Of a stretch of 64,000 bases of DNA, positions 1 through 64,000 are shown piece after piece (positions within the stretch are counted from its first letter, which is position 1; each line of letters opens with the position of its first letter). Source of the stretch: an uncultured Bacteroidota bacterium (GTDB lineage: Bacteria > Bacteroidota > Bacteroidia > Bacteroidales > P3); NCBI GenBank assembly GCA_902788805.1, contig CADALO010000020.1, positions 1 through 64,000 of the forward strand, in the 5' to 3' direction. Position numbers and translations under genes: made by a program. The notes beneath the pieces are model-generated. The model was given only the letters and a program-made list of their open reading frames with translations. It had not been told where the DNA came from and made no database searches.

Positions 1-1
1 C

Positions 2-937
2 GAGTTTCAGCATACGATTGCCGACGCACAAAGCATCCACCACAACGAGCCCGACGTCTACTTCTACCACTCCGACCACCTCGGCAGCGCCAGCTGGATC
101 ACCGACAACGGAGGCCTTGCCGTCCAGCACCTGCAGTACCTGCCCTACGGCGAACGCTATGTCGACCAGCGTATCTCCGGCTACAGTGAGCGATTCACTT
201 TCACCGGCAAGGAGCGCGACGAGGAAACGGGCTACGGCTACTTCGGTGCCCGCTATATGGATCACGAGCTGATGACAATGTGGCTGAGCGTCGACCCGAT
301 GGCCGACAAATACCCGAGTATTAGCCCCTACGCCTATTGCGCTTGGAATCCTGTGAAGTTGGTTGACCCTGATGGGAGAGAAGTTGTTGTCGTCGGTGAT
401 AAAATTGACAAAATATTGCAGAAACTCTCTTATCAAAAACTCGACATTTCGTACAACGATAAAACAGGCAGGCTCGAAGCCAAATTAAATAATTGCACTG
501 TAAATGACTTGTCTGACGACGAAAAAATGCTGTATTCTGCCATTATGGACCCCAATGTGTGTGTACAAATCGCATCATTCACTGCGGCCAAAGACAAAAA
601 TGGGAATGATTGTTTTATTGACCCTATAGACAATGTCACGGCGTATGGCACAGAAGGTGGCTCATTTTATGAGGGAATACTTATTAAAAATAACGAAACA
701 GGGGTGTCAATTGCCCGCACATTAAGTTATGTTGATGTTGATCTTATGGATAAAAATGGATATGACAATGGGGTTCCTCATGAAATAACTGAAGGTTACT
801 TGGTCGGAAGAAAAATGATAGAGAGAGATGTTTCTTATGTAGGGATGGCTACTCAAAATGGGAACAATCCTATTGTAAAGGAAGCACATGCAGAGGCCGT
901 TTCAGAAAAGAAAATAAAAAACTCAATAAATTATTAG
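2..937 (+). CDS. RHS-repeat polymorphic toxin, C-terminal part (5' end outside window)
   Basis: The frame is open from the window edge, so the N-terminus is missing. The first ~110 residues are a classic RHS-associated core: YHSDHLGSASWITD, FTGKERDEETGYGYFGARY, then the end-of-core DPDGRE. In this family the core marks the end of the encapsulating shell, and what follows is a variable effector domain. Here the tail is about 190 residues, clearly more AT-rich than the core. It contains PHEITEGYLVGRK and later KEAHAEA, a His-Glu/Glu arrangement that could be a metal site, but I do not recognise the domain. The next gene starts two bases after the stop and may encode the protective partner. The RHS core is certain; toxin activity is inferred. 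Confidence 0.85.
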   Translation, partial: EFQHTIADAQSIHHNEPDVYFYHSDHLGSASWITDNGGLAVQHLQYLPYGERYVDQRISGYSERFTFTGKERDEETGYGYFGARYMDHELMTMWLSVDPMADKYPSISPYAYCAWNPVKLVDPDGREVVVVGDKIDKILQKLSYQKLDISYNDKTGRLEAKLNNCTVNDLSDDEKMLYSAIMDPNVCVQIASFTAAKDKNGNDCFIDPIDNVTAYGTEGGSFYEGILIKNNETGVSIARTLSYVDVDLMDKNGYDNGVPHEITEGYLVGRKMIERDVSYVGMATQNGNNPIVKEAHAEAVSEKKIKNSINY

Positions 938-939
938 TC

Positions 940-1482
940 ATGTCAAGGAATTGGATTGTATTTATTGTTGTATTTTTTTTCGAAAGTGTGTGTATTGGCC
1001 GATGTTATTCGCAAGATACAGCATTACAGCGTCCAGTTATTATTATTGGCCAGGGGAGCTCTGCGGTTATTGCTGACAATCATTATCTTGATAGCATGAA
1101 CAAAATAGTCCAGTCAATGGAAGTAGAATTACAGTATTATAAAGTCGAGGCTATTTTCTCAGTAAATAGTATTCAAGATGATTCCATATTGCGTTTGATT
1201 GATGTCAAAGTGGATTCCCTTATAGATTGCAATCCCTCGGAGTGGATAAATACAGGAGAACTGATAACAATGTTTCAGTGGGCGGATGACAAATACAATA
1301 ATGAGTCAGCGAAATTCCAGGTAGGAGACAGGTTTTATGCATCTTTACAATCCTATAGCCCAAAACTCGCGGTCGGACACGGGGAGGATTATATCGTGGT
1401 ACGTGACACGGATTACTGCAAGCAGGTTGAGGTCCCATTCAGCAAAATCAAAAAAAGACTAATGGTGCAAATAACAGAATAA
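940..1482 (+). CDS. Exported hypothetical protein, candidate immunity protein of the RHS toxin
   Basis: A 180-residue protein with a hydrophobic N-terminus (IVFIVVFFFESVCIG) that looks like a signal peptide or anchor. It has no motif I recognise. It begins two bases after the RHS stop codon and shares the AT-rich composition of the toxin tail, not of the RHS core. Position and composition fit the usual toxin/immunity order in RHS loci. An envelope-located immunity protein would imply a toxin acting in the periplasm or membrane. The role is inferred only from position. It could equally be a general exported protein. Confidence 0.7.
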   Translation: MSRNWIVFIVVFFFESVCIGRCYSQDTALQRPVIIIGQGSSAVIADNHYLDSMNKIVQSMEVELQYYKVEAIFSVNSIQDDSILRLIDVKVDSLIDCNPSEWINTGELITMFQWADDKYNNESAKFQVGDRFYASLQSYSPKLAVGHGEDYIVVRDTDYCKQVEVPFSKIKKRLMVQITE

Positions 1483-1882
1483 TAGTCAGAATATTTTCGA
1501 CCAAATGGTGACGTACACTAAATTGAACCCGTCGCGACGGATGTTCCCGTTGTTGCGGATCCCCCTCGCAGCGGATGTTCGCTCCAAGTTGTGGCGGATC
1601 TGCGCTCCGCCACATTAAACACCCTAACTCCACAAACCACACACCTTGTACCAGCCTACAGCATAGTCTCAGCGTCGGAGCAGGCAGGGACTTGCTCCGT
1701 CAGATCAACGTTACTTCAACGATACATCAACCATCCTTCGACCATCGTTTAACCATATATGATGGTCGAAATATGGTTAAAGTATGGTTTATCAATGGTC
1801 GAAATGACGGCGTTGGATGCTTGATGCCACGGCGATGAATCGACGTGGCTTGCGGGATGTGACGGGTGTGTTCCGGAAAGGG
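1483..1882. other. Spacer with hairpins and an 11-bp-period inverted repeat
   Basis: There is no credible gene here. The left part (about 1530-1615) has GC-rich imperfect hairpins, for example GTGGCGGA/TCCGCCAC. The right part holds the 11-bp-period element annotated separately. The toxin-immunity pair and the TPR gene converge on this spacer. Confidence 0.6.
1730..1816. repeat. 11-bp-period inverted repeat, core type C (ATGGTCGAAAT)
   Basis: Units start exactly 11 bp apart. On the left, ACCATCCTTCG, ACCATCGTTTA and ACCATATATG start at 1730, 1741 and 1752. On the right, ATGGTCGAAAT, ATGGTTAAAGT, ATGGTTTATCA and ATGGTCGAAAT start at 1762, 1773, 1784 and 1795. The arms are complementary in staggered blocks (TTCGACCATC/GATGGTCGAA and TTTAACCATAT/ATATGGTTAAA). 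The right flank, ATGACGGCGTTGG, resembles the outer arm of the copy at the window's right end (ATGACGGAGTTGGTCC, reverse strand). I take it as a diverged member of the family seen at 16.2, 30.4, 36.3, 46.9 and 63.9 kb. Confidence 0.7.
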
Positions 1883-3718
1883 CTATTGTTTTTTCAGCGC
1901 GTTGTAGCGTTTGCGTGCGCGGTCGGCGTAGAGGCTGGCGGGATAGTCGAGCAGGAGCTTCTCGTAGCATTCGCGTGCTCGGTCGGTGTTGCCCAGCTGT
2001 TGCTCGTTGAGCTCGGCAAGCATAATCAGAGCATCGTCGGCCAGAATGTCGCTGGCATAGTGGTCCACGATGCGCTGCAGCAGCGAGTCGGCTTCGGTAT
2101 AGCGCCCCTGTTTCATTCGGATACGGGCTTTCTGCATCAGCACCTCGTCGAAGAGCGAATGCGACAGGTTGCGGATTGTGATGTCGTCGTATAGTGCCCA
2201 GGCCGAGTCGAGCTGGCCGCGATAGAGCATCAGGTCGGCGGCGGCATAGTAGGAGAGGGCTTCGTAGGTGCTGTCCTCCTCCATATTGTCGCTGATGAGG
2301 AGCGAGAGCTGCATTGCGTCGTTGGCGATGAGTTTTGAGGTCGATGCGCGCAATACGTCGAGCTGTGACTTGGCCCACTGGAAGTCGTTGTTGTAGTAGC
2401 TCAGCTTGGCGTTCTTGAACTTGGCCATAGCGCCTATTACGTCGTTCTTGTTGGCTTTCTCCACCTGGCTGTACAGTAGCGACGCGTCCCATATCTCGCC
2501 CGAGAAGAGCAGCAGGTCGCCAAGCTCGAGCTTCACTTCGCTTACGGTATTGCCCGGCAGCCGCGGCATCTCGATGATGTCGTAGAGCAGGTCGGCGGCC
2601 TTTTGCAGACGGGCATTGTCGGCAGGCGTGTTGTAGGCCAGCAGGTGCGAGTAGTTGCGCATCAGCGGCACTGTCTGCGGGTTCTTGCCGAGTTCGGTCA
2701 GGGTGGCCTCATATTCGCCCTCCAGCGCCGCCAGTTCCTTGGCGTTGACAGCGTGGCCCTGGTTGATGCGTGCGTATTTTGTGGTCAGCAGTCCTATCTT
2801 GCTTTCGAAGTATAGCGGCGTCTCTTTGCCTTTGGCGATGATGTGTCTGTAGGCGGCCTCGGCCACGTCGAAGGCCTCGTTGTTATGGGCTATCTGCGCC
2901 ACGCGGTACACTTGTTCCGCCCCTTGGTCGGGGAATCGTGCGTCGACGGCCTTGGCCTGTGTCAGCGCAAAATCGAAGTCGAGCTGCTGCAGCGAGAACC
3001 AGATCATCATCTCAAGATAGTTCCTGTTCTCGGGGTTCTGGCGGATGCGCGATGTCAGCGTGCGTCGCAGGCCGTCGGCAAGCTGTGTGGTGGAGGTCTC
3101 GTTCAGGGCCCTTTGCAGGGCTATCTGTATCGAGCCCATCGAGCCGGGCGATTTGTCGAGCAGAGCGAAGTATTCCTGGGTCATCTTCTCATAGTTGCCC
3201 GACTTCTCGTAGAGCGTGGCCAGTTCCATCACATAGATGTACTGGTTGTCCATCCGTTCGCGGGCGGCCAGATAGGTCTGTATGGCATAGTCGTTGCGGC
3301 CGGCGTTCTCGAAGGCCATAGCAAGGTCGCTTGTCTGCTTTGAGTCGCGCCCCAGCCTCTCTATGGCTGCGGCATACTGCTTCTCGGCCTTCTTCTTTTC
3401 GCCGCGTTTCAGGTAGATGCTGCCCAGGTCGACATAGAGGAACAGGTCGCGCGGCTGCCGTTTGAGGCGCTTCTCTACCAGCCGCTCGGCCTCCTTGTAT
3501 TTGCCTGTCTCGGCATAGCAACCCAGCAGCATCTGGTAGTAGTAGATGTTCTGCGTGCGGGCGTAGAGCGGCTCATAGAGTTCTATGGCCTTGTCGTATT
3601 CACGGTTCTGATAGTAATACGAAGCCATCTGTTCCGTCGTTTGCTGGGCGGAACAGATGGTTGGTGTGAATAATTGAATAATGAAAAGTATAGACGATAG
3701 CAGGAGGGCCTTTTTCAT
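1883..3718 (-). CDS. Tetratricopeptide-repeat protein, exported
   Basis: A 611-residue protein with a signal peptide (MKKALLLSSILFIIQLF..., cleavage likely near CSAQQ). Helical TPR-type repeats fill the mature part, e.g. YYYQNREYDKAIELYEPLY, LGCYAETGKYKEAERLVEK and the C-terminal LADDALIMLAELNEQQLG. TPR arrays are protein-protein scaffolds, and exported ones in Bacteroidota often help assemble envelope machinery; no specific role can be read here. It lies just upstream of nothing on its own strand, and the SIMPL gene precedes it by 36 bp, suggesting a shared transcript. The fold class is sure, the function unknown. Confidence 0.88.
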   Translation of the reverse strand: MKKALLLSSILFIIQLFTPTICSAQQTTEQMASYYYQNREYDKAIELYEPLYARTQNIYYYQMLLGCYAETGKYKEAERLVEKRLKRQPRDLFLYVDLGSIYLKRGEKKKAEKQYAAAIERLGRDSKQTSDLAMAFENAGRNDYAIQTYLAARERMDNQYIYVMELATLYEKSGNYEKMTQEYFALLDKSPGSMGSIQIALQRALNETSTTQLADGLRRTLTSRIRQNPENRNYLEMMIWFSLQQLDFDFALTQAKAVDARFPDQGAEQVYRVAQIAHNNEAFDVAEAAYRHIIAKGKETPLYFESKIGLLTTKYARINQGHAVNAKELAALEGEYEATLTELGKNPQTVPLMRNYSHLLAYNTPADNARLQKAADLLYDIIEMPRLPGNTVSEVKLELGDLLLFSGEIWDASLLYSQVEKANKNDVIGAMAKFKNAKLSYYNNDFQWAKSQLDVLRASTSKLIANDAMQLSLLISDNMEEDSTYEALSYYAAADLMLYRGQLDSAWALYDDITIRNLSHSLFDEVLMQKARIRMKQGRYTEADSLLQRIVDHYASDILADDALIMLAELNEQQLGNTDRARECYEKLLLDYPASLYADRARKRYNALKKQ

Positions 3719-3754
3719 CGCTGCGGTTCTCAGAATCCAATGGTGGAAATGGTA

Positions 3755-4462
3755 TTATTTCAGGTAGTATTCGACAGTGGTCACGACGCGTATCTTCTTG
3801 ATTTGAGGTGTGTTCTCGTCAAGGTCGCTGATGTCGAAATAGCCTTGCGAGGCAGTGCGCATCTTGCCTATCTTGCTGTGGCTGTTCTTGGCAAACTCCT
3901 CGGCACTCTCGCGTGCCTTGTCAAGGCTCTCGGCAATCATTGAGGGCTTGATGTCGTTGAGACCGTCGTAGTTATAGCTGGCCGAGGTGCTCGAGATGAT
4001 GTCCTGCTTCAGCAGTTCGCCGTCGATGGTGCGCTGCAGCTTGCGTACGGCTTCCATATTGGAGCTGAAAACGCTGATGGTCTGACGTGCCGTGTAGCGG
4101 AATTTCAGGTTCTCGCTGATATAGTAGTCGTCGTAGCGGTCGCTGAAGTTTGCTGTGGAGTACTTGATTTCCTCGTCCTTGATGCCGGCCTTTTTGATAA
4201 GGGCCACGATAGCTTCGTCGTTGCGCTCAACCCTTGCACGGAGGTCGATGAGCGAATTGTCCTGTGAGGTGTAGCTGATGCGCAGCACCACGTTGTCGGC
4301 TGGCACTTCGCGTTCGCACAAGCCCTTGACTGTCACCGTGTCGTCGAACGACTTGAGCGTCTTGACTGTCCATACCAGCATAAGGCCTAGCACAAATGCT
4401 GCCAGCACAATGCTTGTGCCGAGGATGTAGTTTTTCTTGAATGGAATTTGACTGCCTTTCAT
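3755..4462 (-). CDS. SIMPL (DUF541) domain protein, membrane-anchored
   Basis: A 235-residue protein with one N-terminal transmembrane segment (YILGTSIVLAAFVLGLML) followed by a SIMPL domain. Family marks are VTVKGLCEREVPADNVVLRI near the start of the domain, the paired-helix region, and VVTTVEYYLK at the C-terminus. SIMPL proteins are periplasmic or membrane-tethered oligomers with poorly defined roles, sometimes linked to oxidative or envelope stress. The downstream TPR gene is 36 bp away on the same strand, so co-transcription is likely. Confidence 0.87.
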   Translation of the reverse strand: MKGSQIPFKKNYILGTSIVLAAFVLGLMLVWTVKTLKSFDDTVTVKGLCEREVPADNVVLRISYTSQDNSLIDLRARVERNDEAIVALIKKAGIKDEEIKYSTANFSDRYDDYYISENLKFRYTARQTISVFSSNMEAVRKLQRTIDGELLKQDIISSTSASYNYDGLNDIKPSMIAESLDKARESAEEFAKNSHSKIGKMRTASQGYFDISDLDENTPQIKKIRVVTTVEYYLK

Positions 4463-4618
4463 TTCTGTTGATGTTTTGATGTTAGTTTATCCTTAAACGC
4501 TTATGGCTAAATAATATTGTAGCAGCAGGCAAAAAAATGAAAAAAACTGGGAAAGGAGCCTTCCTTTTTTTCTCTGCTTGCGACAAGCCTGAAGCAATAA
4601 GAGGCCGCTTGGCGTCGG

Positions 4619-6643
4619 TCACTGCTCGATGAAACCGCAACGGCGCAGCAGCGCGTCGGGGTCGGGGTCGCGTCCCATAAAGTCGCGGAACAGGTCGGCA
4701 GGATGCTTGCTGCCGCCGCGTGACAGGATTTTGTCGCGGAAGTCGCGTGCGGTGGCGGTGTTGAATATGCCATCGGCCTTGAAACGCGAAAAGATGTCGG
4801 CGTCAAGTACTTCGGCCCATTTGTAGCCGTAGTAGCCGGCAGCATAGCCACCAGAGAAGATGTGGGTGAACGAGGTGCTGGTGCAGCAGCCTTCGACGGT
4901 GGGCAGCAATTCGGTCATCTGGCGGTGCTCGAAGTGCTCTATGGTCTCGTCTGCGGCGAGAGGCGCGGTGAGGGTGTGGTAGGCCATATCGGTAGTGCCA
5001 AAGTTGAGCTGGCGCAGGCAGAGCCAGCCGGCAAGATAATTCTCGCTGCGTCGAATCTTGTCGATATATTGCGGCGGTATAGGCTCGCCGGTCTGGTAGT
5101 GGCGAGCGAAGGTGTTGAGGAATTCGGTCTCGTAGCACCAGTTTTCCATCACCTGCGAGGGCATTTCAACGAAGTCGTGGCGTACGCTGGTTCCGCTGAC
5201 CGAGGGGCAGTGTACATCGCTGAGCATACCGTGCATTGCGTGTCCCATTTCGTGCATAAAGGTTTCGACTTCATCAAAGCTTAGCAGCGAAGGCTTGTCG
5301 GCCGTAGGCTTTGAGAAGTTGCACACTACCTGAATGAGTGGGCGCACCTCGTGGCCGTCGATGGCTGACTGGGCGCGGAATTCAGTCATCCAGGCGCCGC
5401 TGCGCTTGTTGGAGCGCGGGTGCATATCGAGATAAAGGATGCCCATAAAGCGCTGGCCGTCGCTGACACGATAGGCGCGGACGTCTTCTTGGTAGACCTC
5501 TATGTCCGGGGCTTCGTCGAAGGTGAGACCGTAGAGCGTATGGTAGAGAGCAAAAATTCCTTGTCGCACTTTGTCGAGCTGAAAGTAGGGACGAAGTATC
5601 TCGGAATCGAAGTCGTAGCGCTCTTTTTTCAGCTTCTCGCTGTAGTAGGAGAAGTCCCAGCTTTGCAGCTCAAAGTCGGCACCGATGCTGCGGGCGTAGG
5701 CGCGCACCTCTTCGAGCTCGCGCTTGGCGAAGGGCAGCGACGCAGCGTGCAGCCGGGCAAGGAAGGCGTTGACGGTTGCGGGTGTCTGGGCCATTGTGCG
5801 TGTTAGCGAATAGGAGGCATAGTCGGGATAGCCCAGCAGCCGGGCCTGCTCGAGGCGCAGCTGCACTATGCGGCGTATGATGTCGCTGTTGTTGTTGCCG
5901 TTGCTGCGGTTGCCGCGGCTGTTGTAGGCCTGCCACATTTGCTGGCGCAGGCTGCGGTTGTCGGCATAGGTGAGGAAGGGACGGTAGGAGGGGGCGTGGA
6001 GTGTGAAGAGCCACCCTTCAAGGCCACGCGAGGCGGCTTCCTCGCGGGCTGTGGCGATGACGTTGTCGGGCAGTCCGCTGAGCTGCTCTTGCTCGGTGAG
6101 ATGGAGGGTGAACTCGTTGGTGTCCTCGAGCGCGTTGTGGTTGAACTGTTCGGTGAGTGTCGACAACTCTTCGGCATTGGCTGCAAACCGGCGTTGCTTC
6201 TCTGGCTCAAGGTCGACACCGTTGCGGACGAAACGCTGGTAGTATTTCTCAACCACTTCTCCCTGTTCGCCGGCAAGGTGGCTCTGACTCAGCATTTTTA
6301 TACGCTCAAAGAGGTCGCGGTCCATCCATATACGGTTTTCGAAGCGGGTGATTTCGGGCATCAGTTCCAAGACGATGGACTGCATCTGGGGGTTGGTGTT
6401 GCATTCGTTCAGGTTGAGTAGCAAGGCGGTTACGCGGTCGAGCATATCGGATGCCGTCTCAAGTTGTTCTATGGTGTTTTCGAATGTCGGTGCCTCTTGC
6501 TGTCCGGCAATGGCCTTGATGTTGTCTTCAGCGGTCTTAATGGCATCTCTGACAGCCGGCGCGTAGTGCTCGTTGCGGAACAGGTGAAAGGGCGGTGTTT
6601 GATATGGAGTTGTCCATTCTTGAAGCAAGGGGTTGATGTCCAT
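4619..6643 (-). CDS. M3-family zinc metallopeptidase (Dcp / oligopeptidase A-like)
   Basis: A 674-residue protein matching the usual length of peptidyl-dipeptidase Dcp and oligopeptidase A. The zinc site is plain: FMHEMGHAMHG (HExxH), with the third ligand Glu about 25 residues on in DFVEMPSQVMENW. The C-terminal catalytic segment has FSGGYAAGYYGYKWAEVLDA, typical of M3. There is no signal peptide, so it is probably cytoplasmic and trims oligopeptides. It stands alone on the minus strand. Dcp and oligopeptidase A cannot be separated from sequence alone. Confidence 0.93.
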   Translation of the reverse strand: MDINPLLQEWTTPYQTPPFHLFRNEHYAPAVRDAIKTAEDNIKAIAGQQEAPTFENTIEQLETASDMLDRVTALLLNLNECNTNPQMQSIVLELMPEITRFENRIWMDRDLFERIKMLSQSHLAGEQGEVVEKYYQRFVRNGVDLEPEKQRRFAANAEELSTLTEQFNHNALEDTNEFTLHLTEQEQLSGLPDNVIATAREEAASRGLEGWLFTLHAPSYRPFLTYADNRSLRQQMWQAYNSRGNRSNGNNNSDIIRRIVQLRLEQARLLGYPDYASYSLTRTMAQTPATVNAFLARLHAASLPFAKRELEEVRAYARSIGADFELQSWDFSYYSEKLKKERYDFDSEILRPYFQLDKVRQGIFALYHTLYGLTFDEAPDIEVYQEDVRAYRVSDGQRFMGILYLDMHPRSNKRSGAWMTEFRAQSAIDGHEVRPLIQVVCNFSKPTADKPSLLSFDEVETFMHEMGHAMHGMLSDVHCPSVSGTSVRHDFVEMPSQVMENWCYETEFLNTFARHYQTGEPIPPQYIDKIRRSENYLAGWLCLRQLNFGTTDMAYHTLTAPLAADETIEHFEHRQMTELLPTVEGCCTSTSFTHIFSGGYAAGYYGYKWAEVLDADIFSRFKADGIFNTATARDFRDKILSRGGSKHPADLFRDFMGRDPDPDALLRRCGFIEQ

Positions 6644-6753
6644 AGGGTGGAATTATTTTTGACGGTTTAACAATAAAAGGGCTGTTGCGTCGTTTTACAA
6701 CATATAATTATAACGGAAAAACAATTATTTATTGTTCTAAAAACACCAAGATT

Positions 6754-7632
6754 ATGAAGAGACTATCGTTGATGCTTCTGGCCGTAGTGCCACTGCTGTT
6801 CGCCTCGTGCAAGGGCGAGGACCCCGAGAAAGCCGCTGCCATAAAGAGGGCCGACTCGCTGCAGACCATTGTCGATGCCAAAGACGGAGAAATCGACGCC
6901 CTGTTTGATGTATTGAACGAGATTGAGACAAACCTTTCGGAAATTTCGGCACGTTACAGCCAGGTCAATGCGTTGAAGCAGCGCAACCCCGAGATGAACA
7001 GCCGCGTCAAGGGGCAGATTACCGACCAACTGGCGGTGATTGAGAATATGCTTTCGCAGAACAGACAGAAGATTGCTACCCTTAACGCCAAGATTTCCAA
7101 CCTTGGACAGGAGAATAGCAAACTGCAAGAGTTCATCGACAACCTGAATACCCGCATCGCAGAGCAAGAGACTCAGATTGGGGAACTGATGAACGAGCTG
7201 ACCATCAGCAAGGCCACCATCCAGCAGCTGTCGGACAATGTCAGCAGCCTTACCCAGTCGAACAAGGAGAAAGACGACTATATCGCCTATCAGACCAGCG
7301 AGGCTAACAAGGCTTATTATATCGTAGGCTCGTACAAAGAGCTGAGCGAGATGGGAATTGTGAGCAAGAGCGGCGGTTTCATAGGTATTGGCAAGAAGCA
7401 GAACACCTCTGAGAATATGGATGTATCGAAATTCCAGACCATCGACCGCACCAAGGTGACCACTATATCGATCAATCAGCGCAAGGCGCAGGTTATATCG
7501 AAACATCCCGAAGGTTCGTACGAACTTGTGTACGATGAGAATGATGCAAAGAAGGTGGCCTACCTGACAATCAAGGATGTCAATGCCTTCTGGCGCTTTA
7601 CCGACTACTTGGTGGTGTCGACCAGCAAGTGA
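6754..7632 (+). CDS. Coiled-coil lipoprotein
   Basis: The start chosen is the ATG giving MKRLSLMLLAVVPLLFASC; an open extension upstream lacks a signal. The lipobox Cys is residue 19. A long heptad-rich coiled coil runs from about residue 45 to 200 (e.g. NAKISNLGQENSKLQEFI, QLSDNVSSLTQSNKEKDDYI), then a small C-terminal domain ends in LTIKDVNAFWRFTDYLVV. Such lipoproteins are common in Bacteroidales and usually unnamed. The gene diverges from the M3 peptidase gene and is followed by a strong terminator. Confidence 0.85.
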   Translation: MKRLSLMLLAVVPLLFASCKGEDPEKAAAIKRADSLQTIVDAKDGEIDALFDVLNEIETNLSEISARYSQVNALKQRNPEMNSRVKGQITDQLAVIENMLSQNRQKIATLNAKISNLGQENSKLQEFIDNLNTRIAEQETQIGELMNELTISKATIQQLSDNVSSLTQSNKEKDDYIAYQTSEANKAYYIVGSYKELSEMGIVSKSGGFIGIGKKQNTSENMDVSKFQTIDRTKVTTISINQRKAQVISKHPEGSYELVYDENDAKKVAYLTIKDVNAFWRFTDYLVVSTSK

Positions 7633-7652
7633 CAGTATTGCTTAATAATAAC

Positions 7653-7687
7653 AATGGGCGCCGCGATTTTGAATCGCGGCGCCCATT
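7653..7687. terminator. GC-rich hairpin terminator between convergent genes
   Basis: A perfect 16-bp stem (AATGGGCGCCGCGATT with TTG loop and its complement) lies 20 bases after the lipoprotein stop and ahead of the trpS stop on the other strand. It can serve both directions, although its T-tract is weak. Confidence 0.8.
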
Positions 7688-7705
7688 CTATATTAGTCGT
7701 ATGCT

Positions 7706-8704
7706 TTATCGTCCAAAGCCTACAGCGCGGCGGACAAGATCGTATTTACGGTTGGCAATTTCGTTGGCTCGGTCACGGCCTTTGTCGAGGACTTCGTCAA
7801 CATAGTCGCTCTGCGACAGGCGCTCATACTCGGCCTGAACCGGACGCAGGGTCTCGTAAATCACTTCCAGGACCTCTTTCTTGAAATCGCCGTAGCGTTC
7901 CATACCTGTGAAGTGATCGATGGCTTGCTGCAACGGAGTTCCACTCAATGCGGAATAGAGGGTGATTAGGTTCGAAATGCCTGGCTTTTTCTCTTCGTCG
8001 AAGGCTACGTAGCCGTCGTTGTCGGTGACAGCACGATTTATTTTCTTCTTTATAGTGGCTTCGTTGTCAAGCAGGAATATTATGCCTGATGTGTCTTCTG
8101 CCGACTTGCTCATCTTCTTGGTGGGGTCTTGCAGGTCTTTGATTTTCGCACCTACTTTGGGGATGATAGGCTCTGGCACCACAAAGAGATCGCCGTATTT
8201 GTGATTCATACGCTCTGCAATGTCGCGTGCAAGCTCCACGTGCTGCTTCTGGTCGGCACCGACAGGTACTACGTTGCTGTCATACAGGATGATGTCGGCA
8301 GCCATAAGTACTGGGTAGGTGAATAAGCCGCAGCCTACATTGGTCTGCTTCTCGCTTTTGGCCTTGAACTGTGTCATACGGCTCAGCTCGCCCATATAGG
8401 TGTGGCATTCGAGTATCCAGGCCAGTTGGTTGACGGCCGGCACCTCGCTCTGGATGTAGAACGTGCAGTTGGCAGGGTCCAGACCGCAGGCAAGGTAGAG
8501 GTTGGCGAAGCGGCGTATGCGCTCCTGTATGAGCTTGGGGTCGCCCTGGGGCACGGTGATGGTATGCATATCGGGAACGAACAGGAATGAGTCGTATTCC
8601 TTTTGGTACTCAAGGAATTGGCGTATGCCACCGCAGTAGTTGCCGATGGTCAGTTCGCCGCTTGGCTGCAAGCCCGACAAAAGTCTTTTTCTCGTATTTT
8701 CCAT
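7706..8704 (-). CDS. trpS: Tryptophan--tRNA ligase
   Basis: A class I aminoacyl-tRNA synthetase charging tRNA-Trp. The N-terminus is [20 protein letters not shown], with the HIGH-like motif as TIGN; KMSKS is present as [10 protein letters not shown] near residue 195. The 332-residue length matches bacterial TrpRS. I chose the ATG starting [11 protein letters not shown] because a longer frame would run back through the terminator and into tRNA-His. RRAVGFGR at the C-terminus is a normal family end. It is likely transcribed with or just behind tRNA-His. Confidence 0.96.
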
Positions 8705-8708
8705 ATAC

Positions 8709-8734
8709 AAAAAAAGCACCATTTTTGGTGCTCC
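8709..8734 (-). terminator. Rho-independent terminator after tRNA-His
   Basis: On the minus strand, AGCACC-AAAAAT-GGTGCT is followed by a run of seven T. It lies between the tRNA-His 3' end and the trpS start, so it would end the tRNA transcript or attenuate read-through into trpS. Confidence 0.8.
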
Positions 8735-8737
8735 TTG

Positions 8738-8812
8738 GGTGGGAGGTGGGGCTCGAACCCACGACCTCCAGATCCACAATCTGGCGCTCTAACCAGCTGA
8801 ACTACGCCCACC
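8738..8812 (-). tRNA. tRNA-His (GTG)
   Basis: The cloverleaf reads GGTGGGCGTAGTTCAGC... with anticodon loop TTGTGGA on a 5-bp stem (CCAGA/TCTGG), T arm GTGGG-TTCGAGC-CCCAC, and 3' end CTCCCACC. The extra 5' G opposite C73 is the histidine identity element. One C/T mismatch near the base of the acceptor stem is visible. CCA is not encoded. Confidence 0.95.
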
Positions 8813-8834
8813 ATCTTATCTTCGAAAAGATTTG

Positions 8835-8865
8835 CAAAAGTACTACTTTTTCCGAAACCGACAAA
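8835..8865 (-). promoter_or_regulatory. Bacteroidota-type promoter for tRNA-His
   Basis: On the minus strand TTTG, 19 nt, TACTTTTG matches the -33/-7 consensus exactly. The -7 box ends about 22 bases before the tRNA 5' end. Confidence 0.75.
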
Positions 8866-8987
8866 ATTTTTTTTAATAAAATGCGTAAGATGCTTAAATT
8901 CAAGGAAACAATCACCGGCGGTATGTCCTTGTGCGAAGACTTGTATCGATGAAGGCGCGACGTTTTTACACTTTTTATAGTGGTTTT

Positions 8988-9539
8988 TTAGCTCTTGTCC
9001 TCGGCTGCAATATGCATTGAGTTTTCTTCGGACGAAGAATAGGGGATGGGAGGTTTCTTGTATATGGCGATGAGGTTTGAGTTGATAAGCTGTTCAACTC
9101 GGAGCATCGTTTGTTCCATTTTGCTGCGTTTCAGCTGACACTCCCAAATTACAATGACTTGCCAGCCGTTTTCTTGAAGTACATTGTAGTTGTGCTGGTC
9201 GCGCTCCTGGTTGCGCCTGATTTTTGAAACCCAGAACTCTCTGTTGGTGCTGGGAATCTTGCAGCACTCGGAATCCTCCAATCCCTCTCGCATTAACGCA
9301 TTCCCGCATTCACTCATTTTTACGTGGTGTCCGTGCCAGAAACACCCATTGACGAATATCGCCGTCCTGTAGGTTCGCAGCACGATGTCCGGCTTGCCTG
9401 GCACACTCTTGACATTCAGTCGATACCGATAACCGTGGCTCCACAGCCACCGCCGCACCTTCAGTTCCGGCTTTGTTCCCTTGCCTTTGATGTGCGACAT
9501 ACAGCGATGCCGCTGCTCTGGTGTCATCGTGTCGGTCAT
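8988..9539 (-). CDS. vsr: Very-short-patch repair endonuclease Vsr
   Basis: A 183-residue nicking endonuclease that in its family cuts beside T:G mismatches arising from deamination of 5-methylcytosine. The N-terminal MTPEQRHRCMSHIKGKGTKPE, the catalytic-region PGKPDIVL, and VNGCFWHGH with KIRRNQERDQHN are diagnostic. The usual length is ~140-160 residues; here a Ser/Glu-rich tail (SSSEENSMHIAAEDKS) extends it. No C5-methyltransferase is visible in the window, so the partner must be elsewhere or absent. The upstream membrane-protein gene ends 3 bp away, giving a probable two-gene transcript. Confidence 0.93.
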   Translation of the reverse strand: MTDTMTPEQRHRCMSHIKGKGTKPELKVRRWLWSHGYRYRLNVKSVPGKPDIVLRTYRTAIFVNGCFWHGHHVKMSECGNALMREGLEDSECCKIPSTNREFWVSKIRRNQERDQHNYNVLQENGWQVIVIWECQLKRSKMEQTMLRVEQLINSNLIAIYKKPPIPYSSSEENSMHIAAEDKS

Positions 9540-9542
9540 AGT

Positions 9543-10475
9543 TTAGCGTTCTTTGATTTTAAGCTGTTTGATAATTCTGTCGCGCTGTGGATAACTGATG
9601 TCGCCAAAGGCCGGGCTGCCGTATTCCAGAGCCATAGTGTCGCAGATGGGTATGCTTGTCACATCGTCAAGCAACAGCTCGTTCCACAGTGTGTCGCTCA
9701 TTGGGTGCCTGTATAGGTCATAGAAATACATACTCATCATATAGCGGCAACGTCCGATGATTATGTAGTCGACATCGCTCACTGGATGTTTTTCCTTAAA
9801 ATAATCATAAGTCACGCTGTCGACAGAGCCGTAGTTTGTCAGTTCTATGCTGATGCATCCTGCGGCTTCCAGTCGTTGGCGGATGCCTTCTATCTCGTCG
9901 TGTGTAAGGCCTATGCGTTTGCCGATACTGTCTGCATCAAGTGTGGAACCGTGGTATTCGCGCCAGTTGTTTGAGACTGTGTCGCCTGCAGGCCTGGTGT
10001 GGAACATCTCCACCTGTTTGCCGTCGAATTCCAGGCGCATCCAGGCACCGCTGTCCATAGCCGAGCGTGCATATTCGGCAGCGTCCCATATCTCACGCTC
10101 GTGTTTCACGTAGTGGGCTACAAGATGCTTGGCATCCACCTTGTCGCTTTTGCGGCTGTCGTGAATTAGAACTGCGGCAAGCAACAGTATATTAGCTATA
10201 CCCCAGATGACGATGGCGCGACTGAAACTGTTCCTTTTGTCTGGCTTGCATTGCCTTACAATGTGAAAAATGAAGATGCCAAGACCAATCAGCAGTATCG
10301 GAAACCAGAAAATGGCAGTAAAGACGAAGAACGAATCGCCCTCGTCGCCAGTTACCAGCATTGCAATAAAAAGCATTGTCACCAGCAACATTATAGGTAT
10401 GCCCAGTCGAAGACCCGGATTCGGTTTCTTCCTTTCCGGAGGCGTGTTGTTGTTTAAAGTTCGGTTTTCATTCAT
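9543..10475 (-). CDS. Hypothetical membrane protein
   Basis: A 310-residue protein. The N-terminal third has about three hydrophobic segments (LGIPIMLLVTMLFIAMLV, FFVFTAIFWFPILLIGLGIF, AIVIWGIANILLLAAVL), followed by a soluble ~200-residue domain rich in charged residues. I recognise no domain. It sits 3 bp upstream of vsr on the same strand. That could be chance or a shared mobile origin, since both are more AT-rich than nearby housekeeping genes. Confidence 0.75.
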   Translation of the reverse strand: MNENRTLNNNTPPERKKPNPGLRLGIPIMLLVTMLFIAMLVTGDEGDSFFVFTAIFWFPILLIGLGIFIFHIVRQCKPDKRNSFSRAIVIWGIANILLLAAVLIHDSRKSDKVDAKHLVAHYVKHEREIWDAAEYARSAMDSGAWMRLEFDGKQVEMFHTRPAGDTVSNNWREYHGSTLDADSIGKRIGLTHDEIEGIRQRLEAAGCISIELTNYGSVDSVTYDYFKEKHPVSDVDYIIIGRCRYMMSMYFYDLYRHPMSDTLWNELLLDDVTSIPICDTMALEYGSPAFGDISYPQRDRIIKQLKIKER

Positions 10476-10508
10476 TATTTGGTCTGTAATTTTGACTTAT
10501 GATATTAT

Positions 10509-10549
10509 GTAAAAAGAAACAGTAACTGTCATAGTTGCTGTTTCTTTTG
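10509..10549 (-). terminator. Terminator hairpin after tRNA-Arg
   Basis: On the minus strand AAGAAACAGCAACT pairs with AGTTACTGTTTCTTTTT around an ATGAC loop, with one mismatch and a T-run. It directly follows the tRNA-Arg 3' end. Confidence 0.75.
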
Positions 10550-10621
10550 TACCCCCTGGGGGAATCGAACCCTCATTTAAAGTTTAGGAAACTTCCGTTC
10601 TATCCGTTGAACTAAGGAGGC
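10550..10621 (-). tRNA. tRNA-Arg (CCT)
   Basis: Reads GCCTCCTTAGTTCAACGG..., with anticodon loop TTCCTAA (anticodon CCT), anticodon stem GAAGT/ACTTT, and TTCGATT in the T loop. The acceptor stem GCCTCCT/AGGGGGT pairs fully, with G:U at positions 1 and 4. The T stem has one A/C mismatch. CCA is not encoded. Confidence 0.92.
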
Positions 10622-10628
10622 AGGTTTT

Positions 10629-10975
10629 TAATGCGTTAATGTGTAAATGTGTTAATGAGTTAGTTGTTGCGTTAACGTGTAAATGTGTTAATGAGTTAGT
10701 TGTTGCGTTAATGTGGAAATGCGTTAATGAGTTAGTTATAGCGTTAGTTCTGTATTGCGTTAGTGATTCTGTTAACGAGTTAATTCGATAATTATTGTAT
10801 GAGGTTATTACGTTTTTTTACTGTTATTGATGCCGAATTCAGCATTTTGTAATTCTCTTTGAGATGGGTTGTCATTGCTCATTTTATTATTGCGTAAATG
10901 TGCTATTGCGTAAATGTCTGGAAGTGATTGCGTAGCTACTTGCGCATTAACGCAATAACACATTAGCACATTATA
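10629..10975. repeat. Spacer of short-period repeats (TTAATGCG/TTAATGTG type)
   Basis: From 10629 to about 10760 an octamer-like word (TTAATGCG, TTAATGTG, TAAATGTG, TTAATGAG) repeats. It is organised as roughly three copies of a ~36-bp block that also contains TTAGTTGT. Near 10940-10975 the same words return on the opposite strand (CGCATTAACGCA, CACATTAGCACATTA), so the spacer has repeat-bearing ends in inverted orientation. The AT-rich middle holds no gene. The infB stop lies at the right edge. Confidence 0.7.
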
Positions 10976-13910
10976 ATTTGCGTTTTATTTCAATGACTTC
11001 GTATGCCTCGACGATGTCGCCGACCTTGATATCATTGAAGTTCTCGATGTTGAGACCACAGTCCTGACCGCTGACAACCTCTTTGACGTCATCTTTGAAG
11101 CGCTTGAGTGACGCCAGCTTGCCGGTGTAGACCACGATGCCGTCGCGGATGACACGCACGTTGCTTGTACGGCTGATCTTGCCGTCCAAACACATACAGC
11201 CGGCAATGGTGCCGACTTTCGAAATTTTGAAAGTCTCGCGAATCTCAAGGTTAGCCACAATCTTCTCCTGTTTCTCAGGCGAAAGCATACCTTCGATAGC
11301 GTCTTTAAGCTCATTGATAGCATCGTAGATGATGCTGTATAGGCGAATGTCTATATGCTCTGTCTCGGCCATCTTGCGGGCACCCACGCTGGGACGCACC
11401 TGGAAACCGATGATAATAGCGTCTGACGATTCGGCCAGCAGCACGTCGTTCTCGGTAATCTGTCCAACGGCTTTGTGGATGACGTTGACCTGGACCTCGT
11501 CGGTCGAGAGCTTGAGCAGCGAGTCGCTGAGTGCCTCCACCGAACCGTCCACGTCGGCCTTGACGATGATATTGAGTTCCTTGAAGTTGCCCAATGCAAT
11601 GCGGCGTCCAATCTCGTCGAGGGTCATATGCTTCTGTGTGCGCAGACCCAGCTCGCGTTGCAGCTGTGTACGGCGGTTGGCGATGTCCTTGGCCTCCTTC
11701 TCGTTTTCGGTGACGTTGAATGTGTCGCCGGCCTGACAAGCACCTGTAAGTCCAAGCAACAGCACGGGCTGCGAAGGACCTGCCGACATAACCTCTTGGT
11801 TACGCTCGTTGTACATAGCACGGACGCGGCCGCTGATGGCTCCTGCCACCACGGGGTCGCCCTTGCGGATGGTGCCATCCTCGACAAGGATTTTGGCCAC
11901 ATAGCCGCGGCCTTTGTCCAGCGAGCTCTCGATGACTGTACCCTTTGCGCGCTTGTTGGGATTGCCTTTCAGTTCCATAATGTCGGCCTGCAGGATGACT
12001 TTTTCAAGCAGTTCGTCGACATTGATGCCCTTCTTGGCACTGATATCCTGGCTCTGGTACTTACCGCCCCATTCTTCAACCAGCAGGTTCATATTGGCAA
12101 GCTCGGTCTTGATGCGGTCGGGATCGGCACCAGGTTTATCTATCTTGTTGATGGCGAAGACAATCGGGACACCGGCTGCCTGTGCGTGGTTGATAGCCTC
12201 TACTGTCTGCGGCATTATCTTGTCATCGGCAGCAATAACGATGATGGCAATATCTGTCATCTTGGCACCGCGGGCACGCATAGCGGTAAATGCCTCGTGG
12301 CCAGGGGTGTCGAGGAAGGTGATCTTGCGTCCGTCGGCAGTTGTCACCTCGTAGGCACCGATATGCTGGGTGATACCGCCGGCCTCGCCTGCGATAACGT
12401 TGGTCTTGCGGATATAGTCAAGCAGCGACGTCTTACCGTGGTCAACGTGACCCATAACGGTGACGATGGGGTTGCGCGGCACCAGGTCTTCGGGCTGGTC
12501 TTCTTCCTCAATCTTGTGCAGCGTGTCGACAACCTCCGAGCTGGCAAAGCTGATTTCGTAGCCAAACTCGTCGGCGATAAGACGGATGGTCTCTGCGTCA
12601 AGGCGTTGGTTGATGCTGACGAAGATGCCAACCTGCATACAGGTAGCGATAATCTGCGTTACGGGGATGTTCATCATTGTGGCCAGCTCGTTGGCGGTGA
12701 CGAACTCCGTCACCTGCAACGTCTTCTGGTTCTCCATCTCGCGCAGCTGCTCCTCCTCAATCTGCTGGTGAACCTTCTGGCGTTTCTCGCGGTTGTGCTT
12801 CGAAGTCTTCGACTTACCCATCGGGCTCAGTCGTGCCAGAGTCTCTTTAATCTGCTTTTCGATCTCGGCGTCGTCCACCTCCGGTTTCTTCTTCTCAGCG
12901 GCTTTTTTCTTTTTCTCGCTCTTCTTGTCCTTGCCTTTGGCCTCCTTCTTGGCGGCATCGGCCTGCTTGATTGCCTGCGGGTTGTTCTCGTCGACCTTTA
13001 CGCCCTCTTTCTTGATGCGTTTGCGTTTCTTCTTTTTCTCATCGTCGCGGCCTTTGGGCTTGGGCTTGTCAAATTGGGTCAGGTCGATTTTCGACACAAC
13101 CTTCGGGCCTTCGAGCTTCTGGTATTGGGTCTCGATGAACTCGATTTCCTTCTCTGGAGCCTTCTCAGGGGCTTTCTCGACGGGCTGGGGCTCAGGAACC
13201 GGGGTTGCGACAGGCTTCTCCACAGTTTCTTTTTCTGTGGCGGCAACCTTCTTCTTCTCGGCTTTCGGAGTCTCGGCTTTCTCCTTCTCGCTCTTTTTCT
13301 TTTCTTTGGCCTTGCGGTCTTCCTTCTCGGTCTTGCTCTGTTTTGCAGGGCGCATACGGGTGTTGATGGCCGAAAGGTCAATCTTGTCCACTATGCGCAC
13401 CTCTGCGTCAAAGGAGTTCTTGCCCTCTTTGGCACCAGCCACCGAGCTGCGCAGCACCTTGGTCTCGAACTTGGGCGCTGCCGGTTCCGGCTCGGCATCG
13501 GGTTCTGTCTGCGCGGCAGCAACCTCCTCAGTCGGCTCTTCCTGCTTGGCTTCCGAGTCTGTTTCGGTCTGCTGCTCCTGCTTGGCAGCCTCTTTGATTT
13601 TAGGAGTGTTGAAATTCTTGATAATTACCTCGTCGCCATACTCCGGAGTATCCTCCGCGTTTGCGTTGGAGGCCTCTATGGTCACGCTGCTGGCCGTGGT
13701 GATTTCAATGCGGTCGGCGTTCTCTTTCACCTGGCGTTCAGCCTGGAACGCCGTGGCCAACAAAGCATACTGCTCAGGGGTGAGCCTTGCGTTTGGGTTG
13801 GCATCTACCACGTGGCCCTTCTTGGCAAGGTACTCCACGAGGGTAGGAATGCCGACGTTCAGTTCTTTGGCGGCTTTGTTGAGTCTGATGTTTTTGGGTT
13901 CTTCTGACAT
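10971..13910 (-). CDS. infB: Translation initiation factor IF-2
   Basis: A GTPase that places fMet-tRNA on the 30S subunit. An N-terminal IF2-N segment ([21 protein letters not shown]) is followed by a long Lys/Glu/Ala/Pro-rich linker (about residues 110-380). Then come a second IF2-N motif and the G domain with [12 protein letters not shown] near residue 486, [16 protein letters not shown] and NKID. Domains II to IV follow, ending [17 protein letters not shown]. The 979 residues fit Bacteroidota IF-2 with an extended linker. The start has a strong Shine-Dalgarno (AAGGAGGAG), uncommon in this phylum. It is the last gene of the rimP-nusA-infB cluster. Confidence 0.97.
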
Positions 13911-13984
13911 TACACTCCTCCTTCTTTTTAGTTGAACAAAAATGTTTTTCTGGCGCTGTTTCTTATTGATTCTATGGTTGGCGC

Positions 13985-15406
13985 CTACTCTTCTTCAAAT
14001 TCTGCATTCAGCACATCGACGACGTGGTCGATGGTCTCCTCGTCAAGACCGGTGCGGCTGACAAGTTCTTTCTTAGGCAGTGCGAGCACTTTCTTGGCCG
14101 TGTCGCAGCCTATCTTCATCAGGGCGTTGATTACGCTCTGGTCTATCTCGTCGTTGAACTCTTTGAGGTCGACGTCAAAGAGGGCCTTGAGTACCTCGAT
14201 AACCTGGTCGATGGTCTCCTCCTCGAGGTCGGTACGGCTGATAAGCTCGTCCTTGGGCAGTGCCAGCACGCTCTTGGCCGTGTCGCAACCTATCTTGATG
14301 AGCTCGTCGATTACCCAGTCGTCGATTTCGCCCTTCAGACCCTTCAGGTCTATGTCGTCGAGGTCTTCGTCGGTGTTGCGGTAGATTTCAATCTCATAAC
14401 CGCACAGTTTGCTGGCCAGCTTGATGTTGTGGCCTCCCTTGCCGATAGCCAGCGACACCTGGTCGGGCTCCATAAACACCTCGGCGGTCTTGGTGGCCTC
14501 GTTGATGTTGATTTTGGTAATCTCGGCGGGGCTCAGCGAACGGCGAATCATAAGTTCGGGGCGGCTCGAGTAGTTGATGACGTCGATGTTCTCGTTCTTC
14601 AGCTCGCGCACAATGCCGTGGATGCGGTTGCCCTTCATACCCACGCACGAGCCCACGGGGTCGATGCGGTCGTCATACGACTCGACGGCCACTTTAGCCC
14701 TCTCGCCTGGCACACGCACTATGTTGCGTATGGTGATGAGACCGTCGTAGATCTCAGGTACCTCGGCCTCGAGCAGACGCTCCAGGAATATGGGCGAAGT
14801 ACGCGACAGGATGATGACGGGGTTGTTGTTCTTCAGCTCCACCTTGAGCACGATGGCGCGCACCGTGTCGCCCTTGCGGAAGCGGTCGGAGGGTATCTGC
14901 TCGCTCTTGGGCAGCACCAGCTCTATCTTCTCCTCGTCGAGCACCAGTATCTCCTTGTTCCAAGGCTGGTAGACCTCGCCAATGACTATCTCGCCCACTT
15001 TGTCCTTGTATTTCTGGAAGATGAGCGACTTCTCATAGTCCTGAATCTTGCCCACCAGGTTCTGGTGTATGGCCAGAATCTCGCGGCGGCCGAACTCGCT
15101 CAGCGGCACGGGCTCCGAAAGGTCCTCGCCGACCTCGAAGTCCGATTCTATCTTGATAGCTTCGGAATACTCAATCTCGCGTTTGCTGTCTGTCAGTTTG
15201 CCGTCCTCGACGATAAGGCGGTTGCGGTAAATCTCCAGGTCGCCCTTGTCGATGTTGACAATGATGTCGAAGTTGTCGTCCGTGCCGTATTTCTTGGAAA
15301 GGGCGGTGCGGAACACCTCTTCAAGGATGTGCATCAAAGTCTCACGGTCAATGTTCTTGAAATCTTTAAATTCCGAAAAGGAATCAATAAGGTCTGACGT
15401 CTTCAT
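13985..15406 (-). CDS. nusA: Transcription termination/antitermination factor NusA
   Basis: A 473-residue RNA-polymerase-binding protein. The N-terminal domain ([17 protein letters not shown]...), an S1 domain and two KH domains ([16 protein letters not shown] and [15 protein letters not shown]) are in the usual order. The C-terminus has two tandem helical repeats of ~58 residues that are close copies of each other: [19 protein letters not shown] and [19 protein letters not shown]. Their DNA is also similar. The gene lies between rimP and infB, 39 and 74 bp from its neighbours, the standard bacterial arrangement. Confidence 0.97.
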
Positions 15407-15445
15407 TGTGTTAATATGTTGATACGTGGTTTAAATTCTTGTTTG

Positions 15446-15886
15446 TCAAAAATGTATTACTATCTTGGCGGTCTTGATGTCGCTGTAGGCGTACTGCACG
15501 GGTTTGGGCTGGCTCTTGCGGCTGCCTTGGGGCTGGAGGGTGATGTGCTCGTCGTCGGCCTCCACCAGCTGTCCCTCGGTGGTCTCGCCCTCGAAGGTCG
15601 TCACCGTAAGGTCGCGGCCCACATTCTTCTTGTACTGGCGTTTGAGTTTGAGCGGCGAGTCAAGCCCTGCCGACGCCACATTGAGCTCAAAGTCCTCGGC
15701 GTCGCGGTCCAGGCTGCCCTCTATGGTGCGGCTCAGCTCTATGCAGTCGTCGATAGTGATGCCGTTGTCGCCGTCGATGGCTACATTGATGCGGTTGTCG
15801 GTCGAGATTTTCAGGTCGACCAAGAACTTGTCGCTGCCGGCCAGTGCCTCTGCGATAACGTTCATTACGTGCATTTTGTCTATCAT
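15446..15886 (-). CDS. rimP: Ribosome maturation factor RimP
   Basis: A 146-residue 30S assembly factor. I chose the ATG starting MIDKMHVMNVIAEAL because AGAAGGACGG stands just upstream and the longer frame runs into promoter sequence. Family marks are VAIDGDNGITIDDCIELSR, DRDAEDFELNVASAGLDSPL and YKKNVGRDLTV. It heads the rimP-nusA-infB cluster. Confidence 0.95.
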   Translation of the reverse strand: MIDKMHVMNVIAEALAGSDKFLVDLKISTDNRINVAIDGDNGITIDDCIELSRTIEGSLDRDAEDFELNVASAGLDSPLKLKRQYKKNVGRDLTVTTFEGETTEGQLVEADDEHITLQPQGSRKSQPKPVQYAYSDIKTAKIVIHF

Positions 15887-15971
15887 AATACCGTCCTTCT
15901 TCTTGTTGGTTTGCAAAAATATTGTCAATAAAAGAGGGGACTTGCGTCCCCCTTTCTCACAAAATCCGCTG

Positions 15972-15979
15972 CAAAAATA
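15972..15979 (-). promoter_or_regulatory. -7 box of the rimP-nusA-infB promoter
   Basis: TATTTTTG on the minus strand, about 85 bases upstream of the rimP start, matches the TAnnTTTG consensus. No good TTTG is seen 19 bases upstream. Confidence 0.5.
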
Positions 15980-16187
15980 CAAAGAATATTTTGATTATAA
16001 GGCTCTTTTGTGAAAAAACATTGTTTTTGTAATGCTATTGTGTTGATTATTAATGGTATAGAAAAATATAAAAAGCCGCTTTAGCGCTGGTTTTATATGC
16101 TTTTTTGCCGCTGCCGCAGTGGATTTTGTCTGTTTTTGACCTGCTTTTCGCACTGTGTCGCGACCGTCTTCGGGAGCATTTTTCGAT

Positions 16188-16310
16188 GGACCAACACTGG
16201 TCGTTGTACAATATATGTACAATAGTTGTACAATATTTGTACGTTTACAATTGTACAAGTATTGTACAACTATTGTACATATATTGTACAACGACCGCCG
16301 GAGTTGGTCC
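16188..16310. repeat. 11-bp-period inverted repeat, core type A (TTGTACAATAT)
   Basis: Two 41-bp arms (16202-16242 and 16253-16293) differ at one position and flank a 10-nt loop, GTTTACAATT. Each arm is built from 11-bp units: TTGTACAATAT, ATGTACAATAG, TTGTACAATAT, TTGTAC. Outside the core are GGACCAACACTGGT on the left and CCGGAGTTGGTCC on the right. The element lies between the divergent rimP and thyA genes. It is too symmetrical to be chance and carries no gene. A second type A copy with an identical loop is at the right end of the window. Confidence 0.85.
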
Positions 16311-16435
16311 CTTGCGGAGGCGAGGTGCTTCTCTGCAAGGTGTTGATTTGTAGGGATGTATTTTTATTTGCTTTTTTGCACAATTATTTTGCCAGTGGTG
16401 CGTTTATCATTCAGAATAGTATTTTTTGATAATTT

Positions 16436-17230
16436 ATGAAGCAATATCTTGACCTTTTGCAATATGTGCTTGACAATGGTGTTCAGAAGGAGGACCGCAC
16501 GGGTACGGGTACGCGCAGCGTGTTCGGCTACCAGATGCGCTTCCACCTCGACGACGGTTTTCCGCTGCTGACTACCAAGAAGTTGCACTTGCGTTCGATT
16601 ATATATGAACTGCTGTGGTTCCTCAGGGGCGACACCAATATCGGCTATCTGCACGACCATAAGGTGACAATTTGGGACGAGTGGGCCGACGCCAATGGCG
16701 ACCTGGGTCCCATCTACGGTCATCAGTGGCGCTCGTGGGGATGCGCCGACGGCGGCCATATCGACCAGATTGCGGCCCTTATCGAGCAAATCAAGAACAA
16801 TCCCGATTCGCGGCGCCTGCTGGTGTCGGCGTGGAATGTGGGCGAGATCGACAAGATGGCGCTGCCGCCTTGCCACATTCTGTTCCAGTTCTATGTGGCC
16901 GACGGGCGTCTGTCGTGCCAGCTCTACCAGCGTTCGGCCGACATTTTCCTTGGCGTGCCGTTCAACATAGCCAGCTATGCACTCTTCACGATGATGATTG
17001 CGCAGGCCACGGGACTTAAGTACGGCGACTTTGTGCACACCTTCGGCGACGCGCATATCTACAACAACCATATAGAGCAGTGCAAGCTGCAGTTGACGCG
17101 CGAGCCGCGTCCGCTGCCAACGATGCACATCAACCCCGACAAGAAGGATATCTTCAGTTTTGACTATGAGGATTTTACCCTCGAGGGCTATGACCCGCAC
17201 CCGCACATCAAAGGCGAGGTGAGCGTGTGA
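16436..17230 (+). CDS. thyA: Thymidylate synthase
   Basis: 264 residues, the E. coli ThyA length. It makes dTMP from dUMP with methylene-tetrahydrofolate. Seen are [32 protein letters not shown], the catalytic Cys in [14 protein letters not shown], and [19 protein letters not shown] with the substrate Asn. The C-terminus has the expected PHPHIKGEV. It is the first of three plus-strand housekeeping genes. No dihydrofolate reductase gene follows. Confidence 0.97.
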
Positions 17231-17382
17231 GAATGCGTGAATGTGAGAATGCGTTAATGTGGGAATGCGTTAATGCGTGAATGTGAGAGTGCGTTAATGT
17301 GGGAATGCGTGAATGTGTAAGTGTTCAGCCCTTAAAACCTTAAACCCCTAAGACCTTAAAACCCTTAAACCCCTTAAACCCG
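17231..17382. repeat. Period-8 simple repeats between thyA and manC
   Basis: Starting right after the thyA stop, about eleven 8-bp units follow one another (GAATGCGT, GAATGTGA, GAATGCGT, TAATGTGG and variants). They are followed by a different short-period tract of the CCTTAAAACC / CCTTAAACCC type that ends ten bases before the next start codon. No gene is present. Confidence 0.75.
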
Positions 17383-17392
17383 ATATTCTGCA

Positions 17393-18478
17393 TTGAAACA
17401 GTTGAATCCAAATAACTTCTGCATCATAATGGCCGGTGGCTTCGGCAGTCGCTTCTGGCCGTTGTGCTCGGTGTCGAAGCCCAAGCAGTTCATAGACCTG
17501 ATGGGCACCGACGAGTCGATGCTGCAAAGCACTTTCCGTCGTTTTGAGACGGTGTGCCCGCGCGAGAACATCATCATCGTCACCACGAAGGCTCACGAGG
17601 CCCAGGTGCGCAAGCAGATTCCCGATTTGCTTGACTATCAGGTGTTGTGCGAGCCGTTTCGCCGCAACACGGCACCCTGCATCGCTTACGCGGCATCGGT
17701 CATCAACGAGATCAACCCTAACGCCAATGTGGTCGTTACGCCGTCGGACCACGCGGTGTTCGGCGACGAGGAGTTCTGCCGTAATATAGGCGACGCCATC
17801 AAGATGGTCGACTCGCACGACTGGATAGTGACCCTTGGCGCGCGGCCGGTGAACCCTAACATCAAGTATGGCTACATACAGTTCCGCGAGTCGGGCATCA
17901 GGGGCACCGAGTCCAAGATACATAAGGTTATCACTTTCGTCGAGAAACCGCCGTTCGATATGGCGTGCCAGTTCATCGCTTCGGGCGAGTTCCTGTGGAA
18001 TGCGGGTATCTTCATCTGGCGTCTGCCGGTGCTGATGGATGCTTTCCGCAAGCACTTGCCGCAGATAGCCGACAAGTTCTTCGGCCTTACGCTCGACACG
18101 CCTGCCAAGCAGCTGAAGGATGTCTACACGCAGGCGCAAAGCATATCAGTCGACTACGGCATCATTGAGAAAGCCGACAATGTGTATGTGCTTGAGGCTG
18201 AGTTTGGATGGTCGGATGTGGAGACGTGGGATTCGCTCTATATGGCCAAGCCGAAGGATGCCGACGGCAACGCCGTTGCCTCGGGCCACGTGTTGACCTA
18301 CGACACGAAGAACTGTATGATACATCTGAATCCAGACAAGTATGCTGTTGTTCAAGGTCTGGACGGCTATATCATTGCCGCCGGAGCCGACACACTGCTC
18401 ATCTGCCGCAAGGATCAGGAAGACCAGCTGATGAAGTTCAACTCGGACATAGAGCTGATGAAGAGCAAGAAGAAATAA
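17393..18478 (+). CDS. manC: Mannose-1-phosphate guanylyltransferase
   Basis: Forms GDP-mannose from mannose-1-phosphate and GTP for sugar nucleotide and surface polysaccharide synthesis. The nucleotidyltransferase signature is MAGGFGSRFWPL, followed by SKPKQFIDLMG, VTPSDHAVF, FVEKPP and WNAGIFIW. At 361 residues it is the single-domain form without a fused phosphomannose isomerase. It follows thyA after the simple-repeat spacer and precedes asnS by 73 bp. Confidence 0.93.
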   Translation: MKQLNPNNFCIIMAGGFGSRFWPLCSVSKPKQFIDLMGTDESMLQSTFRRFETVCPRENIIIVTTKAHEAQVRKQIPDLLDYQVLCEPFRRNTAPCIAYAASVINEINPNANVVVTPSDHAVFGDEEFCRNIGDAIKMVDSHDWIVTLGARPVNPNIKYGYIQFRESGIRGTESKIHKVITFVEKPPFDMACQFIASGEFLWNAGIFIWRLPVLMDAFRKHLPQIADKFFGLTLDTPAKQLKDVYTQAQSISVDYGIIEKADNVYVLEAEFGWSDVETWDSLYMAKPKDADGNAVASGHVLTYDTKNCMIHLNPDKYAVVQGLDGYIIAAGADTLLICRKDQEDQLMKFNSDIELMKSKKK

Positions 18479-18551
18479 GATTTTGCGGCAGCGCACAATA
18501 AAGAAACAATAGTAGCGTTAGGAAGGGAAATTAAAGACAACACAATATACT

Positions 18552-19958
18552 ATGCAACGATATAAAATTCAATATCTACTAAAAGAGGATGTGTCTGCAT
18601 TGATAGACACTACAATATGTGTAAAGGGCTGGGTGCGCACCAAGCGCGGCAACAAGAACGTTGCCTTCATAGCCCTCAACGACGGTTCGATTATTACCAA
18701 CCTGCAGATAGTCGTCGACCTGGCCAAGGCCGACGAGGACCAGATGCGTCGCATCACCACCGGTGCCTGCATCGGTGTGGAAGGCAAGCTGGTTAAGAGC
18801 CAGGGCGCCGGCCAGTCGGTTGAAGTCCAGGCTGAGAACATCGTCATTTACGGTGAGGCCGACCCCGAGACCTACCCGCTGCAGAAGAAGGGCCACTCGA
18901 TGGAGTTCCTGCGTGAGATAGGTCACCTGCGTCCGCGTACCAACACCTTCGGCGCCGTGATGCGTATGCGCCACGAAATGGCTTATGCCATCCACACCTT
19001 CTTCCACAACAAGGGCTTCTTCTACTTCCACACGCCGCTTATCACTGCCAGCGACTGCGAGGGCGCAGGCGAGATGTTCCAGGTGACCACTATGGACCTC
19101 AACAATATCCCCAAGAAAGAGGACGGCTCGGTGGACTATGAGCAGGATTTCTTCGGCAAGCAGACGGCACTGACCGTCAGCGGACAGCTGGAGGGCGAGC
19201 TCGGTGCCACGGCATTGGGTGCCATCTACACCTTTGGCCCGACGTTCCGTGCAGAGAACAGCAATACTCCGCGCCACTTGGCCGAGTTCTGGATGGTAGA
19301 GCCCGAGATGGCTTTCTACGACCTCGACGATTTGACGGCTTTGGAGGAGGAGTTTATCAAATTCCTCGTCAAGTGGGCTCTCGACAACTGCAAGGAGGAT
19401 CTTGAGTTCCTGAACAATATGATAGACAAGGGTCTTATCGAGCGCCTGAAGAGTGTGATTGACACCGACTTTGTTCGTCTGCCTTACACCGAGGGTATCA
19501 AGATACTGGAAGAGGCTGTCGCCAAGGGTCATAAGTTCGAGTTCCCCGTCAGCTGGGGCGTCGACCTGGCTTCGGAGCACGAGCGCTTCCTCGTTGAGGA
19601 GCACTTCAAGAAACCGGTCATTATGATTGACTACCCGAAGGAAATTAAGGCTTTCTATATGAAGCAGAACGACGACGGCAAGACCGTGCAGGGCACCGAT
19701 GTGCTGTTCCCGCAGATTGGCGAGATTATCGGCGGCTCGGTGCGTGAGGAGAACTACGACAAGCTGATGACGCGCATCACCGAACTGAACATACCGATGA
19801 AGGATATGTGGTGGTACCTCGACACTCGTCGCTACGGCAGCTGCCCGCACGCCGGCTTCGGCCTGGGCTTCGAGCGCCTGATGCTTTTCGTTACTGGTAT
19901 GGGCAACATCCGCGACGTCATCCCCTTCCCGAGAACCCCCAAGACGGCGGAGTTCTAA
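18552..19958 (+). CDS. asnS: Asparagine--tRNA ligase
   Basis: A class IIb synthetase of 468 residues. The N-terminal OB-fold anticodon-binding domain ([21 protein letters not shown]) is followed by the catalytic core with [15 protein letters not shown] (motif 2) and [15 protein letters not shown] (motif 3). The end, [17 protein letters not shown], is typical of AsnRS. A direct asparaginylation route is therefore present. Confidence 0.97.
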
Positions 19959-19980
19959 AAATAAGGTTAGAACCTTTTGA

Positions 19981-20644
19981 CGTGTTGAAAACACGTTATT
20001 CTATTAACCCCACACTAAGCCGAATGGCGCAGTGTGGGGTTGTGCTATCATTTGAAGGAATGCGTGCCGAAGGTACGCTACAACAATAAAATACATAATT
20101 CTTGCGTTATAATGATATGAGTTATACCACATCATATTATCATATTGTTTTTCGCACCTATTGCAGTGAACCGACAATACCAGTTGGCCACGAACGCGAG
20201 TTATATGCCTACATCTATGGTATTGCAAAGAATCTCCGTTGTCAGACTTACCGTATAGGTGGTATGCCAGATCACGTGCATATTTTTGTCTCTCTTCCTC
20301 CTGCGCTGCCACTGTCTGAGTTTGTCCAGCGAGTAAAAACTGATTCAAGCAAATGGATGAAGAATAATCCCAATTATCCGCATTTCAAGGGTTGGGGGCG
20401 CGAGTATGCAGGATTTAGCTATAGTCTACAAGACAAAGATAAAATTGTGGGTTACATTATGCGACAGAAAGAGCACCACCGCGTCGTTTCCTTTGCAGAA
20501 GAGTATCGTGCATTCCTTGAAGAGAACGGTGTGATTATTAACGACCAATACTTTCTTAAGGATGTGTAGTAGCGTGTTTTCAACACGCATTCGTAGTGTG
20601 TATCAAACACCCCACATTGCGCTCCGTTGTCGCTTAATGTGGGG
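19981..20644 (+). mobile_element. RAYT element: Y1 transposase flanked by inverted REP-like hairpins
   Basis: The transposase gene is bracketed by matching palindromes. The left side has CGTGTTGAAAACACG (19981-19995) and the hairpin AACCCCACACT/AGTGTGGGGTT (20006-20041). The right side has CGTGTTTTCAACACG (20573-20587) and CCCCACATT/AATGTGGGG (20610-20644). The two sides are inverted relative to each other; ATTCTATTAACCCCACA on the left matches the reverse strand of the right. This is the layout of REP-associated tyrosine transposases, whose hairpins are the recognised ends. Confidence 0.8.
20117..20569 (+). CDS. REP-associated Y1 (IS200-like) transposase
   Basis: A 150-residue HUH single-strand transposase. 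The HUH motif is MPDHVHIFVSLPP; the likely nucleophile Tyr lies in KIVGYIMRQKEHH. GWGREYAGFSYS before it is also typical. I chose the internal ATG giving MSYTTSYYHIVFRT, the conserved family start, over an upstream TTG. The gene appears intact. RAYTs are usually single-copy, domesticated genes that spread REP hairpins. Confidence 0.92.
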   Translation: MSYTTSYYHIVFRTYCSEPTIPVGHERELYAYIYGIAKNLRCQTYRIGGMPDHVHIFVSLPPALPLSEFVQRVKTDSSKWMKNNPNYPHFKGWGREYAGFSYSLQDKDKIVGYIMRQKEHHRVVSFAEEYRAFLEENGVIINDQYFLKDV

Positions 20645-20763
20645 TTAATAGGATAATGTGCCTCCGGCACATCTTGCTAAATGTATGGTTAATAGGATAA
20701 TGTGCTCTGGAATATCTTGCTTGATGTATGATTAATATGAGGATGTGCCTTCGGCACATTTGG
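20645..20763. repeat. Tandem ~44-bp degenerate repeat after the RAYT element
   Basis: Units begin TTAATAGGATAATGTGC at 20645 and 20689, and TTAATATGAGGATGTGCC at 20732. Each carries a small hairpin such as GTGCCTCCGGCAC, degraded in the middle copy. The tract extends the right REP-like end of the transposase element toward the next promoter. Confidence 0.65.
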
Positions 20764-20781
20764 GGAACTGGCAAAATATTT

Positions 20782-20812
20782 TTTGCCAATTGGTTATTTT
20801 GTCGTATCTTTG
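20782..20812 (+). promoter_or_regulatory. Bacteroidota-type promoter for the lipoprotein pair
   Basis: TTTG, 19 nt, TATCTTTG, ending 28 bases upstream of the first lipoprotein start; a full consensus match. Confidence 0.8.
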
Positions 20813-20840
20813 CAATCTGAACAGAAACAAAACAACTACT

Positions 20841-21383
20841 ATGAAAAGCAGAAAAATTGTAATAGTTATTGCTCTTGTGGCAGTGGTATTCTCCATTGCC
20901 GGCTGCGTGAAAGTAGAGAAGGAGTGCACCTTCAGTCACTGGCGTTGGCCCCAAAAAGAAGGCGGCGAAGCACGAGCCCCCCGTATGATAAGCACCCAAT
21001 ACCTGACAATTGCCGAGCTCGCATCGCAATATGACGACTTGGTACACGGTGACACAGTGAGGATCTATGCATTCGTTTGCGTCGATACTGCAGATGAATA
21101 CAACGTCCTATTTCTTTCCGACAGCAAGGATTATAAATACGAATACGCTGTTCCCGACTACTTCCTTTCGAACAAGCATTTGCCAATGATGATGGTTCGA
21201 TACGGGCAAAATGACAGTTGGAACAGCCGGGTGTGTCTCAGAGACCTTCCCGATTCGGTGGCGCACCACGCTGATACTGCCAGATGCTATGTGGAAGGGT
21301 GTATAGATTTCGCAGATATGGGCGGTTGCGTTGAGAAGATGCAACTCTATATTTCACCCGATCAAATAATCACCAGCTTATGA
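20841..21383 (+). CDS. Hypothetical lipoprotein
   Basis: 180 residues. The start was set at MKSRKIVIVIALVAVVF because it gives a lipobox (SIAGC, Cys22) and lies 28 bases below a consensus promoter. The mature part starts with a basic, Trp-containing stretch and includes AELASQYDDLVHGDTVRIYAFV, which may be a small beta-rich domain. I do not recognise the family. Its stop overlaps the next start (ATGA), so the two lipoproteins are translationally coupled. Confidence 0.78.
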   Translation: MKSRKIVIVIALVAVVFSIAGCVKVEKECTFSHWRWPQKEGGEARAPRMISTQYLTIAELASQYDDLVHGDTVRIYAFVCVDTADEYNVLFLSDSKDYKYEYAVPDYFLSNKHLPMMMVRYGQNDSWNSRVCLRDLPDSVAHHADTARCYVEGCIDFADMGGCVEKMQLYISPDQIITSL

Positions 21384-22114
21384 AAACAAAGAGACTACCT
21401 TTAATCGTATTGACTGCCGCGGTTCTGTTTGTATTCAGTGGCTGCGCGACATATCAACCCCAATGTGTGGACATCCCTCTTATTGAACGAAAAGGAGAGG
21501 TCAAACTTGACGGAGGAGTGGGCTATTTAGATAATTCTGTGTTCGGTCACCTTACGGCCGCAGCGGGCCTTACGGACCACATATCCGTTCAGGGTCATAT
21601 AAGAGGACTTGCCGACAGAAAAGGGTTGGGGACGGAATATGTGCAGATTGCGACAGGTTGCTTCAATAAGATAGGAGGATTGAACACGGAATTATATTTA
21701 GGCTATGGCTTCAGGCCTTTTGCGTACAAAGATTTTTCTGACGCAGATCCCGAACCCAGATGGAAAGAGGACGGGGCTCTCCACATCGCCTTTGCGCAAT
21801 TCAATCTGGGATGGAACGGCCTTGCCAATTCGCATATAGACATTGCTTTCGGATTGAAAGTCGGCTATATGCACGATTCGCGAATACGTACGAACTATTA
21901 CTATGATTGGGGAGAGGGTGGCATCGATGGAAGGTGGTCCACCGAACAGTCTATTGTTGGCAACCGTCTGCTATTGGAACCAACAGCCGAAATCCGTGCA
22001 GGATGGACGCATTTCAAACCATCATTGATAGTTGGCTATTTCCACGCTTTCCCCAAAGATTATATGTATGGCCCTCGACTGAGCATCCGACTGGGACTAA
22101 CCTACAGATTCTGA
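21380..22114 (+). CDS. Lipoprotein with predicted outer-membrane barrel-like C-terminus
   Basis: 244 residues with lipobox VFSGC (Cys22). The mature region alternates Gly/aromatic-rich strands (VKLDGGVGYLDNSVFGHL, LNTELYLGYGFRPF) and ends LSIRLGLTYRF, the aromatic C-terminus usual for outer-membrane barrels. A lipid anchor plus a barrel-like fold is a common Bacteroidales surface-protein layout. The function is unknown. It is coupled to the upstream lipoprotein gene by a 4-bp overlap. Confidence 0.75.
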   Translation: MKTKRLPLIVLTAAVLFVFSGCATYQPQCVDIPLIERKGEVKLDGGVGYLDNSVFGHLTAAAGLTDHISVQGHIRGLADRKGLGTEYVQIATGCFNKIGGLNTELYLGYGFRPFAYKDFSDADPEPRWKEDGALHIAFAQFNLGWNGLANSHIDIAFGLKVGYMHDSRIRTNYYYDWGEGGIDGRWSTEQSIVGNRLLLEPTAEIRAGWTHFKPSLIVGYFHAFPKDYMYGPRLSIRLGLTYRF

Positions 22115-22133
22115 ACGACTCAAGAGTCTGACG

Positions 22134-22715
22134 TCATTTCAGATTCAGCTTCAATCCGAAGCTTATACGGATATTGGATTCGCCGTCTAAATCCCCTATT
22201 AAATTGCCGAAGGCGAAACCGCCATAGTCATAACACACTGTGGCAATAAGCTGACGTGTCAAATGCACTTCCATTCCAATGCCGCCCCACACACCGTCGG
22301 TCTCGCCGCCAAGGCCGAAACCACCGCGCAACACATAGTCTATTACAAAATCGCTTCCCAACGGTACGCAGTGGAGTGCCACCAAGAGTCCTCCAGACAT
22401 ATTCAGGTCGTTATTATCCCAACTGATGCGCGTGAAATTGTCGCCAATTTCTCCGTTGCCAAATGGAGAGCTGTGCATCGTCGACAAGTAGCCGCCCACC
22501 TCGAAGCGTTTCCAAAGCCGCATCGATACCGTGGTGCCGATGGCGCGGTTGGGACGGTTGATGAGAAAACCCGAGCCGAGCTGGACATTCGCGGTCCCTA
22601 CTTGATTGATGGAGGCACCGATGCTGACGCGTTGCCAGATGTTTGTCTTCTGCGCATTTGCGGTGGTGGCAAATAGCATTGCCAATACGATTGATATTTT
22701 GATTGCAGTCTTCAT
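22134..22715 (-). CDS. Small outer-membrane beta-barrel protein
   Basis: 193 residues with a signal peptide (IKISIVLAMLFATTANAQ). Alternating strands such as RVSIGASINQVGTANVQLGSG, GGLLVALHCVPLG and MEVHLTRQLIATVCYDYGG end in RISFGLKLNLK. This suggests an eight-strand porin-like barrel. It sits 30 bp downstream of the 440-residue barrel protein of the sigma module and may be its last gene. Confidence 0.72.
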   Translation of the reverse strand: MKTAIKISIVLAMLFATTANAQKTNIWQRVSIGASINQVGTANVQLGSGFLINRPNRAIGTTVSMRLWKRFEVGGYLSTMHSSPFGNGEIGDNFTRISWDNNDLNMSGGLLVALHCVPLGSDFVIDYVLRGGFGLGGETDGVWGGIGMEVHLTRQLIATVCYDYGGFAFGNLIGDLDGESNIRISFGLKLNLK

Positions 22716-22745
22716 TTCGTTAAAGTTTAAAGGTTTGGCACAACG

Positions 22746-24068
22746 TTAATATGTTAAGCAGATACCTACCGAGAACGGATAGAGCTTCTGGCCCATCACG
22801 GGCTTGGCGGGAGTGTTGTCGCCGCGGGTGCGGAACAGGGGCGTCAGTGAGGTCTCGGTAAAGAACGACACGTGGTTGTAGCCGATGTCCAGACGCAAGC
22901 CCAACTGGAACGGGTTGATGAATTTGCCAAGCCGTTCGTCGCTCGTCCGGGCTATCGACAGCTCGTCCATATAGTGTCCGTTGCGGTGGAGGACCGACCG
23001 TCCGCGGTTGATGGCAAAACCTGGTCGCAGTTCACCGCTGATGTGCAATCCTTTGTAGTCGGTACGCGAACGCCATTCAAGCCTTATGGGGATAATCAGG
23101 TTCGTTGTCCAGAGCTCGCTGCCCCATAGTATACTGCCGTGCAGCTGCTCTTCGGCAGCAAAGAGCGATGAAGCGTCAACGGCCTCGAGGTTGGTGATTC
23201 TGGTTGCCGCATCGGTTTCCAGCGACAGATAGGCGTTGTCGACGCGGAAACAACCGCTATTCATTCCGAAACCGGCCGATATGTCCCAATGCGATTTTTG
23301 GTAGAACGCCCAGCGGGATGTGATGGAGACGTAATTGACAGAGCGTATACCCCAGATGAAGTTGCCCGTCGGGGTGTTGAAGCCGCCGAAAGGAGTGCCG
23401 CCCAATGTGCATATACCGACCGACCAATCTGCAAACATAGGTATTTCTCGATAATCCTTGGTGAGCGGCGAGAAGAACGACTCTTGCACATTACCGCCTA
23501 TTTCAATTACGCGGGCCGAACCGTATGCGTTGGTTTTCTTCCTCTTGGCTTCGATTTTACGGTAGCGTACCCAGCCATAGTCTTTGGCGTCGATATAGGC
23601 CTCGTCAGCCACCACATTATGGGTCACTTCGATGATGCTGCCATTCTCTGCGTTGAGGGTTAACGTACGCACGTGTATTTCCTTGTCCGACATACTGCTC
23701 AGGGTAATCTTTGAATATCCTTTGGCGTTGAGCGTCAGGTTTTTGCTGTTGGTATGCACCTGAATGCCGCTGTTGTATGGAAAATCGTTGCTTGTGAACG
23801 ACAATTTGCGGCTTTCGCTGTCGAATTTGATTTTGCCTTCGGGGAACCGCAGCGAGTCGGCTTCCTCCAGTGTACCGTAGGTGACGATGGCAATGTAGTT
23901 GGCTGTGTCATACACCACACTGATATCTTTCGTTGCACTGGCCTCTATAGTGCTCGGCGCCCAAGGCAGTTTCTGTGTCAGCACAATGGGGAAGCTTTGT
24001 GCCTTTGCGATGCCGCCTATGACCAGCAAGACAATCAGCGGCATAATGTTTTTTCTGAATGCTTTCAT
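22746..24068 (-). CDS. Exported protein with N-terminal adhesin-like region and C-terminal barrel (sigma module 1)
   Basis: 440 residues with a signal peptide (MPLIVLLVIGGIAKAQ). The N-terminal half has repeated short strands (KNLTLNAKGYSKITLSSMS, RTLTLNAENGSIIEV), reminiscent of DUF2807-type beta-helices. The C-terminal half resembles an outer-membrane barrel, ending KLYPFSVGICLTY. It is related to the protein at 29.0-30.2 kb: both have RFINP/KFINP followed by LGLRL/LDVRL, and a KxYPxxxG end. It follows a sigma/anti-sigma pair on the same strand. I infer that it is the module's output or sensed surface protein. Confidence 0.75.
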   Translation of the reverse strand: MKAFRKNIMPLIVLLVIGGIAKAQSFPIVLTQKLPWAPSTIEASATKDISVVYDTANYIAIVTYGTLEEADSLRFPEGKIKFDSESRKLSFTSNDFPYNSGIQVHTNSKNLTLNAKGYSKITLSSMSDKEIHVRTLTLNAENGSIIEVTHNVVADEAYIDAKDYGWVRYRKIEAKRKKTNAYGSARVIEIGGNVQESFFSPLTKDYREIPMFADWSVGICTLGGTPFGGFNTPTGNFIWGIRSVNYVSITSRWAFYQKSHWDISAGFGMNSGCFRVDNAYLSLETDAATRITNLEAVDASSLFAAEEQLHGSILWGSELWTTNLIIPIRLEWRSRTDYKGLHISGELRPGFAINRGRSVLHRNGHYMDELSIARTSDERLGKFINPFQLGLRLDIGYNHVSFFTETSLTPLFRTRGDNTPAKPVMGQKLYPFSVGICLTY

Positions 24069-24109
24069 ATTATCACGTTTTATTATTGTTTCAAATCATT
24101 TAATCATAA

Positions 24110-24154
24110 AACTCTCAAACCTTTCAACCCTCAAACCCTCTAACTCTCACCCCT
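24110..24154. repeat. Short CT/CA-rich simple repeat in a sigma-module gap
   Basis: AACTCTCAAACC, TTTCAACCCTC, AAACCCTCTAAC and CTCTCACCCC follow each other between the anti-sigma stop and the barrel gene start. The period is near 8-11 and imperfect. It is the equivalent of the octamer tract found at the sigma/anti-sigma gap of module 2. Confidence 0.55.
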
Positions 24155-24982
24155 TCACTCATAGTACGCCAGGGTTGTGTCGGGCCGTTGCGTGCGACGT
24201 TGCAAACCGGCAGCAATTAATTCTATTGTCCTTCCGACAAGGCTCTTCTTCTCTTCGGTTGCCAGAAAAGAGTTTTCCACAATGTAGCCGCGAGAAACGT
24301 CAGGGTGGGTGGCCGAGGGGTTACGCATCTGCACCACATCAACCAGTTGGTCTGTCTCGACTACTATCACGCGGCCTCCAACCAACCGCGCTTTCTTTGT
24401 CGGTTGGACAACGCTGTTTTCAGCAATACATTCGTGAGAGGCAGGCTCATTCTCAATAATGGGTATCAAGTCTTCTTCATATTTGGTGACTTCCTGTCCA
24501 AATTGATGCTCGCCCGTCTGTGTTGCCGAAGGAGTGAGGGATTTGCTTTCGGCCTTTGCAAAATAGACAGGTTCGCGCTTTTCAGGACGGGCGTACAGGC
24601 TGTCGGGCAAAAGTGTATCGGCCGCCATTGTTTTGATGGTGTCAATATGTGCTATGACAGGTTGTCTGTGGCTCTGCTGCAATAAAGTGCGGACCACTCC
24701 GGCTGCGACGACCAATAGTGCTATGGCTGCAGCTATGCTCATCCATTTTTTATAGCGTAGGATAGGCACTATAGAGGTCTCCTTGTGCAACAGTCGTTCC
24801 TTGTCGGGCATAGTGGCCACAGGCGCTGTGACGCGCAGCGATGGCGCTGTTATTTCCTTCAGCTCCTCGCGCAATTCGGGATGCTCGTCGAGGAAAGCCT
24901 CCACTTCGGTAGCATCGGCAGCGCTGAGTTCCCCGTCGGCATAGCGCATCAGGTATCCTTCATAATTCTCGTTGGTTATCAT
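24155..24982 (-). CDS. Anti-sigma factor-like membrane protein (sigma module 1)
   Basis: 275 residues from MITNENYEGYLMRYADGELS; the start overlaps the sigma stop by 4 bp. The N-terminal ~45 residues (GELSAADATEVEAFLDEHPELREEL) match the helical anti-sigma fold but lack the zinc HxxxCxxC. A single transmembrane segment (MSIAAAIALLVVAAGVV) near residue 85 separates it from a ~170-residue periplasmic part. A membrane anti-sigma that holds the ECF factor until a signal arrives is inferred. The layout mirrors the module at 28.2 kb. Confidence 0.8.
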   Translation of the reverse strand: MITNENYEGYLMRYADGELSAADATEVEAFLDEHPELREELKEITAPSLRVTAPVATMPDKERLLHKETSIVPILRYKKWMSIAAAIALLVVAAGVVRTLLQQSHRQPVIAHIDTIKTMAADTLLPDSLYARPEKREPVYFAKAESKSLTPSATQTGEHQFGQEVTKYEEDLIPIIENEPASHECIAENSVVQPTKKARLVGGRVIVVETDQLVDVVQMRNPSATHPDVSRGYIVENSFLATEEKKSLVGRTIELIAAGLQRRTQRPDTTLAYYE

Positions 24983-25470
24983 TTTCGGTAATCCTCCAAA
25001 AGTTTTTTCATCGTTTTCCTGGCTCTGAAAAGATATACACCCACTTGCTGTTCGTTTAGTCCTGTGATTTCGGACATCTCTTTGTATTCGTATCCTTCCA
25101 GGTCTTTCATCAGTATCAGCTGCCTTTGCACTTCCGGCAGTTGGTTCAAGGCCCACTGCATAGCATCGCGCAGTTCGAAGCTGACGTGTTGCTCGTATTC
25201 CTCCTGCTCAGGCTTCAAGGTATCCCGGGCTCCAATCTCTACCATCTGGTGTCGGTGAATGTCCACCAATCGCCTGTATAACATCCGCATTAGGTAACCT
25301 TTGACCCCCGTGGCATCAACTGACTCCCGGTTTTCCCACAGAGTAACGAAGACGTCTTGTACGGCATCCTCACTTGCTACACCGTAGCCGGTGTAGCGCA
25401 GCGCGAACCTATATAGGTCGTCGCCATACAGCTTTACGCAGTCGTTATACTCTTTTATGGTCATCGGCAA
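24979..25470 (-). CDS. ECF-type RNA polymerase sigma factor (sigma module 1)
   Basis: 163 residues. Region 2 (YRFALRYTGYGVASEDAVQDVFVTLWENRE) and region 4 (LPEVQRQLILMKDLEGYEYKEMSEITGLNEQQVGVYLFRARKT, abbreviated) are clear. No region 1 or 3 is present, as in ECF factors. It is coupled to its anti-sigma by the ATGA overlap. It is about half identical by eye in region 4 to the second sigma factor at 27.5 kb, suggesting duplication of the whole module. Confidence 0.93.
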   Translation of the reverse strand: MPMTIKEYNDCVKLYGDDLYRFALRYTGYGVASEDAVQDVFVTLWENRESVDATGVKGYLMRMLYRRLVDIHRHQMVEIGARDTLKPEQEEYEQHVSFELRDAMQWALNQLPEVQRQLILMKDLEGYEYKEMSEITGLNEQQVGVYLFRARKTMKKLLEDYRK

Positions 25471-25607
25471 AGCGTGTGCTTCTCGTTTGGATTTTATTTT
25501 TCTTCGTTTACATATAATATACGTCTTTTATAATGCAAATATTACATCTTTTTCGATTATTATTTGATTTTTTTAAGCGGATATAGTGCGATAAGCGGAA
25601 AAAGTTG

Positions 25608-25615
25608 TATTTTTG
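25608..25615 (+). promoter_or_regulatory. -7 box upstream of ribD
   Basis: TATTTTTG, followed by CATTTTG, lies 37 bases before the ribD ATG and fits TAnnTTTG. The -33 element is not clear. Confidence 0.5.
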
Positions 25616-25651
25616 CATTTTGTTTTGCAAGAATAGTATTATACAATATTG

Positions 25652-26623
25652 ATGGACAATAGAGACGATGCAAAGTATATGCGGCGCTGCTTTCAGTTGG
25701 CTGCCAATGGGTTGGGGCGTGTGCGCCCAAACCCGCTGGTAGGATGCGTTGTTGTGAAAGATGGCCGCATTGTCAGCGAAGGCTACCATCAGCAATATGG
25801 CGGCAACCACGCCGAACGTAATGCCTTGCTTAATTATGAATTTCGAATTATGAATTCTGAAGAGGCTGACGCAACAAATTCAAAATTCAACTTTCAAAAT
25901 TCAACATTATATGTGAATCTCGAGCCCTGTTCTCACTTTGGCAAAACGCCACCGTGTGCCGACCTTATCATCGAAAAGAGGATAAAAAAAGTTGTCTGTT
26001 GTAACGACGACCCCAATCCGCTCGTGGCAGGCAAGGGTTTCGCCAAACTTGAGGCCGCAGGCATCGAAGTCGTGCGCCACGTGCTTGAGGATGAAGGAAG
26101 AGAACTCAACCGCCGTTTCTTCACCTTTATGGAGAAGCAGCGGCCGTACATTATCCTGAAATGGGCTGAAAGCGCTGATGGCTTTATGGCTCCCGAAGGA
26201 AAGGAGAAATACTGGATCAGTAACGAATTCCAGACTATTATGAGCCACAGGATGCGCACCGAGGAGGCTGCCATCCTTGTCGGTTCGCAGACCTATCTCG
26301 ACGACCGTCCGCAGCTGACAGCACGCCTCTTTGGTGGCAACCAGCCGCAGCCAATCGTGCTTGATCGTAGAGGAAGATTGACAGATGTGCCCGACCATTG
26401 GCTGCATCTCCGTTGTCAGACTCCCGACGAGCTGATGCATACGCTTTTCGAAAAGAAAATCCAGTCGCTTATTGTCGAGGGCGGGCGCCAGATACTGGAT
26501 GCATTTATCACCGCAGGCCTCTATGATGAGGTTGTCATCTTCCGCGGTCCCAAGGAGTTCGGCTCTGGTCTGAAGGCTCCTGAAGTGCCGCCAATAGCCC
26601 CAAACCGCTTGCATATATATTGA
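25652..26623 (+). CDS. ribD: Riboflavin biosynthesis deaminase/reductase RibD, with an unusual in-frame insert
   Basis: Bifunctional: an N-terminal zinc deaminase (GNHAERNALL; EPCSHFGKTPPCADLI) and a C-terminal reductase (ILKWAESADGFM, EGGRQILDAF) for steps two and three of riboflavin synthesis. 323 residues. Between the HAE motif and STLYVNLEPC there are about 24 residues, roughly twice the usual spacing. They read NYEFRIMNSEEADATNSKFN and are encoded by AATTATGAATTTCGAATT-like DNA that resembles spacer repeats, not coding sequence. Both zinc motifs are intact, so the enzyme is probably still active. I chose the ATG over a TTG one codon upstream. The IMPACT-family gene follows 9 bp after the stop. 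Confidence 0.94.
   Translation: MDNRDDAKYMRRCFQLAANGLGRVRPNPLVGCVVVKDGRIVSEGYHQQYGGNHAERNALLNYEFRIMNSEEADATNSKFNFQNSTLYVNLEPCSHFGKTPPCADLIIEKRIKKVVCCNDDPNPLVAGKGFAKLEAAGIEVVRHVLEDEGRELNRRFFTFMEKQRPYIILKWAESADGFMAPEGKEKYWISNEFQTIMSHRMRTEEAAILVGSQTYLDDRPQLTARLFGGNQPQPIVLDRRGRLTDVPDHWLHLRCQTPDELMHTLFEKKIQSLIVEGGRQILDAFITAGLYDEVVIFRGPKEFGSGLKAPEVPPIAPNRLHIY
25831..25904 (+). repeat. AT-rich repeat-like insert inside ribD
   Basis: TTATGAATTTCGAATTATGA, then GAAGAGGCTGACGCAAC, then AAATTCAAAATTCAAC, all in frame. The piece GAATTnnGAAGAGGCTGACGC has a counterpart in the spacer at 27250-27275 (GAATTAAAAGGGGCTGACGC). Other genes' spacers here carry similar short-period AATT words. Confidence 0.6.
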
Positions 26624-26632
26624 TTGATAGCT

Positions 26633-27235
26633 ATGTTTGACGATACGTACCATACCATAAAGGCTCCCAGCGAGGGGCTCTATAAGGAGAAGGGTAGCAA
26701 GTTCCTGGCTTTTGCTTTCCCAGTACGAACGGTTGAGGAGGTGAAGGCGCACCTTGACCAGTTGCGCAAGGACTATTTCGATGCCCGCCATCACTGCTAT
26801 GCTTACATTCTCGGTCCTCGCAAGGACGCTTTCCGTGCCAACGACGATGGCGAGCCCAGTGGTACAGGCGGACGGCCTATCCACGGCCAGCTGCTCAGTG
26901 CCGACTTGACGGACACGCTTATCGTTGTGGTGCGCTATTTCGGAGGCATCCTGCTGGGCGCCTCGGGTCTTGCCAATGCCTATAAGACGGCCGCACGCGA
27001 TGCCATCAACAACGCGGAAATCATAGAGAAGACCATCGATATGCGCTACCGCCTTCATTTCGAATACGCACTGATGAACGATGTGATGCGCATCATCAAG
27101 GAGTACAACCTGGTGCCTCTCAACCAGGACTTCAACCTCGACTGCCGCCTCGATGTCGAAGTGCGCCAGTCGCTCAGCGTCCGCTTCTATGATGCCATTG
27201 CAAACCTTAGAGCTGTGAAAATAGAAAGCATTTAG
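26633..27235 (+). CDS. IMPACT (YigZ/UPF0029) family protein
   Basis: 200 residues from MFDDTYHTIKAPSEGLYKEK. Family marks are GSKFLAFAFPV, ARHHCYAYILG, NDDGEPSGTGGRPIHGQL and VVRYFGGILLGASGL. These proteins bind near translation factors or RNA and have no settled catalytic role. The gene follows ribD by 9 bp and is probably co-transcribed. I preferred the ATG to the TTG three codons earlier. Confidence 0.92.
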   Translation: MFDDTYHTIKAPSEGLYKEKGSKFLAFAFPVRTVEEVKAHLDQLRKDYFDARHHCYAYILGPRKDAFRANDDGEPSGTGGRPIHGQLLSADLTDTLIVVVRYFGGILLGASGLANAYKTAARDAINNAEIIEKTIDMRYRLHFEYALMNDVMRIIKEYNLVPLNQDFNLDCRLDVEVRQSLSVRFYDAIANLRAVKIESI

Positions 27236-27290
27236 AGTTAGGAATTAAAAATTAAGAATTAAAAGGGGCTGACGCGGATTCGATGATTTA
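27236..27290. repeat. AATTAAGAATT-type spacer repeat with GGCTGACGC
   Basis: Directly after the IMPACT-gene stop: GTTAGGAATTAAAAATTAAG, then GAATTAAAAGGGGCTGACGC. The same GAATT...GGCTGACGC arrangement occurs inside ribD. It is a candidate source or sibling of that insert. Confidence 0.5.
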
Positions 27291-27420
27291 AATCTTATAG
27301 TTAAAATGCATATTATTAATTAATTATAGGGGTTTAGTGCAAATTTTTTCATTGACCTGTAATATTTTGGCATAGTGAAACGACTTATATGCGAAAAACA
27401 ACCAATAAAACACTACAGCA

Positions 27421-27531
27421 ATGAAAACCTTAAAGAAATTCTCAAACATCATCATCCCGGCATCCATAGTATTAGGCAACTTTGCAGCGGGTATCGTTGT
27501 GGCTGAAGTCATCATAGCCGTGCTTGCCTAA
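27421..27531 (+). CDS. Small hydrophobic protein upstream of sigma module 2
   Basis: A 36-codon frame starting at ATG: MKTLKKFSNIIIPASIVLGN, then FAAGIVVAEVIIAVLA and a TAA stop. A basic N-terminus followed by ~28 hydrophobic residues predicts a single-span membrane peptide. It ends 18 bp before the sigma factor start and points the same way. The length is short, so it might be chance, but codon usage and the lead position argue for a real gene. Confidence 0.5.
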   Translation: MKTLKKFSNIIIPASIVLGNFAAGIVVAEVIIAVLA

Positions 27532-27549
27532 AACCGACCCTCGCAGCCT

Positions 27550-28029
27550 ATGACCCGCGCAGAATACAACGACAACATACAGTACTGGTCCGGCAATGTC
27601 CTACGCTTTGCCGTGTGGAACTGTGGCGATCGTATGCGCGGCGAGGATGCAATGCAGGAAGCCTTTGCCCGCCTGTGGGAGATAAAAGAACAGGTGTCGG
27701 TCGAGAAAGGGCTGGGATTCCTGCTGACAGTGGCGCGGCGCTATCTCGTAGACTGCTTCCGTCACGACGCAGTGGTGGCAAAGGCGCACGCAGAGATGGC
27801 TCAGACCGCCGAAACCACCACCGAGCAAAAAGGCTATGGTCTCAGCGACGAGATGCTCGAAGCCCTCTACAGCCTGCCCGAAGTGCAGCGGTCTATAATC
27901 CAACTCCGCGACGTTGACGGCTACAGCTACAAAGAGATCGCCCAGATGCTCGACCTCAGCGACCAACAGGTGCAAGTCTACCTGTTCAGGGCACGCACCA
28001 ATATGAAGAAATATCTGACTAAAAAGTAA
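27550..28029 (+). CDS. ECF-type RNA polymerase sigma factor (sigma module 2)
   Basis: 159 residues. Region 2 is LRFAVWNCGDRMRGEDAMQEAFARLWEIKEQ; region 4 is LPEVQRSIIQLRDVDGYSYK with EIAQMLDLSDQQVQVYLFRA. It lacks regions 1 and 3. It begins module 2 (sigma, anti-sigma, exported barrel protein), which is paralogous to the module at 22.7-25.5 kb. A 36-residue hydrophobic peptide may precede it in the operon. Confidence 0.93.
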   Translation: MTRAEYNDNIQYWSGNVLRFAVWNCGDRMRGEDAMQEAFARLWEIKEQVSVEKGLGFLLTVARRYLVDCFRHDAVVAKAHAEMAQTAETTTEQKGYGLSDEMLEALYSLPEVQRSIIQLRDVDGYSYKEIAQMLDLSDQQVQVYLFRARTNMKKYLTKK

Positions 28030-28044
28030 AAACCTAATTAACTA

Positions 28045-28156
28045 TATCAACCTTTCAACGTATCAACGTATCAACGTATCAACAGTTCAACGTATCAACA
28101 TATCAACGTATCAATATATCAACGTATCAACGTATCAACGTATCAACATATCAACG
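28045..28156. repeat. Octamer tandem repeat (CAACGTAT)n between sigma and anti-sigma
   Basis: About thirteen 8-bp units run head to tail (CAACGTAT, with variants CAACATAT, CAATATAT, CAACAGTT). They end three bases before the anti-sigma ATG. Because the tract lies just upstream of the start, slippage would change leader length but not the frame. The reverse-strand version of the same octamer occurs at 53.4 kb. Confidence 0.85.
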
Positions 28157-28159
28157 AAA

Positions 28160-29026
28160 ATGAAACTCAACGAAGAAAACATAGAACTCTACCTGTTCCG
28201 ATACAAGGAGGGCCTGCTCGACGCCACCGAGACCGCCGAGGTCGAGCGTGCGCTTGCATCGCATCCCGAATGGCAGGAACTGGCAGACCTCTATGACCCG
28301 GAACTTACCCTGCCGGCAGGCGCCACAATGCCTTATGCCGACATCGACTCGCTGCGCGACGGAGGCCCAAAGGCGCACAATGAAGTCACTCCTATCAAAC
28401 TTCGTGACAACGACGCACCGCGCCGCCGCATTGTGCCGTTCTGGACAGCCTTTGCCGCTGCCGCCTGTCTGTTGCTCTTCGTCACCACGATTGTGCGGTT
28501 CATTGGCGGCTCCGAAGGCCAGAGCGAAGCTCCCGTGTTGGCAGATGTGGTAATCGACGACACTCTGAATCCCTATCAGTCCGATGCCGATACCTTTGCC
28601 TCTGTGCAGTCGCCGGCCGCTACCGAGAACGCGAACTCAGTGGTGCGGGCCTCACAGTATGAGGAGCCGGCTCTGTTGGCAGAGATAGAGCAACCTGAAC
28701 TCAAGCCCGCTGCGGTCGAAGAGATGGCTGTCGACACCAACAGAAGCAAATACGACCTCGACGAGCCTACCCTGCGCGAAGTCAATGACCCGATGGATCA
28801 GGAAGTGCTCTACGCCAATATCATTGACTGGCGTACAGGTGATTCCGAGTCCACCGAAACGCCCTCGCGCCGTCAGCCATTGCGCAACATAGCACGCAAA
28901 GCAACCTCAATTATCGCCACCGCTGCATCTGGCTACGAGGAAAGCCGCGAGAATGTAGAGGGTGCAATCGAAGAAAGAATACAATCCAACCAATTTGTCA
29001 ATAGTTTAATAGCAACATTAGAATGA
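28160..29026 (+). CDS. Anti-sigma factor-like membrane protein (sigma module 2)
   Basis: 288 residues. The N-terminus (LYLFRYKEGLLDATETAEVERALASHPEWQEL, shown as parts) matches the helical start of its paralogue at 24.2 kb and lacks zinc-binding Cys/His. One transmembrane segment (FWTAFAAAACLLLFVTTIV) near residue 100 separates it from a ~170-residue acidic periplasmic part. The last four bases overlap the start of the next gene. It is inferred to hold the upstream sigma factor at the membrane. Confidence 0.8.
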   Translation: MKLNEENIELYLFRYKEGLLDATETAEVERALASHPEWQELADLYDPELTLPAGATMPYADIDSLRDGGPKAHNEVTPIKLRDNDAPRRRIVPFWTAFAAAACLLLFVTTIVRFIGGSEGQSEAPVLADVVIDDTLNPYQSDADTFASVQSPAATENANSVVRASQYEEPALLAEIEQPELKPAAVEEMAVDTNRSKYDLDEPTLREVNDPMDQEVLYANIIDWRTGDSESTETPSRRQPLRNIARKATSIIATAASGYEESRENVEGAIEERIQSNQFVNSLIATLE

Positions 29027-30201
29027 AAACACGTATCTCACTCATCAGCTTCGCCCTTTTGATGGCTGCAAGCCTTAGCAGCTGGGCACAGACAAAAACC
29101 GTTCGCGAGAACATACCCTGCAATAGCATAACCAACATCCAGGCTCTTGGCAAAACCCATCTCGTATGGATTCACGACAAGGAATGCTATGTCCAGATCT
29201 CGTACGACCAGCAACAGATCGACCCGAAGGGGGAATACTATGTCTCTGTCGACAATAATACGCTGACCTTCAACGACGGGACTGGCAAGCTCAACTACGA
29301 GCTCCATCTCGACAGCAATAACGTGGAAATTACCCTCGATGGTTCGGAGGTGGAGGTGACATTCCCCAACGGGGTGCGCCATACTGTCAATTCCATTGTG
29401 GAATCGAGCTTTACAAGCATTGGCAATGAACTCAAAGGCCTTATCGACGAACTGGTCTATGTCTTCGACAGCGTCAGCAATGCCACCAGTGCCAAGTCGA
29501 ACAGCGGCCCTAACGTTAACAATGACGGCAAGAAACGTCGCAAATACAGCGTCGCCGACCGCACCAACTTCGACTTCCATTGGGGTTTCAACAACTGGGG
29601 CGATCAGTGGTACAATGGCCTGATGAAGATGGAAGGCCCCTACAACCTGCGCACCTCCTTCAGTAGCTACCAACTCAGCGAAAACTATGCTGTAGTGATG
29701 ACCCCGCACACCAAACTGAGCATCGGTATCGGCTACGAGTCGGATGTCTACAAGTTCACCGACAACTATGTGTCGATGGATGTCACGAACGGAGCCTTTA
29801 TGACTCAGGACCAAGCTGGCGTCGATGCCGTCAGCAACGTTGCTGGCAGCAACCTTGGCAACTGGTCTACGCGCCTTGTAACCCGCTACGTCACAATGCC
29901 TATCGAGTTCGAGTACCGCGACAAAGGCGTCCTGCGCAACTTCCGCATCTCGCTGGGTGTCATCCCGGGCCTCTCGTTCAGCAGCAAGAACACCGGCCTC
30001 AAGCACGAACTTGAGCAGCGCGGCCGCAACTATCAGGACTCGCAGAGCGGCGTCAGCCGATTCATCAACCCCTACAAACTCGACGTGCGCCTCACCTTCA
30101 AACGCAAAGGCCTCGGTATGTTCCTGCAAGTGCCCACCCTGCCGGTATTTATCGACACCGCCACCAAAGTCTATCCCATCAAGATCGGTTTTATGCTCTA
30201 A
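29023..30201 (+). CDS. Exported protein with adhesin-like region and C-terminal barrel (sigma module 2)
   Basis: 392 residues with a signal peptide (ISLISFALLMAASLSSWAQ). The N-terminal ~110 residues form short beta repeats (YYVSVDNNTLTFNDGTGKL, LDSNNVEITLDGSEVEVTF). A linker follows, then a barrel-like C-terminus ending VYPIKIGFML. It is related to the 440-residue protein of module 1. Coupled to the anti-sigma by a 4-bp overlap, it is likely a target or sensor of that module. A clear terminator follows. Confidence 0.78.
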   Translation: MKTRISLISFALLMAASLSSWAQTKTVRENIPCNSITNIQALGKTHLVWIHDKECYVQISYDQQQIDPKGEYYVSVDNNTLTFNDGTGKLNYELHLDSNNVEITLDGSEVEVTFPNGVRHTVNSIVESSFTSIGNELKGLIDELVYVFDSVSNATSAKSNSGPNVNNDGKKRRKYSVADRTNFDFHWGFNNWGDQWYNGLMKMEGPYNLRTSFSSYQLSENYAVVMTPHTKLSIGIGYESDVYKFTDNYVSMDVTNGAFMTQDQAGVDAVSNVAGSNLGNWSTRLVTRYVTMPIEFEYRDKGVLRNFRISLGVIPGLSFSSKNTGLKHELEQRGRNYQDSQSGVSRFINPYKLDVRLTFKRKGLGMFLQVPTLPVFIDTATKVYPIKIGFML

Positions 30202-30221
30202 ACGATAATAACATCTTGTAG

Positions 30222-30252
30222 AACCGGCCAGCAGAAACTGGCCGGTTTTTTT
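30222..30252 (+). terminator. Terminator of sigma module 2
   Basis: AACCGGCCAG-CAGAAA-CTGGCCGGTT followed by TTTTT; a textbook intrinsic terminator 21 bases after the stop. Confidence 0.92.
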
Positions 30253-30556
30253 GTCTGTTTTTGTACCCTGTGTGAGGCTGTTTTTGGCACTGTGTGTCCT
30301 GACAGGCCTTCGTGCAAGGTTTTTCCTCGCTTCTCCTCCTGTTTTCCTCCGATTCTTGTCCGCTTGTTGTCCGCTTGATGTCCGCTTGTTGTCCGCTTTT
30401 AAAGCGGACAACAAGCGGACATCAAGCGGACAACAAGCGGACAACAACCAGTGTAGTGTTGGTCCGGAGCGGAAACGGTCGGGAAACGGCGATGATTTAG
30501 CCGGTCCAATGCAATATTTTGAGCCGAATGCCGTTTTATGCTCAAAAGTTTGGACT
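30253..30556. other. Spacer holding a type B 11-bp-period element
   Basis: Besides the inverted repeat at 30356-30465 I see no gene. An open frame crosses the element into the next gene, but the palindrome is open in several frames at each copy, so this is not evidence of coding. Confidence 0.6.
30356..30465. repeat. 11-bp-period inverted repeat, core type B (TTGTCCGCTTG), copy 1
   Basis: A perfect 44-bp inverted repeat about a single central base (30400). Each arm is four 11-bp units: TTGTCCGCTTG, TTGTCCGCTTG, ATGTCCGCTTG, TTGTCCGCTTT. The right side continues into an outer arm, CAACCAGTGTAGTGTTGGTCC (21 bases, written with its two halves CAACCAGTG and GTGTTGGTCC). The left outer arm is missing or diverged. 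The core is identical to copies 2 and 3. Confidence 0.88.
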
Positions 30557-31399
30557 ATGAACCACGGAAAGGACATCTGCCGGCAGCTGAAACAGCTGAG
30601 GCGCGACATCGCCGACCAGAACGGCATCGAACTCGAGATACCCGAATGCACCTACGAGGGCGACTGCAGTGGCACCTGCCCGCGCTGCGACTATGAGTTG
30701 CGCTACCTTGAAAGCGAGCTGGCGCGCCGCCAGCGGCTCGGCAAGGCTGCAATCGTGGCCGGCACGGTGCTAACTATGGCGTCGTTCCAGACGGCCAACG
30801 CACAGGAGCCCGTCGTTATGGGCAAGCCGGCCGTGATAGAGCGGGATGTAGAAAAGAAGGGCGTTTTGAAGGGTGTCGTTACAGACAAAAAAACAGGCGA
30901 ACCACTGATGGCTTGCAATGTTGTTGTGAAACAGAACGGCGAGATAATCGGCGGCGCACGTGCCGACTTGGATGGTGTTTATACGATAAAGGGCTTGGCT
31001 AAAGGCGCTTACGACGTGGAGGTCTCGTATGTGGCATACGAGACCGTAGTTTGGCGGAATATTAATGTAAAGGCGGAGGGCTTTACAGTTTTAAATGTGG
31101 TTTTGGAGCGTAACCCCAATGCAAAGGTGAAGGAAATCAATGTCACCACACCGATGATGGGTTTCATAGATATCGACAGAATGCCTTCCGACTCGGCAAG
31201 CGAGAGCAACAGGACACCTATACTCGAGATTGACACCGGCGACCTGCTGCAGGACGGCGGCACTGGGCGCTACACCATCGGCGGCATAGAGACGCAGCTG
31301 ACGGGCACTCCGGCCAGCGAATCGGGCCAGCCGAAGCCTTGTGAGCGCCCGAAGCCCGACGGCGACGACACCAATCCTCTCGACAAAAAAGCTGAATAG
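30557..31399 (+). CDS. Cys-cluster membrane protein with carboxypeptidase-regulatory-like domain
   Basis: 280 residues from MNHGKDICRQLKQLRRDIAD; a longer frame runs through the upstream palindrome and is rejected. Around residue 30 is ECTYEGDCSGTCPRCDYEL (C-x5-C-x3-C-x2-C), a probable Fe-S or zinc site. A hydrophobic segment (AAIVAGTVLTMASFQTANAQ) follows near residue 65, then a beta-sandwich of the CarboxypepD_reg type (LKGVVTDKKTGEPLMACNVV) and a Gly/Pro/Asp-rich tail. The Cys cluster would be cytoplasmic, the sandwich periplasmic. A radical SAM gene follows within four bases, so the two likely work together. The function is unknown. Confidence 0.8.
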   Translation: MNHGKDICRQLKQLRRDIADQNGIELEIPECTYEGDCSGTCPRCDYELRYLESELARRQRLGKAAIVAGTVLTMASFQTANAQEPVVMGKPAVIERDVEKKGVLKGVVTDKKTGEPLMACNVVVKQNGEIIGGARADLDGVYTIKGLAKGAYDVEVSYVAYETVVWRNINVKAEGFTVLNVVLERNPNAKVKEINVTTPMMGFIDIDRMPSDSASESNRTPILEIDTGDLLQDGGTGRYTIGGIETQLTGTPASESGQPKPCERPKPDGDDTNPLDKKAE

Positions 31400-31402
31400 T
31401 TG

Positions 31403-32044
31403 ATGGAGCCAGTACCGTTCATAGGCGTTTCGCGCCACCGCATAGGCGTCGACGGTATCGGTGTCACCACGCTGGCTGCCTTTCACGGCTGTCCGCTGCG
31501 GTGCCGCTATTGCCTGAACCCTGCCTGCCTGGGGTCTGCCGACCGACTGTACCGCTACACGCCCGAGAGCCTTTTCGAGAAGGTTCGCATCGACAACCTT
31601 TATTTTCTTGCCACTGGTGGCGGCATCTGCTTTGGCGGCGGCGAGCCGCTGCTGAGGGTGGATTTTCTGGAGCAGTTCCGCGCTATGTGCGGCACGGCGT
31701 GGCGCCTCACGGCCGAGACATCGCTCAACGTAACGCGCGCTGCGGTGGTTAAGGCGGCAGAGGCGATAGACGACTTTATTGTGGACATTAAGGACTTTAA
31801 TCCCGAGATATACAAAGCCTACACTGGCCGCAGCAACCGCCGCGTGCTGCTGAATCTGCGCTGGCTGGTGGAGGCCAAGGGCGCGGAGCATATCATTGTG
31901 CGTGTGCCGCTGATACCCGACTATAACAGCGACGCAGACCGCGACCGTACGGTGGCGACACTCAAGGAAATGGGCGTCACCCGCATCGATCGCTTTAAAT
32001 ACATAATTAAAGACAAAAATGAGAATCGTAATACAACGAGTTAA
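31403..32044 (+). CDS. Radical SAM protein, PFL-activase-like
   Basis: 213 residues. The [4Fe-4S]/SAM motif is CPLRCRYC (CxxxCxxC), with GGGICFGGGEPLL (the GGE motif) and FIVDIKDFNPEIYKAYTG, which resembles pyruvate-formate-lyase activating enzymes. It is short for the family and has no extra ferredoxin domain. No glycyl radical enzyme is nearby. The upstream neighbour, with its Cys cluster, is the obvious candidate substrate or electron partner. The last 26 bases overlap the start of dtd in another frame. Confidence 0.85.
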   Translation: MEPVPFIGVSRHRIGVDGIGVTTLAAFHGCPLRCRYCLNPACLGSADRLYRYTPESLFEKVRIDNLYFLATGGGICFGGGEPLLRVDFLEQFRAMCGTAWRLTAETSLNVTRAAVVKAAEAIDDFIVDIKDFNPEIYKAYTGRSNRRVLLNLRWLVEAKGAEHIIVRVPLIPDYNSDADRDRTVATLKEMGVTRIDRFKYIIKDKNENRNTTS

Positions 32045-32480
32045 GAATGCTTCCGTCGACATCGACGGTCGCCGCCACAGCGAGATAGGCTGCGGACTTA
32101 TGATACTTCTTGGCATAGAGGACCGCGACACCGACGAGGATATTGACTACCTGTGCCACAAGGTGGTGCAGATGCGCATCTTTCCCGATGCCGACGGCGT
32201 GATGAACCTGCCCATTACCGACAACCCCGAAGCCGGCATACTTGTCGTCAGCCAGTTCACCCTGATGGCCAGCACACGCAAGGGCAACCGTCCAAGCTAT
32301 ATCCACGCCTCACGGCCCGACTTTGCCGTGCCTATGTACGAGAAGTTTTGTGGGTGCCTTTCCGCTCTTCTCGGCAAGCCCGTGCAGACAGGCGTCTTCG
32401 GTGCCGATATGCAGGTGGCCCTCGTCAACGACGGTCCCGTGACCATCGTTATGGACAGCCATCTCCGCGAGGAGTTTTAG
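32019..32480 (+). CDS. dtd: D-aminoacyl-tRNA deacylase
   Basis: 153 residues. It hydrolyses D-aminoacyl-tRNAs and glycyl-tRNA-Ala. Hallmarks are MRIVIQRVKNASVDIDG, the catalytic-pocket LVVSQFTLMASTRKGNRPSY, and NDGPVTIVMDS (the family's Gly-cisPro region NxGP). It overlaps the radical SAM gene by 26 bases, indicating translational coupling in one operon. Confidence 0.96.
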   Translation: MRIVIQRVKNASVDIDGRRHSEIGCGLMILLGIEDRDTDEDIDYLCHKVVQMRIFPDADGVMNLPITDNPEAGILVVSQFTLMASTRKGNRPSYIHASRPDFAVPMYEKFCGCLSALLGKPVQTGVFGADMQVALVNDGPVTIVMDSHLREEF

Positions 32481-32519
32481 TGTTTGTGTGAAGTGCGTGC
32501 GATGGCTTGCGCATCTTTT

Positions 32520-32550
32520 TTTGCAGGTTTCCTGATTTTTGGTATCTTTG
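32520..32550 (+). promoter_or_regulatory. Bacteroidota-type promoter for the metal-uptake operon
   Basis: TTTG, 19 nt, TATCTTTG; the -7 box ends nine bases before the first start codon, so the 5' leader would be very short. Confidence 0.75.
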
Positions 32551-32559
32551 CACCTTGAA

Positions 32560-32913
32560 ATGAAATGGTTCTCTAACATAATAATCACGCTTACGATGTT
32601 GATACTGTTGGTGTTTGGTGCCGGCGGTGTCGGCGTGTCGAAGTGTGCTTGTTCGGGAAAAATATCATTGTTGACACCGTTAGAGCAGGGCTGCTGCCCA
32701 GTGGAGAGCGATTGTATGACAATCACAGTTATGCAATTGTCTGTAGGTGAGTTGCAGTCCAATACGGACGTGCCGCAGCAACAGCCAGTGCAACTGGCAG
32801 CCGCACCGACTTTTGTGCAGCCAGTGTACTGTTATCGCCCTGTCGATATCCCGGTCGTCCCCTCCGGGCGGCCGCCGACAGGCTTTGTCGAAACTATAGT
32901 TTTAAGGGTCTGA
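32560..32913 (+). CDS. Small exported Cys-rich protein (HYC_CC_PP-like)
   Basis: 117 residues with a hydrophobic N-terminus (IIITLTMLILLVFGAGGVGV). Then come SKCACSG, LEQGCCPVESDC and a late RPPTGF. The order of a Cys motif, a CC pair and a PP pair, next to a TonB receptor and an HMA protein, matches the Bacteroidota HYC_CC_PP family, although the first motif here is KCAC rather than HYC. I assigned the family from memory. It is probably an envelope metal-handling protein. The ATG is the second in frame, chosen for the signal-like start just after the promoter. Confidence 0.65.
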   Translation: MKWFSNIIITLTMLILLVFGAGGVGVSKCACSGKISLLTPLEQGCCPVESDCMTITVMQLSVGELQSNTDVPQQQPVQLAAAPTFVQPVYCYRPVDIPVVPSGRPPTGFVETIVLRV

Positions 32914-33054
32914 TTTCTCCTTAGCCTCGAAGAGGCTTAATCCTGATAACTCCACACAAGCAAAGCGCAGTGTGGAGGAGAGAACAATTAGGCAGTAAGG
33001 CGTCCTGAAGGGACGCCGCATCAAAACCCTTTTCAAAGAACTATAGAGAAACCA
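32914..33054 (+). promoter_or_regulatory. Structured leader of the TonB receptor gene
   Basis: Three hairpins in a row: AGCCTC-GAA-GAGGCT, the REP-like CTCCACAC/GTGTGGAG (32950-32977), and GGCGTCC-TGAA-GGGACGCC. It does not match a cobalamin or other riboswitch I know. It could be a processing or stability leader between the first two genes of the operon. Confidence 0.45.
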
Positions 33055-35031
33055 ATGAAACGTTTTATTTTTTTGTGCTGCATTGTATTGTGCAGTACTG
33101 ATATGTTGGCGCAGCAGGACACCGTCAAGAGCTCCACGCTGGGTACCGTGACGGTCAAGTCGCAGCGCACGGCAGGGCGCAGCCGTATGGGAGGCATAGA
33201 GAACGGTGTCAACCTGGGTCAGGCCGAGCTGTTCCGTGCTGCTTGCTGCAACCTTGGCGAGAGCTTCGTCAATAGTGCCTCGGTCGATGTGAACTATATC
33301 GATGCCGCGGTGGGCGCCAGACAGATAAAGCTGCTGGGGCTCAGCGGCCAGTATGTACAGATGCTCAACGAAGGGCTCCCGACTTCACTCGGAGCGTCAA
33401 TGCCCTACGCCTTGGGCTATGTGCCGGGTGCCTGGATGAAGAGCATCTCGGTGAGCAAGGGCGCATCGAGCGTCAAGAACGGCCCGCAAAGCATCACAGG
33501 CCAAATCAATGTCGAATACCTGAAGCCCGAAGATGCCCCGTCTATGCAGGTAAACCTGTACGGCGACAGCCGCCTCAAGACCGAATTCAATGCCGCAATC
33601 AACAGGCATCTGGGCAAGAACCTGAGCACCATCCTGCTGGCACACTATGAGCACGACTTCGGCCATCACGATGATGACGGCGACCTGTGGCACGACTCGC
33701 CCGCAATCAGGCAGCTGAACTTGCAGAATCGCTGGAAATATGCCAAGGGTCGCTATATAATGCACGCCGGTATCGGCTACCTGCAAGAGCAGCGCGAGGG
33801 CGGCCAGATGTTGACGGTTGCCAACCCCTTCCGCGTCCTGCTCGACGCACAGCGTGGCGAGGCCTATATGAAGCACGCCTACCTTCTGAACTACGAACAC
33901 AACACCAACATCGCCTTCCTTGCGAACGCCTATTACTATTCGCTCGACGGCATCTTCGGCCCTAAAGTGTTCAACAGCGACCATCTGAGCTTCACAAGCC
34001 GTCTGGTGCTCGAACACGACTTCAACGAGGATCACAGCCTCTCGACGGGTCTCAGCTTCAACTGCGACAGACTCGACGAGAGCCTTCTGCGAACGACTGC
34101 GCTGAACTGGCAGACGCGAGACTACGCGCCAGGTTTCTACGCCCAGTACACCTATATGCCCTCCTACAAATTGACCGCTATGGCAGGCCTGAGGGCCGAC
34201 TACAGCAGCCTCTATGAGCGCACATTCATCACCCCGCGCCTGCACCTGAAATGGACGCTCACCGACTGGATGACCGTGCGCCTCTCGTCGGGCAAAGGCT
34301 TCAGGACGCCGTTCTACTACTTTACCGAATACCACTACCTCCTCGCCTCGGGGCGGCAACTGCAACCCGATGCCACGTTCGAAGAGGCCTGGAACAGCGG
34401 CATCTCGATGGACTTCTATGTCCCGTTGGGCAAGAAGAAACTGAAGCTCAACGCCGAATACTACTACACCGACTTCATCCATCAGAACGTGGTCGATTAT
34501 GACGCCGACCCGACCAGGATCATCATCCACGACCTGACGGGTTCATCCTTCTCGCACACGGTGGAAGTCGATGCCTTCTACGACTTCTCCGACGAGCTCA
34601 ACATCCTCTCGGCATTCCGCTACAACTACGTGCGCTGCACCTACGGCGGCCAGCTGCTCGAAAAGCCCCTCACGTCGCGCTACAAGGGCCTTGTGACCCT
34701 CAACTGGAAGCCGATGATGGCCCTCTGGCAGTTTGACGTAACCCTGTCGCTCAACGGCGGCGGACGGATGCCGACGCCCTACCTGCTGGCCGACGGCACC
34801 CCGTCGTGGAGCACGGAGTTCCCCGCCTTCCTGCAGCTCAGCGCACAGGTAACGCGTGAGTTCCGCCACTTCTCGCTCTACATAGGAGGCGAGAACCTGA
34901 CCAACTACCGTCAGCCGCATCCCATCATCAACGCCGCCAATCCCTGGGCCTCCGACTTCGAGCCCACGCTCATCTGGGGACCCGTCCACGGCATTATGGC
35001 ATACGCCGGAATAAGAATGAATATAAAATAA
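33055..35031 (+). CDS. TonB-dependent outer-membrane receptor, probably for a metal
   Basis: 658 residues with a signal peptide (CIVLCSTDMLAQQ). The plug domain begins near residue 30 (VTVKSQRTAGRSRMGG; QINVEYLKPEDAPSMQ). The barrel includes a His/Asp-rich loop (HYEHDFGHHDDDGDLWHD) that suggests metal binding, and ends GIMAYAGIRMNIK. There is no N-terminal CarboxypepD domain and no SusD partner, so it is not a glycan receptor. The following HMA gene, 7 bp away, supports copper or a similar metal. Confidence 0.9.
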   Translation: MKRFIFLCCIVLCSTDMLAQQDTVKSSTLGTVTVKSQRTAGRSRMGGIENGVNLGQAELFRAACCNLGESFVNSASVDVNYIDAAVGARQIKLLGLSGQYVQMLNEGLPTSLGASMPYALGYVPGAWMKSISVSKGASSVKNGPQSITGQINVEYLKPEDAPSMQVNLYGDSRLKTEFNAAINRHLGKNLSTILLAHYEHDFGHHDDDGDLWHDSPAIRQLNLQNRWKYAKGRYIMHAGIGYLQEQREGGQMLTVANPFRVLLDAQRGEAYMKHAYLLNYEHNTNIAFLANAYYYSLDGIFGPKVFNSDHLSFTSRLVLEHDFNEDHSLSTGLSFNCDRLDESLLRTTALNWQTRDYAPGFYAQYTYMPSYKLTAMAGLRADYSSLYERTFITPRLHLKWTLTDWMTVRLSSGKGFRTPFYYFTEYHYLLASGRQLQPDATFEEAWNSGISMDFYVPLGKKKLKLNAEYYYTDFIHQNVVDYDADPTRIIIHDLTGSSFSHTVEVDAFYDFSDELNILSAFRYNYVRCTYGGQLLEKPLTSRYKGLVTLNWKPMMALWQFDVTLSLNGGGRMPTPYLLADGTPSWSTEFPAFLQLSAQVTREFRHFSLYIGGENLTNYRQPHPIINAANPWASDFEPTLIWGPVHGIMAYAGIRMNIK

Positions 35032-35038
35032 ATAAGAT

Positions 35039-35353
35039 ATGAAAACCAAACTGTTAGTAATATTTATGGCCCTGATGACGGCCATCGGCGCAAGCAATCT
35101 GCGCGTCCTCATCGTCACTCCGACTCCTGCAATGCACTGCGAGAGCTGCGAGAACAAAATCAAAAGCAATATGCGCTTTGAAAAAGGTGTCAAGAAGGTG
35201 GAAACCAGCCTTGAACGCCAAGAGGTGTCCATCACCTACGACGCAAAGAAAAACAACGTCGAAGGCCTGCAGGCAGCGATGAAAAAGATAGGCTATGACA
35301 CCAAGGTAGTCAGCGACAAGGAAGTGAAATCCAATAAAAAAGCAAAGAAATGA
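35039..35353 (+). CDS. Heavy-metal-associated (HMA) domain protein
   Basis: 104 residues. The metal-binding motif is MHCESCENKI (CxxC), within a complete HMA fold (VKKVETSLERQEVSITYD; AMKKIGYDTKVV). A hydrophobic N-terminus (KLLVIFMALMTAIGAS) suggests export, and a Lys-rich tail follows. Probably a periplasmic copper carrier serving the upstream receptor. Its stop overlaps the SDR start. Confidence 0.9.
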   Translation: MKTKLLVIFMALMTAIGASNLRVLIVTPTPAMHCESCENKIKSNMRFEKGVKKVETSLERQEVSITYDAKKNNVEGLQAAMKKIGYDTKVVSDKEVKSNKKAKK

Positions 35354-36186
35354 AGGCAAAAGGCAAGGTTATACTGCTCACGGGTGCCAGCAGCGGCATA
35401 GGCTATGACGCCTCCGTCGCTCTTGCCCGCCAGGGCCACAAGGTCTACGCCGCCGCACGCCGCGTAGAGCTGATGGAGCCGCTTCGCAAAGAGGGCGTTG
35501 TGCCAATCAGGATGGACGTCACCGACGAGCAGTCGATGCAGGAAGGCGTCAGGGCCGTGATGGAGGCCGAAAGCCGTATCGACGTGCTCGTGAACAATGC
35601 CGGCTTCGGCTACTTCGGTGCCATCGAGACGGTGGCAATGGAAGAGGCCCGCCGTCAAATCGAAGTCAACGTGTTCGGACTGGCGCGCCTGTGTCAGCTG
35701 GTGCTGCCCATAATGCGCAGGCAGGGCAGTGGCCGCATAGTCAACACCTCGTCCATCGCCGGCAAGATGGTGCTGCTTTACGGCGGCTGGTATCACGTGT
35801 CGAAGTTCTCGGTCGAGGCCTTCAGCGACGCGCTGCGAATGGAAATGCGTCCCTTCGGCATCGACGTGGTGATGATAGAGCCCGGCGGCATCAAGACCGA
35901 CTGGGGCATCATCGCCGCACGCCACCTGAAAGAGTCCTCAGCCGGCACGCCTTACGAGGCCACCGCCACGGCCGAGGCCGACCTGCTCCACACGGCCTAC
36001 TCGGGTCGCTGGCTGTCCAAACCGTCGGTGATAACCCACGCCATAGTGCGCGCCGTGAACCGCCGTTGCCCCAAGGCCCGCTACCGCACCGGACGCTTTG
36101 CGCATCTGGGCGTTTTCTTCCACTGGCTGCTGCCCGCCCGCTGGTGGGATGCCTTGATGCGCCGCTTCTGTCGCATCAAGATTTGA
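35350..36186 (+). CDS. Short-chain dehydrogenase/reductase
   Basis: 278 residues. The cofactor motif is TGASSGIG; NNAG, the Ser in NTSSIAG and the YHVSK catalytic pair are all present. The C-terminal ~80 residues are longer than classical SDRs. The substrate is unknown. It overlaps the HMA gene by 4 bp, so it belongs to the metal-uptake transcript, although no link between the functions is obvious. Confidence 0.92.
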   Translation: MKAKGKVILLTGASSGIGYDASVALARQGHKVYAAARRVELMEPLRKEGVVPIRMDVTDEQSMQEGVRAVMEAESRIDVLVNNAGFGYFGAIETVAMEEARRQIEVNVFGLARLCQLVLPIMRRQGSGRIVNTSSIAGKMVLLYGGWYHVSKFSVEAFSDALRMEMRPFGIDVVMIEPGGIKTDWGIIAARHLKESSAGTPYEATATAEADLLHTAYSGRWLSKPSVITHAIVRAVNRRCPKARYRTGRFAHLGVFFHWLLPARWWDALMRRFCRIKI

Positions 36187-36233
36187 AGCCGCAACGCACT
36201 GTTTCCACTCCGATTCCAGGCCATTCCAACTAA

Positions 36234-36340
36234 GGACCAAGACTGGTTGTTGTCCGCTTGTTGTCCGCTTGATGTCCGCTTGTTGTCCGCTTTTAAAGCG
36301 GACAACAAGCGGACATCAAGCGGACAACAAGCGGACAACA
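36234..36340. repeat. 11-bp-period inverted repeat, core type B, copy 2
   Basis: The core (36250-36338) is the same perfect 44-bp inverted repeat with one central base as copy 1. The left outer arm GGACCAAGACTGGTTG is present. The right outer arm is absent, and the core abuts CAATTATATCG of the downstream promoter region. This is the mirror image of copy 1, which lacks the left arm. Confidence 0.88.
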
Positions 36341-36392
36341 ATTATATCGTGTGCGACATAATGTTAAATAATCATAAATGTTTCACTTTTAG

Positions 36393-36436
36393 TTTGTATA
36401 TTAAATCTTTTGTGTACTTTTGTATCGTGAACGATA
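36393..36436 (+). promoter_or_regulatory. Promoter and OhrR/MarR-type operator for gpx
   Basis: TTTG, 18 nt, TACTTTTG (36415-36422) is immediately followed by the palindrome TATCGT-GA-ACGATA (36423-36436), placed where a repressor would block initiation. A related imperfect site, TATCGTGTGCGACATA, is at 36345-36360. The second gene of the transcript encodes an OhrR-like repressor, making autoregulation likely. Confidence 0.6.
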
Positions 36437-36560
36437 TAATTTGTTGCACCGTAAAATGTTCAAGCAAGGTATTTTACAGCCGCAAGGCGGGTGCCGAAGA
36501 CGATCGCAAACGCAGTTGAAGACCGAAATTGATTAATGTTTAACAATAAAAAATAGAATT

Positions 36561-37103
36561 ATGGCAACAATTTATGACTTTAAGGCTATTGCCAGCAACG
36601 GCAAGGAGATAGATTTCAAGGAGTTTGAAGGCAAGGTCCTTCTCATCATCAACACCGCCAGCAAGTGCGGTTTCACGCCCCAGTTTGACGGGCTGGAGCA
36701 GCTCAACGAGAAGTATCGTGAGCGCGGTCTGGTGTGCATCGGTTTTCCGTGCAACCAGTTTGCCAACCAGGACCCGGGCGCAGACAGCGAGATAGAGAGT
36801 TTTTGCCGCCTCAACTACGGCGTGACGTTCCAGATAATGAAGAAGGTCGACGTCAACGGCAAGGACGAACACCCCATCTTCACCTATCTGAAGGAGCAGG
36901 CCCCCACCGAGGAATACAAGGGCTTGAAGGCCAAAGCCGCCGCCGCTATGTTCAAGACAATCAGCAAGAGTGTCGAGAAGGGCAGCGACATCAAGTGGAA
37001 TTTCACCAAGTTCCTCGTCTCGCGCGACGGCAGCCGAATCGTGCGTTTCGCTCCGACCACCGAGCCCAAGGACTTTGAGAAGGCAATAGAGGAGATGCTC
37101 TGA
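36561..37103 (+). CDS. Glutathione peroxidase-family thiol peroxidase
   Basis: 180 residues. The peroxidatic Cys is in NTASKCGFTPQF, in place of selenocysteine. GFPCNQFANQDPG holds the usual second Cys and the catalytic Gln; WNFTKFLVSRDG has the catalytic Trp-Asn-Phe. Bacterial forms usually use thioredoxin to reduce hydroperoxides. The stop overlaps the start of the OhrR-like repressor gene. Confidence 0.95.
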   Translation: MATIYDFKAIASNGKEIDFKEFEGKVLLIINTASKCGFTPQFDGLEQLNEKYRERGLVCIGFPCNQFANQDPGADSEIESFCRLNYGVTFQIMKKVDVNGKDEHPIFTYLKEQAPTEEYKGLKAKAAAAMFKTISKSVEKGSDIKWNFTKFLVSRDGSRIVRFAPTTEPKDFEKAIEEML

Positions 37104-37549
37104 TGTACGACCAACTTAAGCTTGACAATCAGCTGTGTTTCCGCCTCTACGCAGCCTCGCGCTTAGTGACGCAGGCCTACAGGCCGCTGCTTGAGCCGCT
37201 GGGACTGACCTATCCGCAGTATCTTGTTATGCTGCTGCTGTGGGAGAAGGACTGGCAGAGCGTCAACGATATAGCCCACAGACTCTTGCTTGAGACCAAC
37301 ACCGTGACACCGCTGCTGAAGCGAATGGAGCAGGAAGGGCTTGTCAAACGCAATACTGACTTCATTGACAAGCGGCGCACCATCGTTGGTCTGACCCACA
37401 AAGGGAAGAAGCTGGAGGAGGCAGCAAAGACGATTCCGGCCTGCATAACGCAGGGATGGGACAGCGGACAGTCGCGACCAGAGGATTTTGCAGCCCTGCC
37501 GCGAGCGCTTGATGCGCTGATTTCCAAGTTGAAATCGAATGATAACTAA
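37103..37549 (+). CDS. OhrR-like MarR-family repressor
   Basis: 148 residues. The N-terminal NQLCFRLYAASR carries the redox Cys (residue 12) and Tyr in the positions of the organic-peroxide sensor OhrR. The winged helix (SVNDIAHRLLLETNTVTPLLKRMEQ) and the wing FIDKRRTIVGLT are complete. Oxidation of the Cys would release DNA and raise peroxidase expression. It overlaps the peroxidase gene by one base and is followed by a terminator. Confidence 0.9.
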   Translation: MYDQLKLDNQLCFRLYAASRLVTQAYRPLLEPLGLTYPQYLVMLLLWEKDWQSVNDIAHRLLLETNTVTPLLKRMEQEGLVKRNTDFIDKRRTIVGLTHKGKKLEEAAKTIPACITQGWDSGQSRPEDFAALPRALDALISKLKSNDN

Positions 37550-37553
37550 CCGC

Positions 37554-37581
37554 AATGGCGAGGGGAATTTCCCTCGCCATT
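37554..37581 (+). terminator. Terminator of the gpx-repressor operon
   Basis: AATGGCGAGGG-GAATT-TCCCTCGCCATT, followed by TTGCATTTT, five bases after the stop. Confidence 0.85.
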
Positions 37582-37684
37582 TTGCATTTTGTTCTCGTCA
37601 ATTCTGAATATTTTGCCAAAAACACCGAAAAACACTCCGATTCTGTAAAAAAATCCGATATTTGCAAAATCAAAATCCAAAGAA

Positions 37685-38539
37685 ATGAAACGCAAAATAC
37701 AGAATGACATTGATTTAAAAGAAAAGAGCGTTGACGAAGCAGGCATAATAGTCAAAGACAACATTACAAGTATGCCTGATTACGGCAAACCGTACATCTC
37801 GCCTTATCTGACAATCTGCATTAATCACAAGGGGACGGCTGAGGGTGAATACGACTCATTGCCAGTTCATTTCAACCCGCTCGACATTGCTGTGGTCTAT
37901 CCCAACCACGTGCTGACCATTAAACAAACAAGTAAGGACTCCAGAATGACGCTTGTTATGGTGTCGACATCGCATTTTGTCACCCTAAGCAACCGCTATC
38001 TGCATCTGAACAGGTTCAAGTATGAAACCAACCCTTCATATCATCTGAACGAGGAGCAGTACGTGAGCATAAAGAGCATCGTTGAGTCGATGCGCCAGAT
38101 CTCGAAGCTTGACGTGCCGGCTCGCAAAGAGCTGATGACGAGTGTGTTCGATGTGCTGATACAGATGATTGAGATTTTCCGTCAGAAGAATACCAAGGAA
38201 CAGCCTATGAGCAAGATAAGGCTGAGCACGCAGTTCTACAACGCACTGGTGGAGCATTGCCTGACAGAGCGCAATGTGGACTTCTATGCAGATCTGTTCC
38301 ATCTCACCTCCAAGCATTTCAGTACCACCATCAGGCAGGAAACGGGCTATAGCGCAAGCCATTGGATAAGGCTGTATATTGTGGCGCAGAGCAAGGCGCT
38401 GCTTCGCAACGAGCCCAATATGTCGCTGCAGGATGTCAGCGTCAAGCTGGGTTTCAACAATCAGGCCACGCTGAGCCGTTTCTTCAAGCGTGAGACGGGT
38501 ATGACGCCGTCGGAATACAGATGGCAGTTTGAGAAATAG
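37685..38539 (+). CDS. AraC-family transcriptional regulator
   Basis: 284 residues. An N-terminal ~170-residue sensor region with beta structure is followed by the double helix-turn-helix: FYADLFHLTSKHFSTTIRQE and LQDVSVKLGFNNQATLSRFF, ending GMTPSEYRWQF. The ligand is unknown. No obvious target lies next to it; the next genes converge from the other strand. Confidence 0.92.
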   Translation: MKRKIQNDIDLKEKSVDEAGIIVKDNITSMPDYGKPYISPYLTICINHKGTAEGEYDSLPVHFNPLDIAVVYPNHVLTIKQTSKDSRMTLVMVSTSHFVTLSNRYLHLNRFKYETNPSYHLNEEQYVSIKSIVESMRQISKLDVPARKELMTSVFDVLIQMIEIFRQKNTKEQPMSKIRLSTQFYNALVEHCLTERNVDFYADLFHLTSKHFSTTIRQETGYSASHWIRLYIVAQSKALLRNEPNMSLQDVSVKLGFNNQATLSRFFKRETGMTPSEYRWQFEK

Positions 38540-38560
38540 TTTGTTTGTTACTATATACCG

Positions 38561-38599
38561 ACAACAGTCGTTGCGCAGGTGCTGTGCAACGACTGTTGT
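38561..38599. terminator. Bidirectional hairpin between AraC regulator and ZIP transporter
   Basis: ACAACAGTCGTTGC and GCAACGACTGTTGT form a 14-bp stem around GCAGGTGCTGT, between two converging genes. Confidence 0.8.
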
Positions 38600-38639
38600 T
38601 GTTTGTTGATACCGGTGCCGTTATGGTGGAAATGCGGTT

Positions 38640-39398
38640 TCAGCCCAGCAGTACATCCATTGCCATCATAAGCACGAAGCCTATGGCGAAGCCGATGGTG
38701 GAGAGGTTGGTGTGGGTGCCCTGGGCGGTTTCGGGAATGAGTTCCTCGACAACGACATACATCATTGCGCCCGCGGCGAAGGCCAGCAAATAGGGCAGGG
38801 CTACGCCCAGCGTCGAGGCGAGCAGCAGTATGGCTACCGAGCCTAATGGCTCGACAACGCCGCTCAGCGAACCGATGAGGAACGACCTCCAGCGCGAATT
38901 GCCCTCGGCGTGCATTGGCATCGAGATGATGGCGCCTTCGGGTATGTTCTGTATCGCTATGCCGATGCTCACGGCCAGCGCTGCACTTAGCGTGAGACCG
39001 TGGCTTTCGCCGGCAAAGACTACGCCTACAGCCATCCCCTCGGGCAGATTGTGCAGGGTGACGGCGAGTGCAAGCATCGCTGTGCGCGACAAGCGTGATC
39101 GCGGTCCCTCGGAGGCATCGGATCCTAAATGCAGGTGGGGCGTAACTACATCGAGCAGCAGCAGGAAGGCTATGCCGGCCAGAAAGCCGACGGCGGCGGG
39201 CACAATTTTCTCGCCGGCCATCTCGATGCTGGGGATGAGTAGCGACCACACACTGGCAGCCACCATCACGCCGCTGGCGAAACCCAACAGGGTCTTCTGC
39301 AACCGGTCGGGGATCTCTTTGCGCATAAAGAACACGAACGCAGAGCCGAGCATCGTGCCGGCAAGCGGCAGCAGTATTCCTATTATCAGTGTGCTCAT
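38640..39398 (-). CDS. ZIP-family divalent metal transporter
   Basis: 252 residues and about eight membrane segments. The paired metal-binding helices read AVTLHNLPEGMAVG (segment IV) and SIGIAIQNIPEGAII (segment V). A His-containing loop (DVVTPHLHLGSD) lies before them. It imports zinc, iron or manganese in ZupT-like relatives. Three bases separate it from the FeoB-associated gene, so it is the third gene of the feoAB cluster. Confidence 0.95.
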   Translation of the reverse strand: MSTLIIGILLPLAGTMLGSAFVFFMRKEIPDRLQKTLLGFASGVMVAASVWSLLIPSIEMAGEKIVPAAVGFLAGIAFLLLLDVVTPHLHLGSDASEGPRSRLSRTAMLALAVTLHNLPEGMAVGVVFAGESHGLTLSAALAVSIGIAIQNIPEGAIISMPMHAEGNSRWRSFLIGSLSGVVEPLGSVAILLLASTLGVALPYLLAFAAGAMMYVVVEELIPETAQGTHTNLSTIGFAIGFVLMMAMDVLLG

Positions 39399-39401
39399 TG
39401 T

Positions 39402-39572
39402 TTAAGGCTCTTGTTTTTTGTCGTTGCAGTGGCACTCGCCGCTTCCGTTCATCGGGCAGTGGCTGCATCCGCAATTGCATCCGCCCTTGCCCTTGGCCTG
39501 TCGCACAACCCACCGCACGACGAACGCCAGTGTCGCTATAAGAATTAATATGACAGCAATAGTCTGTATCAT
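39402..39572 (-). CDS. FeoB-associated Cys-rich membrane protein
   Basis: 56 residues from MIQTIAVILILIATLAFVVR: one membrane span, then KGGCNCGCSHCPMNGSGECHC, given here in parts as GGCNCGCSHC and GECHC. This matches the small FeoB-linked Cys protein of Bacteroidota, which may play the role of FeoC. The start overlaps the feoB stop (ATGA). Confidence 0.88.
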   Translation of the reverse strand: MIQTIAVILILIATLAFVVRWVVRQAKGKGGCNCGCSHCPMNGSGECHCNDKKQEP

Positions 39573-42001
39573 AGCAGTAGTGATCCTATTTGGAACAGCA
39601 GTGTGGAGGCTATCCAGGCGAGGCCGATGGTGTAGGCCATAGTGAAGAAGGCCCACTTCCACTTGCCGCTCTCGTTCTTGATGGCGATTATGGTGCTGAG
39701 ACAAGGCATATAGAGCAGTATGAAGAGCAGCATAGAAGCGGCGCTCAGGGGCGTCATATTCTGCTGGATGAGCTGCGATATTCGGCTGCCGTTCTCTTCG
39801 GCTTCGAAATCCTCAAGCTCTTCAGCTTCTTCGCTGCTGGTGGCATAGACTACTGTCATCGTGCTCGCTACCACCTCTTTGGCGAAGACACCGCTGAGCA
39901 GCGACACGCTCTGTTTCCAGTCGAAGCCGCAGGGTTTCATTGCCGGTTCGGTGGTTTTGCCTATTTTGGCCATATACGAGTTCTCGGCTTGCACCTTGCG
40001 GTCGGCGTTGGTGGGGAAATAGCTCAGTGCCCACACGATGATGCTGGCGGCGAGGATGATGGTACCCATCTTCTTGAGATATTCCTTGCCTTTCTCCCAG
40101 GTGTGGCGCAGCACGGCTTTGGCGGTGGGCATACGGTAGGGCGGAAGTTCCATCACGAAAGGCAAACTGTCGCCCTTCACCACAAAGCGGCTGAAGAGTT
40201 TGGCCATCAGCACGGCCATAATCATTCCCAGCAGGTAGAGCCCCGTGAGTACGAGGGCGGCATATTTGCTGAAGAAGGCCGAGACAAGGATTACGTAGAC
40301 AGGTATGCGGGCAGAGCAGCTCATCATAGGGATGACGAGCATTGTGAGTAGGCGGCTTTTGCGGTCCTCGATGGTGCGCGTGGCCATTATTGCAGGCACG
40401 TTGCAGCCAAAGCCCATTATCATAGGAATGAAGCTTTTGCCGTGCAGCCCCATCTTGTGCATCAGCTTGTCCATAATGAACGCTGCGCGAGCCATATAGC
40501 CGCTGTCTTCCATAAAGGAGATGAAGAGATAGAGAATCAGGATGTTCGGCAGGAAGACGATGACGGAGCCTACGCCGGCTATGATGCCGTCGGCCAGCAG
40601 CGAGCGCAGTGGACCTTCGGCCATATTGTCGGTCACCAGCTCGCCCAGCCATCCGAAGAGGGCGTCGATCCAGTCCATCGGGTAGGCGCCAAGGGCGAAG
40701 GTGCAGTAGAAGGTGATGAACATAAAGATGAGGAACACCGGATAGCCGAGCCAGCGGTGGGTGACGATGGCATCGATGCGGTCGGTGTGTTTGTGGAGTG
40801 TGCTCTTCTCGTTCTTGGTGTAGCATTCGGCCAACGCGCCGCGCACAAAGGCATACTTGGCGTCGGTGATGGCGCTCTCGATGTCCTGCGGCTCCTCTTC
40901 CACTGTCACTTGATGGCCCTTGCTTATGTCTTTGTCCACGAGTCGGCGGCCAATCTCTTTCTTGAACTTGTCGGCAATCTGGTCGCGCATTTTGATGACG
41001 CTGCCGTCGGGGTCGCGCTGGTTGGTGTATTGCTCCAGCTGCTTGTCGTTCTCCAGCAGTTTGATGGCCAGGAAACGGGTGGAGAGGCTGTCGCTGAAGC
41101 CGTGTTCATAGAGCTCGGTGCGGAGTTGCTTGATGCAGCGTTCCAGTTCGCGGCCGTGGTTGACGTGGATGTGTCGGGTCGTGGTGTCTCGGCCTTCGTA
41201 GACCTCTATGATTTTGTCGAAGAGGCGGTCGATGCCGTCGCCGCTGCGTCCTGTGGTTGGCACTATGGGCATACCCAGCAGTGTGGAGAGTTGTCCGATG
41301 TCGAGCCGGTCGCCGCTACGCTGCAGTTCGTCATACATATTCAGGGCCATCACCATCGTTATGTCCATATCTATGAGCTGTGTGGTGAGGTATAGGTTGC
41401 GCTGCAGGTTGCTGCCATCGACGACGTTGAGGATGATATCGGGATTTTTCTCGATGATGTGTTTGCGCACGTAGAGCTCTTCGGGCGAGTAGGCGCTGAG
41501 CGAATAGGTGCCTGGCAGATCGACAAGGTTGAAGGTGTAGCCTCCGTGCTGGAAGGTGCCCACCTTCTCGTCGACGGTTACGCCGCTGTAGTTGCCTACA
41601 CGTTCGTGGGCGTGGGCAGCGATGTTGAAAATGCTGGTCTTGCCGCAGTTGGGGTTGCCTACAAGGGCCACGTTGATGGTGCGGCCACGTTCTTCGGCGA
41701 TATGCTCTGCCGCACTTTGGGATTCGACCTCGATTCCTTTGTAGTCGCTATGGTTTGCAATCTCCTGCTCGGCTTCACGCTCACTTACTATTTCAACTCT
41801 TTCGGCATCGCTGCGGCGCAGTGACACCTCAAAGTTCATTATGCGGTATTTTATTGGGTCTTTGAGAGGCGCGTTGAGAATGGACTCTACCGTCACGCCT
41901 TTGATGAAGCCCATCTCGATAATGCGCTTGCGGAAGGCTCCGTGACCCTGTACGCGTACCACTACACCGCGTTCACCTGTTTGTAATTCAGAGAGTAACA
42001 T
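39569..42001 (-). CDS. feoB: Ferrous iron transporter, FeoA-FeoB fusion
   Basis: 810 residues. An N-terminal FeoA-like SH3 domain (~75 residues; GERGVVVRVQGHGAFRKRI, MNFEVSLRRSDAERVEI) is joined to the FeoB G protein: GNPNCGKTSIF (G1), DLPGTYSLSAYSPEE (G3 region), NMYD (G4). A helical linker and the membrane part with MARAAFIMDKLMHKMGLHGK and FGCNVPAIMATRTIEDRK follow. It imports Fe(II) under low oxygen. The cluster continues with the Cys-rich partner and ZIP transporter genes. Confidence 0.97.
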   Translation of the reverse strand: MLLSELQTGERGVVVRVQGHGAFRKRIIEMGFIKGVTVESILNAPLKDPIKYRIMNFEVSLRRSDAERVEIVSEREAEQEIANHSDYKGIEVESQSAAEHIAEERGRTINVALVGNPNCGKTSIFNIAAHAHERVGNYSGVTVDEKVGTFQHGGYTFNLVDLPGTYSLSAYSPEELYVRKHIIEKNPDIILNVVDGSNLQRNLYLTTQLIDMDITMVMALNMYDELQRSGDRLDIGQLSTLLGMPIVPTTGRSGDGIDRLFDKIIEVYEGRDTTTRHIHVNHGRELERCIKQLRTELYEHGFSDSLSTRFLAIKLLENDKQLEQYTNQRDPDGSVIKMRDQIADKFKKEIGRRLVDKDISKGHQVTVEEEPQDIESAITDAKYAFVRGALAECYTKNEKSTLHKHTDRIDAIVTHRWLGYPVFLIFMFITFYCTFALGAYPMDWIDALFGWLGELVTDNMAEGPLRSLLADGIIAGVGSVIVFLPNILILYLFISFMEDSGYMARAAFIMDKLMHKMGLHGKSFIPMIMGFGCNVPAIMATRTIEDRKSRLLTMLVIPMMSCSARIPVYVILVSAFFSKYAALVLTGLYLLGMIMAVLMAKLFSRFVVKGDSLPFVMELPPYRMPTAKAVLRHTWEKGKEYLKKMGTIILAASIIVWALSYFPTNADRKVQAENSYMAKIGKTTEPAMKPCGFDWKQSVSLLSGVFAKEVVASTMTVVYATSSEEAEELEDFEAEENGSRISQLIQQNMTPLSAASMLLFILLYMPCLSTIIAIKNESGKWKWAFFTMAYTIGLAWIASTLLFQIGSLLL

Positions 42002-42028
42002 TTAGTAGTATGTGATAATTTGATTTTG

Positions 42029-42036
42029 CAAAAATA
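42029..42036 (-). promoter_or_regulatory. -7 box of the feoB promoter
   Basis: TATTTTTG on the minus strand, 28 bases upstream of the feoB start; no clear -33 element. Confidence 0.5.
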
Positions 42037-42201
42037 CTAACTCTTTGATGAACAGGCAATACCTAATTGTAGTGATTTTGCTTCTTGGGCAAGTGTAGAG
42101 CGATGGGTTTTTATTGGTTGATTTAGTAAGATTTGCACGTCAAAAATGTGAAGAAAAAGGTGAATTTTTCAAAAAAATGCCTGATATTTAAAATAAATTT
42201 G

Positions 42202-42209
42202 TATCTTTG
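42202..42209 (+). promoter_or_regulatory. -7 box upstream of the T9SS cargo gene
   Basis: TATCTTTG fits TAnnTTTG and lies about 100 bases before the start codon. The rest of the 310-bp spacer shared with feoB is AT-rich and empty. Confidence 0.5.
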
Positions 42210-42311
42210 CACTCTGATAACGGTATTGTCCTGAATGCTTTTAAAACTTGGAACATACAGATAATTCACACAATAGAACCAAATGATTACCAATAATTAA
42301 TAACTTTAACT

Positions 42312-43757
42312 ATGATGAAACGTTTATTCAGTTTTTTGCTTTTGTTGACGGTTGCGACGGTCACTATGCAGGCCAGTACGCTTCCCGCCAATGCTGCTAT
42401 GCCAAGCAGGTCTGGTGACGGTGTCAACGTCTACACTGTCGTATGGTCTGGCGATTTGACAACCACCTATACGGCAACGCCTTATTTGGGCCTTTCGGCC
42501 AGTTATGTCGACGCACAGAGTGTCACCAGAAACACGACGCTGACTTTCGTGAAAGGAAGCGAAGTCTTCGTCTCTCCCAATTTCCCCACCAATGCAGGTG
42601 TCTACACTGTTACCGCCACTCCGATGGTGGCTGGCGACTCGCTCGACCAAAGCACCGCCACGGTGACGCTGACCATCCTTCCCGCCACGGTAACGGTGGA
42701 GAACAGCTCGATTGTCACCACCAAATTCTATGATGGCAACGACTCAGCCGCTGTAAAAAGCGTCGGTAAGTTGGCCGGAGTCCTGTCGAACGATGTGCTG
42801 ACCCACACCGTCGATGCCCACTACGACAACCCGAACCTGGGCTCGGACAAGGACATCACTATCACCTACGCCATCTTCGGCGCAGCGGTGGCCAACTATC
42901 AGCTGCTCTATTCGCAGAAAGTAATCCACAATGGCGCCATTATCGAGGATATGCGCCCCGACCCGACCTACGGCGGTCAGAACGGCTACAATCAGGGTCT
43001 TGAAGTCGAGGCCTATGGCTATTGCTCCGGCACTGCTGCCATACAGTACCATCTGGTTTCGGGCAATCCCGACCAGTACCGATTGTTATTCGACGACCCC
43101 GCTTTCGCCAACGTCAACTGGACCAACCTGACCACCCCCGGTCCCACGGGTACTATCAACATCAACATCCCCGCAGGTATTGTGACCGGCGACTATACCG
43201 CCACGCTCAACTTCCGCGACCACAACTATCCTACGCTCATCAGCCCGGCAATCAGAATCTCGTTCCACGTCAACCTGCCCGAGACCTACGTTATGCCTCT
43301 GTTCGATGATGTCATAGCACTTGTCGACACCTGCCAGTGCCTCACCGACATCCAGTGGTATCATCGCGAGACGGGCGACCCGCAGTGGACCCTTATCCCC
43401 GGCGCAAATAACTATTTCTACCAGCAAGAAGGCGGACTGACGGGCGAATACTTTGTCAGCTGCAGAATGAACGGCGTCGCCACATTCACCTGCCCGCAGC
43501 AGGATATGAACACCCTCATCAGCGAAGAGCCCGTGAGTGTGAAGATGTATCCTAACCCCACAGCAGGCGAGGTCAGCGTCACCATTACCAATGCCACCTC
43601 CGTCAACCACACGCTGCGCGTCACCAACACCGCCGGTGTGGTACTTGAGGACCGCGCCTTCGAAGGCAACACGACGACTATCGATATGTCGCGCTACCAG
43701 CGTGGCAGCTATATCGTCAGCATCGACGGCAATGTGGTGCGTGTCATCCGTAACTAA
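42312..43757 (+). CDS. Secreted protein with YDG-like domain and T9SS sorting domain
   Basis: 481 residues with a signal peptide (LFSFLLLLTVATVTMQAS). Immunoglobulin-like beta domains follow, one with the YDG-type motif KFYDGNDSAAVKSVGKLAG. The last ~75 residues are a type A sorting domain: KMYPNPTAGEVSVTI, then RGSYIVSIDGNVVRVI. In Bacteroidota this targets proteins to the type IX system for surface attachment or release. The gene precedes an OmpA-family gene by 45 bp. The function is unknown. Confidence 0.87.
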   Translation: MMKRLFSFLLLLTVATVTMQASTLPANAAMPSRSGDGVNVYTVVWSGDLTTTYTATPYLGLSASYVDAQSVTRNTTLTFVKGSEVFVSPNFPTNAGVYTVTATPMVAGDSLDQSTATVTLTILPATVTVENSSIVTTKFYDGNDSAAVKSVGKLAGVLSNDVLTHTVDAHYDNPNLGSDKDITITYAIFGAAVANYQLLYSQKVIHNGAIIEDMRPDPTYGGQNGYNQGLEVEAYGYCSGTAAIQYHLVSGNPDQYRLLFDDPAFANVNWTNLTTPGPTGTININIPAGIVTGDYTATLNFRDHNYPTLISPAIRISFHVNLPETYVMPLFDDVIALVDTCQCLTDIQWYHRETGDPQWTLIPGANNYFYQQEGGLTGEYFVSCRMNGVATFTCPQQDMNTLISEEPVSVKMYPNPTAGEVSVTITNATSVNHTLRVTNTAGVVLEDRAFEGNTTTIDMSRYQRGSYIVSIDGNVVRVIRN

Positions 43758-43802
43758 TGTGGAATAAAGTTTGCTTTTGATAATAAATTAAAATTCAAGA
43801 AT

Positions 43803-45311
43803 ATGAAACGTATTATGACCTTGTTCGCTGCATTGGCTGTGACGCTTGCTGTCACGGCACAAAAGAGCGACTTTGACAATTATATCGGCCTCACACTCCA
43901 TCCAGCAGCCGGATTGAACACAATGGTCTGCAGCCCCGCCAACGGTACACACAGCCTTGGCATCGGCATCGAAGCCGGACTGCACTACACCCACTTCTTC
44001 GGCCAACACTTCGGACTGGGCATCGGCGCCCACTTCGACCGTGCCAACTCCTCTACGCTGTATGATTTCACTGAGGTCACGCCCGGCCTTACCCACAACG
44101 ACAACCCGAACGTAAAGTACGACCTGAACACCGACTTCAACGACTGGAAAGAGCGTCAGGGCGTTAACTTTCTGAGCATTCCCGTCGAGCTCTTCTGGCG
44201 CAGCGTAAGGAACGACAAGTGGACCTTCCTTGCCGGTCTCGGTGCTTCGTTCGACCTGCCTCTGAGCGGCAAATACAAAGCCCAGGACGGCTCCTACACC
44301 ACCAGCGGCTACTTCCCCGCACTGGGCTATACCGTCTACGACCTGCCCTCGCACGGCTTTGGTACCTATGACGCCGACCTCGAGAGCAGCATCGAAGGCC
44401 TGAAGATGGGCGTCAGCCTGATCGCCGATCTCGGCTATCGCCTGAGCCTTAAGAATAACTGGGGTCTCTACCTCGGCATCTATGGCGGCTACAGCCTCAA
44501 CAGTATGGCCGAAGAGACCGAGAACCCGCTTATCGACATCGCTGCCGACGGCTCGCAGCACACCTACAACGGCACCTTCGCTTCCAACCAGATCGACGGT
44601 CTCCACCTGTTGCGTGTTGGCCTCAAGATTGGTGTCGACCTTGGCTGGATTGGCGGCAAACGCAAAGCCGAGATGCTCGCTGCCGAGCAGGCAGCCCGTG
44701 CCAAAGCCGAGGCTGACAGCCTGGCTCTTGTGAAGGCTGAGGCCGAGGCCCGCGCCGCCAAGGAGAGACTGGCCCGCGAGAAAGCCGAAGCTGAGCGCCA
44801 GGCTAAGGAAAGAGCCTTGGCCGAACAGCGTGCCGCCGCCGAGCGTGCTGCCCGTGCAAAGGCCGAGGCCGAAGCACGTGCCCGCGAACAGGCTCTGCTT
44901 GACAGCATCGCTGCCCTCCATAAGAATATGCCGGCACAGCCCGTTACACGCGTCGAAATGCAGAAACAGCTTGACGACATCAACGCAACCGTCTACTTCG
45001 AGACCAAGGGTACCACTCCCAAGTTCGACAGCAAGACCGATGCCATCATCCACACCCTCTGCGCATCAATGATGGTGGATCCCAACCTCAAGGCTGAAAT
45101 CACCGGCCACACCGACAATACCGGTACGCCGCAGGTCAACCTCAAGTATGGTATGAAACGTGCCGAGGCTCTGAAGAAATATATGATAAGCCTTGGTGCC
45201 CCTGCCGCCAATATCGAGGTCAAGACCAGCGGCCAGGAAGAGCCCATCGTTCCCAACGACAGCGATGAGAACCGCGCCAAGAACCGTCGCGCAACGGTCA
45301 TCCTGAAATAA
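43803..45311 (+). CDS. OmpA-family outer-membrane protein
   Basis: 502 residues. A signal peptide (MTLFAALAVTLAVTAQ) and an N-terminal barrel of ~260 residues (HLGIGIEAG-type strands) come first. An Ala/Glu/Arg coiled coil of ~75 residues follows (REKAEAERQAKERALAEQ), then the OmpA peptidoglycan-binding domain (ITGHTDNTGTPQVNLKYGMK, SDENRAKNRRATVIL). The long charged coil could span the periplasm. A terminator follows. Confidence 0.92.
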   Translation: MKRIMTLFAALAVTLAVTAQKSDFDNYIGLTLHPAAGLNTMVCSPANGTHSLGIGIEAGLHYTHFFGQHFGLGIGAHFDRANSSTLYDFTEVTPGLTHNDNPNVKYDLNTDFNDWKERQGVNFLSIPVELFWRSVRNDKWTFLAGLGASFDLPLSGKYKAQDGSYTTSGYFPALGYTVYDLPSHGFGTYDADLESSIEGLKMGVSLIADLGYRLSLKNNWGLYLGIYGGYSLNSMAEETENPLIDIAADGSQHTYNGTFASNQIDGLHLLRVGLKIGVDLGWIGGKRKAEMLAAEQAARAKAEADSLALVKAEAEARAAKERLAREKAEAERQAKERALAEQRAAAERAARAKAEAEARAREQALLDSIAALHKNMPAQPVTRVEMQKQLDDINATVYFETKGTTPKFDSKTDAIIHTLCASMMVDPNLKAEITGHTDNTGTPQVNLKYGMKRAEALKKYMISLGAPAANIEVKTSGQEEPIVPNDSDENRAKNRRATVILK

Positions 45312-45352
45312 ACAGACCTAAGCGGACTGCACATCGGTCCGACGCACAAAGC

Positions 45353-45385
45353 AGGCGGGGCTTTCCGATTCCGGAAAGCCCCGCC
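45353..45385. terminator. Bidirectional terminator between OmpA protein and sstT
   Basis: AGGCGGGGCTTTCCG-ATT-CGGAAAGCCCCGCCT, a 15-bp GC-rich stem between converging genes. Confidence 0.88.
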
Positions 45386-45425
45386 TTTGTTGTCGTCTCT
45401 ATCCCGACGGCTCGTCGCCAGCGGC

Positions 45426-46658
45426 TTATTGCTGGCGCTTGCGACGGTCGTAGTATTCGGCGGTGGCGGTAAAGAACGCGTCGCCGCTCGAATTGAGAGC
45501 CGTCTCCACCGAGTCCTGCACCACTCCGATAATGAAGCCTATGGCCACGGCCAGCATAGCCACATCGTTGCCGATGCCGAAGAAGGAGCAGGCCATCGGA
45601 ATGAGCAGCAGGCTGCCGCCGGCCACGCCCGAGGCGCCGCAGGCGCCGAGGGTGGCTATGATGCCCAGAAACAGCGCTGAGGCAAAGCTTACATCCACGC
45701 CCACCGTGTTGGCAACCGCAAGCGAGAAGACCGTGATGGTCACCGCGGCGCCGTCCATATTGATGGTGGCTCCCAATGGGATGCTTACAGAGTAGAACTC
45801 CTCGTCGAGCCCCATTTTCTTGCACAGCGCCATATTGATGGGTATGTTGGCTGCCGACGACCGCGTGAAGAAGGCCTGCAGACCGCTCTCCTTCAGGCAG
45901 GTGAAGAGTAGGGGATAGGGATTCTTCCGCAGCATTACAAATGAGATAAGCGGATTGAAAACCAAAGTGTTGACCAGCATACAGCCCACCAGCAGCAGTA
46001 GCAGGTGGCCGTAGGTGGTGAATACCGACAGACCGTTCTCGCTGACGGTGGTGAACACCAAGCCCAGAATGCCGAACGGGGCGAACTGGATGACCCACTT
46101 GACCACGCGCGACACCACGTCGCTCAGGTCGTGCACCACCTGCACCGTGGCCTTCGACGCCGTGGTCTTAAGCGCCACGCCCAGTATGATGCTCCAGAAC
46201 AGAATGGCGATATAGTTGGCATTGGCCACTGCCGCAATGGGGTTGCCCACCATACCTGTCAGCAAGTTGGTGAACACGTCGCCCAGCGAGCCGGCGCCTT
46301 CGCTCACCTCTACGCTTTGCGCCACCTCGCCCAGCTCAAGGGTCACGGGGAACAGAAAACTGCCCACCACGGCGCACACGGCGGCAATGAAGGTGGAGAG
46401 CAGATAGATGAACACCAGCGATGTGAAGCGACGCCCCATACCGCGCCCCGCCTTGGCAATCGACGAGATGACCAGCACCGCCACCAATACAGGTGCAATG
46501 CCTTTCAACGCGCTGACAAAGATGCGCCCCAGTATGCCCACGCCGGTCCATCCCGGCAGCGCAAGTCCCAGTATGGCGCCAATCACAAGACCAATGAAAA
46601 TGCGCAGCATCAGGCTGACGCTCGTGTAACGTTTCAGTGTGGTAGTCAGTATGTTCAT
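45426..46658 (-). CDS. sstT: Serine/threonine:Na+ symporter SstT
   Basis: 410 residues, close to E. coli SstT. Dicarboxylate/amino acid symporter marks are TRSSAANIPINMALC, PLGATINMDGAAVTITVF and GACGASGVAGGSLLLIPMAC. I took the ATG giving MNILTTTLKRYTSVSLML; the frame stays open upstream only because it crosses the palindromic element. It imports serine and threonine with sodium. Confidence 0.95.
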   Translation of the reverse strand: MNILTTTLKRYTSVSLMLRIFIGLVIGAILGLALPGWTGVGILGRIFVSALKGIAPVLVAVLVISSIAKAGRGMGRRFTSLVFIYLLSTFIAAVCAVVGSFLFPVTLELGEVAQSVEVSEGAGSLGDVFTNLLTGMVGNPIAAVANANYIAILFWSIILGVALKTTASKATVQVVHDLSDVVSRVVKWVIQFAPFGILGLVFTTVSENGLSVFTTYGHLLLLLVGCMLVNTLVFNPLISFVMLRKNPYPLLFTCLKESGLQAFFTRSSAANIPINMALCKKMGLDEEFYSVSIPLGATINMDGAAVTITVFSLAVANTVGVDVSFASALFLGIIATLGACGASGVAGGSLLLIPMACSFFGIGNDVAMLAVAIGFIIGVVQDSVETALNSSGDAFFTATAEYYDRRKRQQ

Positions 46659-46824
46659 AGCTTTAAGGTTTTTGTTGAACGATTTTGCAAAGATACACAA
46701 AATAACAAGGCCACAGCCACAAATTGAAAAAAATACGCCACAAAAACAGTCGTTTGCCATCCTCTGCAACTGCCTTATCCCGTCCAACGATGGCAAAACG
46801 CTGTCTTTTCGCCGTCTTTCGGCT

Positions 46825-46953
46825 ATATCAACACTGGTTGTTGTCCGCTTGTTGTCCGCTTGATGTCCGCTTGTTGTCCGCTTTAAAAGCGGACAACAAG
46901 CGGACATCAAGCGGACAACAAGCGGACACAAGCGGACAACAACCAGTGGCGGT
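46825..46953. repeat. 11-bp-period inverted repeat, core type B, copy 3 with an extra unit
   Basis: The left outer arm is CAACACTGGTTG and the right one CAACCAGTGGCGG. The left arm has the four standard units. The right arm has five, the added one being 10 bp (CAAGCGGACA), so this copy is longer on one side than the 44-bp copies 1 and 2. The central base is A rather than T, which equals copies 1-2 read on the other strand. It lies between divergent sstT and the DUF4836 gene. Confidence 0.88.
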
Positions 46954-47239
46954 CTTGTAAAGGACTAAGGGATAGACAGTTATGAAGCATAGACGGTATT
47001 TTGTCATTTTGTTGGTTCTCAAGTGTTTAAGTAAGAACGGTGCAATTTTAACATTTTTTCTATTTTTGCCGATGCGGAGAATTATGATATTAATTGGATC
47101 TTTTTGAACACGGAAAACTCGGATTAACACGGATTCTTCATCCGTTCTATCCGCGCAATCCGTGTTCATTATTCAGCGTTATTCAAGGTAGACAGTCTCG
47201 GTCAGTCGGGCAAATCCATAAAGCCCCGATGGGGCGACA

Positions 47240-47690
47240 GAATATATTGTTTGATGGTGCGACACACCCGGATTGTCGATGCTCGATGGTGCGACACACC
47301 CGGATTGTCGATGTTTGATGGTGCGACACACCCCGGCCTTCGGCCACCCCTCTCCGAGAGGGGATGGGCTGCCGCATCGTTTTGATTGTCAATTTGATTA
47401 TCAATGTATCGCTGCCGCTCTCGGAGAGGGGTGGCCGAAGGCCGGGGTGTGTCGCACCAGCCGTTAAGATAACGAAGCGGTGAACGAAAACAATGGCCGG
47501 GGTGTGTCGCACCAGCCGTTCCGATAGCTAAACAGCTTAGGCTGGTGGTGTGTCGCACCGTCAAGCCAATGCCATACGTCGTTTTTCCGTCGGCCCTTCG
47601 GGACTTTTTTCTATTGCCCCGTTTCCTGCAGGGGTTGCGCTGCGCTCCACCCCTGCCTGTAATCCTTCGCCCTTTCAGGGCTTTGGAGTT
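47240..47690. repeat. GGTGCGACACACC repeat cluster, left
   Basis: Three direct units of 32 bp (GGTGCGACACACCC at 47256, 47288, 47320) lead into CCCCGGCCTTCGGCCACCCC and TCTCCGAGAGGGG. After a short centre the same modules return inverted (GAGAGGGGTGGCCGAAGGCC, GGGTGTGTCGCACC three times). Then comes a ~130-bp stretch with hairpins (GGCCCTTCGGGAC, CCCTGAAAGGGC reversed). The last ~190 bp are nearly identical, inverted, to 62985-63150. Confidence 0.8.
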
Positions 47691-47780
47691 TTTTTTTATC
47701 GATGGCGGTGCAATAAAAGTTTAATGTGTGCGTTAATGGGATTTAAATCACTTTAATTTTTAAACGTAACACAATTAATT

Positions 47781-49412
47781 ATGAAGAATTTATTCTGCAA
47801 AAGAAATGTATTGAGTTTGTTGGTCGCATTGCTGGCTGTGGTGACGCTGGCCTCCTGTTCAAAGGGCGTCGATATGGGCAAATACATCCCTAAAGATGCC
47901 CTGTATGTTTTAGACTTCGATATGGACGAGCTGTGGGACAAGGCGGATTTGGACAATATCGACCAGATTTCGTTTGTCAAGCTGGGCCGTCAGGAACTGC
48001 GCAGCGAGAACCCCTGGGCCGCCGACCTGGTCGACGCCATACTGAAGGACCCCACCGCGACGGGTTTGAACCTGAAACGCGACATTGCTGCGTATTTCTG
48101 CTACAATAGCGACATCGACGGCGCTGTTATCGCCACGATGCATAATAAGAAGAAGTTTGAGGAGTTCCTCAACGATTTTGCCAAACAGAACGAGTTGACC
48201 GTCAAGTTCGAGGACAAGGACGGATGGCGCCTGGCGACAACGGTAAGCGAATTCAACGTTGAGAACTATGTGGCCTTCAACGGCGACGTGGCTATGCTGC
48301 TTTTCTCGGGCAATGGTATGGACAAAGTTCTGTCGATGAAGAAAGACGAGAGTCTGGCTGGCGACAAGCGTTTCCGTGAGTACTGGAAAGATCGTAGCGA
48401 GATAAGTATGTGGATGGGTATGAAGGAGATAGTGTCCATCGCAGAGCAAAACGGCACAGATGTGAAAGGTGCGCTCGGCCAAATCTATGGCGAAGAGTAC
48501 TGGAAAGCCATCGAGAATGCCAGCATTGCCGGCAATGTGGTTTTCGACAAGGGCGTGATGCGTATGGTGTTCACCTATCAAGGCATCAGCGACAAGATTA
48601 TGAAGCAATATATGCGGAAGTTCGATGACGGGTTGGTTGACTATATGCCTGAGAAGACATACGCAACTATGGCTGTTGCCTACAACCTGGAGGAGACAAT
48701 GAAGGTGCTTGAGGCCAACAAGGAACTTGACATCAACCTCGACGAAGAGGCTATGGAAGGCGTCACGGTGCGCGACGCGGTGTCGGCCTTCGGCGGCAGT
48801 ATGCTCTTCAGCCTGTTCGACCTGCAGGTCGACAACGGTTCGGTTATGCCTATGATGGCGCTGGCACTCGACATCAAGGATGCCGACATAGTGAAGAAAC
48901 TCCTTGCCGAAGCCGGACTGACTGCCGTGGAGGAGAACGTATACAGACTGGAGGGCTTCTTCAACTTCCCGATATATGTGGCAATGAACAAGAAGGCAGT
49001 GTTTGTGACCAACTCGGACGCTGCCCTCGAAGGCTTCAAGAAAGGCGGCAACAAGAACGCTATGAAGGGCATTGCCAAGAGTGTCAAGGCAGGCAACTAT
49101 ATCTATGCCGACCTCGACATCAACCACTACCCCGACGGCGTGAAGGCTTTGATACCCGAGAATATTGTTGTTCTTATGAGCAAATACTTCGATTACACAG
49201 AGATTAAAGTCAACGGCACCAAGAACGGCGAATGGGACCTTTATATCAAGGACAAGAAGCAGAACAGCCTGCTGTCGACGCTACACTTTGTAGATGACAA
49301 CATTGTGGAGTTGGGCAACCTGGCCGGCTCGATTGGCGGTGGCAGTGACTACCCCGAGGTGGAAGACACACTCTATGTGGAAGAGGATTGGGACTTTGAA
49401 GATGAGGATTGA
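47781..49412 (+). CDS. DUF4836 family lipoprotein
   Basis: 543 residues with lipobox LASC (Cys26). The start of the mature protein, YIPKDALYVLDFDMDELWDK, and the repeated ~200-residue body with YVAMNKKAVFVTNSDAAL match the Bacteroidales DUF4836 family, whose role is unknown. The C-terminal tail is acidic. Its last 11 bases overlap the ABC ATPase start, so lipoprotein, ATPase and permease form one operon. Confidence 0.88.
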   Translation: MKNLFCKRNVLSLLVALLAVVTLASCSKGVDMGKYIPKDALYVLDFDMDELWDKADLDNIDQISFVKLGRQELRSENPWAADLVDAILKDPTATGLNLKRDIAAYFCYNSDIDGAVIATMHNKKKFEEFLNDFAKQNELTVKFEDKDGWRLATTVSEFNVENYVAFNGDVAMLLFSGNGMDKVLSMKKDESLAGDKRFREYWKDRSEISMWMGMKEIVSIAEQNGTDVKGALGQIYGEEYWKAIENASIAGNVVFDKGVMRMVFTYQGISDKIMKQYMRKFDDGLVDYMPEKTYATMAVAYNLEETMKVLEANKELDINLDEEAMEGVTVRDAVSAFGGSMLFSLFDLQVDNGSVMPMMALALDIKDADIVKKLLAEAGLTAVEENVYRLEGFFNFPIYVAMNKKAVFVTNSDAALEGFKKGGNKNAMKGIAKSVKAGNYIYADLDINHYPDGVKALIPENIVVLMSKYFDYTEIKVNGTKNGEWDLYIKDKKQNSLLSTLHFVDDNIVELGNLAGSIGGGSDYPEVEDTLYVEEDWDFEDED

Positions 49413-50166
49413 ACTTCACAATCTAAAACCTAAGTATATGTCGGAATCGGAAGTTGCCGGTTCCGACATATATTTACAGCCGTCTGTCGTCTTTGAGCAG
49501 GGGCGCAGCTATCTTGTCCGCGCCCGCTCGGGCCACGGCAAGACATCGCTACTCAACTTCATCTATGGCATCAGCGGCCAGTATGACGGCGAGGTCGTTT
49601 TAACGGAGAACGGAGAACGGAGAACGGAGAGCGGAGAGCGGAGAGCGGATGGCGCGACACACCCCGCCGCTTTGTTTTTTGTTCACCGCTTCGCTACCGG
49701 AACGGCCACTGGCAGTTCCTTCTCCCCTCTCCGAGAGGGGATGGCTAACGCAAGAACCGAGAATGAGCTGCGCACGAGGGTGCTGAGCTTTATGTTTCAG
49801 GACTTGGGCCTGTTTCCGCAACTGACGGCGATGGAGAATGTGCAGCTAAAGAACCGGCTGACGGACTTCAAGAGCGACGCTGAAATTGAGGCTATGCTCG
49901 ACGCGCTGTTGCCGGAAGGCAAGAAGCACCAGCCGGTGGCGACTCTCTCGCTGGGCCAGCGGCAGCGCGTGGCGGCGGTGAGGGCATTGTGCCAGCCGTT
50001 CAAGATCATTCTGATGGACGAGCCTTTCAGCCATATCGACAGCGAGAATGCCCGCTGTGTGGCGGATATGGTTATGGGCGAGGTCGGCAGGCAGGGCGCA
50101 GGACTGATAGTCACGGCTCTGGATGCAATAGATTATTTCCCTTTCGACGTGACATATAATTTATAG
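49402..50166 (+). CDS. ABC transporter ATPase with an in-frame repeat insert
   Basis: 254 residues. Walker A is ARSGHGKTSLL (first Gly replaced by Ala). The Q-loop is FMFQDLGLFPQLT, the signature LSLGQRQRV and Walker B IILMDEPFSHID. Between GEVVL (residue ~67) and LRTRVLSFMFQ is a ~50-residue stretch, ENGERRTESGERRADGATHP and onward. Its DNA is first a GGAGAACGGAGAGC tandem repeat, then a copy of the GCGACACACCCC...CCCCTCTCCGAGAGGGG spacer repeat. LolD-like relatives have only ~15-20 residues there. The reading frame is kept, so the protein may still work. It pairs with the FtsX-like permease 3 bp downstream. Confidence 0.9.
   Translation: MRIELHNLKPKYMSESEVAGSDIYLQPSVVFEQGRSYLVRARSGHGKTSLLNFIYGISGQYDGEVVLTENGERRTESGERRADGATHPAALFFVHRFATGTATGSSFSPLREGMANARTENELRTRVLSFMFQDLGLFPQLTAMENVQLKNRLTDFKSDAEIEAMLDALLPEGKKHQPVATLSLGQRQRVAAVRALCQPFKIILMDEPFSHIDSENARCVADMVMGEVGRQGAGLIVTALDAIDYFPFDVTYNL
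49603..49746 (+). repeat. Dispersed spacer repeat inserted in the ABC ATPase gene
   Basis: A GGAGAACGGAGAACGG-type tandem tract is followed by GATGGCGCGACACACCCC, TTTGTTCACCGCTTC, GGAACGGC and CCCCTCTCCGAGAGGGG. The same blocks in the same order occur at 63150-63270, and partly at 47320-47372. The length is about 144 bp, a multiple of three. Confidence 0.8.
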
Positions 50167-50168
50167 CT

Positions 50169-51350
50169 ATGTTGAGAAAGTTACAACGCAAGACATTGAT
50201 ACCGGCTCAGATTGCGGGCTATGCGCTGACGCTGCTGGTCGGTGTGGCCATTGTTCTGCTCGCCGTGCAGGTGTACTGCGACCTGAAGCCGCTGCTTGAC
50301 AGCAAGACCGATGTCTTCAGCGCTCATACGGTGACGGTTTCCAAGAACGTTACGGTCTTCAAGACGGCCAACAAGGAAGGTTTGTATTTCTCTGAGAAGG
50401 AGCTCAAAAGGCTCAAGGAGCAGGAGTTCGTCAAGGAGGTGGCGCAGTTCAACAGTGCCACGTTCAATACCAGTGCCGCCATATCGTTTGACGGTCAGCG
50501 GATGAGCACTGACCTTTTCTTTGAGAGTGTCCCCGACAGCTATCTGGACATTGAGAGCGACGAGTGGCAGTGGGACAGCACGTCGGATTTCCTGCCGATT
50601 ATTATTCCGGAGGACTACCTGAACCTATACAATTTCGGTTTCGCCGAAAGCCAGTCGCTGCCGGTGGTGTCGCCCGCGGTGCTTTCGCAGGTGACGTTCA
50701 GCATATTTGTGGAAGGCAACGGCAAAAGCAAGGTCTATAACAGCCGCATAGTGGGTTTGACGGGCAAGATTAACTCGATTCTGGTGCCTGAAGACTTCTT
50801 GCGGTGGGCTAACAGCGAGTTCGGCAGCGCAGAGGAGAAAGGCAGCAGCCGGTTGCTGGTCGAGTTCAGCGATGCCAGCGACGAACGTATACCGCAGTAC
50901 TTCGAGGCCAACGGACTCAACATTAACAAATCGGAGCTTGAGACGAGCAAGATGGCGTTCTTTTTCAAGTTGGCGATGCTGTTTGTGACAGTCATCGCAG
51001 TCATCATCATAGTCCTGTCGGTGGCGTTCATCATTATGAGTATGAACCTGATAGTGCAACGCAACCGTGAAATGTTTGTCAATCTGCACAACATCGGCTA
51101 CTCCGTCAAGGATATTTCGAGGTTCTATAAGGTTGTAGTCAGCGTTATAACTGTTGTCGACCTCTTGTTGGCGGTGCTGCTTGTGCTATGGGTGAGAGGA
51201 ATGTATATCGACCGAATGTCGGCGCTCTTCCAGACGGGAGGAGGTTTTATGCCTATGCTGGCAGGCACCGCGGTCCTGATGGCACTGCTACTTGTTGTGT
51301 GCAACCTCTTTACAGGTCGGGTGATAAAGAATATCACTAACAGACAATAA
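50169..51350 (+). CDS. FtsX-like ABC transporter permease
   Basis: 393 residues. An N-terminal span (AGYALTLLVGVAIVLLAV) is followed by a large ~230-residue periplasmic region, then three more spans (MLFVTVIAVIIIVLSVAFII, VVSVITVVDLLLAVLLV, LAGTAVLMALLLVVCNLF). The four-span plan with a large first loop is that of LolC/MacB/FtsX proteins. With the upstream ATPase and lipoprotein it probably handles lipoprotein or envelope-substrate transport. Confidence 0.88.
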   Translation: MLRKLQRKTLIPAQIAGYALTLLVGVAIVLLAVQVYCDLKPLLDSKTDVFSAHTVTVSKNVTVFKTANKEGLYFSEKELKRLKEQEFVKEVAQFNSATFNTSAAISFDGQRMSTDLFFESVPDSYLDIESDEWQWDSTSDFLPIIIPEDYLNLYNFGFAESQSLPVVSPAVLSQVTFSIFVEGNGKSKVYNSRIVGLTGKINSILVPEDFLRWANSEFGSAEEKGSSRLLVEFSDASDERIPQYFEANGLNINKSELETSKMAFFFKLAMLFVTVIAVIIIVLSVAFIIMSMNLIVQRNREMFVNLHNIGYSVKDISRFYKVVVSVITVVDLLLAVLLVLWVRGMYIDRMSALFQTGGGFMPMLAGTAVLMALLLVVCNLFTGRVIKNITNRQ

Positions 51351-51383
51351 GAAAACGCCATAGAGCACTCTATGGCGTTTTCT
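51351..51383. terminator. Bidirectional terminator between two ABC operons
   Basis: GAAAACGCCATAGAG-CA-CTCTATGGCGTTTTC, a 15-bp stem with flanking A and T runs, between converging permease genes. Confidence 0.92.
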
Positions 51384-51403
51384 GTTTCGGTAAAAGCCGG
51401 GGC

Positions 51404-52594
51404 TTATCTTCCGAACATCACTTTCTCGCTGTTGAACATACGTGTCAGGCCCCAGACGGCTATGCCGGCGTAAACGATGTTGGAGCCCAGGCAGATGGCG
51501 ACATTGGTCCAATCCAGTTTGTGGGAAAAGACGGCGGTCATCACCTCAATGCTGTTGTAGAAAGGTATGATGTAGGTGGTAAAGCTTTCAGGTATGCTGC
51601 TCTGCATTAGCGGTAAGAGTCCGGCAAGCATAACGACAAGCATAAACGGTGTGATCATAGTGCCGGCACTCTTCACGTCTTTGGCCAATGCCGACAGCAG
51701 GCTGACGGCCGATGCCATAATGAGCACCGAGGCAAGGATGACAAGGAACAATGCTGCATAATCGGGGAATGTGTAGTTGAAGCCTAAATCGACATCTTCA
51801 CCGCTAATCATCTTTGGCAGCGACAGGGCGATACCGATAAAGCTCGAAATACCGCTGAGCAGGGCAATGCAGCTGAGCGAAACAATCTTGCCCAGAGCCA
51901 GCTCGTTGCGGCGCATCGGGGTGACAAGGAGAGTGGCAATGGTGCCGCGTTCCTTCTCGCCGGCGATGGCGCTGGGTGCGATGGCCATAGTGCCGCTGAA
52001 GAGCATCATCATAATAAGCATAGGCAGTATCTTGCTCCATATCATAGCGCCAATAGAATCCTCGGTGGCCATATCGAACTGAGCCTCCTTGCCTTCCTCT
52101 GCGCGGTTCACATCGAAGCGGTTGCTCATCCCGCTCTCATAGGCATCAAGGAACATTGTCAGCGTCTTGTATACAAGGCTGCTGGCATTATTGGTCGAGT
52201 TGTAGTAGATCTCGACATTGGGTGCCGGCAGACCGCTCTGCGGGTCGTAGACACTCGTCAACAACTCGAAGTCTTTCGGGAAGCGCACCATCACGATATT
52301 CAGGTCCTCGTCGCTCAGCATATCGATGTCCTCCTGTCCGAAAGGCTGTTCTAAGACTACCAGCTGGCTGTCGGCAGCAATTTCGGTGGCAAGGAACTGT
52401 GGCATATTCTCGACGCGAACCGTCACCACATCGTTCTGACCTTCGGTCACCATCTTGCCGATGCCTTCGCCCATCAAGCTGTAGACAAGGTAAATGAGCA
52501 GACCTGGCATAATCACCGTGGTGAACAGCAACTGACGGTCGCCGAAGAAACGTGCAAACTCTTTCTTTATGATTGTCCAAGTGTTGTTTTTCAT
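51404..52594 (-). CDS. ABC-2 type permease (NatB-like)
   Basis: 396 residues. An N-terminal span (LLFTTVIMPGLLIYLVYSLM) is followed by a ~130-residue extracytoplasmic domain, then five spans starting SKILPMLIMMMLFSGTMAIA. EKERGTIATLLVTPMRRNEL is the conserved coupling-loop motif of NatB/ABC-2 exporters. It overlaps its ATPase gene by 4 bp. The family exports sodium ions or drugs; the substrate here is unknown. Confidence 0.9.
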   Translation of the reverse strand: MKNNTWTIIKKEFARFFGDRQLLFTTVIMPGLLIYLVYSLMGEGIGKMVTEGQNDVVTVRVENMPQFLATEIAADSQLVVLEQPFGQEDIDMLSDEDLNIVMVRFPKDFELLTSVYDPQSGLPAPNVEIYYNSTNNASSLVYKTLTMFLDAYESGMSNRFDVNRAEEGKEAQFDMATEDSIGAMIWSKILPMLIMMMLFSGTMAIAPSAIAGEKERGTIATLLVTPMRRNELALGKIVSLSCIALLSGISSFIGIALSLPKMISGEDVDLGFNYTFPDYAALFLVILASVLIMASAVSLLSALAKDVKSAGTMITPFMLVVMLAGLLPLMQSSIPESFTTYIIPFYNSIEVMTAVFSHKLDWTNVAICLGSNIVYAGIAVWGLTRMFNSEKVMFGR

Positions 52595-53367
52595 TCTTCG
52601 CCTCCTTTCACTTCTTTAAAGATTTCGAAAAAGCGGTCCTCGATAGAGAGTCCGTTGCATACTTCCTCAAGTGTGCCGCAGGAAATCATCCTGCCGTCGA
52701 TAATGATGCCCACGCGGTCGCACAGGCGCTCGACAAGGCTGAAGATGTGGGTAGACAGAATGATGGTCTTGCCTTGGCTGCGCAGTTCCTGCAGATAGTC
52801 GGTCACGGTGCGTGCTGTAAGCACGTCGAGGCCGTTGGTGGGCTCGTCGAAGATGATGACCTCGGGGTCGTGAACCAGCGATATGACAAGCGACAGCTTC
52901 TGCTTCATACCGGTCGAGAGGTTCTGCACCTTCACCTCGGCGAATTTGTCGATGCCGAAGCGGTTGAACATCTGCTCTTTGCGAGTACGCACCACATCCT
53001 CCGGCACCTGATGCAGACGGCTGAAGAAATCGAACAGATAGTTGGGCGTAAAGAAATCCTCCAGCTTCAGTTCCGATGTGAGGAATCCAATCTTCGAGCG
53101 CACACCCTCAGGGTCGCTGATAATGCTGCATCCGTCCAGGACGGCGTCGCCTGTGTCGGGCTTAATCAGCGTCGACAGCATACGCAGTGTAGTGGTCTTG
53201 CCGGCACCGTTAGGTCCCAGCAAGCCGAAAATCTCACCGCGGTTGGCGGTGAAGCTAAGATTGTCCACAGCCACCTTCTTGCGCTGGGTGGTGCGCTCAA
53301 TCTTCTGTTGTTTCTTTGAAAGCGTGAAGGTCTTGCTCAGCCCCTCCACACGCAAAATCTCTTCCAT
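52591..53367 (-). CDS. ABC transporter ATPase (NatA-like)
   Basis: 258 residues. Walker A is GPNGAGKTTTLRML, the signature LSTGMKQKLSLV and Walker B VIIFDEPTNGLD, followed by the switch His in LSTHIFSLVE. It is the ATPase of the NatB-like permease. A tract of TGTTGATA-type simple repeat lies immediately upstream of its start. Confidence 0.95.
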   Translation of the reverse strand: MEEILRVEGLSKTFTLSKKQQKIERTTQRKKVAVDNLSFTANRGEIFGLLGPNGAGKTTTLRMLSTLIKPDTGDAVLDGCSIISDPEGVRSKIGFLTSELKLEDFFTPNYLFDFFSRLHQVPEDVVRTRKEQMFNRFGIDKFAEVKVQNLSTGMKQKLSLVISLVHDPEVIIFDEPTNGLDVLTARTVTDYLQELRSQGKTIILSTHIFSLVERLCDRVGIIIDGRMISCGTLEEVCNGLSIEDRFFEIFKEVKGGEE

Positions 53368-53428
53368 TGTGTTGAATGTTGATATGTTTGTTGTTGATTT
53401 GTTGAATGTTGATACGTTGATATGTTTT
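53368..53428. repeat. Octamer simple repeat upstream of natA-like gene
   Basis: GTTGAATG, TTGATATG, TTTGTTGTTGATTTG, TTGAATGTTGATACG and TTGATATG follow each other. On the minus strand this reads CATATCAA, CGTATCAA, CATTCAAC: the same word as the octamer tract at 28.1 kb, again directly before a start codon. Confidence 0.65.
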
Positions 53429-53488
53429 CGTTAATTCTATCTATAGTTAAGGTTTCAATTGATACTATCGTTTCAGCAGGTCAAAATC

Positions 53489-53965
53489 TTACAGCTGGCC
53501 TTTATTTTTCTTCTTCTCACGGATGTCTTCTACAATGATGATGCCGCACCAGACAACTATAGCCACAAGTGTCAGCGCAAAAAACAGATATTTAAGTGTC
53601 TCTGTCCACGGCTTTTGCCACAGGTCGCAGCAATAGTCGAACAGGCCGTAAAGCTCAAAGAAGATTGTGAATAAGGGTATCCACACAAGGCGCCTGCGGT
53701 GTATGTCTGTAATTCGCTCGTCCTTTTGCCATTTAAGACGACCGTCCACCATCTTAAAGCCCCAGTTTTGGTTTTTCATATTCGGCAGCCACGTGATGAA
53801 CACTCCGCCGGCAAGGATGGCCAGCGAATAGAACAGATAGCCAACATAAAATCCCGAGCCTTGCGTCTTTATCTGCAGCGCCATCAGTATGTTGCCGGCA
53901 ACGACGATCATTGCTGCCATTGCGCATCCAATCAGCGCAAATGTTTTCTTGGCTTCTATTGTCAT
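53489..53965 (-). CDS. Hypothetical membrane protein
   Basis: 158 residues with about four hydrophobic segments (FALIGCAMAAMIVVAGNILM, YVGYLFYSLAILAGGVFI, VWIPLFTIFFELYGLFD, YLFFALTLVAIVVWCGIII). No motif known to me. It overlaps the upstream gene by 4 bp and has a similar size and plan, so it may be a diverged paralogue. Part of the minus-strand run ending in the NatAB genes. Confidence 0.72.
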   Translation of the reverse strand: MTIEAKKTFALIGCAMAAMIVVAGNILMALQIKTQGSGFYVGYLFYSLAILAGGVFITWLPNMKNQNWGFKMVDGRLKWQKDERITDIHRRRLVWIPLFTIFFELYGLFDYCCDLWQKPWTETLKYLFFALTLVAIVVWCGIIIVEDIREKKKNKGQL

Positions 53966-54438
53966 TCGTTTACTCCTTTCTTACGTATATATTCCAGGAT
54001 GATGATTATTATTCCAAACAATACTGGAACTACTCCAATACATTTTAAATAAACATCGAGCGAAGACATCAGAAATGATTCGGGCCATATCGTACTGAGT
54101 GCGAACCACGGCACTAACAACGAAAGCGTCAAGTTTAACAAGCCGAAGCTTCCGACAGTCGACCATTTGTCGTCACTTTTATATTGGTGCTGTTCCTTGA
54201 CAATATGCCACTTCTTAAGCCTTAGTTTGTAGTATTTTTTCCCTGTCTTGGTAAGACGTAATAAAAGCCAGCTGCAAAGCAGGCAGAAAATGGTCGCCCC
54301 AAGACAAAGGATAAAAATAAATCTGAATGTTTTTAGGTCTTCGCCTTTTATCAAGATAAATCCCAACAATCCGCCGACAAGGAAATTCAGCAGTGTCAAA
54401 GCATTCAGAATGATAGCGAATAATTTTTTCTTTTTCAT
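53962..54438 (-). CDS. Hypothetical membrane protein
   Basis: 158 residues and four hydrophobic segments (AIILNALTLLNFLVGGLLGF, FRFIFILCLGATIFCLLCSW, LLNLTLSLLVPWFALSTIW, VVPVLFGIIIIILEYI). No known domain. It overlaps both neighbours by 4 bp: the RHH protein gene before and the other membrane protein after. This tight coupling suggests the three proteins act together. Confidence 0.72.
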   Translation of the reverse strand: MKKKKLFAIILNALTLLNFLVGGLLGFILIKGEDLKTFRFIFILCLGATIFCLLCSWLLLRLTKTGKKYYKLRLKKWHIVKEQHQYKSDDKWSTVGSFGLLNLTLSLLVPWFALSTIWPESFLMSSLDVYLKCIGVVPVLFGIIIIILEYIRKKGVNE

Positions 54439-54644
54439 TGTCCGTTCTCTGTTTTTGTCGGAGCACCGGCATCCTTGCCGTCATCAACTCCGGTTTTCTG
54501 TTTCGGGTGGCGTTTGGCCTTCTTCAGCGCCTCGGACAGTATCCATTCTATCTGACCGTTGGTGCTGCGGAACTCGTCCGCAGCCCAACGCTCGATAGCG
54601 TCATAGACGTCGCTTTCAACCCGAAGTGCGAAAGATTTTTTCAT
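54435..54644 (-). CDS. Arc-like ribbon-helix-helix protein
   Basis: 69 residues. MKKSFALRVESDVYDAIERW and RSTNGQIEWILSEALKKAKR match Arc-type RHH DNA-binding domains (beta strand, then two helices). A Lys/Asp-rich tail follows. It is short enough to be a plasmid-style or local repressor. It is coupled to two small membrane proteins by a 4-bp overlap and may control that set. Confidence 0.85.
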   Translation of the reverse strand: MKKSFALRVESDVYDAIERWAADEFRSTNGQIEWILSEALKKAKRHPKQKTGVDDGKDAGAPTKTENGQ

Positions 54645-54679
54645 AATTTTTAACTTTGACTATAACCTTAACGTTAACT

Positions 54680-55048
54680 TTAGTTAGAACTACAGCGTAT
54701 GGTAAGAATCAAACCGTTAAGTTGTTTCTCTACTGATGTAAGCTTTTTCAGGATGTCGCCATACTGCTCTTCAGATATATATCCCACATTTTTTGAAATC
54801 AACAGTTGTGTTTCAGTTTCAAATGCAGAACCCAACGCAATACTTAGGAAGTGAGAGAATTCACCATCGGAGACTCTTCCTGCGCCTTCCGCAATATTGG
54901 AGCTGATGGAAACAGCAGACCTTTGCATTTGGTCGCACAATCCCTTTTTCTCAAACCACGGCATATCGCTTGTTATTATATAAATGTGTGTCGCCAAATC
55001 CACGGCCTCTTTCCAAACGCTATAATCTCTGAAGTTGCGTGCTCCCAT
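54680..55048 (-). CDS. Four-helix bundle protein (23S rRNA intervening-sequence type)
   Basis: 122 residues. FRDYSVWKEAVDLATHIY, QMQRSAVSISSNIAEGAGR and SEFSH-like FSHFLSIALGSAFETETQL are hallmarks of this family, first found inside 23S rRNA intervening sequences and now widespread as stand-alone genes of unknown role. It lies between the SPFH and RHH genes on the minus strand. Simple GTTAAAGTTA repeats occupy the gap before it. Confidence 0.92.
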   Translation of the reverse strand: MGARNFRDYSVWKEAVDLATHIYIITSDMPWFEKKGLCDQMQRSAVSISSNIAEGAGRVSDGEFSHFLSIALGSAFETETQLLISKNVGYISEEQYGDILKKLTSVEKQLNGLILTIRCSSN

Positions 55049-55087
55049 TGTATCTGAAGTTAAAGTTAGGGTTAAAGTTAAGGTTTT
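55049..55087. repeat. GTTAAAGTTAGG simple repeat in an operon gap
   Basis: GAAGTTAAAGTTAGGGTTAAAG and GTTAAGG (written in parts) fill the gap between the SPFH stop and the four-helix protein start. A relative, CCTTAACGTTAACTTTAG, occurs in the next gap at 54660-54680. Confidence 0.5.
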
Positions 55088-56077
55088 TTAATAGATAGAT
55101 CCAGTATTTATCACAGGCGAAGCACTCTCGTCGGCGCAGAGGACCACAAGCAGGTTGCTCACCATCGTGGCTTTCTTCTCTTCGTCAAGCTGTACCACCT
55201 CGCGCTCGCTCAACTTGTTCAGGGCCAGTTCTACCATCGACACGGCACCCTCGACAATCTTCTCGCGGGCCGAGATGATAGCGTCGGCCTGCTGGCGGCG
55301 CAGCATAACGCTAGCGATCTCGGCGGCATAAGCCAGATAGTTGATGCGTGCCTCGATGACCTCGATGCCGGCAATGCTCAGACGGCTGCGGAGCTCCTCT
55401 TCAAGTTGGTTGTTGATTTCCTCGGCACCGCTGCGCAGGGTCAGCTCCGTGCTGTTGTGGTCGATGTTGTCATAGGCGTAGTGGCCCGCCACCTTGCGCA
55501 GGGCGGCGTCGCTCTGCACGTGCACAAAGCTGTCGTAGCCCTTCAGCTGCGGCTGGGTCTCCTGTGCGTTCTGCTGAGCCGTTGATCCTGATGTCAGAGT
55601 CTCTACATCGATGTCGAACACAGCCTTGTAGGTGTCGGCGATTTTCCACACCAGCACCAAGCCGATCATAATCGGGTTGCCGTTTTTGTCGTTCACCTTG
55701 ATGGGGGGCACATCCATATTACGTGCGCGTAACGATATTTTACGCTTGGCGTAGAAGGGATTGACCCAGAAGAAACCGTTCTGGCGCACTGTGCCGCTGT
55801 AGCGACCGAAAAACGTCAGCACGCGGCTCTGGTTCGGCTGGATAATCATAAAGCCGACGCAATGAAGGATGTAGACAAATGTCAGCACTACGCCACCCAG
55901 TATCGGCAGCAGCACCAGCGCTGTCGGCTCACCGTCCTCAGGGTTGATCATTCCGTCCAAACCGGCTGTCCAGATAATCAGCAGGATGAATCCCACCAGC
56001 ATCACAAGGTTCAGGAAAAGGTGCAGGAACCCGTTGTTCTTGCCCGAAAGTTGTCTGTTAAACTCTTTTGTTTCCAT
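55088..56077 (-). CDS. SPFH/Band 7 domain protein
   Basis: 329 residues with two N-terminal spans ([37 protein letters not shown]), then the Band 7 domain: [26 protein letters not shown]-like [16 protein letters not shown], and [19 protein letters not shown]. These proteins form large membrane rings that often regulate proteases. A consensus promoter precedes it and five same-strand genes follow, so it may head a long operon. Confidence 0.92.
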
Positions 56078-56167
56078 TGTTTTTTTTGTTTTAATTTTGC
56101 TTTAATAACTTGATAATAATTGTTTTCTGTTGATAATTTGTTTTGATATCATTTTGATATCATAATG

Positions 56168-56198
56168 CAAAAGTACAACCTTTTTTGAAACTACCAAA
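56168..56198 (-). promoter_or_regulatory. Bacteroidota-type promoter for the SPFH operon
   Basis: TTTG, 19 nt, TACTTTTG on the minus strand, ~90 bases upstream of the start; full consensus. Confidence 0.75.
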
Positions 56199-56300
56199 AA
56201 AAATCGCAAAAAAAATAAAAATTCTTCTTTAAATTAATTCGAATGCAATACAATAAAAGGCGGTTCGCGCCGTTAAGAGAGCACCAAACAATGACAAAGA

Positions 56301-56546
56301 ATGATTATTTCCGCATTACTGATCATAACTCTTGTACTGACTTGCATACTCATTCTCTTCCGCGTGCTGCGCGGCGAGAGTTTCCGCGACATTCGCCGTG
56401 AAATCAAAGAACTCAAGGCTCAGGATGTACCCCACTATTTCCTGCGTTCGCTCAAGATAGTATTCTCGTTCAAAGGACCCGGTTACGCACGCAAACAGCG
56501 CGAAGCACAGCAGGAAGAGCAGGAACACAAGGCCGACAATGCCTGA
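56301..56546 (+). CDS. Small single-span membrane protein
   Basis: 81 residues: an N-terminal membrane span (IISALLIITLVLTCILILF) followed by a charged cytoplasmic part (FRDIRREIKELKAQD) and a Gln/Glu/Lys-rich end. No known family. It precedes the methyltransferase gene by 20 bp on the same strand. Confidence 0.65.
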   Translation: MIISALLIITLVLTCILILFRVLRGESFRDIRREIKELKAQDVPHYFLRSLKIVFSFKGPGYARKQREAQQEEQEHKADNA

Positions 56547-56566
56547 CGCAAAACATTACCGCACAA

Positions 56567-57439
56567 ATGAAAGACTGGCTTTTAGACATACTGCGCGAAC
56601 CCGACACACAAGCATCGCTGAAATATAATGAACAGGAGCACGCTCTGCTCTCGTCAGGCAACTCCTTCAAAGTGGAGGACGGCATCCCGTCGTTTGTCAG
56701 CGAGAAACCCTCGAAAGCGGGCTTCGACTACACCAGCCACTACGCCATCGACGCCGAACAATTCGACTATTTCCGCGAGCGTACCGACCTTCTCACGGCC
56801 ACCCACCTGCGTTTGCTCCGCGATACCGTGATGAAACAGGTGCCTGCCGGCTCACGGCTGTTGCTGGATGTCGGCTGCGGTTGCGCCTTCGTCGCCGAGC
56901 GCTTCTGCCCGAAAGGAATCAATGTCGTGTCGATGGACATAGCCCGAGCCAACACGCAGAAGGCCCTCTCCAAATACCCTTTCCCCACCCACGCCGCGGT
57001 AGTGGCCGATGCCTACCATCTGCCTTTTGCCGACCAGACCTTCGACTGCATCGTGGCTTCTGAAATCATCGAGCATACCGTCGACCCGCAAGGGTTTGTG
57101 GCCTCATTGCTATCTAAGCTCAAGCCCGGCGGAACGCTTGTCGTCTCGACGCCCTACAAGGAGAAAATCGCCTATTCGCTCTGCATCCATTGCAACTGCA
57201 AGACTCCGCACAATGCCCATCTTCATTCGTTCGACAAAGACAAGATGCGCCACATCGTAGAGCCTCTGCCTGCCGAAATCGCCGGTATGCACCTTGTAGG
57301 CAACAAGCTGCTGCTGCGCAGTCACTTGGCAATGCCGCTCTCGCACCTCGGCATCCCATTCTGGCGGCTCTGCGACCGCCTGCTTAACCGCTTGGTGCCC
57401 AAGGCGGAACATTTCGTAATCACTATAAGGAAGCGTTAG
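56567..57439 (+). CDS. Class I SAM-dependent methyltransferase
   Basis: 290 residues. An N-terminal ~75-residue extension resembles the Trm112/YcaR-like fold often fused to methyltransferases (MKDWLLDILREPDTQASL; NSFKVEDGIPSF). The SAM motif is LLLDVGCGCAFVAERF, followed by VSMDIA and DAYHLPFADQTFDCIVASE. The substrate is unknown; small surface-sugar or lipid precursors are possible given the flippase gene next door. The 3' end overlaps the flippase gene by 17 bp on the other strand. Confidence 0.88.
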   Translation: MKDWLLDILREPDTQASLKYNEQEHALLSSGNSFKVEDGIPSFVSEKPSKAGFDYTSHYAIDAEQFDYFRERTDLLTATHLRLLRDTVMKQVPAGSRLLLDVGCGCAFVAERFCPKGINVVSMDIARANTQKALSKYPFPTHAAVVADAYHLPFADQTFDCIVASEIIEHTVDPQGFVASLLSKLKPGGTLVVSTPYKEKIAYSLCIHCNCKTPHNAHLHSFDKDKMRHIVEPLPAEIAGMHLVGNKLLLRSHLAMPLSHLGIPFWRLCDRLLNRLVPKAEHFVITIRKR

Positions 57440-58730
57440 ACTCGTAGCGCGCCACCAGCCGCATATACCATACCGTAAGTGCGCCGTTGACAACTGCTCC
57501 GCTCAGCGCGAAGAGCAAAATGGAATGGCGGAAATCGCCGCTGGCAATGCCCCAAACCACCGATGCCACACGCAGCGCCAACAGAACGAGATAGAAGACA
57601 AACTCTGTCCGTTGGCGTGAGAAAACATTGCTGATGAATACCAACGATGCCGACGTCAGCGTCACATAAACCCAAGGCAGAAGGCAGCGGATATAGTAGC
57701 CGCATCCGCTCCAGCGGTCGCCGAAGAGGAATCCGAAGATGTCCCCGCCAAAGATAAATGCAACGACAAATACCGGCAATGCCACGGCGTTGATAGTCAG
57801 GATAAACCGTCTGATGTCGCTGCTGATGGTCTTGCCTGCGCGCACCTTCTCGGCGACACGCACATAAAGAAGCTTCTCGAAGGCCGAGTTGAATATGTTG
57901 ACAGGCCTGAAGGTGCAGGTCAGAGCCATAGCGAACAATCCCACCTCCGTCTTGTCGAAATAGAGTGCCAGCCACAGGAACGGCAGGTTGTACGACAAGC
58001 TGTTGACAAAGTCTTTGGGCATCGTGAAGAGCGGAAAGTTGCGGAAGCGGGCCGCTACCGTTTTGCGCTCGCTGCGGCCTATGTCGTGTGCCAGCCCCAG
58101 CCTCCGGCATTTCACAGCAAGATTGATGTTGGCGCAAATACGGCCAAGGATTGTTCCCAAAGGCAGACCGATGCTGTGCCACAGCGTCGCCGCTAAGCGC
58201 GGCAGACCGAACAGCACCTTGAACAGCACGCCCGACGTCGAACCCACCACCTCGGACAGCGCCAGCTGGCGGAACTTGCGGAAGCGGTTTAGAAGCTGCG
58301 AATACACGCGCGAGGTGCCGCAGAAGTACACCATCGGCGGCACCAGCAACGCCAGTTTCGGGTCAAGCGTCGCCAGCCTCGTTCCGGCAAAGGCATCGCT
58401 GCGACCGGCAACGCACAGCACCAACAACAGCGTCAGCAACGCAATGGAAATGATGGTGTTGAGCCTTAGCGCCAACCGGCTCACTGCGGCCGCCTCACGG
58501 TCGTTGTCTGCCAGCACTACGGCCAACTCGTACTTGCACGTGCTGACGATGACAAGCACCTCTATGTAAGAGAAAAAGACATTGTAGAATCCGAAATCCT
58601 CGGGCGAAAACAGGCGCGACAGGATGAGGTATGATGCAAAGGCGATGACTTGCGCCCACACGTTGCCCGACACCAGCGTGATGCCGTCGCGCATAAACGA
58701 AGAGCCTTTTATAATCTTTTTCAAATCCAT
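57423..58730 (-). CDS. Polysaccharide/lipid-linked oligosaccharide flippase (Wzx/MATE-like)
   Basis: 435 residues and about twelve hydrophobic segments. The start FMRDGITLVSGNVWAQVIAF and LSRLFSPEDFGFYNVFFSYI is typical of the Wzx family. Such proteins move lipid-linked sugar repeats across the inner membrane. There are no glycosyltransferase genes in the window, so it is not in a standard capsule locus. Convergent overlap with the methyltransferase gene. Confidence 0.88.
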   Translation of the reverse strand: MDLKKIIKGSSFMRDGITLVSGNVWAQVIAFASYLILSRLFSPEDFGFYNVFFSYIEVLVIVSTCKYELAVVLADNDREAAAVSRLALRLNTIISIALLTLLLVLCVAGRSDAFAGTRLATLDPKLALLVPPMVYFCGTSRVYSQLLNRFRKFRQLALSEVVGSTSGVLFKVLFGLPRLAATLWHSIGLPLGTILGRICANINLAVKCRRLGLAHDIGRSERKTVAARFRNFPLFTMPKDFVNSLSYNLPFLWLALYFDKTEVGLFAMALTCTFRPVNIFNSAFEKLLYVRVAEKVRAGKTISSDIRRFILTINAVALPVFVVAFIFGGDIFGFLFGDRWSGCGYYIRCLLPWVYVTLTSASLVFISNVFSRQRTEFVFYLVLLALRVASVVWGIASGDFRHSILLFALSGAVVNGALTVWYMRLVARYESNASL

Positions 58731-58772
58731 CGGTCGTCCTCTCTTTGCTTTCGTCCTGTCAACTCCTCGTCC

Positions 58773-60890
58773 TTACACCTCGCCGTGATATTTGCGTGTA
58801 ATCCACTCTACAGCGAGCAGCAGGACTATGATGATGAAAATCAGTGGCAGATTGAGCATATCGCTGTATGATGTCTCACTGAAAACCAGCGTCTTCATAT
58901 CGTCGCGCTCACGCAGCAGCTTGCCAATCTGCTCCAGTTCGCGTGCAGCCACCATCGTGCCGCCCGTGGTTGTGGCCATAGTGCGCAGCAGCGAGTGGTC
59001 GGCCACAGTGTTCATCGCCTCCAGTTGAAGGTCCTCTACCAGGAATGAACCGCTGGCTGTCAGGCTCTTGCCGTTGAAGCGCGTCGTGGCGTTGTAGCTG
59101 TATGAGCCCGGCGGCAGTATGCCGATGTTGAGCGAATAGCCCGTGGCCGTGCGGTTGAAGGTATAGCTCTTGCCTTGCTCGCCGGCGCGACGCACCGTCA
59201 GCTCCACGTCGGGAATGTTGACAGGCTCATAGTTGTCGTTGTACAGCTGCGCGTCGAAGGTCACAGCTTCCGACTGGCCGAAGATGTTCTTGGCATCGAT
59301 ATGGAACTTCTCGTTGTTGGCCCGCAATGCGGTGAAGACCACTATCTTGTCGATAAGCGTATTGAAGTTGCTGTGTGTCTGGTTCGACTGCCAGTCGGCC
59401 AGTCGCCAGCGCCACAGCCCCTCGCCGGCAATGAAGGCATAACGAGATGACGACTGCTGCGTGACGGCAATCAGCGGCAGGCCCGAGTTGACCGACCCGA
59501 TGCGGGCGTTGATCAGCGCCTGCCCGTTGGCCCCCAGTTTGTAGTCGCCGAAGGGCGACGACAATGGCGGAAACTGGGCTATGCTCCTGGCCGCGTCGTC
59601 GGGCAGGGTGAAATAGGTGAAGTTCTTGTTTATCAGCGGCGAGGCCTCGTTCTGGCGCTCTATGCGCGAGTATATCTCCAACCCCGCGTGCAGGTTGTTG
59701 AGGCGTGCCAGGTCGGTTTGGCTGCCAAGCACGAAGAGGGCAGGGGTGCCCGATTTGAGCAGCGCGGCGACATCGATGTTCGACTCGGCCACTTTGGTGG
59801 GCATCTGGTGGAAAATCAGCAGATTGTAGTCGCGTGGGTTCTTGGCGAAGTCTTTGGTCATAAAGACCTCGGTCTCATAGTTTTGGTTGTTGTCTATGGC
59901 CGAACGCAGGGCCGCAATGTCGGGGTGCGGCACGGCGGCGATGATGGCAATCTTCTGGTGCCCGTCGATGACCTCGATTGGAACGACGCGGCGGTTGTTG
60001 CGTAACGACTGCTCCCCGCCGAGGGGCGCAATCTCAACGATATAGTTGTGAAGTCCGGCGCGGTCGGCATCGACGGTGATGCTCTCGGTTGCCGAGAAGC
60101 GAGTGTCGTTGATGGCAATCTGGCGGCTGTGCAGTTTGCGCCCGTCGAACGACACGGTCAGCGTCGCCGTCTCGCCCTTCAATTGGTTGGCATTCACGGT
60201 GATGTCCATCGGGAAGGAATTGCCAAGATAGGCTACGCGGTTGAAGCGCACATTGGCTATGCTTGCGTCGCGATGGATGGTGGTGTCGCCCATCGCCACG
60301 GTGTAGACGGGAAATGTCAGCGATGCCGTGGCTCCAAGAGGGTTGGAGCCAGCGTTGTAGATGCCGTCGGTGGCGACCACCAGAGCCCCTATGTTGCGGT
60401 GGTAGTAGCGCTCGGCGATGCCCGACACCAGCTGCGCTATGTCGGTCGATGGCTCGCTGAAGGTGAGCTCGGTGCCTTCGGCGTCGATTTCCGAGCCGAA
60501 GCTGACGCAATGCACGTCATAGTCGCCCGACAGGTTGTCGGCCAAGCGGTCGAGTTGCTGCTGATAGTCAGTATGATAGAATGCCGAATCGGGGCAATAG
60601 TCGAGCGACTTGCTATTGTCCTGCGCGATGACGACGATGGGCTTCTCCTTGCGGCTGGCCTCACGTTTGACCAAAGGGGCAAGGAACAGGAAGGCGATGG
60701 CTGCCACCGACAGGGCGCGCAGCACTGAAAGCGTTATGGTCAGAGGCCGCGACAGAGTCTGTTCGGCCTCGCGGCGGCGACGCAGCCAGTAGAGCGCGAC
60801 GGCGTAGGCCACGCCCAACAGCAGGCACAGAACGATGAAATACCAGGGATAGTCTATAATGAGTGACACGATTGCAAAAAGTTGTTTCAA
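58773..60890 (-). CDS. VWA-like large membrane protein
   Basis: 705 residues. Two N-terminal spans (YFIVLCLLLGVAYAVALYW, VLRALSVAAIAFLFLAPLV) are followed by a domain starting PIVVIAQDNSKSLDYCPDS, where DNSKS resembles a MIDAS DxSxS, and GALVVATDGIYNAGSNP. Long beta-sandwich regions and a C-terminal span (LPLIFIIIVLLLAVEWI) complete it. This plan is that of Bacteroidota VWA/BatA-related proteins. It lies 42 bp upstream of the flippase gene. The role is unknown. Confidence 0.75.
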   Translation of the reverse strand: MKQLFAIVSLIIDYPWYFIVLCLLLGVAYAVALYWLRRRREAEQTLSRPLTITLSVLRALSVAAIAFLFLAPLVKREASRKEKPIVVIAQDNSKSLDYCPDSAFYHTDYQQQLDRLADNLSGDYDVHCVSFGSEIDAEGTELTFSEPSTDIAQLVSGIAERYYHRNIGALVVATDGIYNAGSNPLGATASLTFPVYTVAMGDTTIHRDASIANVRFNRVAYLGNSFPMDITVNANQLKGETATLTVSFDGRKLHSRQIAINDTRFSATESITVDADRAGLHNYIVEIAPLGGEQSLRNNRRVVPIEVIDGHQKIAIIAAVPHPDIAALRSAIDNNQNYETEVFMTKDFAKNPRDYNLLIFHQMPTKVAESNIDVAALLKSGTPALFVLGSQTDLARLNNLHAGLEIYSRIERQNEASPLINKNFTYFTLPDDAARSIAQFPPLSSPFGDYKLGANGQALINARIGSVNSGLPLIAVTQQSSSRYAFIAGEGLWRWRLADWQSNQTHSNFNTLIDKIVVFTALRANNEKFHIDAKNIFGQSEAVTFDAQLYNDNYEPVNIPDVELTVRRAGEQGKSYTFNRTATGYSLNIGILPPGSYSYNATTRFNGKSLTASGSFLVEDLQLEAMNTVADHSLLRTMATTTGGTMVAARELEQIGKLLRERDDMKTLVFSETSYSDMLNLPLIFIIIVLLLAVEWITRKYHGEV

Positions 60891-61040
60891 AGCAGTATTA
60901 ACGCCGAAAGCGTGCCATTAGTATGTCGTCGCCCATTTTTTTCGTTGCTGTAGACTCAACTTCCAAGTGCAACACTGTCAAGCAAAAAAAAAACTTGAAA
61001 TTGTGTCACACTTCCGTCAAAAGAAAGCCCATTCACACTC

Positions 61041-62831
61041 CTACTTCAGCGCCAGTTTCTTCACCGCCTTGCCCTGCGCGGTGTGGACGGACACTATCAC
61101 CGTGCCGCGGGGCCAGGTCGAAGTGTCAAGCTCGGCGGCGTCGGCCGTTACAGGCAGCTCGAGCAGCGTGCGCCCTTGAAGGTCGGTCACCACTATGCGC
61201 GTCATAGCCACAGGCGATGCCACCTGCATCCGCGTCGTGGCGGGATTGGGGCGCAGCGATACCTGCTCCTGCAGCACGGCATTGATGCCCTCCGTCGTCG
61301 TGTCGGTCCACGTCGTCATTGTGTCAAACGAGAACCACTCCGACATCGCGTCGCTGTGGCTGCAGTAGTTGCGCATACGCACCTCGTAGGCCGTGCGGGG
61401 CTCCAGGCCGCTCATCATCAACGTGCCGTAGCCGTAGTAGTTGCGCGTGATGTGAGGCTTCGACGTACCCTCGCCCTGGGCGAACCCTGCCGGACCGTAT
61501 TCTATGTCGGTATAGTCGGCCGAGTCGGGCATCCACCACGCCAGCGCTATTGTCGTGTCCGTCACCGCGCAGTTGGTCACTGCCGGCACCGGCGGGCACA
61601 CGTATGCCGTGCGAAAGCCCACGCTCACCGTGTCGCTGTACTCCTCGGCATAGATGCACCAGCAGGCCACACGCACCTCGTAGGCCGTGTTCTCGTCAAG
61701 CCCTTGCATAAGGAAACGCCCTTCCGTCAGGCTGTCGACCACCGTGCCCGACCCGGGTGAAAAGCCCTGCGGCCCATACTCCAAGCGGCAGTGCGACACG
61801 CCCACGGGGATATTCCACTCCACCGTCGCCGAGTCGTAGCCAACCTGCGTCATCCGCAAATTGTTAGGCACCATACAGGGTGGCGGTGCCACTATCGCCA
61901 TAGGCCCACCCCAGAGGTTATCCATAAAGCTGTTGTCTATCGACCCCGGGTATTTTATATGTGGCCACGCACGAGGGTCGTCACAACCAAAATTAAAGCC
62001 TTGATACGGACGAAAATCACCGTTGTCGGAACGAAACGGGCCACTGAGTCGCGATGCTAAATCACGCATATAAACAGTCGTCGCTTTCACCACGCTATAA
62101 AAACGGTTAGATGCATATCTGCCATAGTCGATTAAAAATGCCGTGTTGCCAACAAAGAATGTGTCATTTACATTGTGAGGGCGATCGAAATAGACCTCAA
62201 GAGTAGGAACCCTAAACCCATAAAAGTACTGCAGCGTGCAGTTGTATAGTTTAGGCAACTGAAGTCTGTTCCATCCCACGGCATTGATGCCGTATTGAAT
62301 CTTCACCGAGTCGGTAATAATTATAGGATGCAGAGGGTCATCGGTCTTCTGGACAAAATAAATGTATCTCTCATATATTCTCCTTTCACCTGTGGGCGAT
62401 AAAGGCGCCAGAAATGCAGACCAGAGCACGTGCATAGAATCAACAAACGTTTGCCAGTATAGGTTCCTAATTGAATCGTCATAAGGACCAAGATTGTCCT
62501 CCCCCCAATAATCTTCATAATACGTGCTTCCCTGATGCATTGGTATATTAATATAAACGGGTATAGCAACACCGTATACTTGAACAGTGGAATCATAGGA
62601 CAAAGGATACATTTGATATTCATTACAAGGGTAAAAAACACCATCAAACCAAGCGTAATTATATCCATATAAAAAATTTACATCACAAAACCTTGCGCTA
62701 TCAATGTAAACGCTGTCCCTGTTGTACGGATTGAAAAGATACCTCTGTGAAGTGGGGTATGCCTCCGTTATTTGCGCATTAATATTTAAACAAAAGAGAC
62801 AGATGGCAATAAAAGAAATAAACTTTCTCAT
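61041..62831 (-). CDS. Secreted protein with two fibronectin-III-like domains and T9SS sorting domain
   Basis: 596 residues from MRKFISFIAICLFCLNINAQ (signal peptide). An N-terminal ~290-residue region is followed by two related FN3-like domains (YDSATVEWNIPVGVSHCRLE with ENTAYEVRVACWC; TIALAWWMPDSADYTDIEYG with PRTAYEVRMRNYC). The last ~75 residues are the T9SS type A sorting domain (VSLRPNPATTRMQV to AVKKLALK). The DNA of the N-terminal region is clearly more AT-rich than that of the FN3 and sorting parts, hinting at module exchange. The function is unknown. Confidence 0.87.
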   Translation of the reverse strand: MRKFISFIAICLFCLNINAQITEAYPTSQRYLFNPYNRDSVYIDSARFCDVNFLYGYNYAWFDGVFYPCNEYQMYPLSYDSTVQVYGVAIPVYINIPMHQGSTYYEDYWGEDNLGPYDDSIRNLYWQTFVDSMHVLWSAFLAPLSPTGERRIYERYIYFVQKTDDPLHPIIITDSVKIQYGINAVGWNRLQLPKLYNCTLQYFYGFRVPTLEVYFDRPHNVNDTFFVGNTAFLIDYGRYASNRFYSVVKATTVYMRDLASRLSGPFRSDNGDFRPYQGFNFGCDDPRAWPHIKYPGSIDNSFMDNLWGGPMAIVAPPPCMVPNNLRMTQVGYDSATVEWNIPVGVSHCRLEYGPQGFSPGSGTVVDSLTEGRFLMQGLDENTAYEVRVACWCIYAEEYSDTVSVGFRTAYVCPPVPAVTNCAVTDTTIALAWWMPDSADYTDIEYGPAGFAQGEGTSKPHITRNYYGYGTLMMSGLEPRTAYEVRMRNYCSHSDAMSEWFSFDTMTTWTDTTTEGINAVLQEQVSLRPNPATTRMQVASPVAMTRIVVTDLQGRTLLELPVTADAAELDTSTWPRGTVIVSVHTAQGKAVKKLALK

Positions 62832-62896
62832 AACTTGCGGATTTAAAGATTTATACACGATATTTGACACGCGGTTTCCAATGCAATTCACAACTG

Positions 62897-62928
62897 CAAA
62901 GGTAGAAAGAAAAGTTGAATACTGCAAA
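62897..62928 (-). promoter_or_regulatory. Bacteroidota-type promoter for the T9SS cargo gene
   Basis: TTTG, 20 nt, TACCTTTG on the minus strand, about 65 bases upstream of the start. Confidence 0.65.
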
Positions 62929-62984
62929 TGAAGCCTAAAAAAACAGCCCCCAACGTGCGACACACCCTGATTACAAAACACTTG

Positions 62985-63445
62985 TCGTAGCCATAGCCCT
63001 GAAAGGGCGAAGGATTACAGGCAGGGGTGGAGCGCAGCTGAACCCCTGCAGGAAACGGGGCCATAGAAAAAAGTCCCGAAGGGCCGACGGAAAAACGACG
63101 TAAGGCATTGGCTTGACGGTGCGACACACCCCCGGCCTAAGCTATTTAGCTATCGGAACGGATGGTGCGACACACCCCGGCCTTCGATTTTGTTCACCGC
63201 TTCACAATTGGAACGGCTGATGCGACACACCCCGGCCTTCGGCCACCCCTCTCCGAGAGGGGATGGCGCGGCAGCGCAACACTTTCTAATCATTGATAAT
63301 TAAAGTGATGCGGCAGCCCATCCCCTCTCGGAGAGGGGTGGCATCGACAATCCGGGGTGTGTCGCACCGTCAAGCATCGACAATCCTGAGTGTGTCGCAC
63401 CATCAAGCATCGACAATCCGGGGTGTGTCGCATTGTCAAGCTAAA
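62985..63445. repeat. GGTGCGACACACC repeat cluster, right
   Basis: 62985-63150 is an inverted near-copy of the end of the left cluster (shared: GGATTACAGGCAGGGGTGG, CCCCTGCAGGAAACGGGG, GGCATTGGCTTGACGG). Then come GATGCGACACACCCCGGCC units, CCCCTCTCCGAGAGGGGATGG and, beyond a centre near 63290, the same modules inverted. It closes with a 33-bp tandem (GGGTGTGTCGCACC + GTCAAGCATCGACAATCC, about three copies). No gene is visible. Confidence 0.8.
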
Positions 63446-63904
63446 GCATTACAATATTGTCTGTCGCCCCGTCGGGGCTTCCCTTTTAAAGTAAGAAAAA
63501 CAGCACGCAACCTCGAAAGGTTGAATCTCAATATCCCCACTCCGAGGCATCCGCTACCAAGAAGTCTTGCTAAACCCCGAAGGGGTTGACGCTCAATAAC
63601 CGTGGGTGCGGAGCACCCGCGGGACACGGCACCGGACGATACAGCACGACCCTGAAAGGGTCGCCCCAAAAGAGTCAAATGCGCAGGCAGGTGGGGCACT
63701 CCTCCAGAGTGCCATTGCTACAGCATAGGCACCGCAGGTCGGAACGACCTGCGGTTATTGATCGGTGACGCTTTCAGCGTCGTATATCCGTTCCTTCCGG
63801 GCAATCCGTGTTCAATAAAAAATCGTTCAATTCGTGTGATTCGTGTTCAAAAAACAACCCGTGTAATTCGCGTTCAAGAAACCGCCTCATCCTCATCCTT
63901 TCAA
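63446..63904. repeat. Array of small hairpins, gene-free
   Basis: Successive short palindromes with 3-5 nt loops: CCCCGAAGGGG, GGGTGC-GGA-GCACCC, GACCCTGAAAGGGTC, GGCACTC-CTCC-GAGTGCC (one base offset), CAGGTCG-GAA-CGACCTG and GACGC-TTTCA-GCGTC. After them comes an ATTCGTGTTCAA-type repeat (63805-63890) like that at 47.1 kb. No credible gene. Confidence 0.6.
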
Positions 63905-64000
63905 GGGACCAACTCCGTCATATGTACAATACTTGTACAATACTTGTACAATATTTGTACGTTTACAATTGTACATATATTGTACAACTATTGTACAAAT
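63905..64000. repeat. 11-bp-period inverted repeat, core type A, copy 2 (cut by window end)
   Basis: The left outer arm is GGGACCAACTCCGTCAT. Units are ATGTACAATAC, TTGTACAATAC, TTGTACAATAT and TTGTAC, then the loop GTTTACAATT, identical to copy 1 at 16.2 kb, then the inverted units to the window edge. The order of unit variants differs between its arms, so it is less perfectly paired than copy 1. Confidence 0.8.

Follow-up and report, generated by a model that had tools for sequence, protein, structure and literature searches.

Why do palindromes scattered between the genes of one bacterium keep the same 11-bp step, the same mirrored layout and related outer ends, while the words that they repeat differ? 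The question arises from the window, a 64,000-nt stretch (C20:1-64000) of the 2.73-Mb genome of an uncultured Bacteroidales bacterium (25 contigs, G000). A sequence-only reading of this DNA had pointed out six loci in which 11-bp units stand in tandem and are then followed by their reverse complement. All six are present, and the last of them, cut by the window end, is complete in the contig beyond position 64000 (L056).

Six palindromic loci in the window

The palindromes and the end modules joined to two of them are as follows.

1697..1810, strand not assigned: degenerate 11-bp palindrome of type E (TTCAACCATAC / GTATGGTTGAA) with outer ends CCGTCA...TGACGG; hairpin scan at a looser setting, 55-nt arms, period 11, z 7.3
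16188..16311, plus strand: type A palindrome of TTGTACAATAN units with loop GTTTACAATT, from the hairpin scan; left outer arm GGACCAACACTGGT at 16188-16201, right outer arm CGCCGGAGTTGGTCC ending at about 16311
30353..30465, strand not assigned: type B palindrome of TTGTCCGCTTG units; core 30353-30447, right outer arm ACCAGTGTAGTGTTGGTCC only
36234..36345, strand not assigned: type B palindrome; left outer arm GGACCAAGACTGGT only, at 36234-36247, core 36247-36341
46825..46950, minus strand: type B palindrome with both outer arms, the right one diverged (CCAGTGGCGGTC), and an extra partial unit at the right
46951..47100, minus strand: extended end module joined to the type B copy (CTTGTAAAGGACTAAGGGATAG...GGTTCTCAAG...)
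63879..63904, plus strand: extended end module of a type A copy (AACCGCCTCATCCTCATCCTTTCAAGG)
63905..64000, plus strand: type A palindrome truncated at the window end

A hairpin scan that makes no use of a known sequence detected only five strong hairpins in the window (score of at least 20), and the best period was 11 in all five. Locally shuffled DNA of the same genome (203 kb) gave no hairpins at a score of 16 or higher. Perfect stems of type B measure 43-47 bp with a loop of 1, and those of type A 44 bp with one mismatch and a loop of 10, which slightly adjusts the 41-44 bp originally proposed. Predicted RNA folds of the A and B loci reach z-scores of -15 to -18; for 1690-1818 the z-score is -5.4. 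Searches of Rfam with the window and seven element loci returned only tRNAs at gathering score, and no curated RNA family matches the elements.

The window contains several other intergenic repeats. Arrays of 8-bp words (TTAATGTG, CCTTAAAA, TATCAACG, TGTTGATA), mostly lacking an inverted partner, lie at 10628-10784, 17226-17381, 28045-28156 and 53370-53426, and a nearly perfect 7-bp tandem array (AACGGAG, 6.9 copies) at 49602-49649. Two clusters of other palindromic repeats (47140-47690 and 62991-63850), containing 32/33-bp GTGTCGCACC arrays, CCCCTCTCGGAGAGGGG and CGCCCCGTCGGGGC, each end in an 11-bp palindrome; they are 92% complementary to one another over 272 nt, in opposite orientation.

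Copy number, words and regularity across the genome

From a sample of 456 kb of the same genome (the window and 20 stretches picked around elements) and 136 small loci, we recovered 106 distinct elements with at least five words, 52 of type A, 44 of type B and 10 others. The three core words first described were therefore too few: type C (TTGTCCAGTYG) and type D (TTGTCCGNTTG; TTGTCCGTTTG / TTGTCCGATTG) are further cores of this genome, and at least three copies of type E lie in the sampled DNA (the 1697 locus, L156:18906 and L162:4178). Genome searches with two units in tandem, mismatches allowed, produced 146+139 matches for TTGTCCGCTTG and 192+162 for TTGTACAATAN, compared with 0 and 1 for reversed control patterns. 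BLAST scoring covered 40 of 55 B candidates and 40 of 66 A candidates. Several contigs end in an 11-bp palindrome or within about 500 bp of one (C4:1-93, C14:102231-102323, C18:50-97, C12:347-444), so copy numbers drawn from short-read assemblies are probably too low. One palindrome (L160:11895-11967) is an A/B chimera. Flanked by the standard outer arms, its units run A A B B A' A' B' B', and in single-stranded form, whether RNA or DNA, its two pairs of arrays would interleave in a pseudoknot-like manner.

The spacing of the units is highly regular. The step from one unit to the next is exactly 11 bp in 463 of 470 cases (225/229 in type A, 238/241 in type B), and the arms carry mostly four units in type B (65 of 84 arms) and mostly three exact units in type A. 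When periods from 5 to 16 were scanned in the 456 kb, all 55 period-11 arrays had an inverted partner within 160 bp, as against one of the 22 arrays of other periods; of the mirrored arrays in this genome, 55 of 56 thus have period 11. The stretches had been selected for holding elements, which inflates the density of the arrays; that mirroring goes with period 11 is not a product of this selection. Layout (11-bp, mirrored) and wording seem to evolve separately.

The units are usually bounded on both sides by outer arms of the form (G/T)ACCAAC(A/T)C(C/T)GG-T(C/T)G, with (G/T)ACCAACWCYGG present at both sides in 69 of the 106 copies. Each outer arm lies in register with the array as a fifth 11-bp unit with another word. 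Words A, B, C and D and the chimeric copy have these arms in common, which extends the earlier claim of related outer arms in A and B to copies across the genome, although the arms are incomplete at three window loci (30353, 36234 and 46825). One side often continues into AACCGCCTCATTTCCAGnCCTTCAAGG in type A or TTGAAAACCAA...TTCCTTAGnCCTTTACAAG in type B. By BLAST, the module at 46951..47100 is 73-84% identical to its counterparts in other B copies and 72% identical to that of one A copy, with 84% over 173 bp for G000:C20:46928-47100.

All 106 elements lie outside genes, even though 83% of the sample is coding according to a simple gene caller. Among the 85 copies with both neighbours visible, the flanking genes are in tandem for 42, divergent for 26 and convergent for 17, and this mixed orientation rules out a role as transcription terminators. 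The window loci have unremarkable neighbours, namely rimP and thymidylate synthase, a short-chain dehydrogenase and glutathione peroxidase, a dicarboxylate symporter and a DUF4836 protein, and a TPR protein. The 16188 element was not found at the orthologous rimP-thymidylate synthase gap of congeners, which fits an insertion in this lineage, and a loss elsewhere would fit too.

Relatives in the genus

Across 41 genomes, the type A word was found in this genome only, and B-like words occur in the congeners G002, G012 and G009 and, weakly, in G024. A sequence-independent scan that took in about 0.7 Mb of congeneric DNA showed that the mirrored 11-bp design recurs with other words: ACGGTAGTATT (six copies and one fetched earlier), GTTCGACTTGA and TTGTTCTTCGG in G012, ACCAACWCCGT and TTTCAACGTTA in G002, CTACCAACTCC in G009 and TTCTCCGCTAT in G024. 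The sequence-only reading had tied the reality of the family to outer arms shared by genome-wide copies and to an 11-bp period kept in other cores. Both are found, the period in many other words here and in congeners, and the phenomenon is broader than was first stated.

Some of these words are related. The centre GCTTTTAAAGC is common to type B, the G012 word ACGGTAGTATT, in which the ends are CCTCCGCCATTTTA, and the G024 word, and the outer-arm word of the present genome is the repeated unit in G002 and G009. The shared centre and the use of the outer word as a unit elsewhere agree with a common descent in which the middle words were replaced. In tandem arrays it is the units at the edge that escape homogenisation, and from this comparison of words the outer arms are probably the remains of an older array that has kept its edge and lost its original middle.

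Periods of 10 and 12 bp are nearly absent from the congeners and are never mirrored there, and inverted arrays of periods 7, 8 and 9 do occur. In G002 (L306-L311), many mirrored 7-, 8- and 9-bp arrays have loops of 13-19 nt, several of them with a GCGnnAGCC-like sequence. Elsewhere in Bacteroidales, direct period-11 arrays without a partner are present, and no mirrored period-11 arrays were detected in 1.4 Mb around thymidylate synthase genes. As far as sampled, the mirrored design is limited to one uncultured Bacteroidales genus. A literature search, largely of sources outside subscription, returned no description of mirrored repeats of 11-bp units.

Variation within elements and a proposed mechanism

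In type B, arms are more alike within a copy than between copies (1.34 as against 1.77 mismatches over 44-bp arms, p 0.0005). Rare outer variants of type B are mirrored, with identical outer arms in 7 of 23 cases where 1.6% would be expected, and private variants occur on both arms of single B copies. This arm-to-arm likeness is absent from type A (p 0.34-0.95), so that the mechanism need not be the same in A and B. In type A, the inner TGTACAATA is fixed and the spacer bases vary. All four combinations are seen in 15 of 36 pairs of variable sites (spacer variants, loop type, left and right outer arms), which requires exchange between copies or recurrent change. Three of four elements in G002 combine one nearly uniform arm with one mixed arm, a pattern that would arise if the spread of units began within a single arm. 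Across six B copies the inner 36-bp arms show 98% identity, whereas the attached flanks share 73-84% by BLAST (a lenient aligner, with a random baseline of 0.67, was uninformative here). The B core is thus either homogenised or held by selection, and its identity could reflect purifying selection.

The sequence-only reading had proposed that period and symmetry are selected while the sequence is free to change. The pattern itself holds in this genome and in its congeners, but selection as its cause went beyond the evidence. Period and symmetry can be maintained by copying of units within an arm, copying from arm to arm and recombination among copies, and the one-sided arms of G002, the reassorted arm variants of type A and the mirrored rare variants of type B favour such copying processes. 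The reading that we prefer, with about even confidence, is that the elements are MITE- or REPIN-like intergenic palindromes under concerted evolution. Each arm strings together about four 11-bp units in tandem and closes with the unit ACCAACWCYGG, which is probably older. Slippage or unequal exchange within an arm would let one unit overwrite its neighbours, which would preserve the period, and mirror symmetry would be restored by arm-to-arm copying at the hairpin or by recombination between copies. The former could proceed through template switching, a published process by which hairpins are perfected (PMC8794818). Recombination among copies, together with dispersal by a putative trans-acting enzyme, would then carry a word to dozens of sites. 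Slippage alone leaves the scarcity of periods 10 and 12 and the constant number of units unaccounted for, which counts against concerted evolution.

Probable mobility and comparison with known repeat systems

Strong matches to the left-end motif in the sampled DNA lie beside elements only, so the motif is part of the element, and its interpretation as an independent insertion target was rejected. At no offset were target-site duplications commoner than in shuffled pairs. The outer-arm matches listed for this genome show only the short spacing of the palindromes and include no autonomous element with these ends, and no partner transposase carrying the ends was found. As had been stated before, no enzyme gene of this kind adjoins the loci; an IS200-type TnpA gene (20117-20569) lies 3.8 kb from the 16188 locus. 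It is one of three Y1_Tnp genes in the genome and is flanked by its own repeats, which are unrelated to the palindromes. The TnpA gene lies in a segment (19979-20759) with inverted sequence at its flanks and, downstream, three direct repeats of 43 bp. BLAST against plasmids and phages gave no match, and low-complexity filtering may mask queries of this type. With no target duplication, no partner transposase and Y1 genes whose presence among congeners does not track the elements, mobility is inferred, and the elements are probably mobile.

Several described systems share part of this design. The BrickBuilt MITE of Porphyromonas gingivalis also comes from Bacteroidales and is an intergenic, multi-copy minisatellite within short inverted ends, but it has 23-nt head-to-tail units in one direction, 19 copies, one word and ends that match known insertion sequences (PMC4596501). 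The present elements have mirrored 11-bp units, more than 100 copies, several words and no matching insertion sequence that we could find, and they lack the 23-nt unit with leader and tail modules. REPINs and REP/BIME sequences are likewise intergenic inverted hairpin pairs in many dispersed copies, REPs being imperfect palindromes of 20-40 bp tied to RAYT genes (PMC3116915). Here the intergenic multi-copy hairpin is present, but each arm is a tandem array, the Y1 proteins of the genome are IS200-like and there is no RAYT gene flanked by REPs. Template-switched hairpins resemble our elements in their mirrored double changes and near-perfect arms; they have been described for RNA genes rather than for genome-wide tandem-unit palindromes, and the corresponding signal appears here in type B only (PMC8794818). 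The TAACTGA heptamers of Beggiatoaceae are intergenic arrays of one short 7-bp word in direct tandem, as opposed to mirrored 11-bp units with several words (PMC4679880).

Alternative explanations

MITE families moved by one enzyme normally share their ends and differ inside, so the earlier statement that swapped cores under similar flanks are not what a MITE gives was too strong. Ordinary MITEs, that is, internally deleted relatives of an insertion sequence with one transposase reading the outer arms and with incidentally repetitive interiors, would explain the common ends with differing interiors, the more than 100 dispersed non-coding copies with terminal inverted repeats and their absence from orthologous sites of congeners. 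We consider this explanation doubtful. A target-site duplication, which is usual in MITEs though not universal, is lacking, as is an autonomous element with these ends among the matches listed, and between species the outer arms differ while the 11-bp interior design stays, the reverse of what MITEs predict. REPINs moved by a REP-associated tyrosine transposase (RAYT) would likewise be palindromic, intergenic and present in more than 100 copies in a genome with three Y1_Tnp genes. These Y1 proteins score 53-83 bits with the IS200/IS605 model (cut-off 55) and only 25 bits with the RAYT model (cut-off 80), and with the window TnpA beside its own repeats and the lack of tracking in congeners, a RAYT as mobiliser is unsupported and the chance of it slight. 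A role of the transcripts is hardly more probable: they would form 44-58 bp of double-stranded RNA in 11-base steps, one A-form turn each, to be processed by RNase III or bound by a protein. The very stable predicted folds agree with this, but any perfect DNA palindrome folds in this way, gene orientation is mixed and no RNA family matches. Accidental look-alikes among simple repeats, or plain terminators, are the least probable of all. Inverted arrays of periods 7, 8 and 9 in congeners would be in line with accident, but the outer arms in common, the number of copies, the near-exclusive period 11 in this genome and the mixed gene orientation refute it for types A and B; isolated weak loci, for example some of those in G012 and G002, may be of this kind.

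The main rival to concerted evolution is selection on an 11-bp protein-binding geometry. The word would be a binding site, and eight sites 11 bp apart on one helix face, in two mirrored arrays, would make an iteron-like nucleoprotein site serving as a chromosome organiser, a decoy for phage initiators or a remnant origin; period and symmetry would be selected, and words would shift when the binding protein shifts. The near-invariant step, the restriction of mirroring to period 11 and the constant inner TGTACAATA of type A beside variable spacers speak for such a site, as do viral sequences. The B/C/D word, read on the other strand as GGACAACAnnn, forms three direct 11-bp repeats in 19 viral contigs (L357-L375), which are all the contigs matched, and in 19 of 19 the array lies inside an open frame, in the linker of an initiator-like protein of similar sequence (for example L357:3746-3783 and L358:255-284). 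The two viral proteins that were profiled match DnaD-like helicase loader families. Two shuffled control words gave no viral matches, and the triple GGACAACAnnn is missing from 394 other Bacteroidia genomes. Direct arrays within initiator genes resemble the replication-origin iterons of phages. The phage arrays share the 11-bp step and the TTGTCCNNNTG word with B, C and D, but they are direct and coding, with one array per contig and no hairpin, and the type A word has no viral match. The present arrays, for their part, are mirrored and have ordinary genes as neighbours, unlike origin iterons, which are directly repeated within an initiator gene or next to it. The word may be shared by chance, or such initiator proteins may have sites in the palindromes; the match was noticed after the fact and is therefore given low weight. 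Moreover, a genome with many unrelated words would require numerous readers, and no reader gene was found. On balance, we regard the binding-site explanation as possible but unlikely.

Two further observations concern viral DNA. Some of the viral arrays are followed by short AT-rich direct repeats. The G012 word ACGGTAGTATT occurs in a non-coding hairpin in two IMG/VR contigs (L376:1438-1462 and L377:12838-12862); either phages carry the elements, or the two contigs are DNA of the host.

Implications

A more speculative and quite improbable extension of the binding-site explanation is that the heritable trait is the geometry itself (11-bp step, about four units, mirrored), the word being a replaceable cassette read by proteins of the replication-initiator type. 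If this were true, the host would carry more than 100 mirrored iteron arrays matching, and perhaps titrating, phage initiators, with words swapped as phages change. Whatever maintains the design, the layout is constant and the words vary, both within a genome and from one genome to another, and therefore sequence-based repeat recognition misses this class. With more than 100 natural replicates per genome, the elements lend themselves to the study of palindrome symmetry and of the homogenisation of tandem units in bacteria, and they raise the question of why the period is 11, given the near-absence of neighbouring periods.
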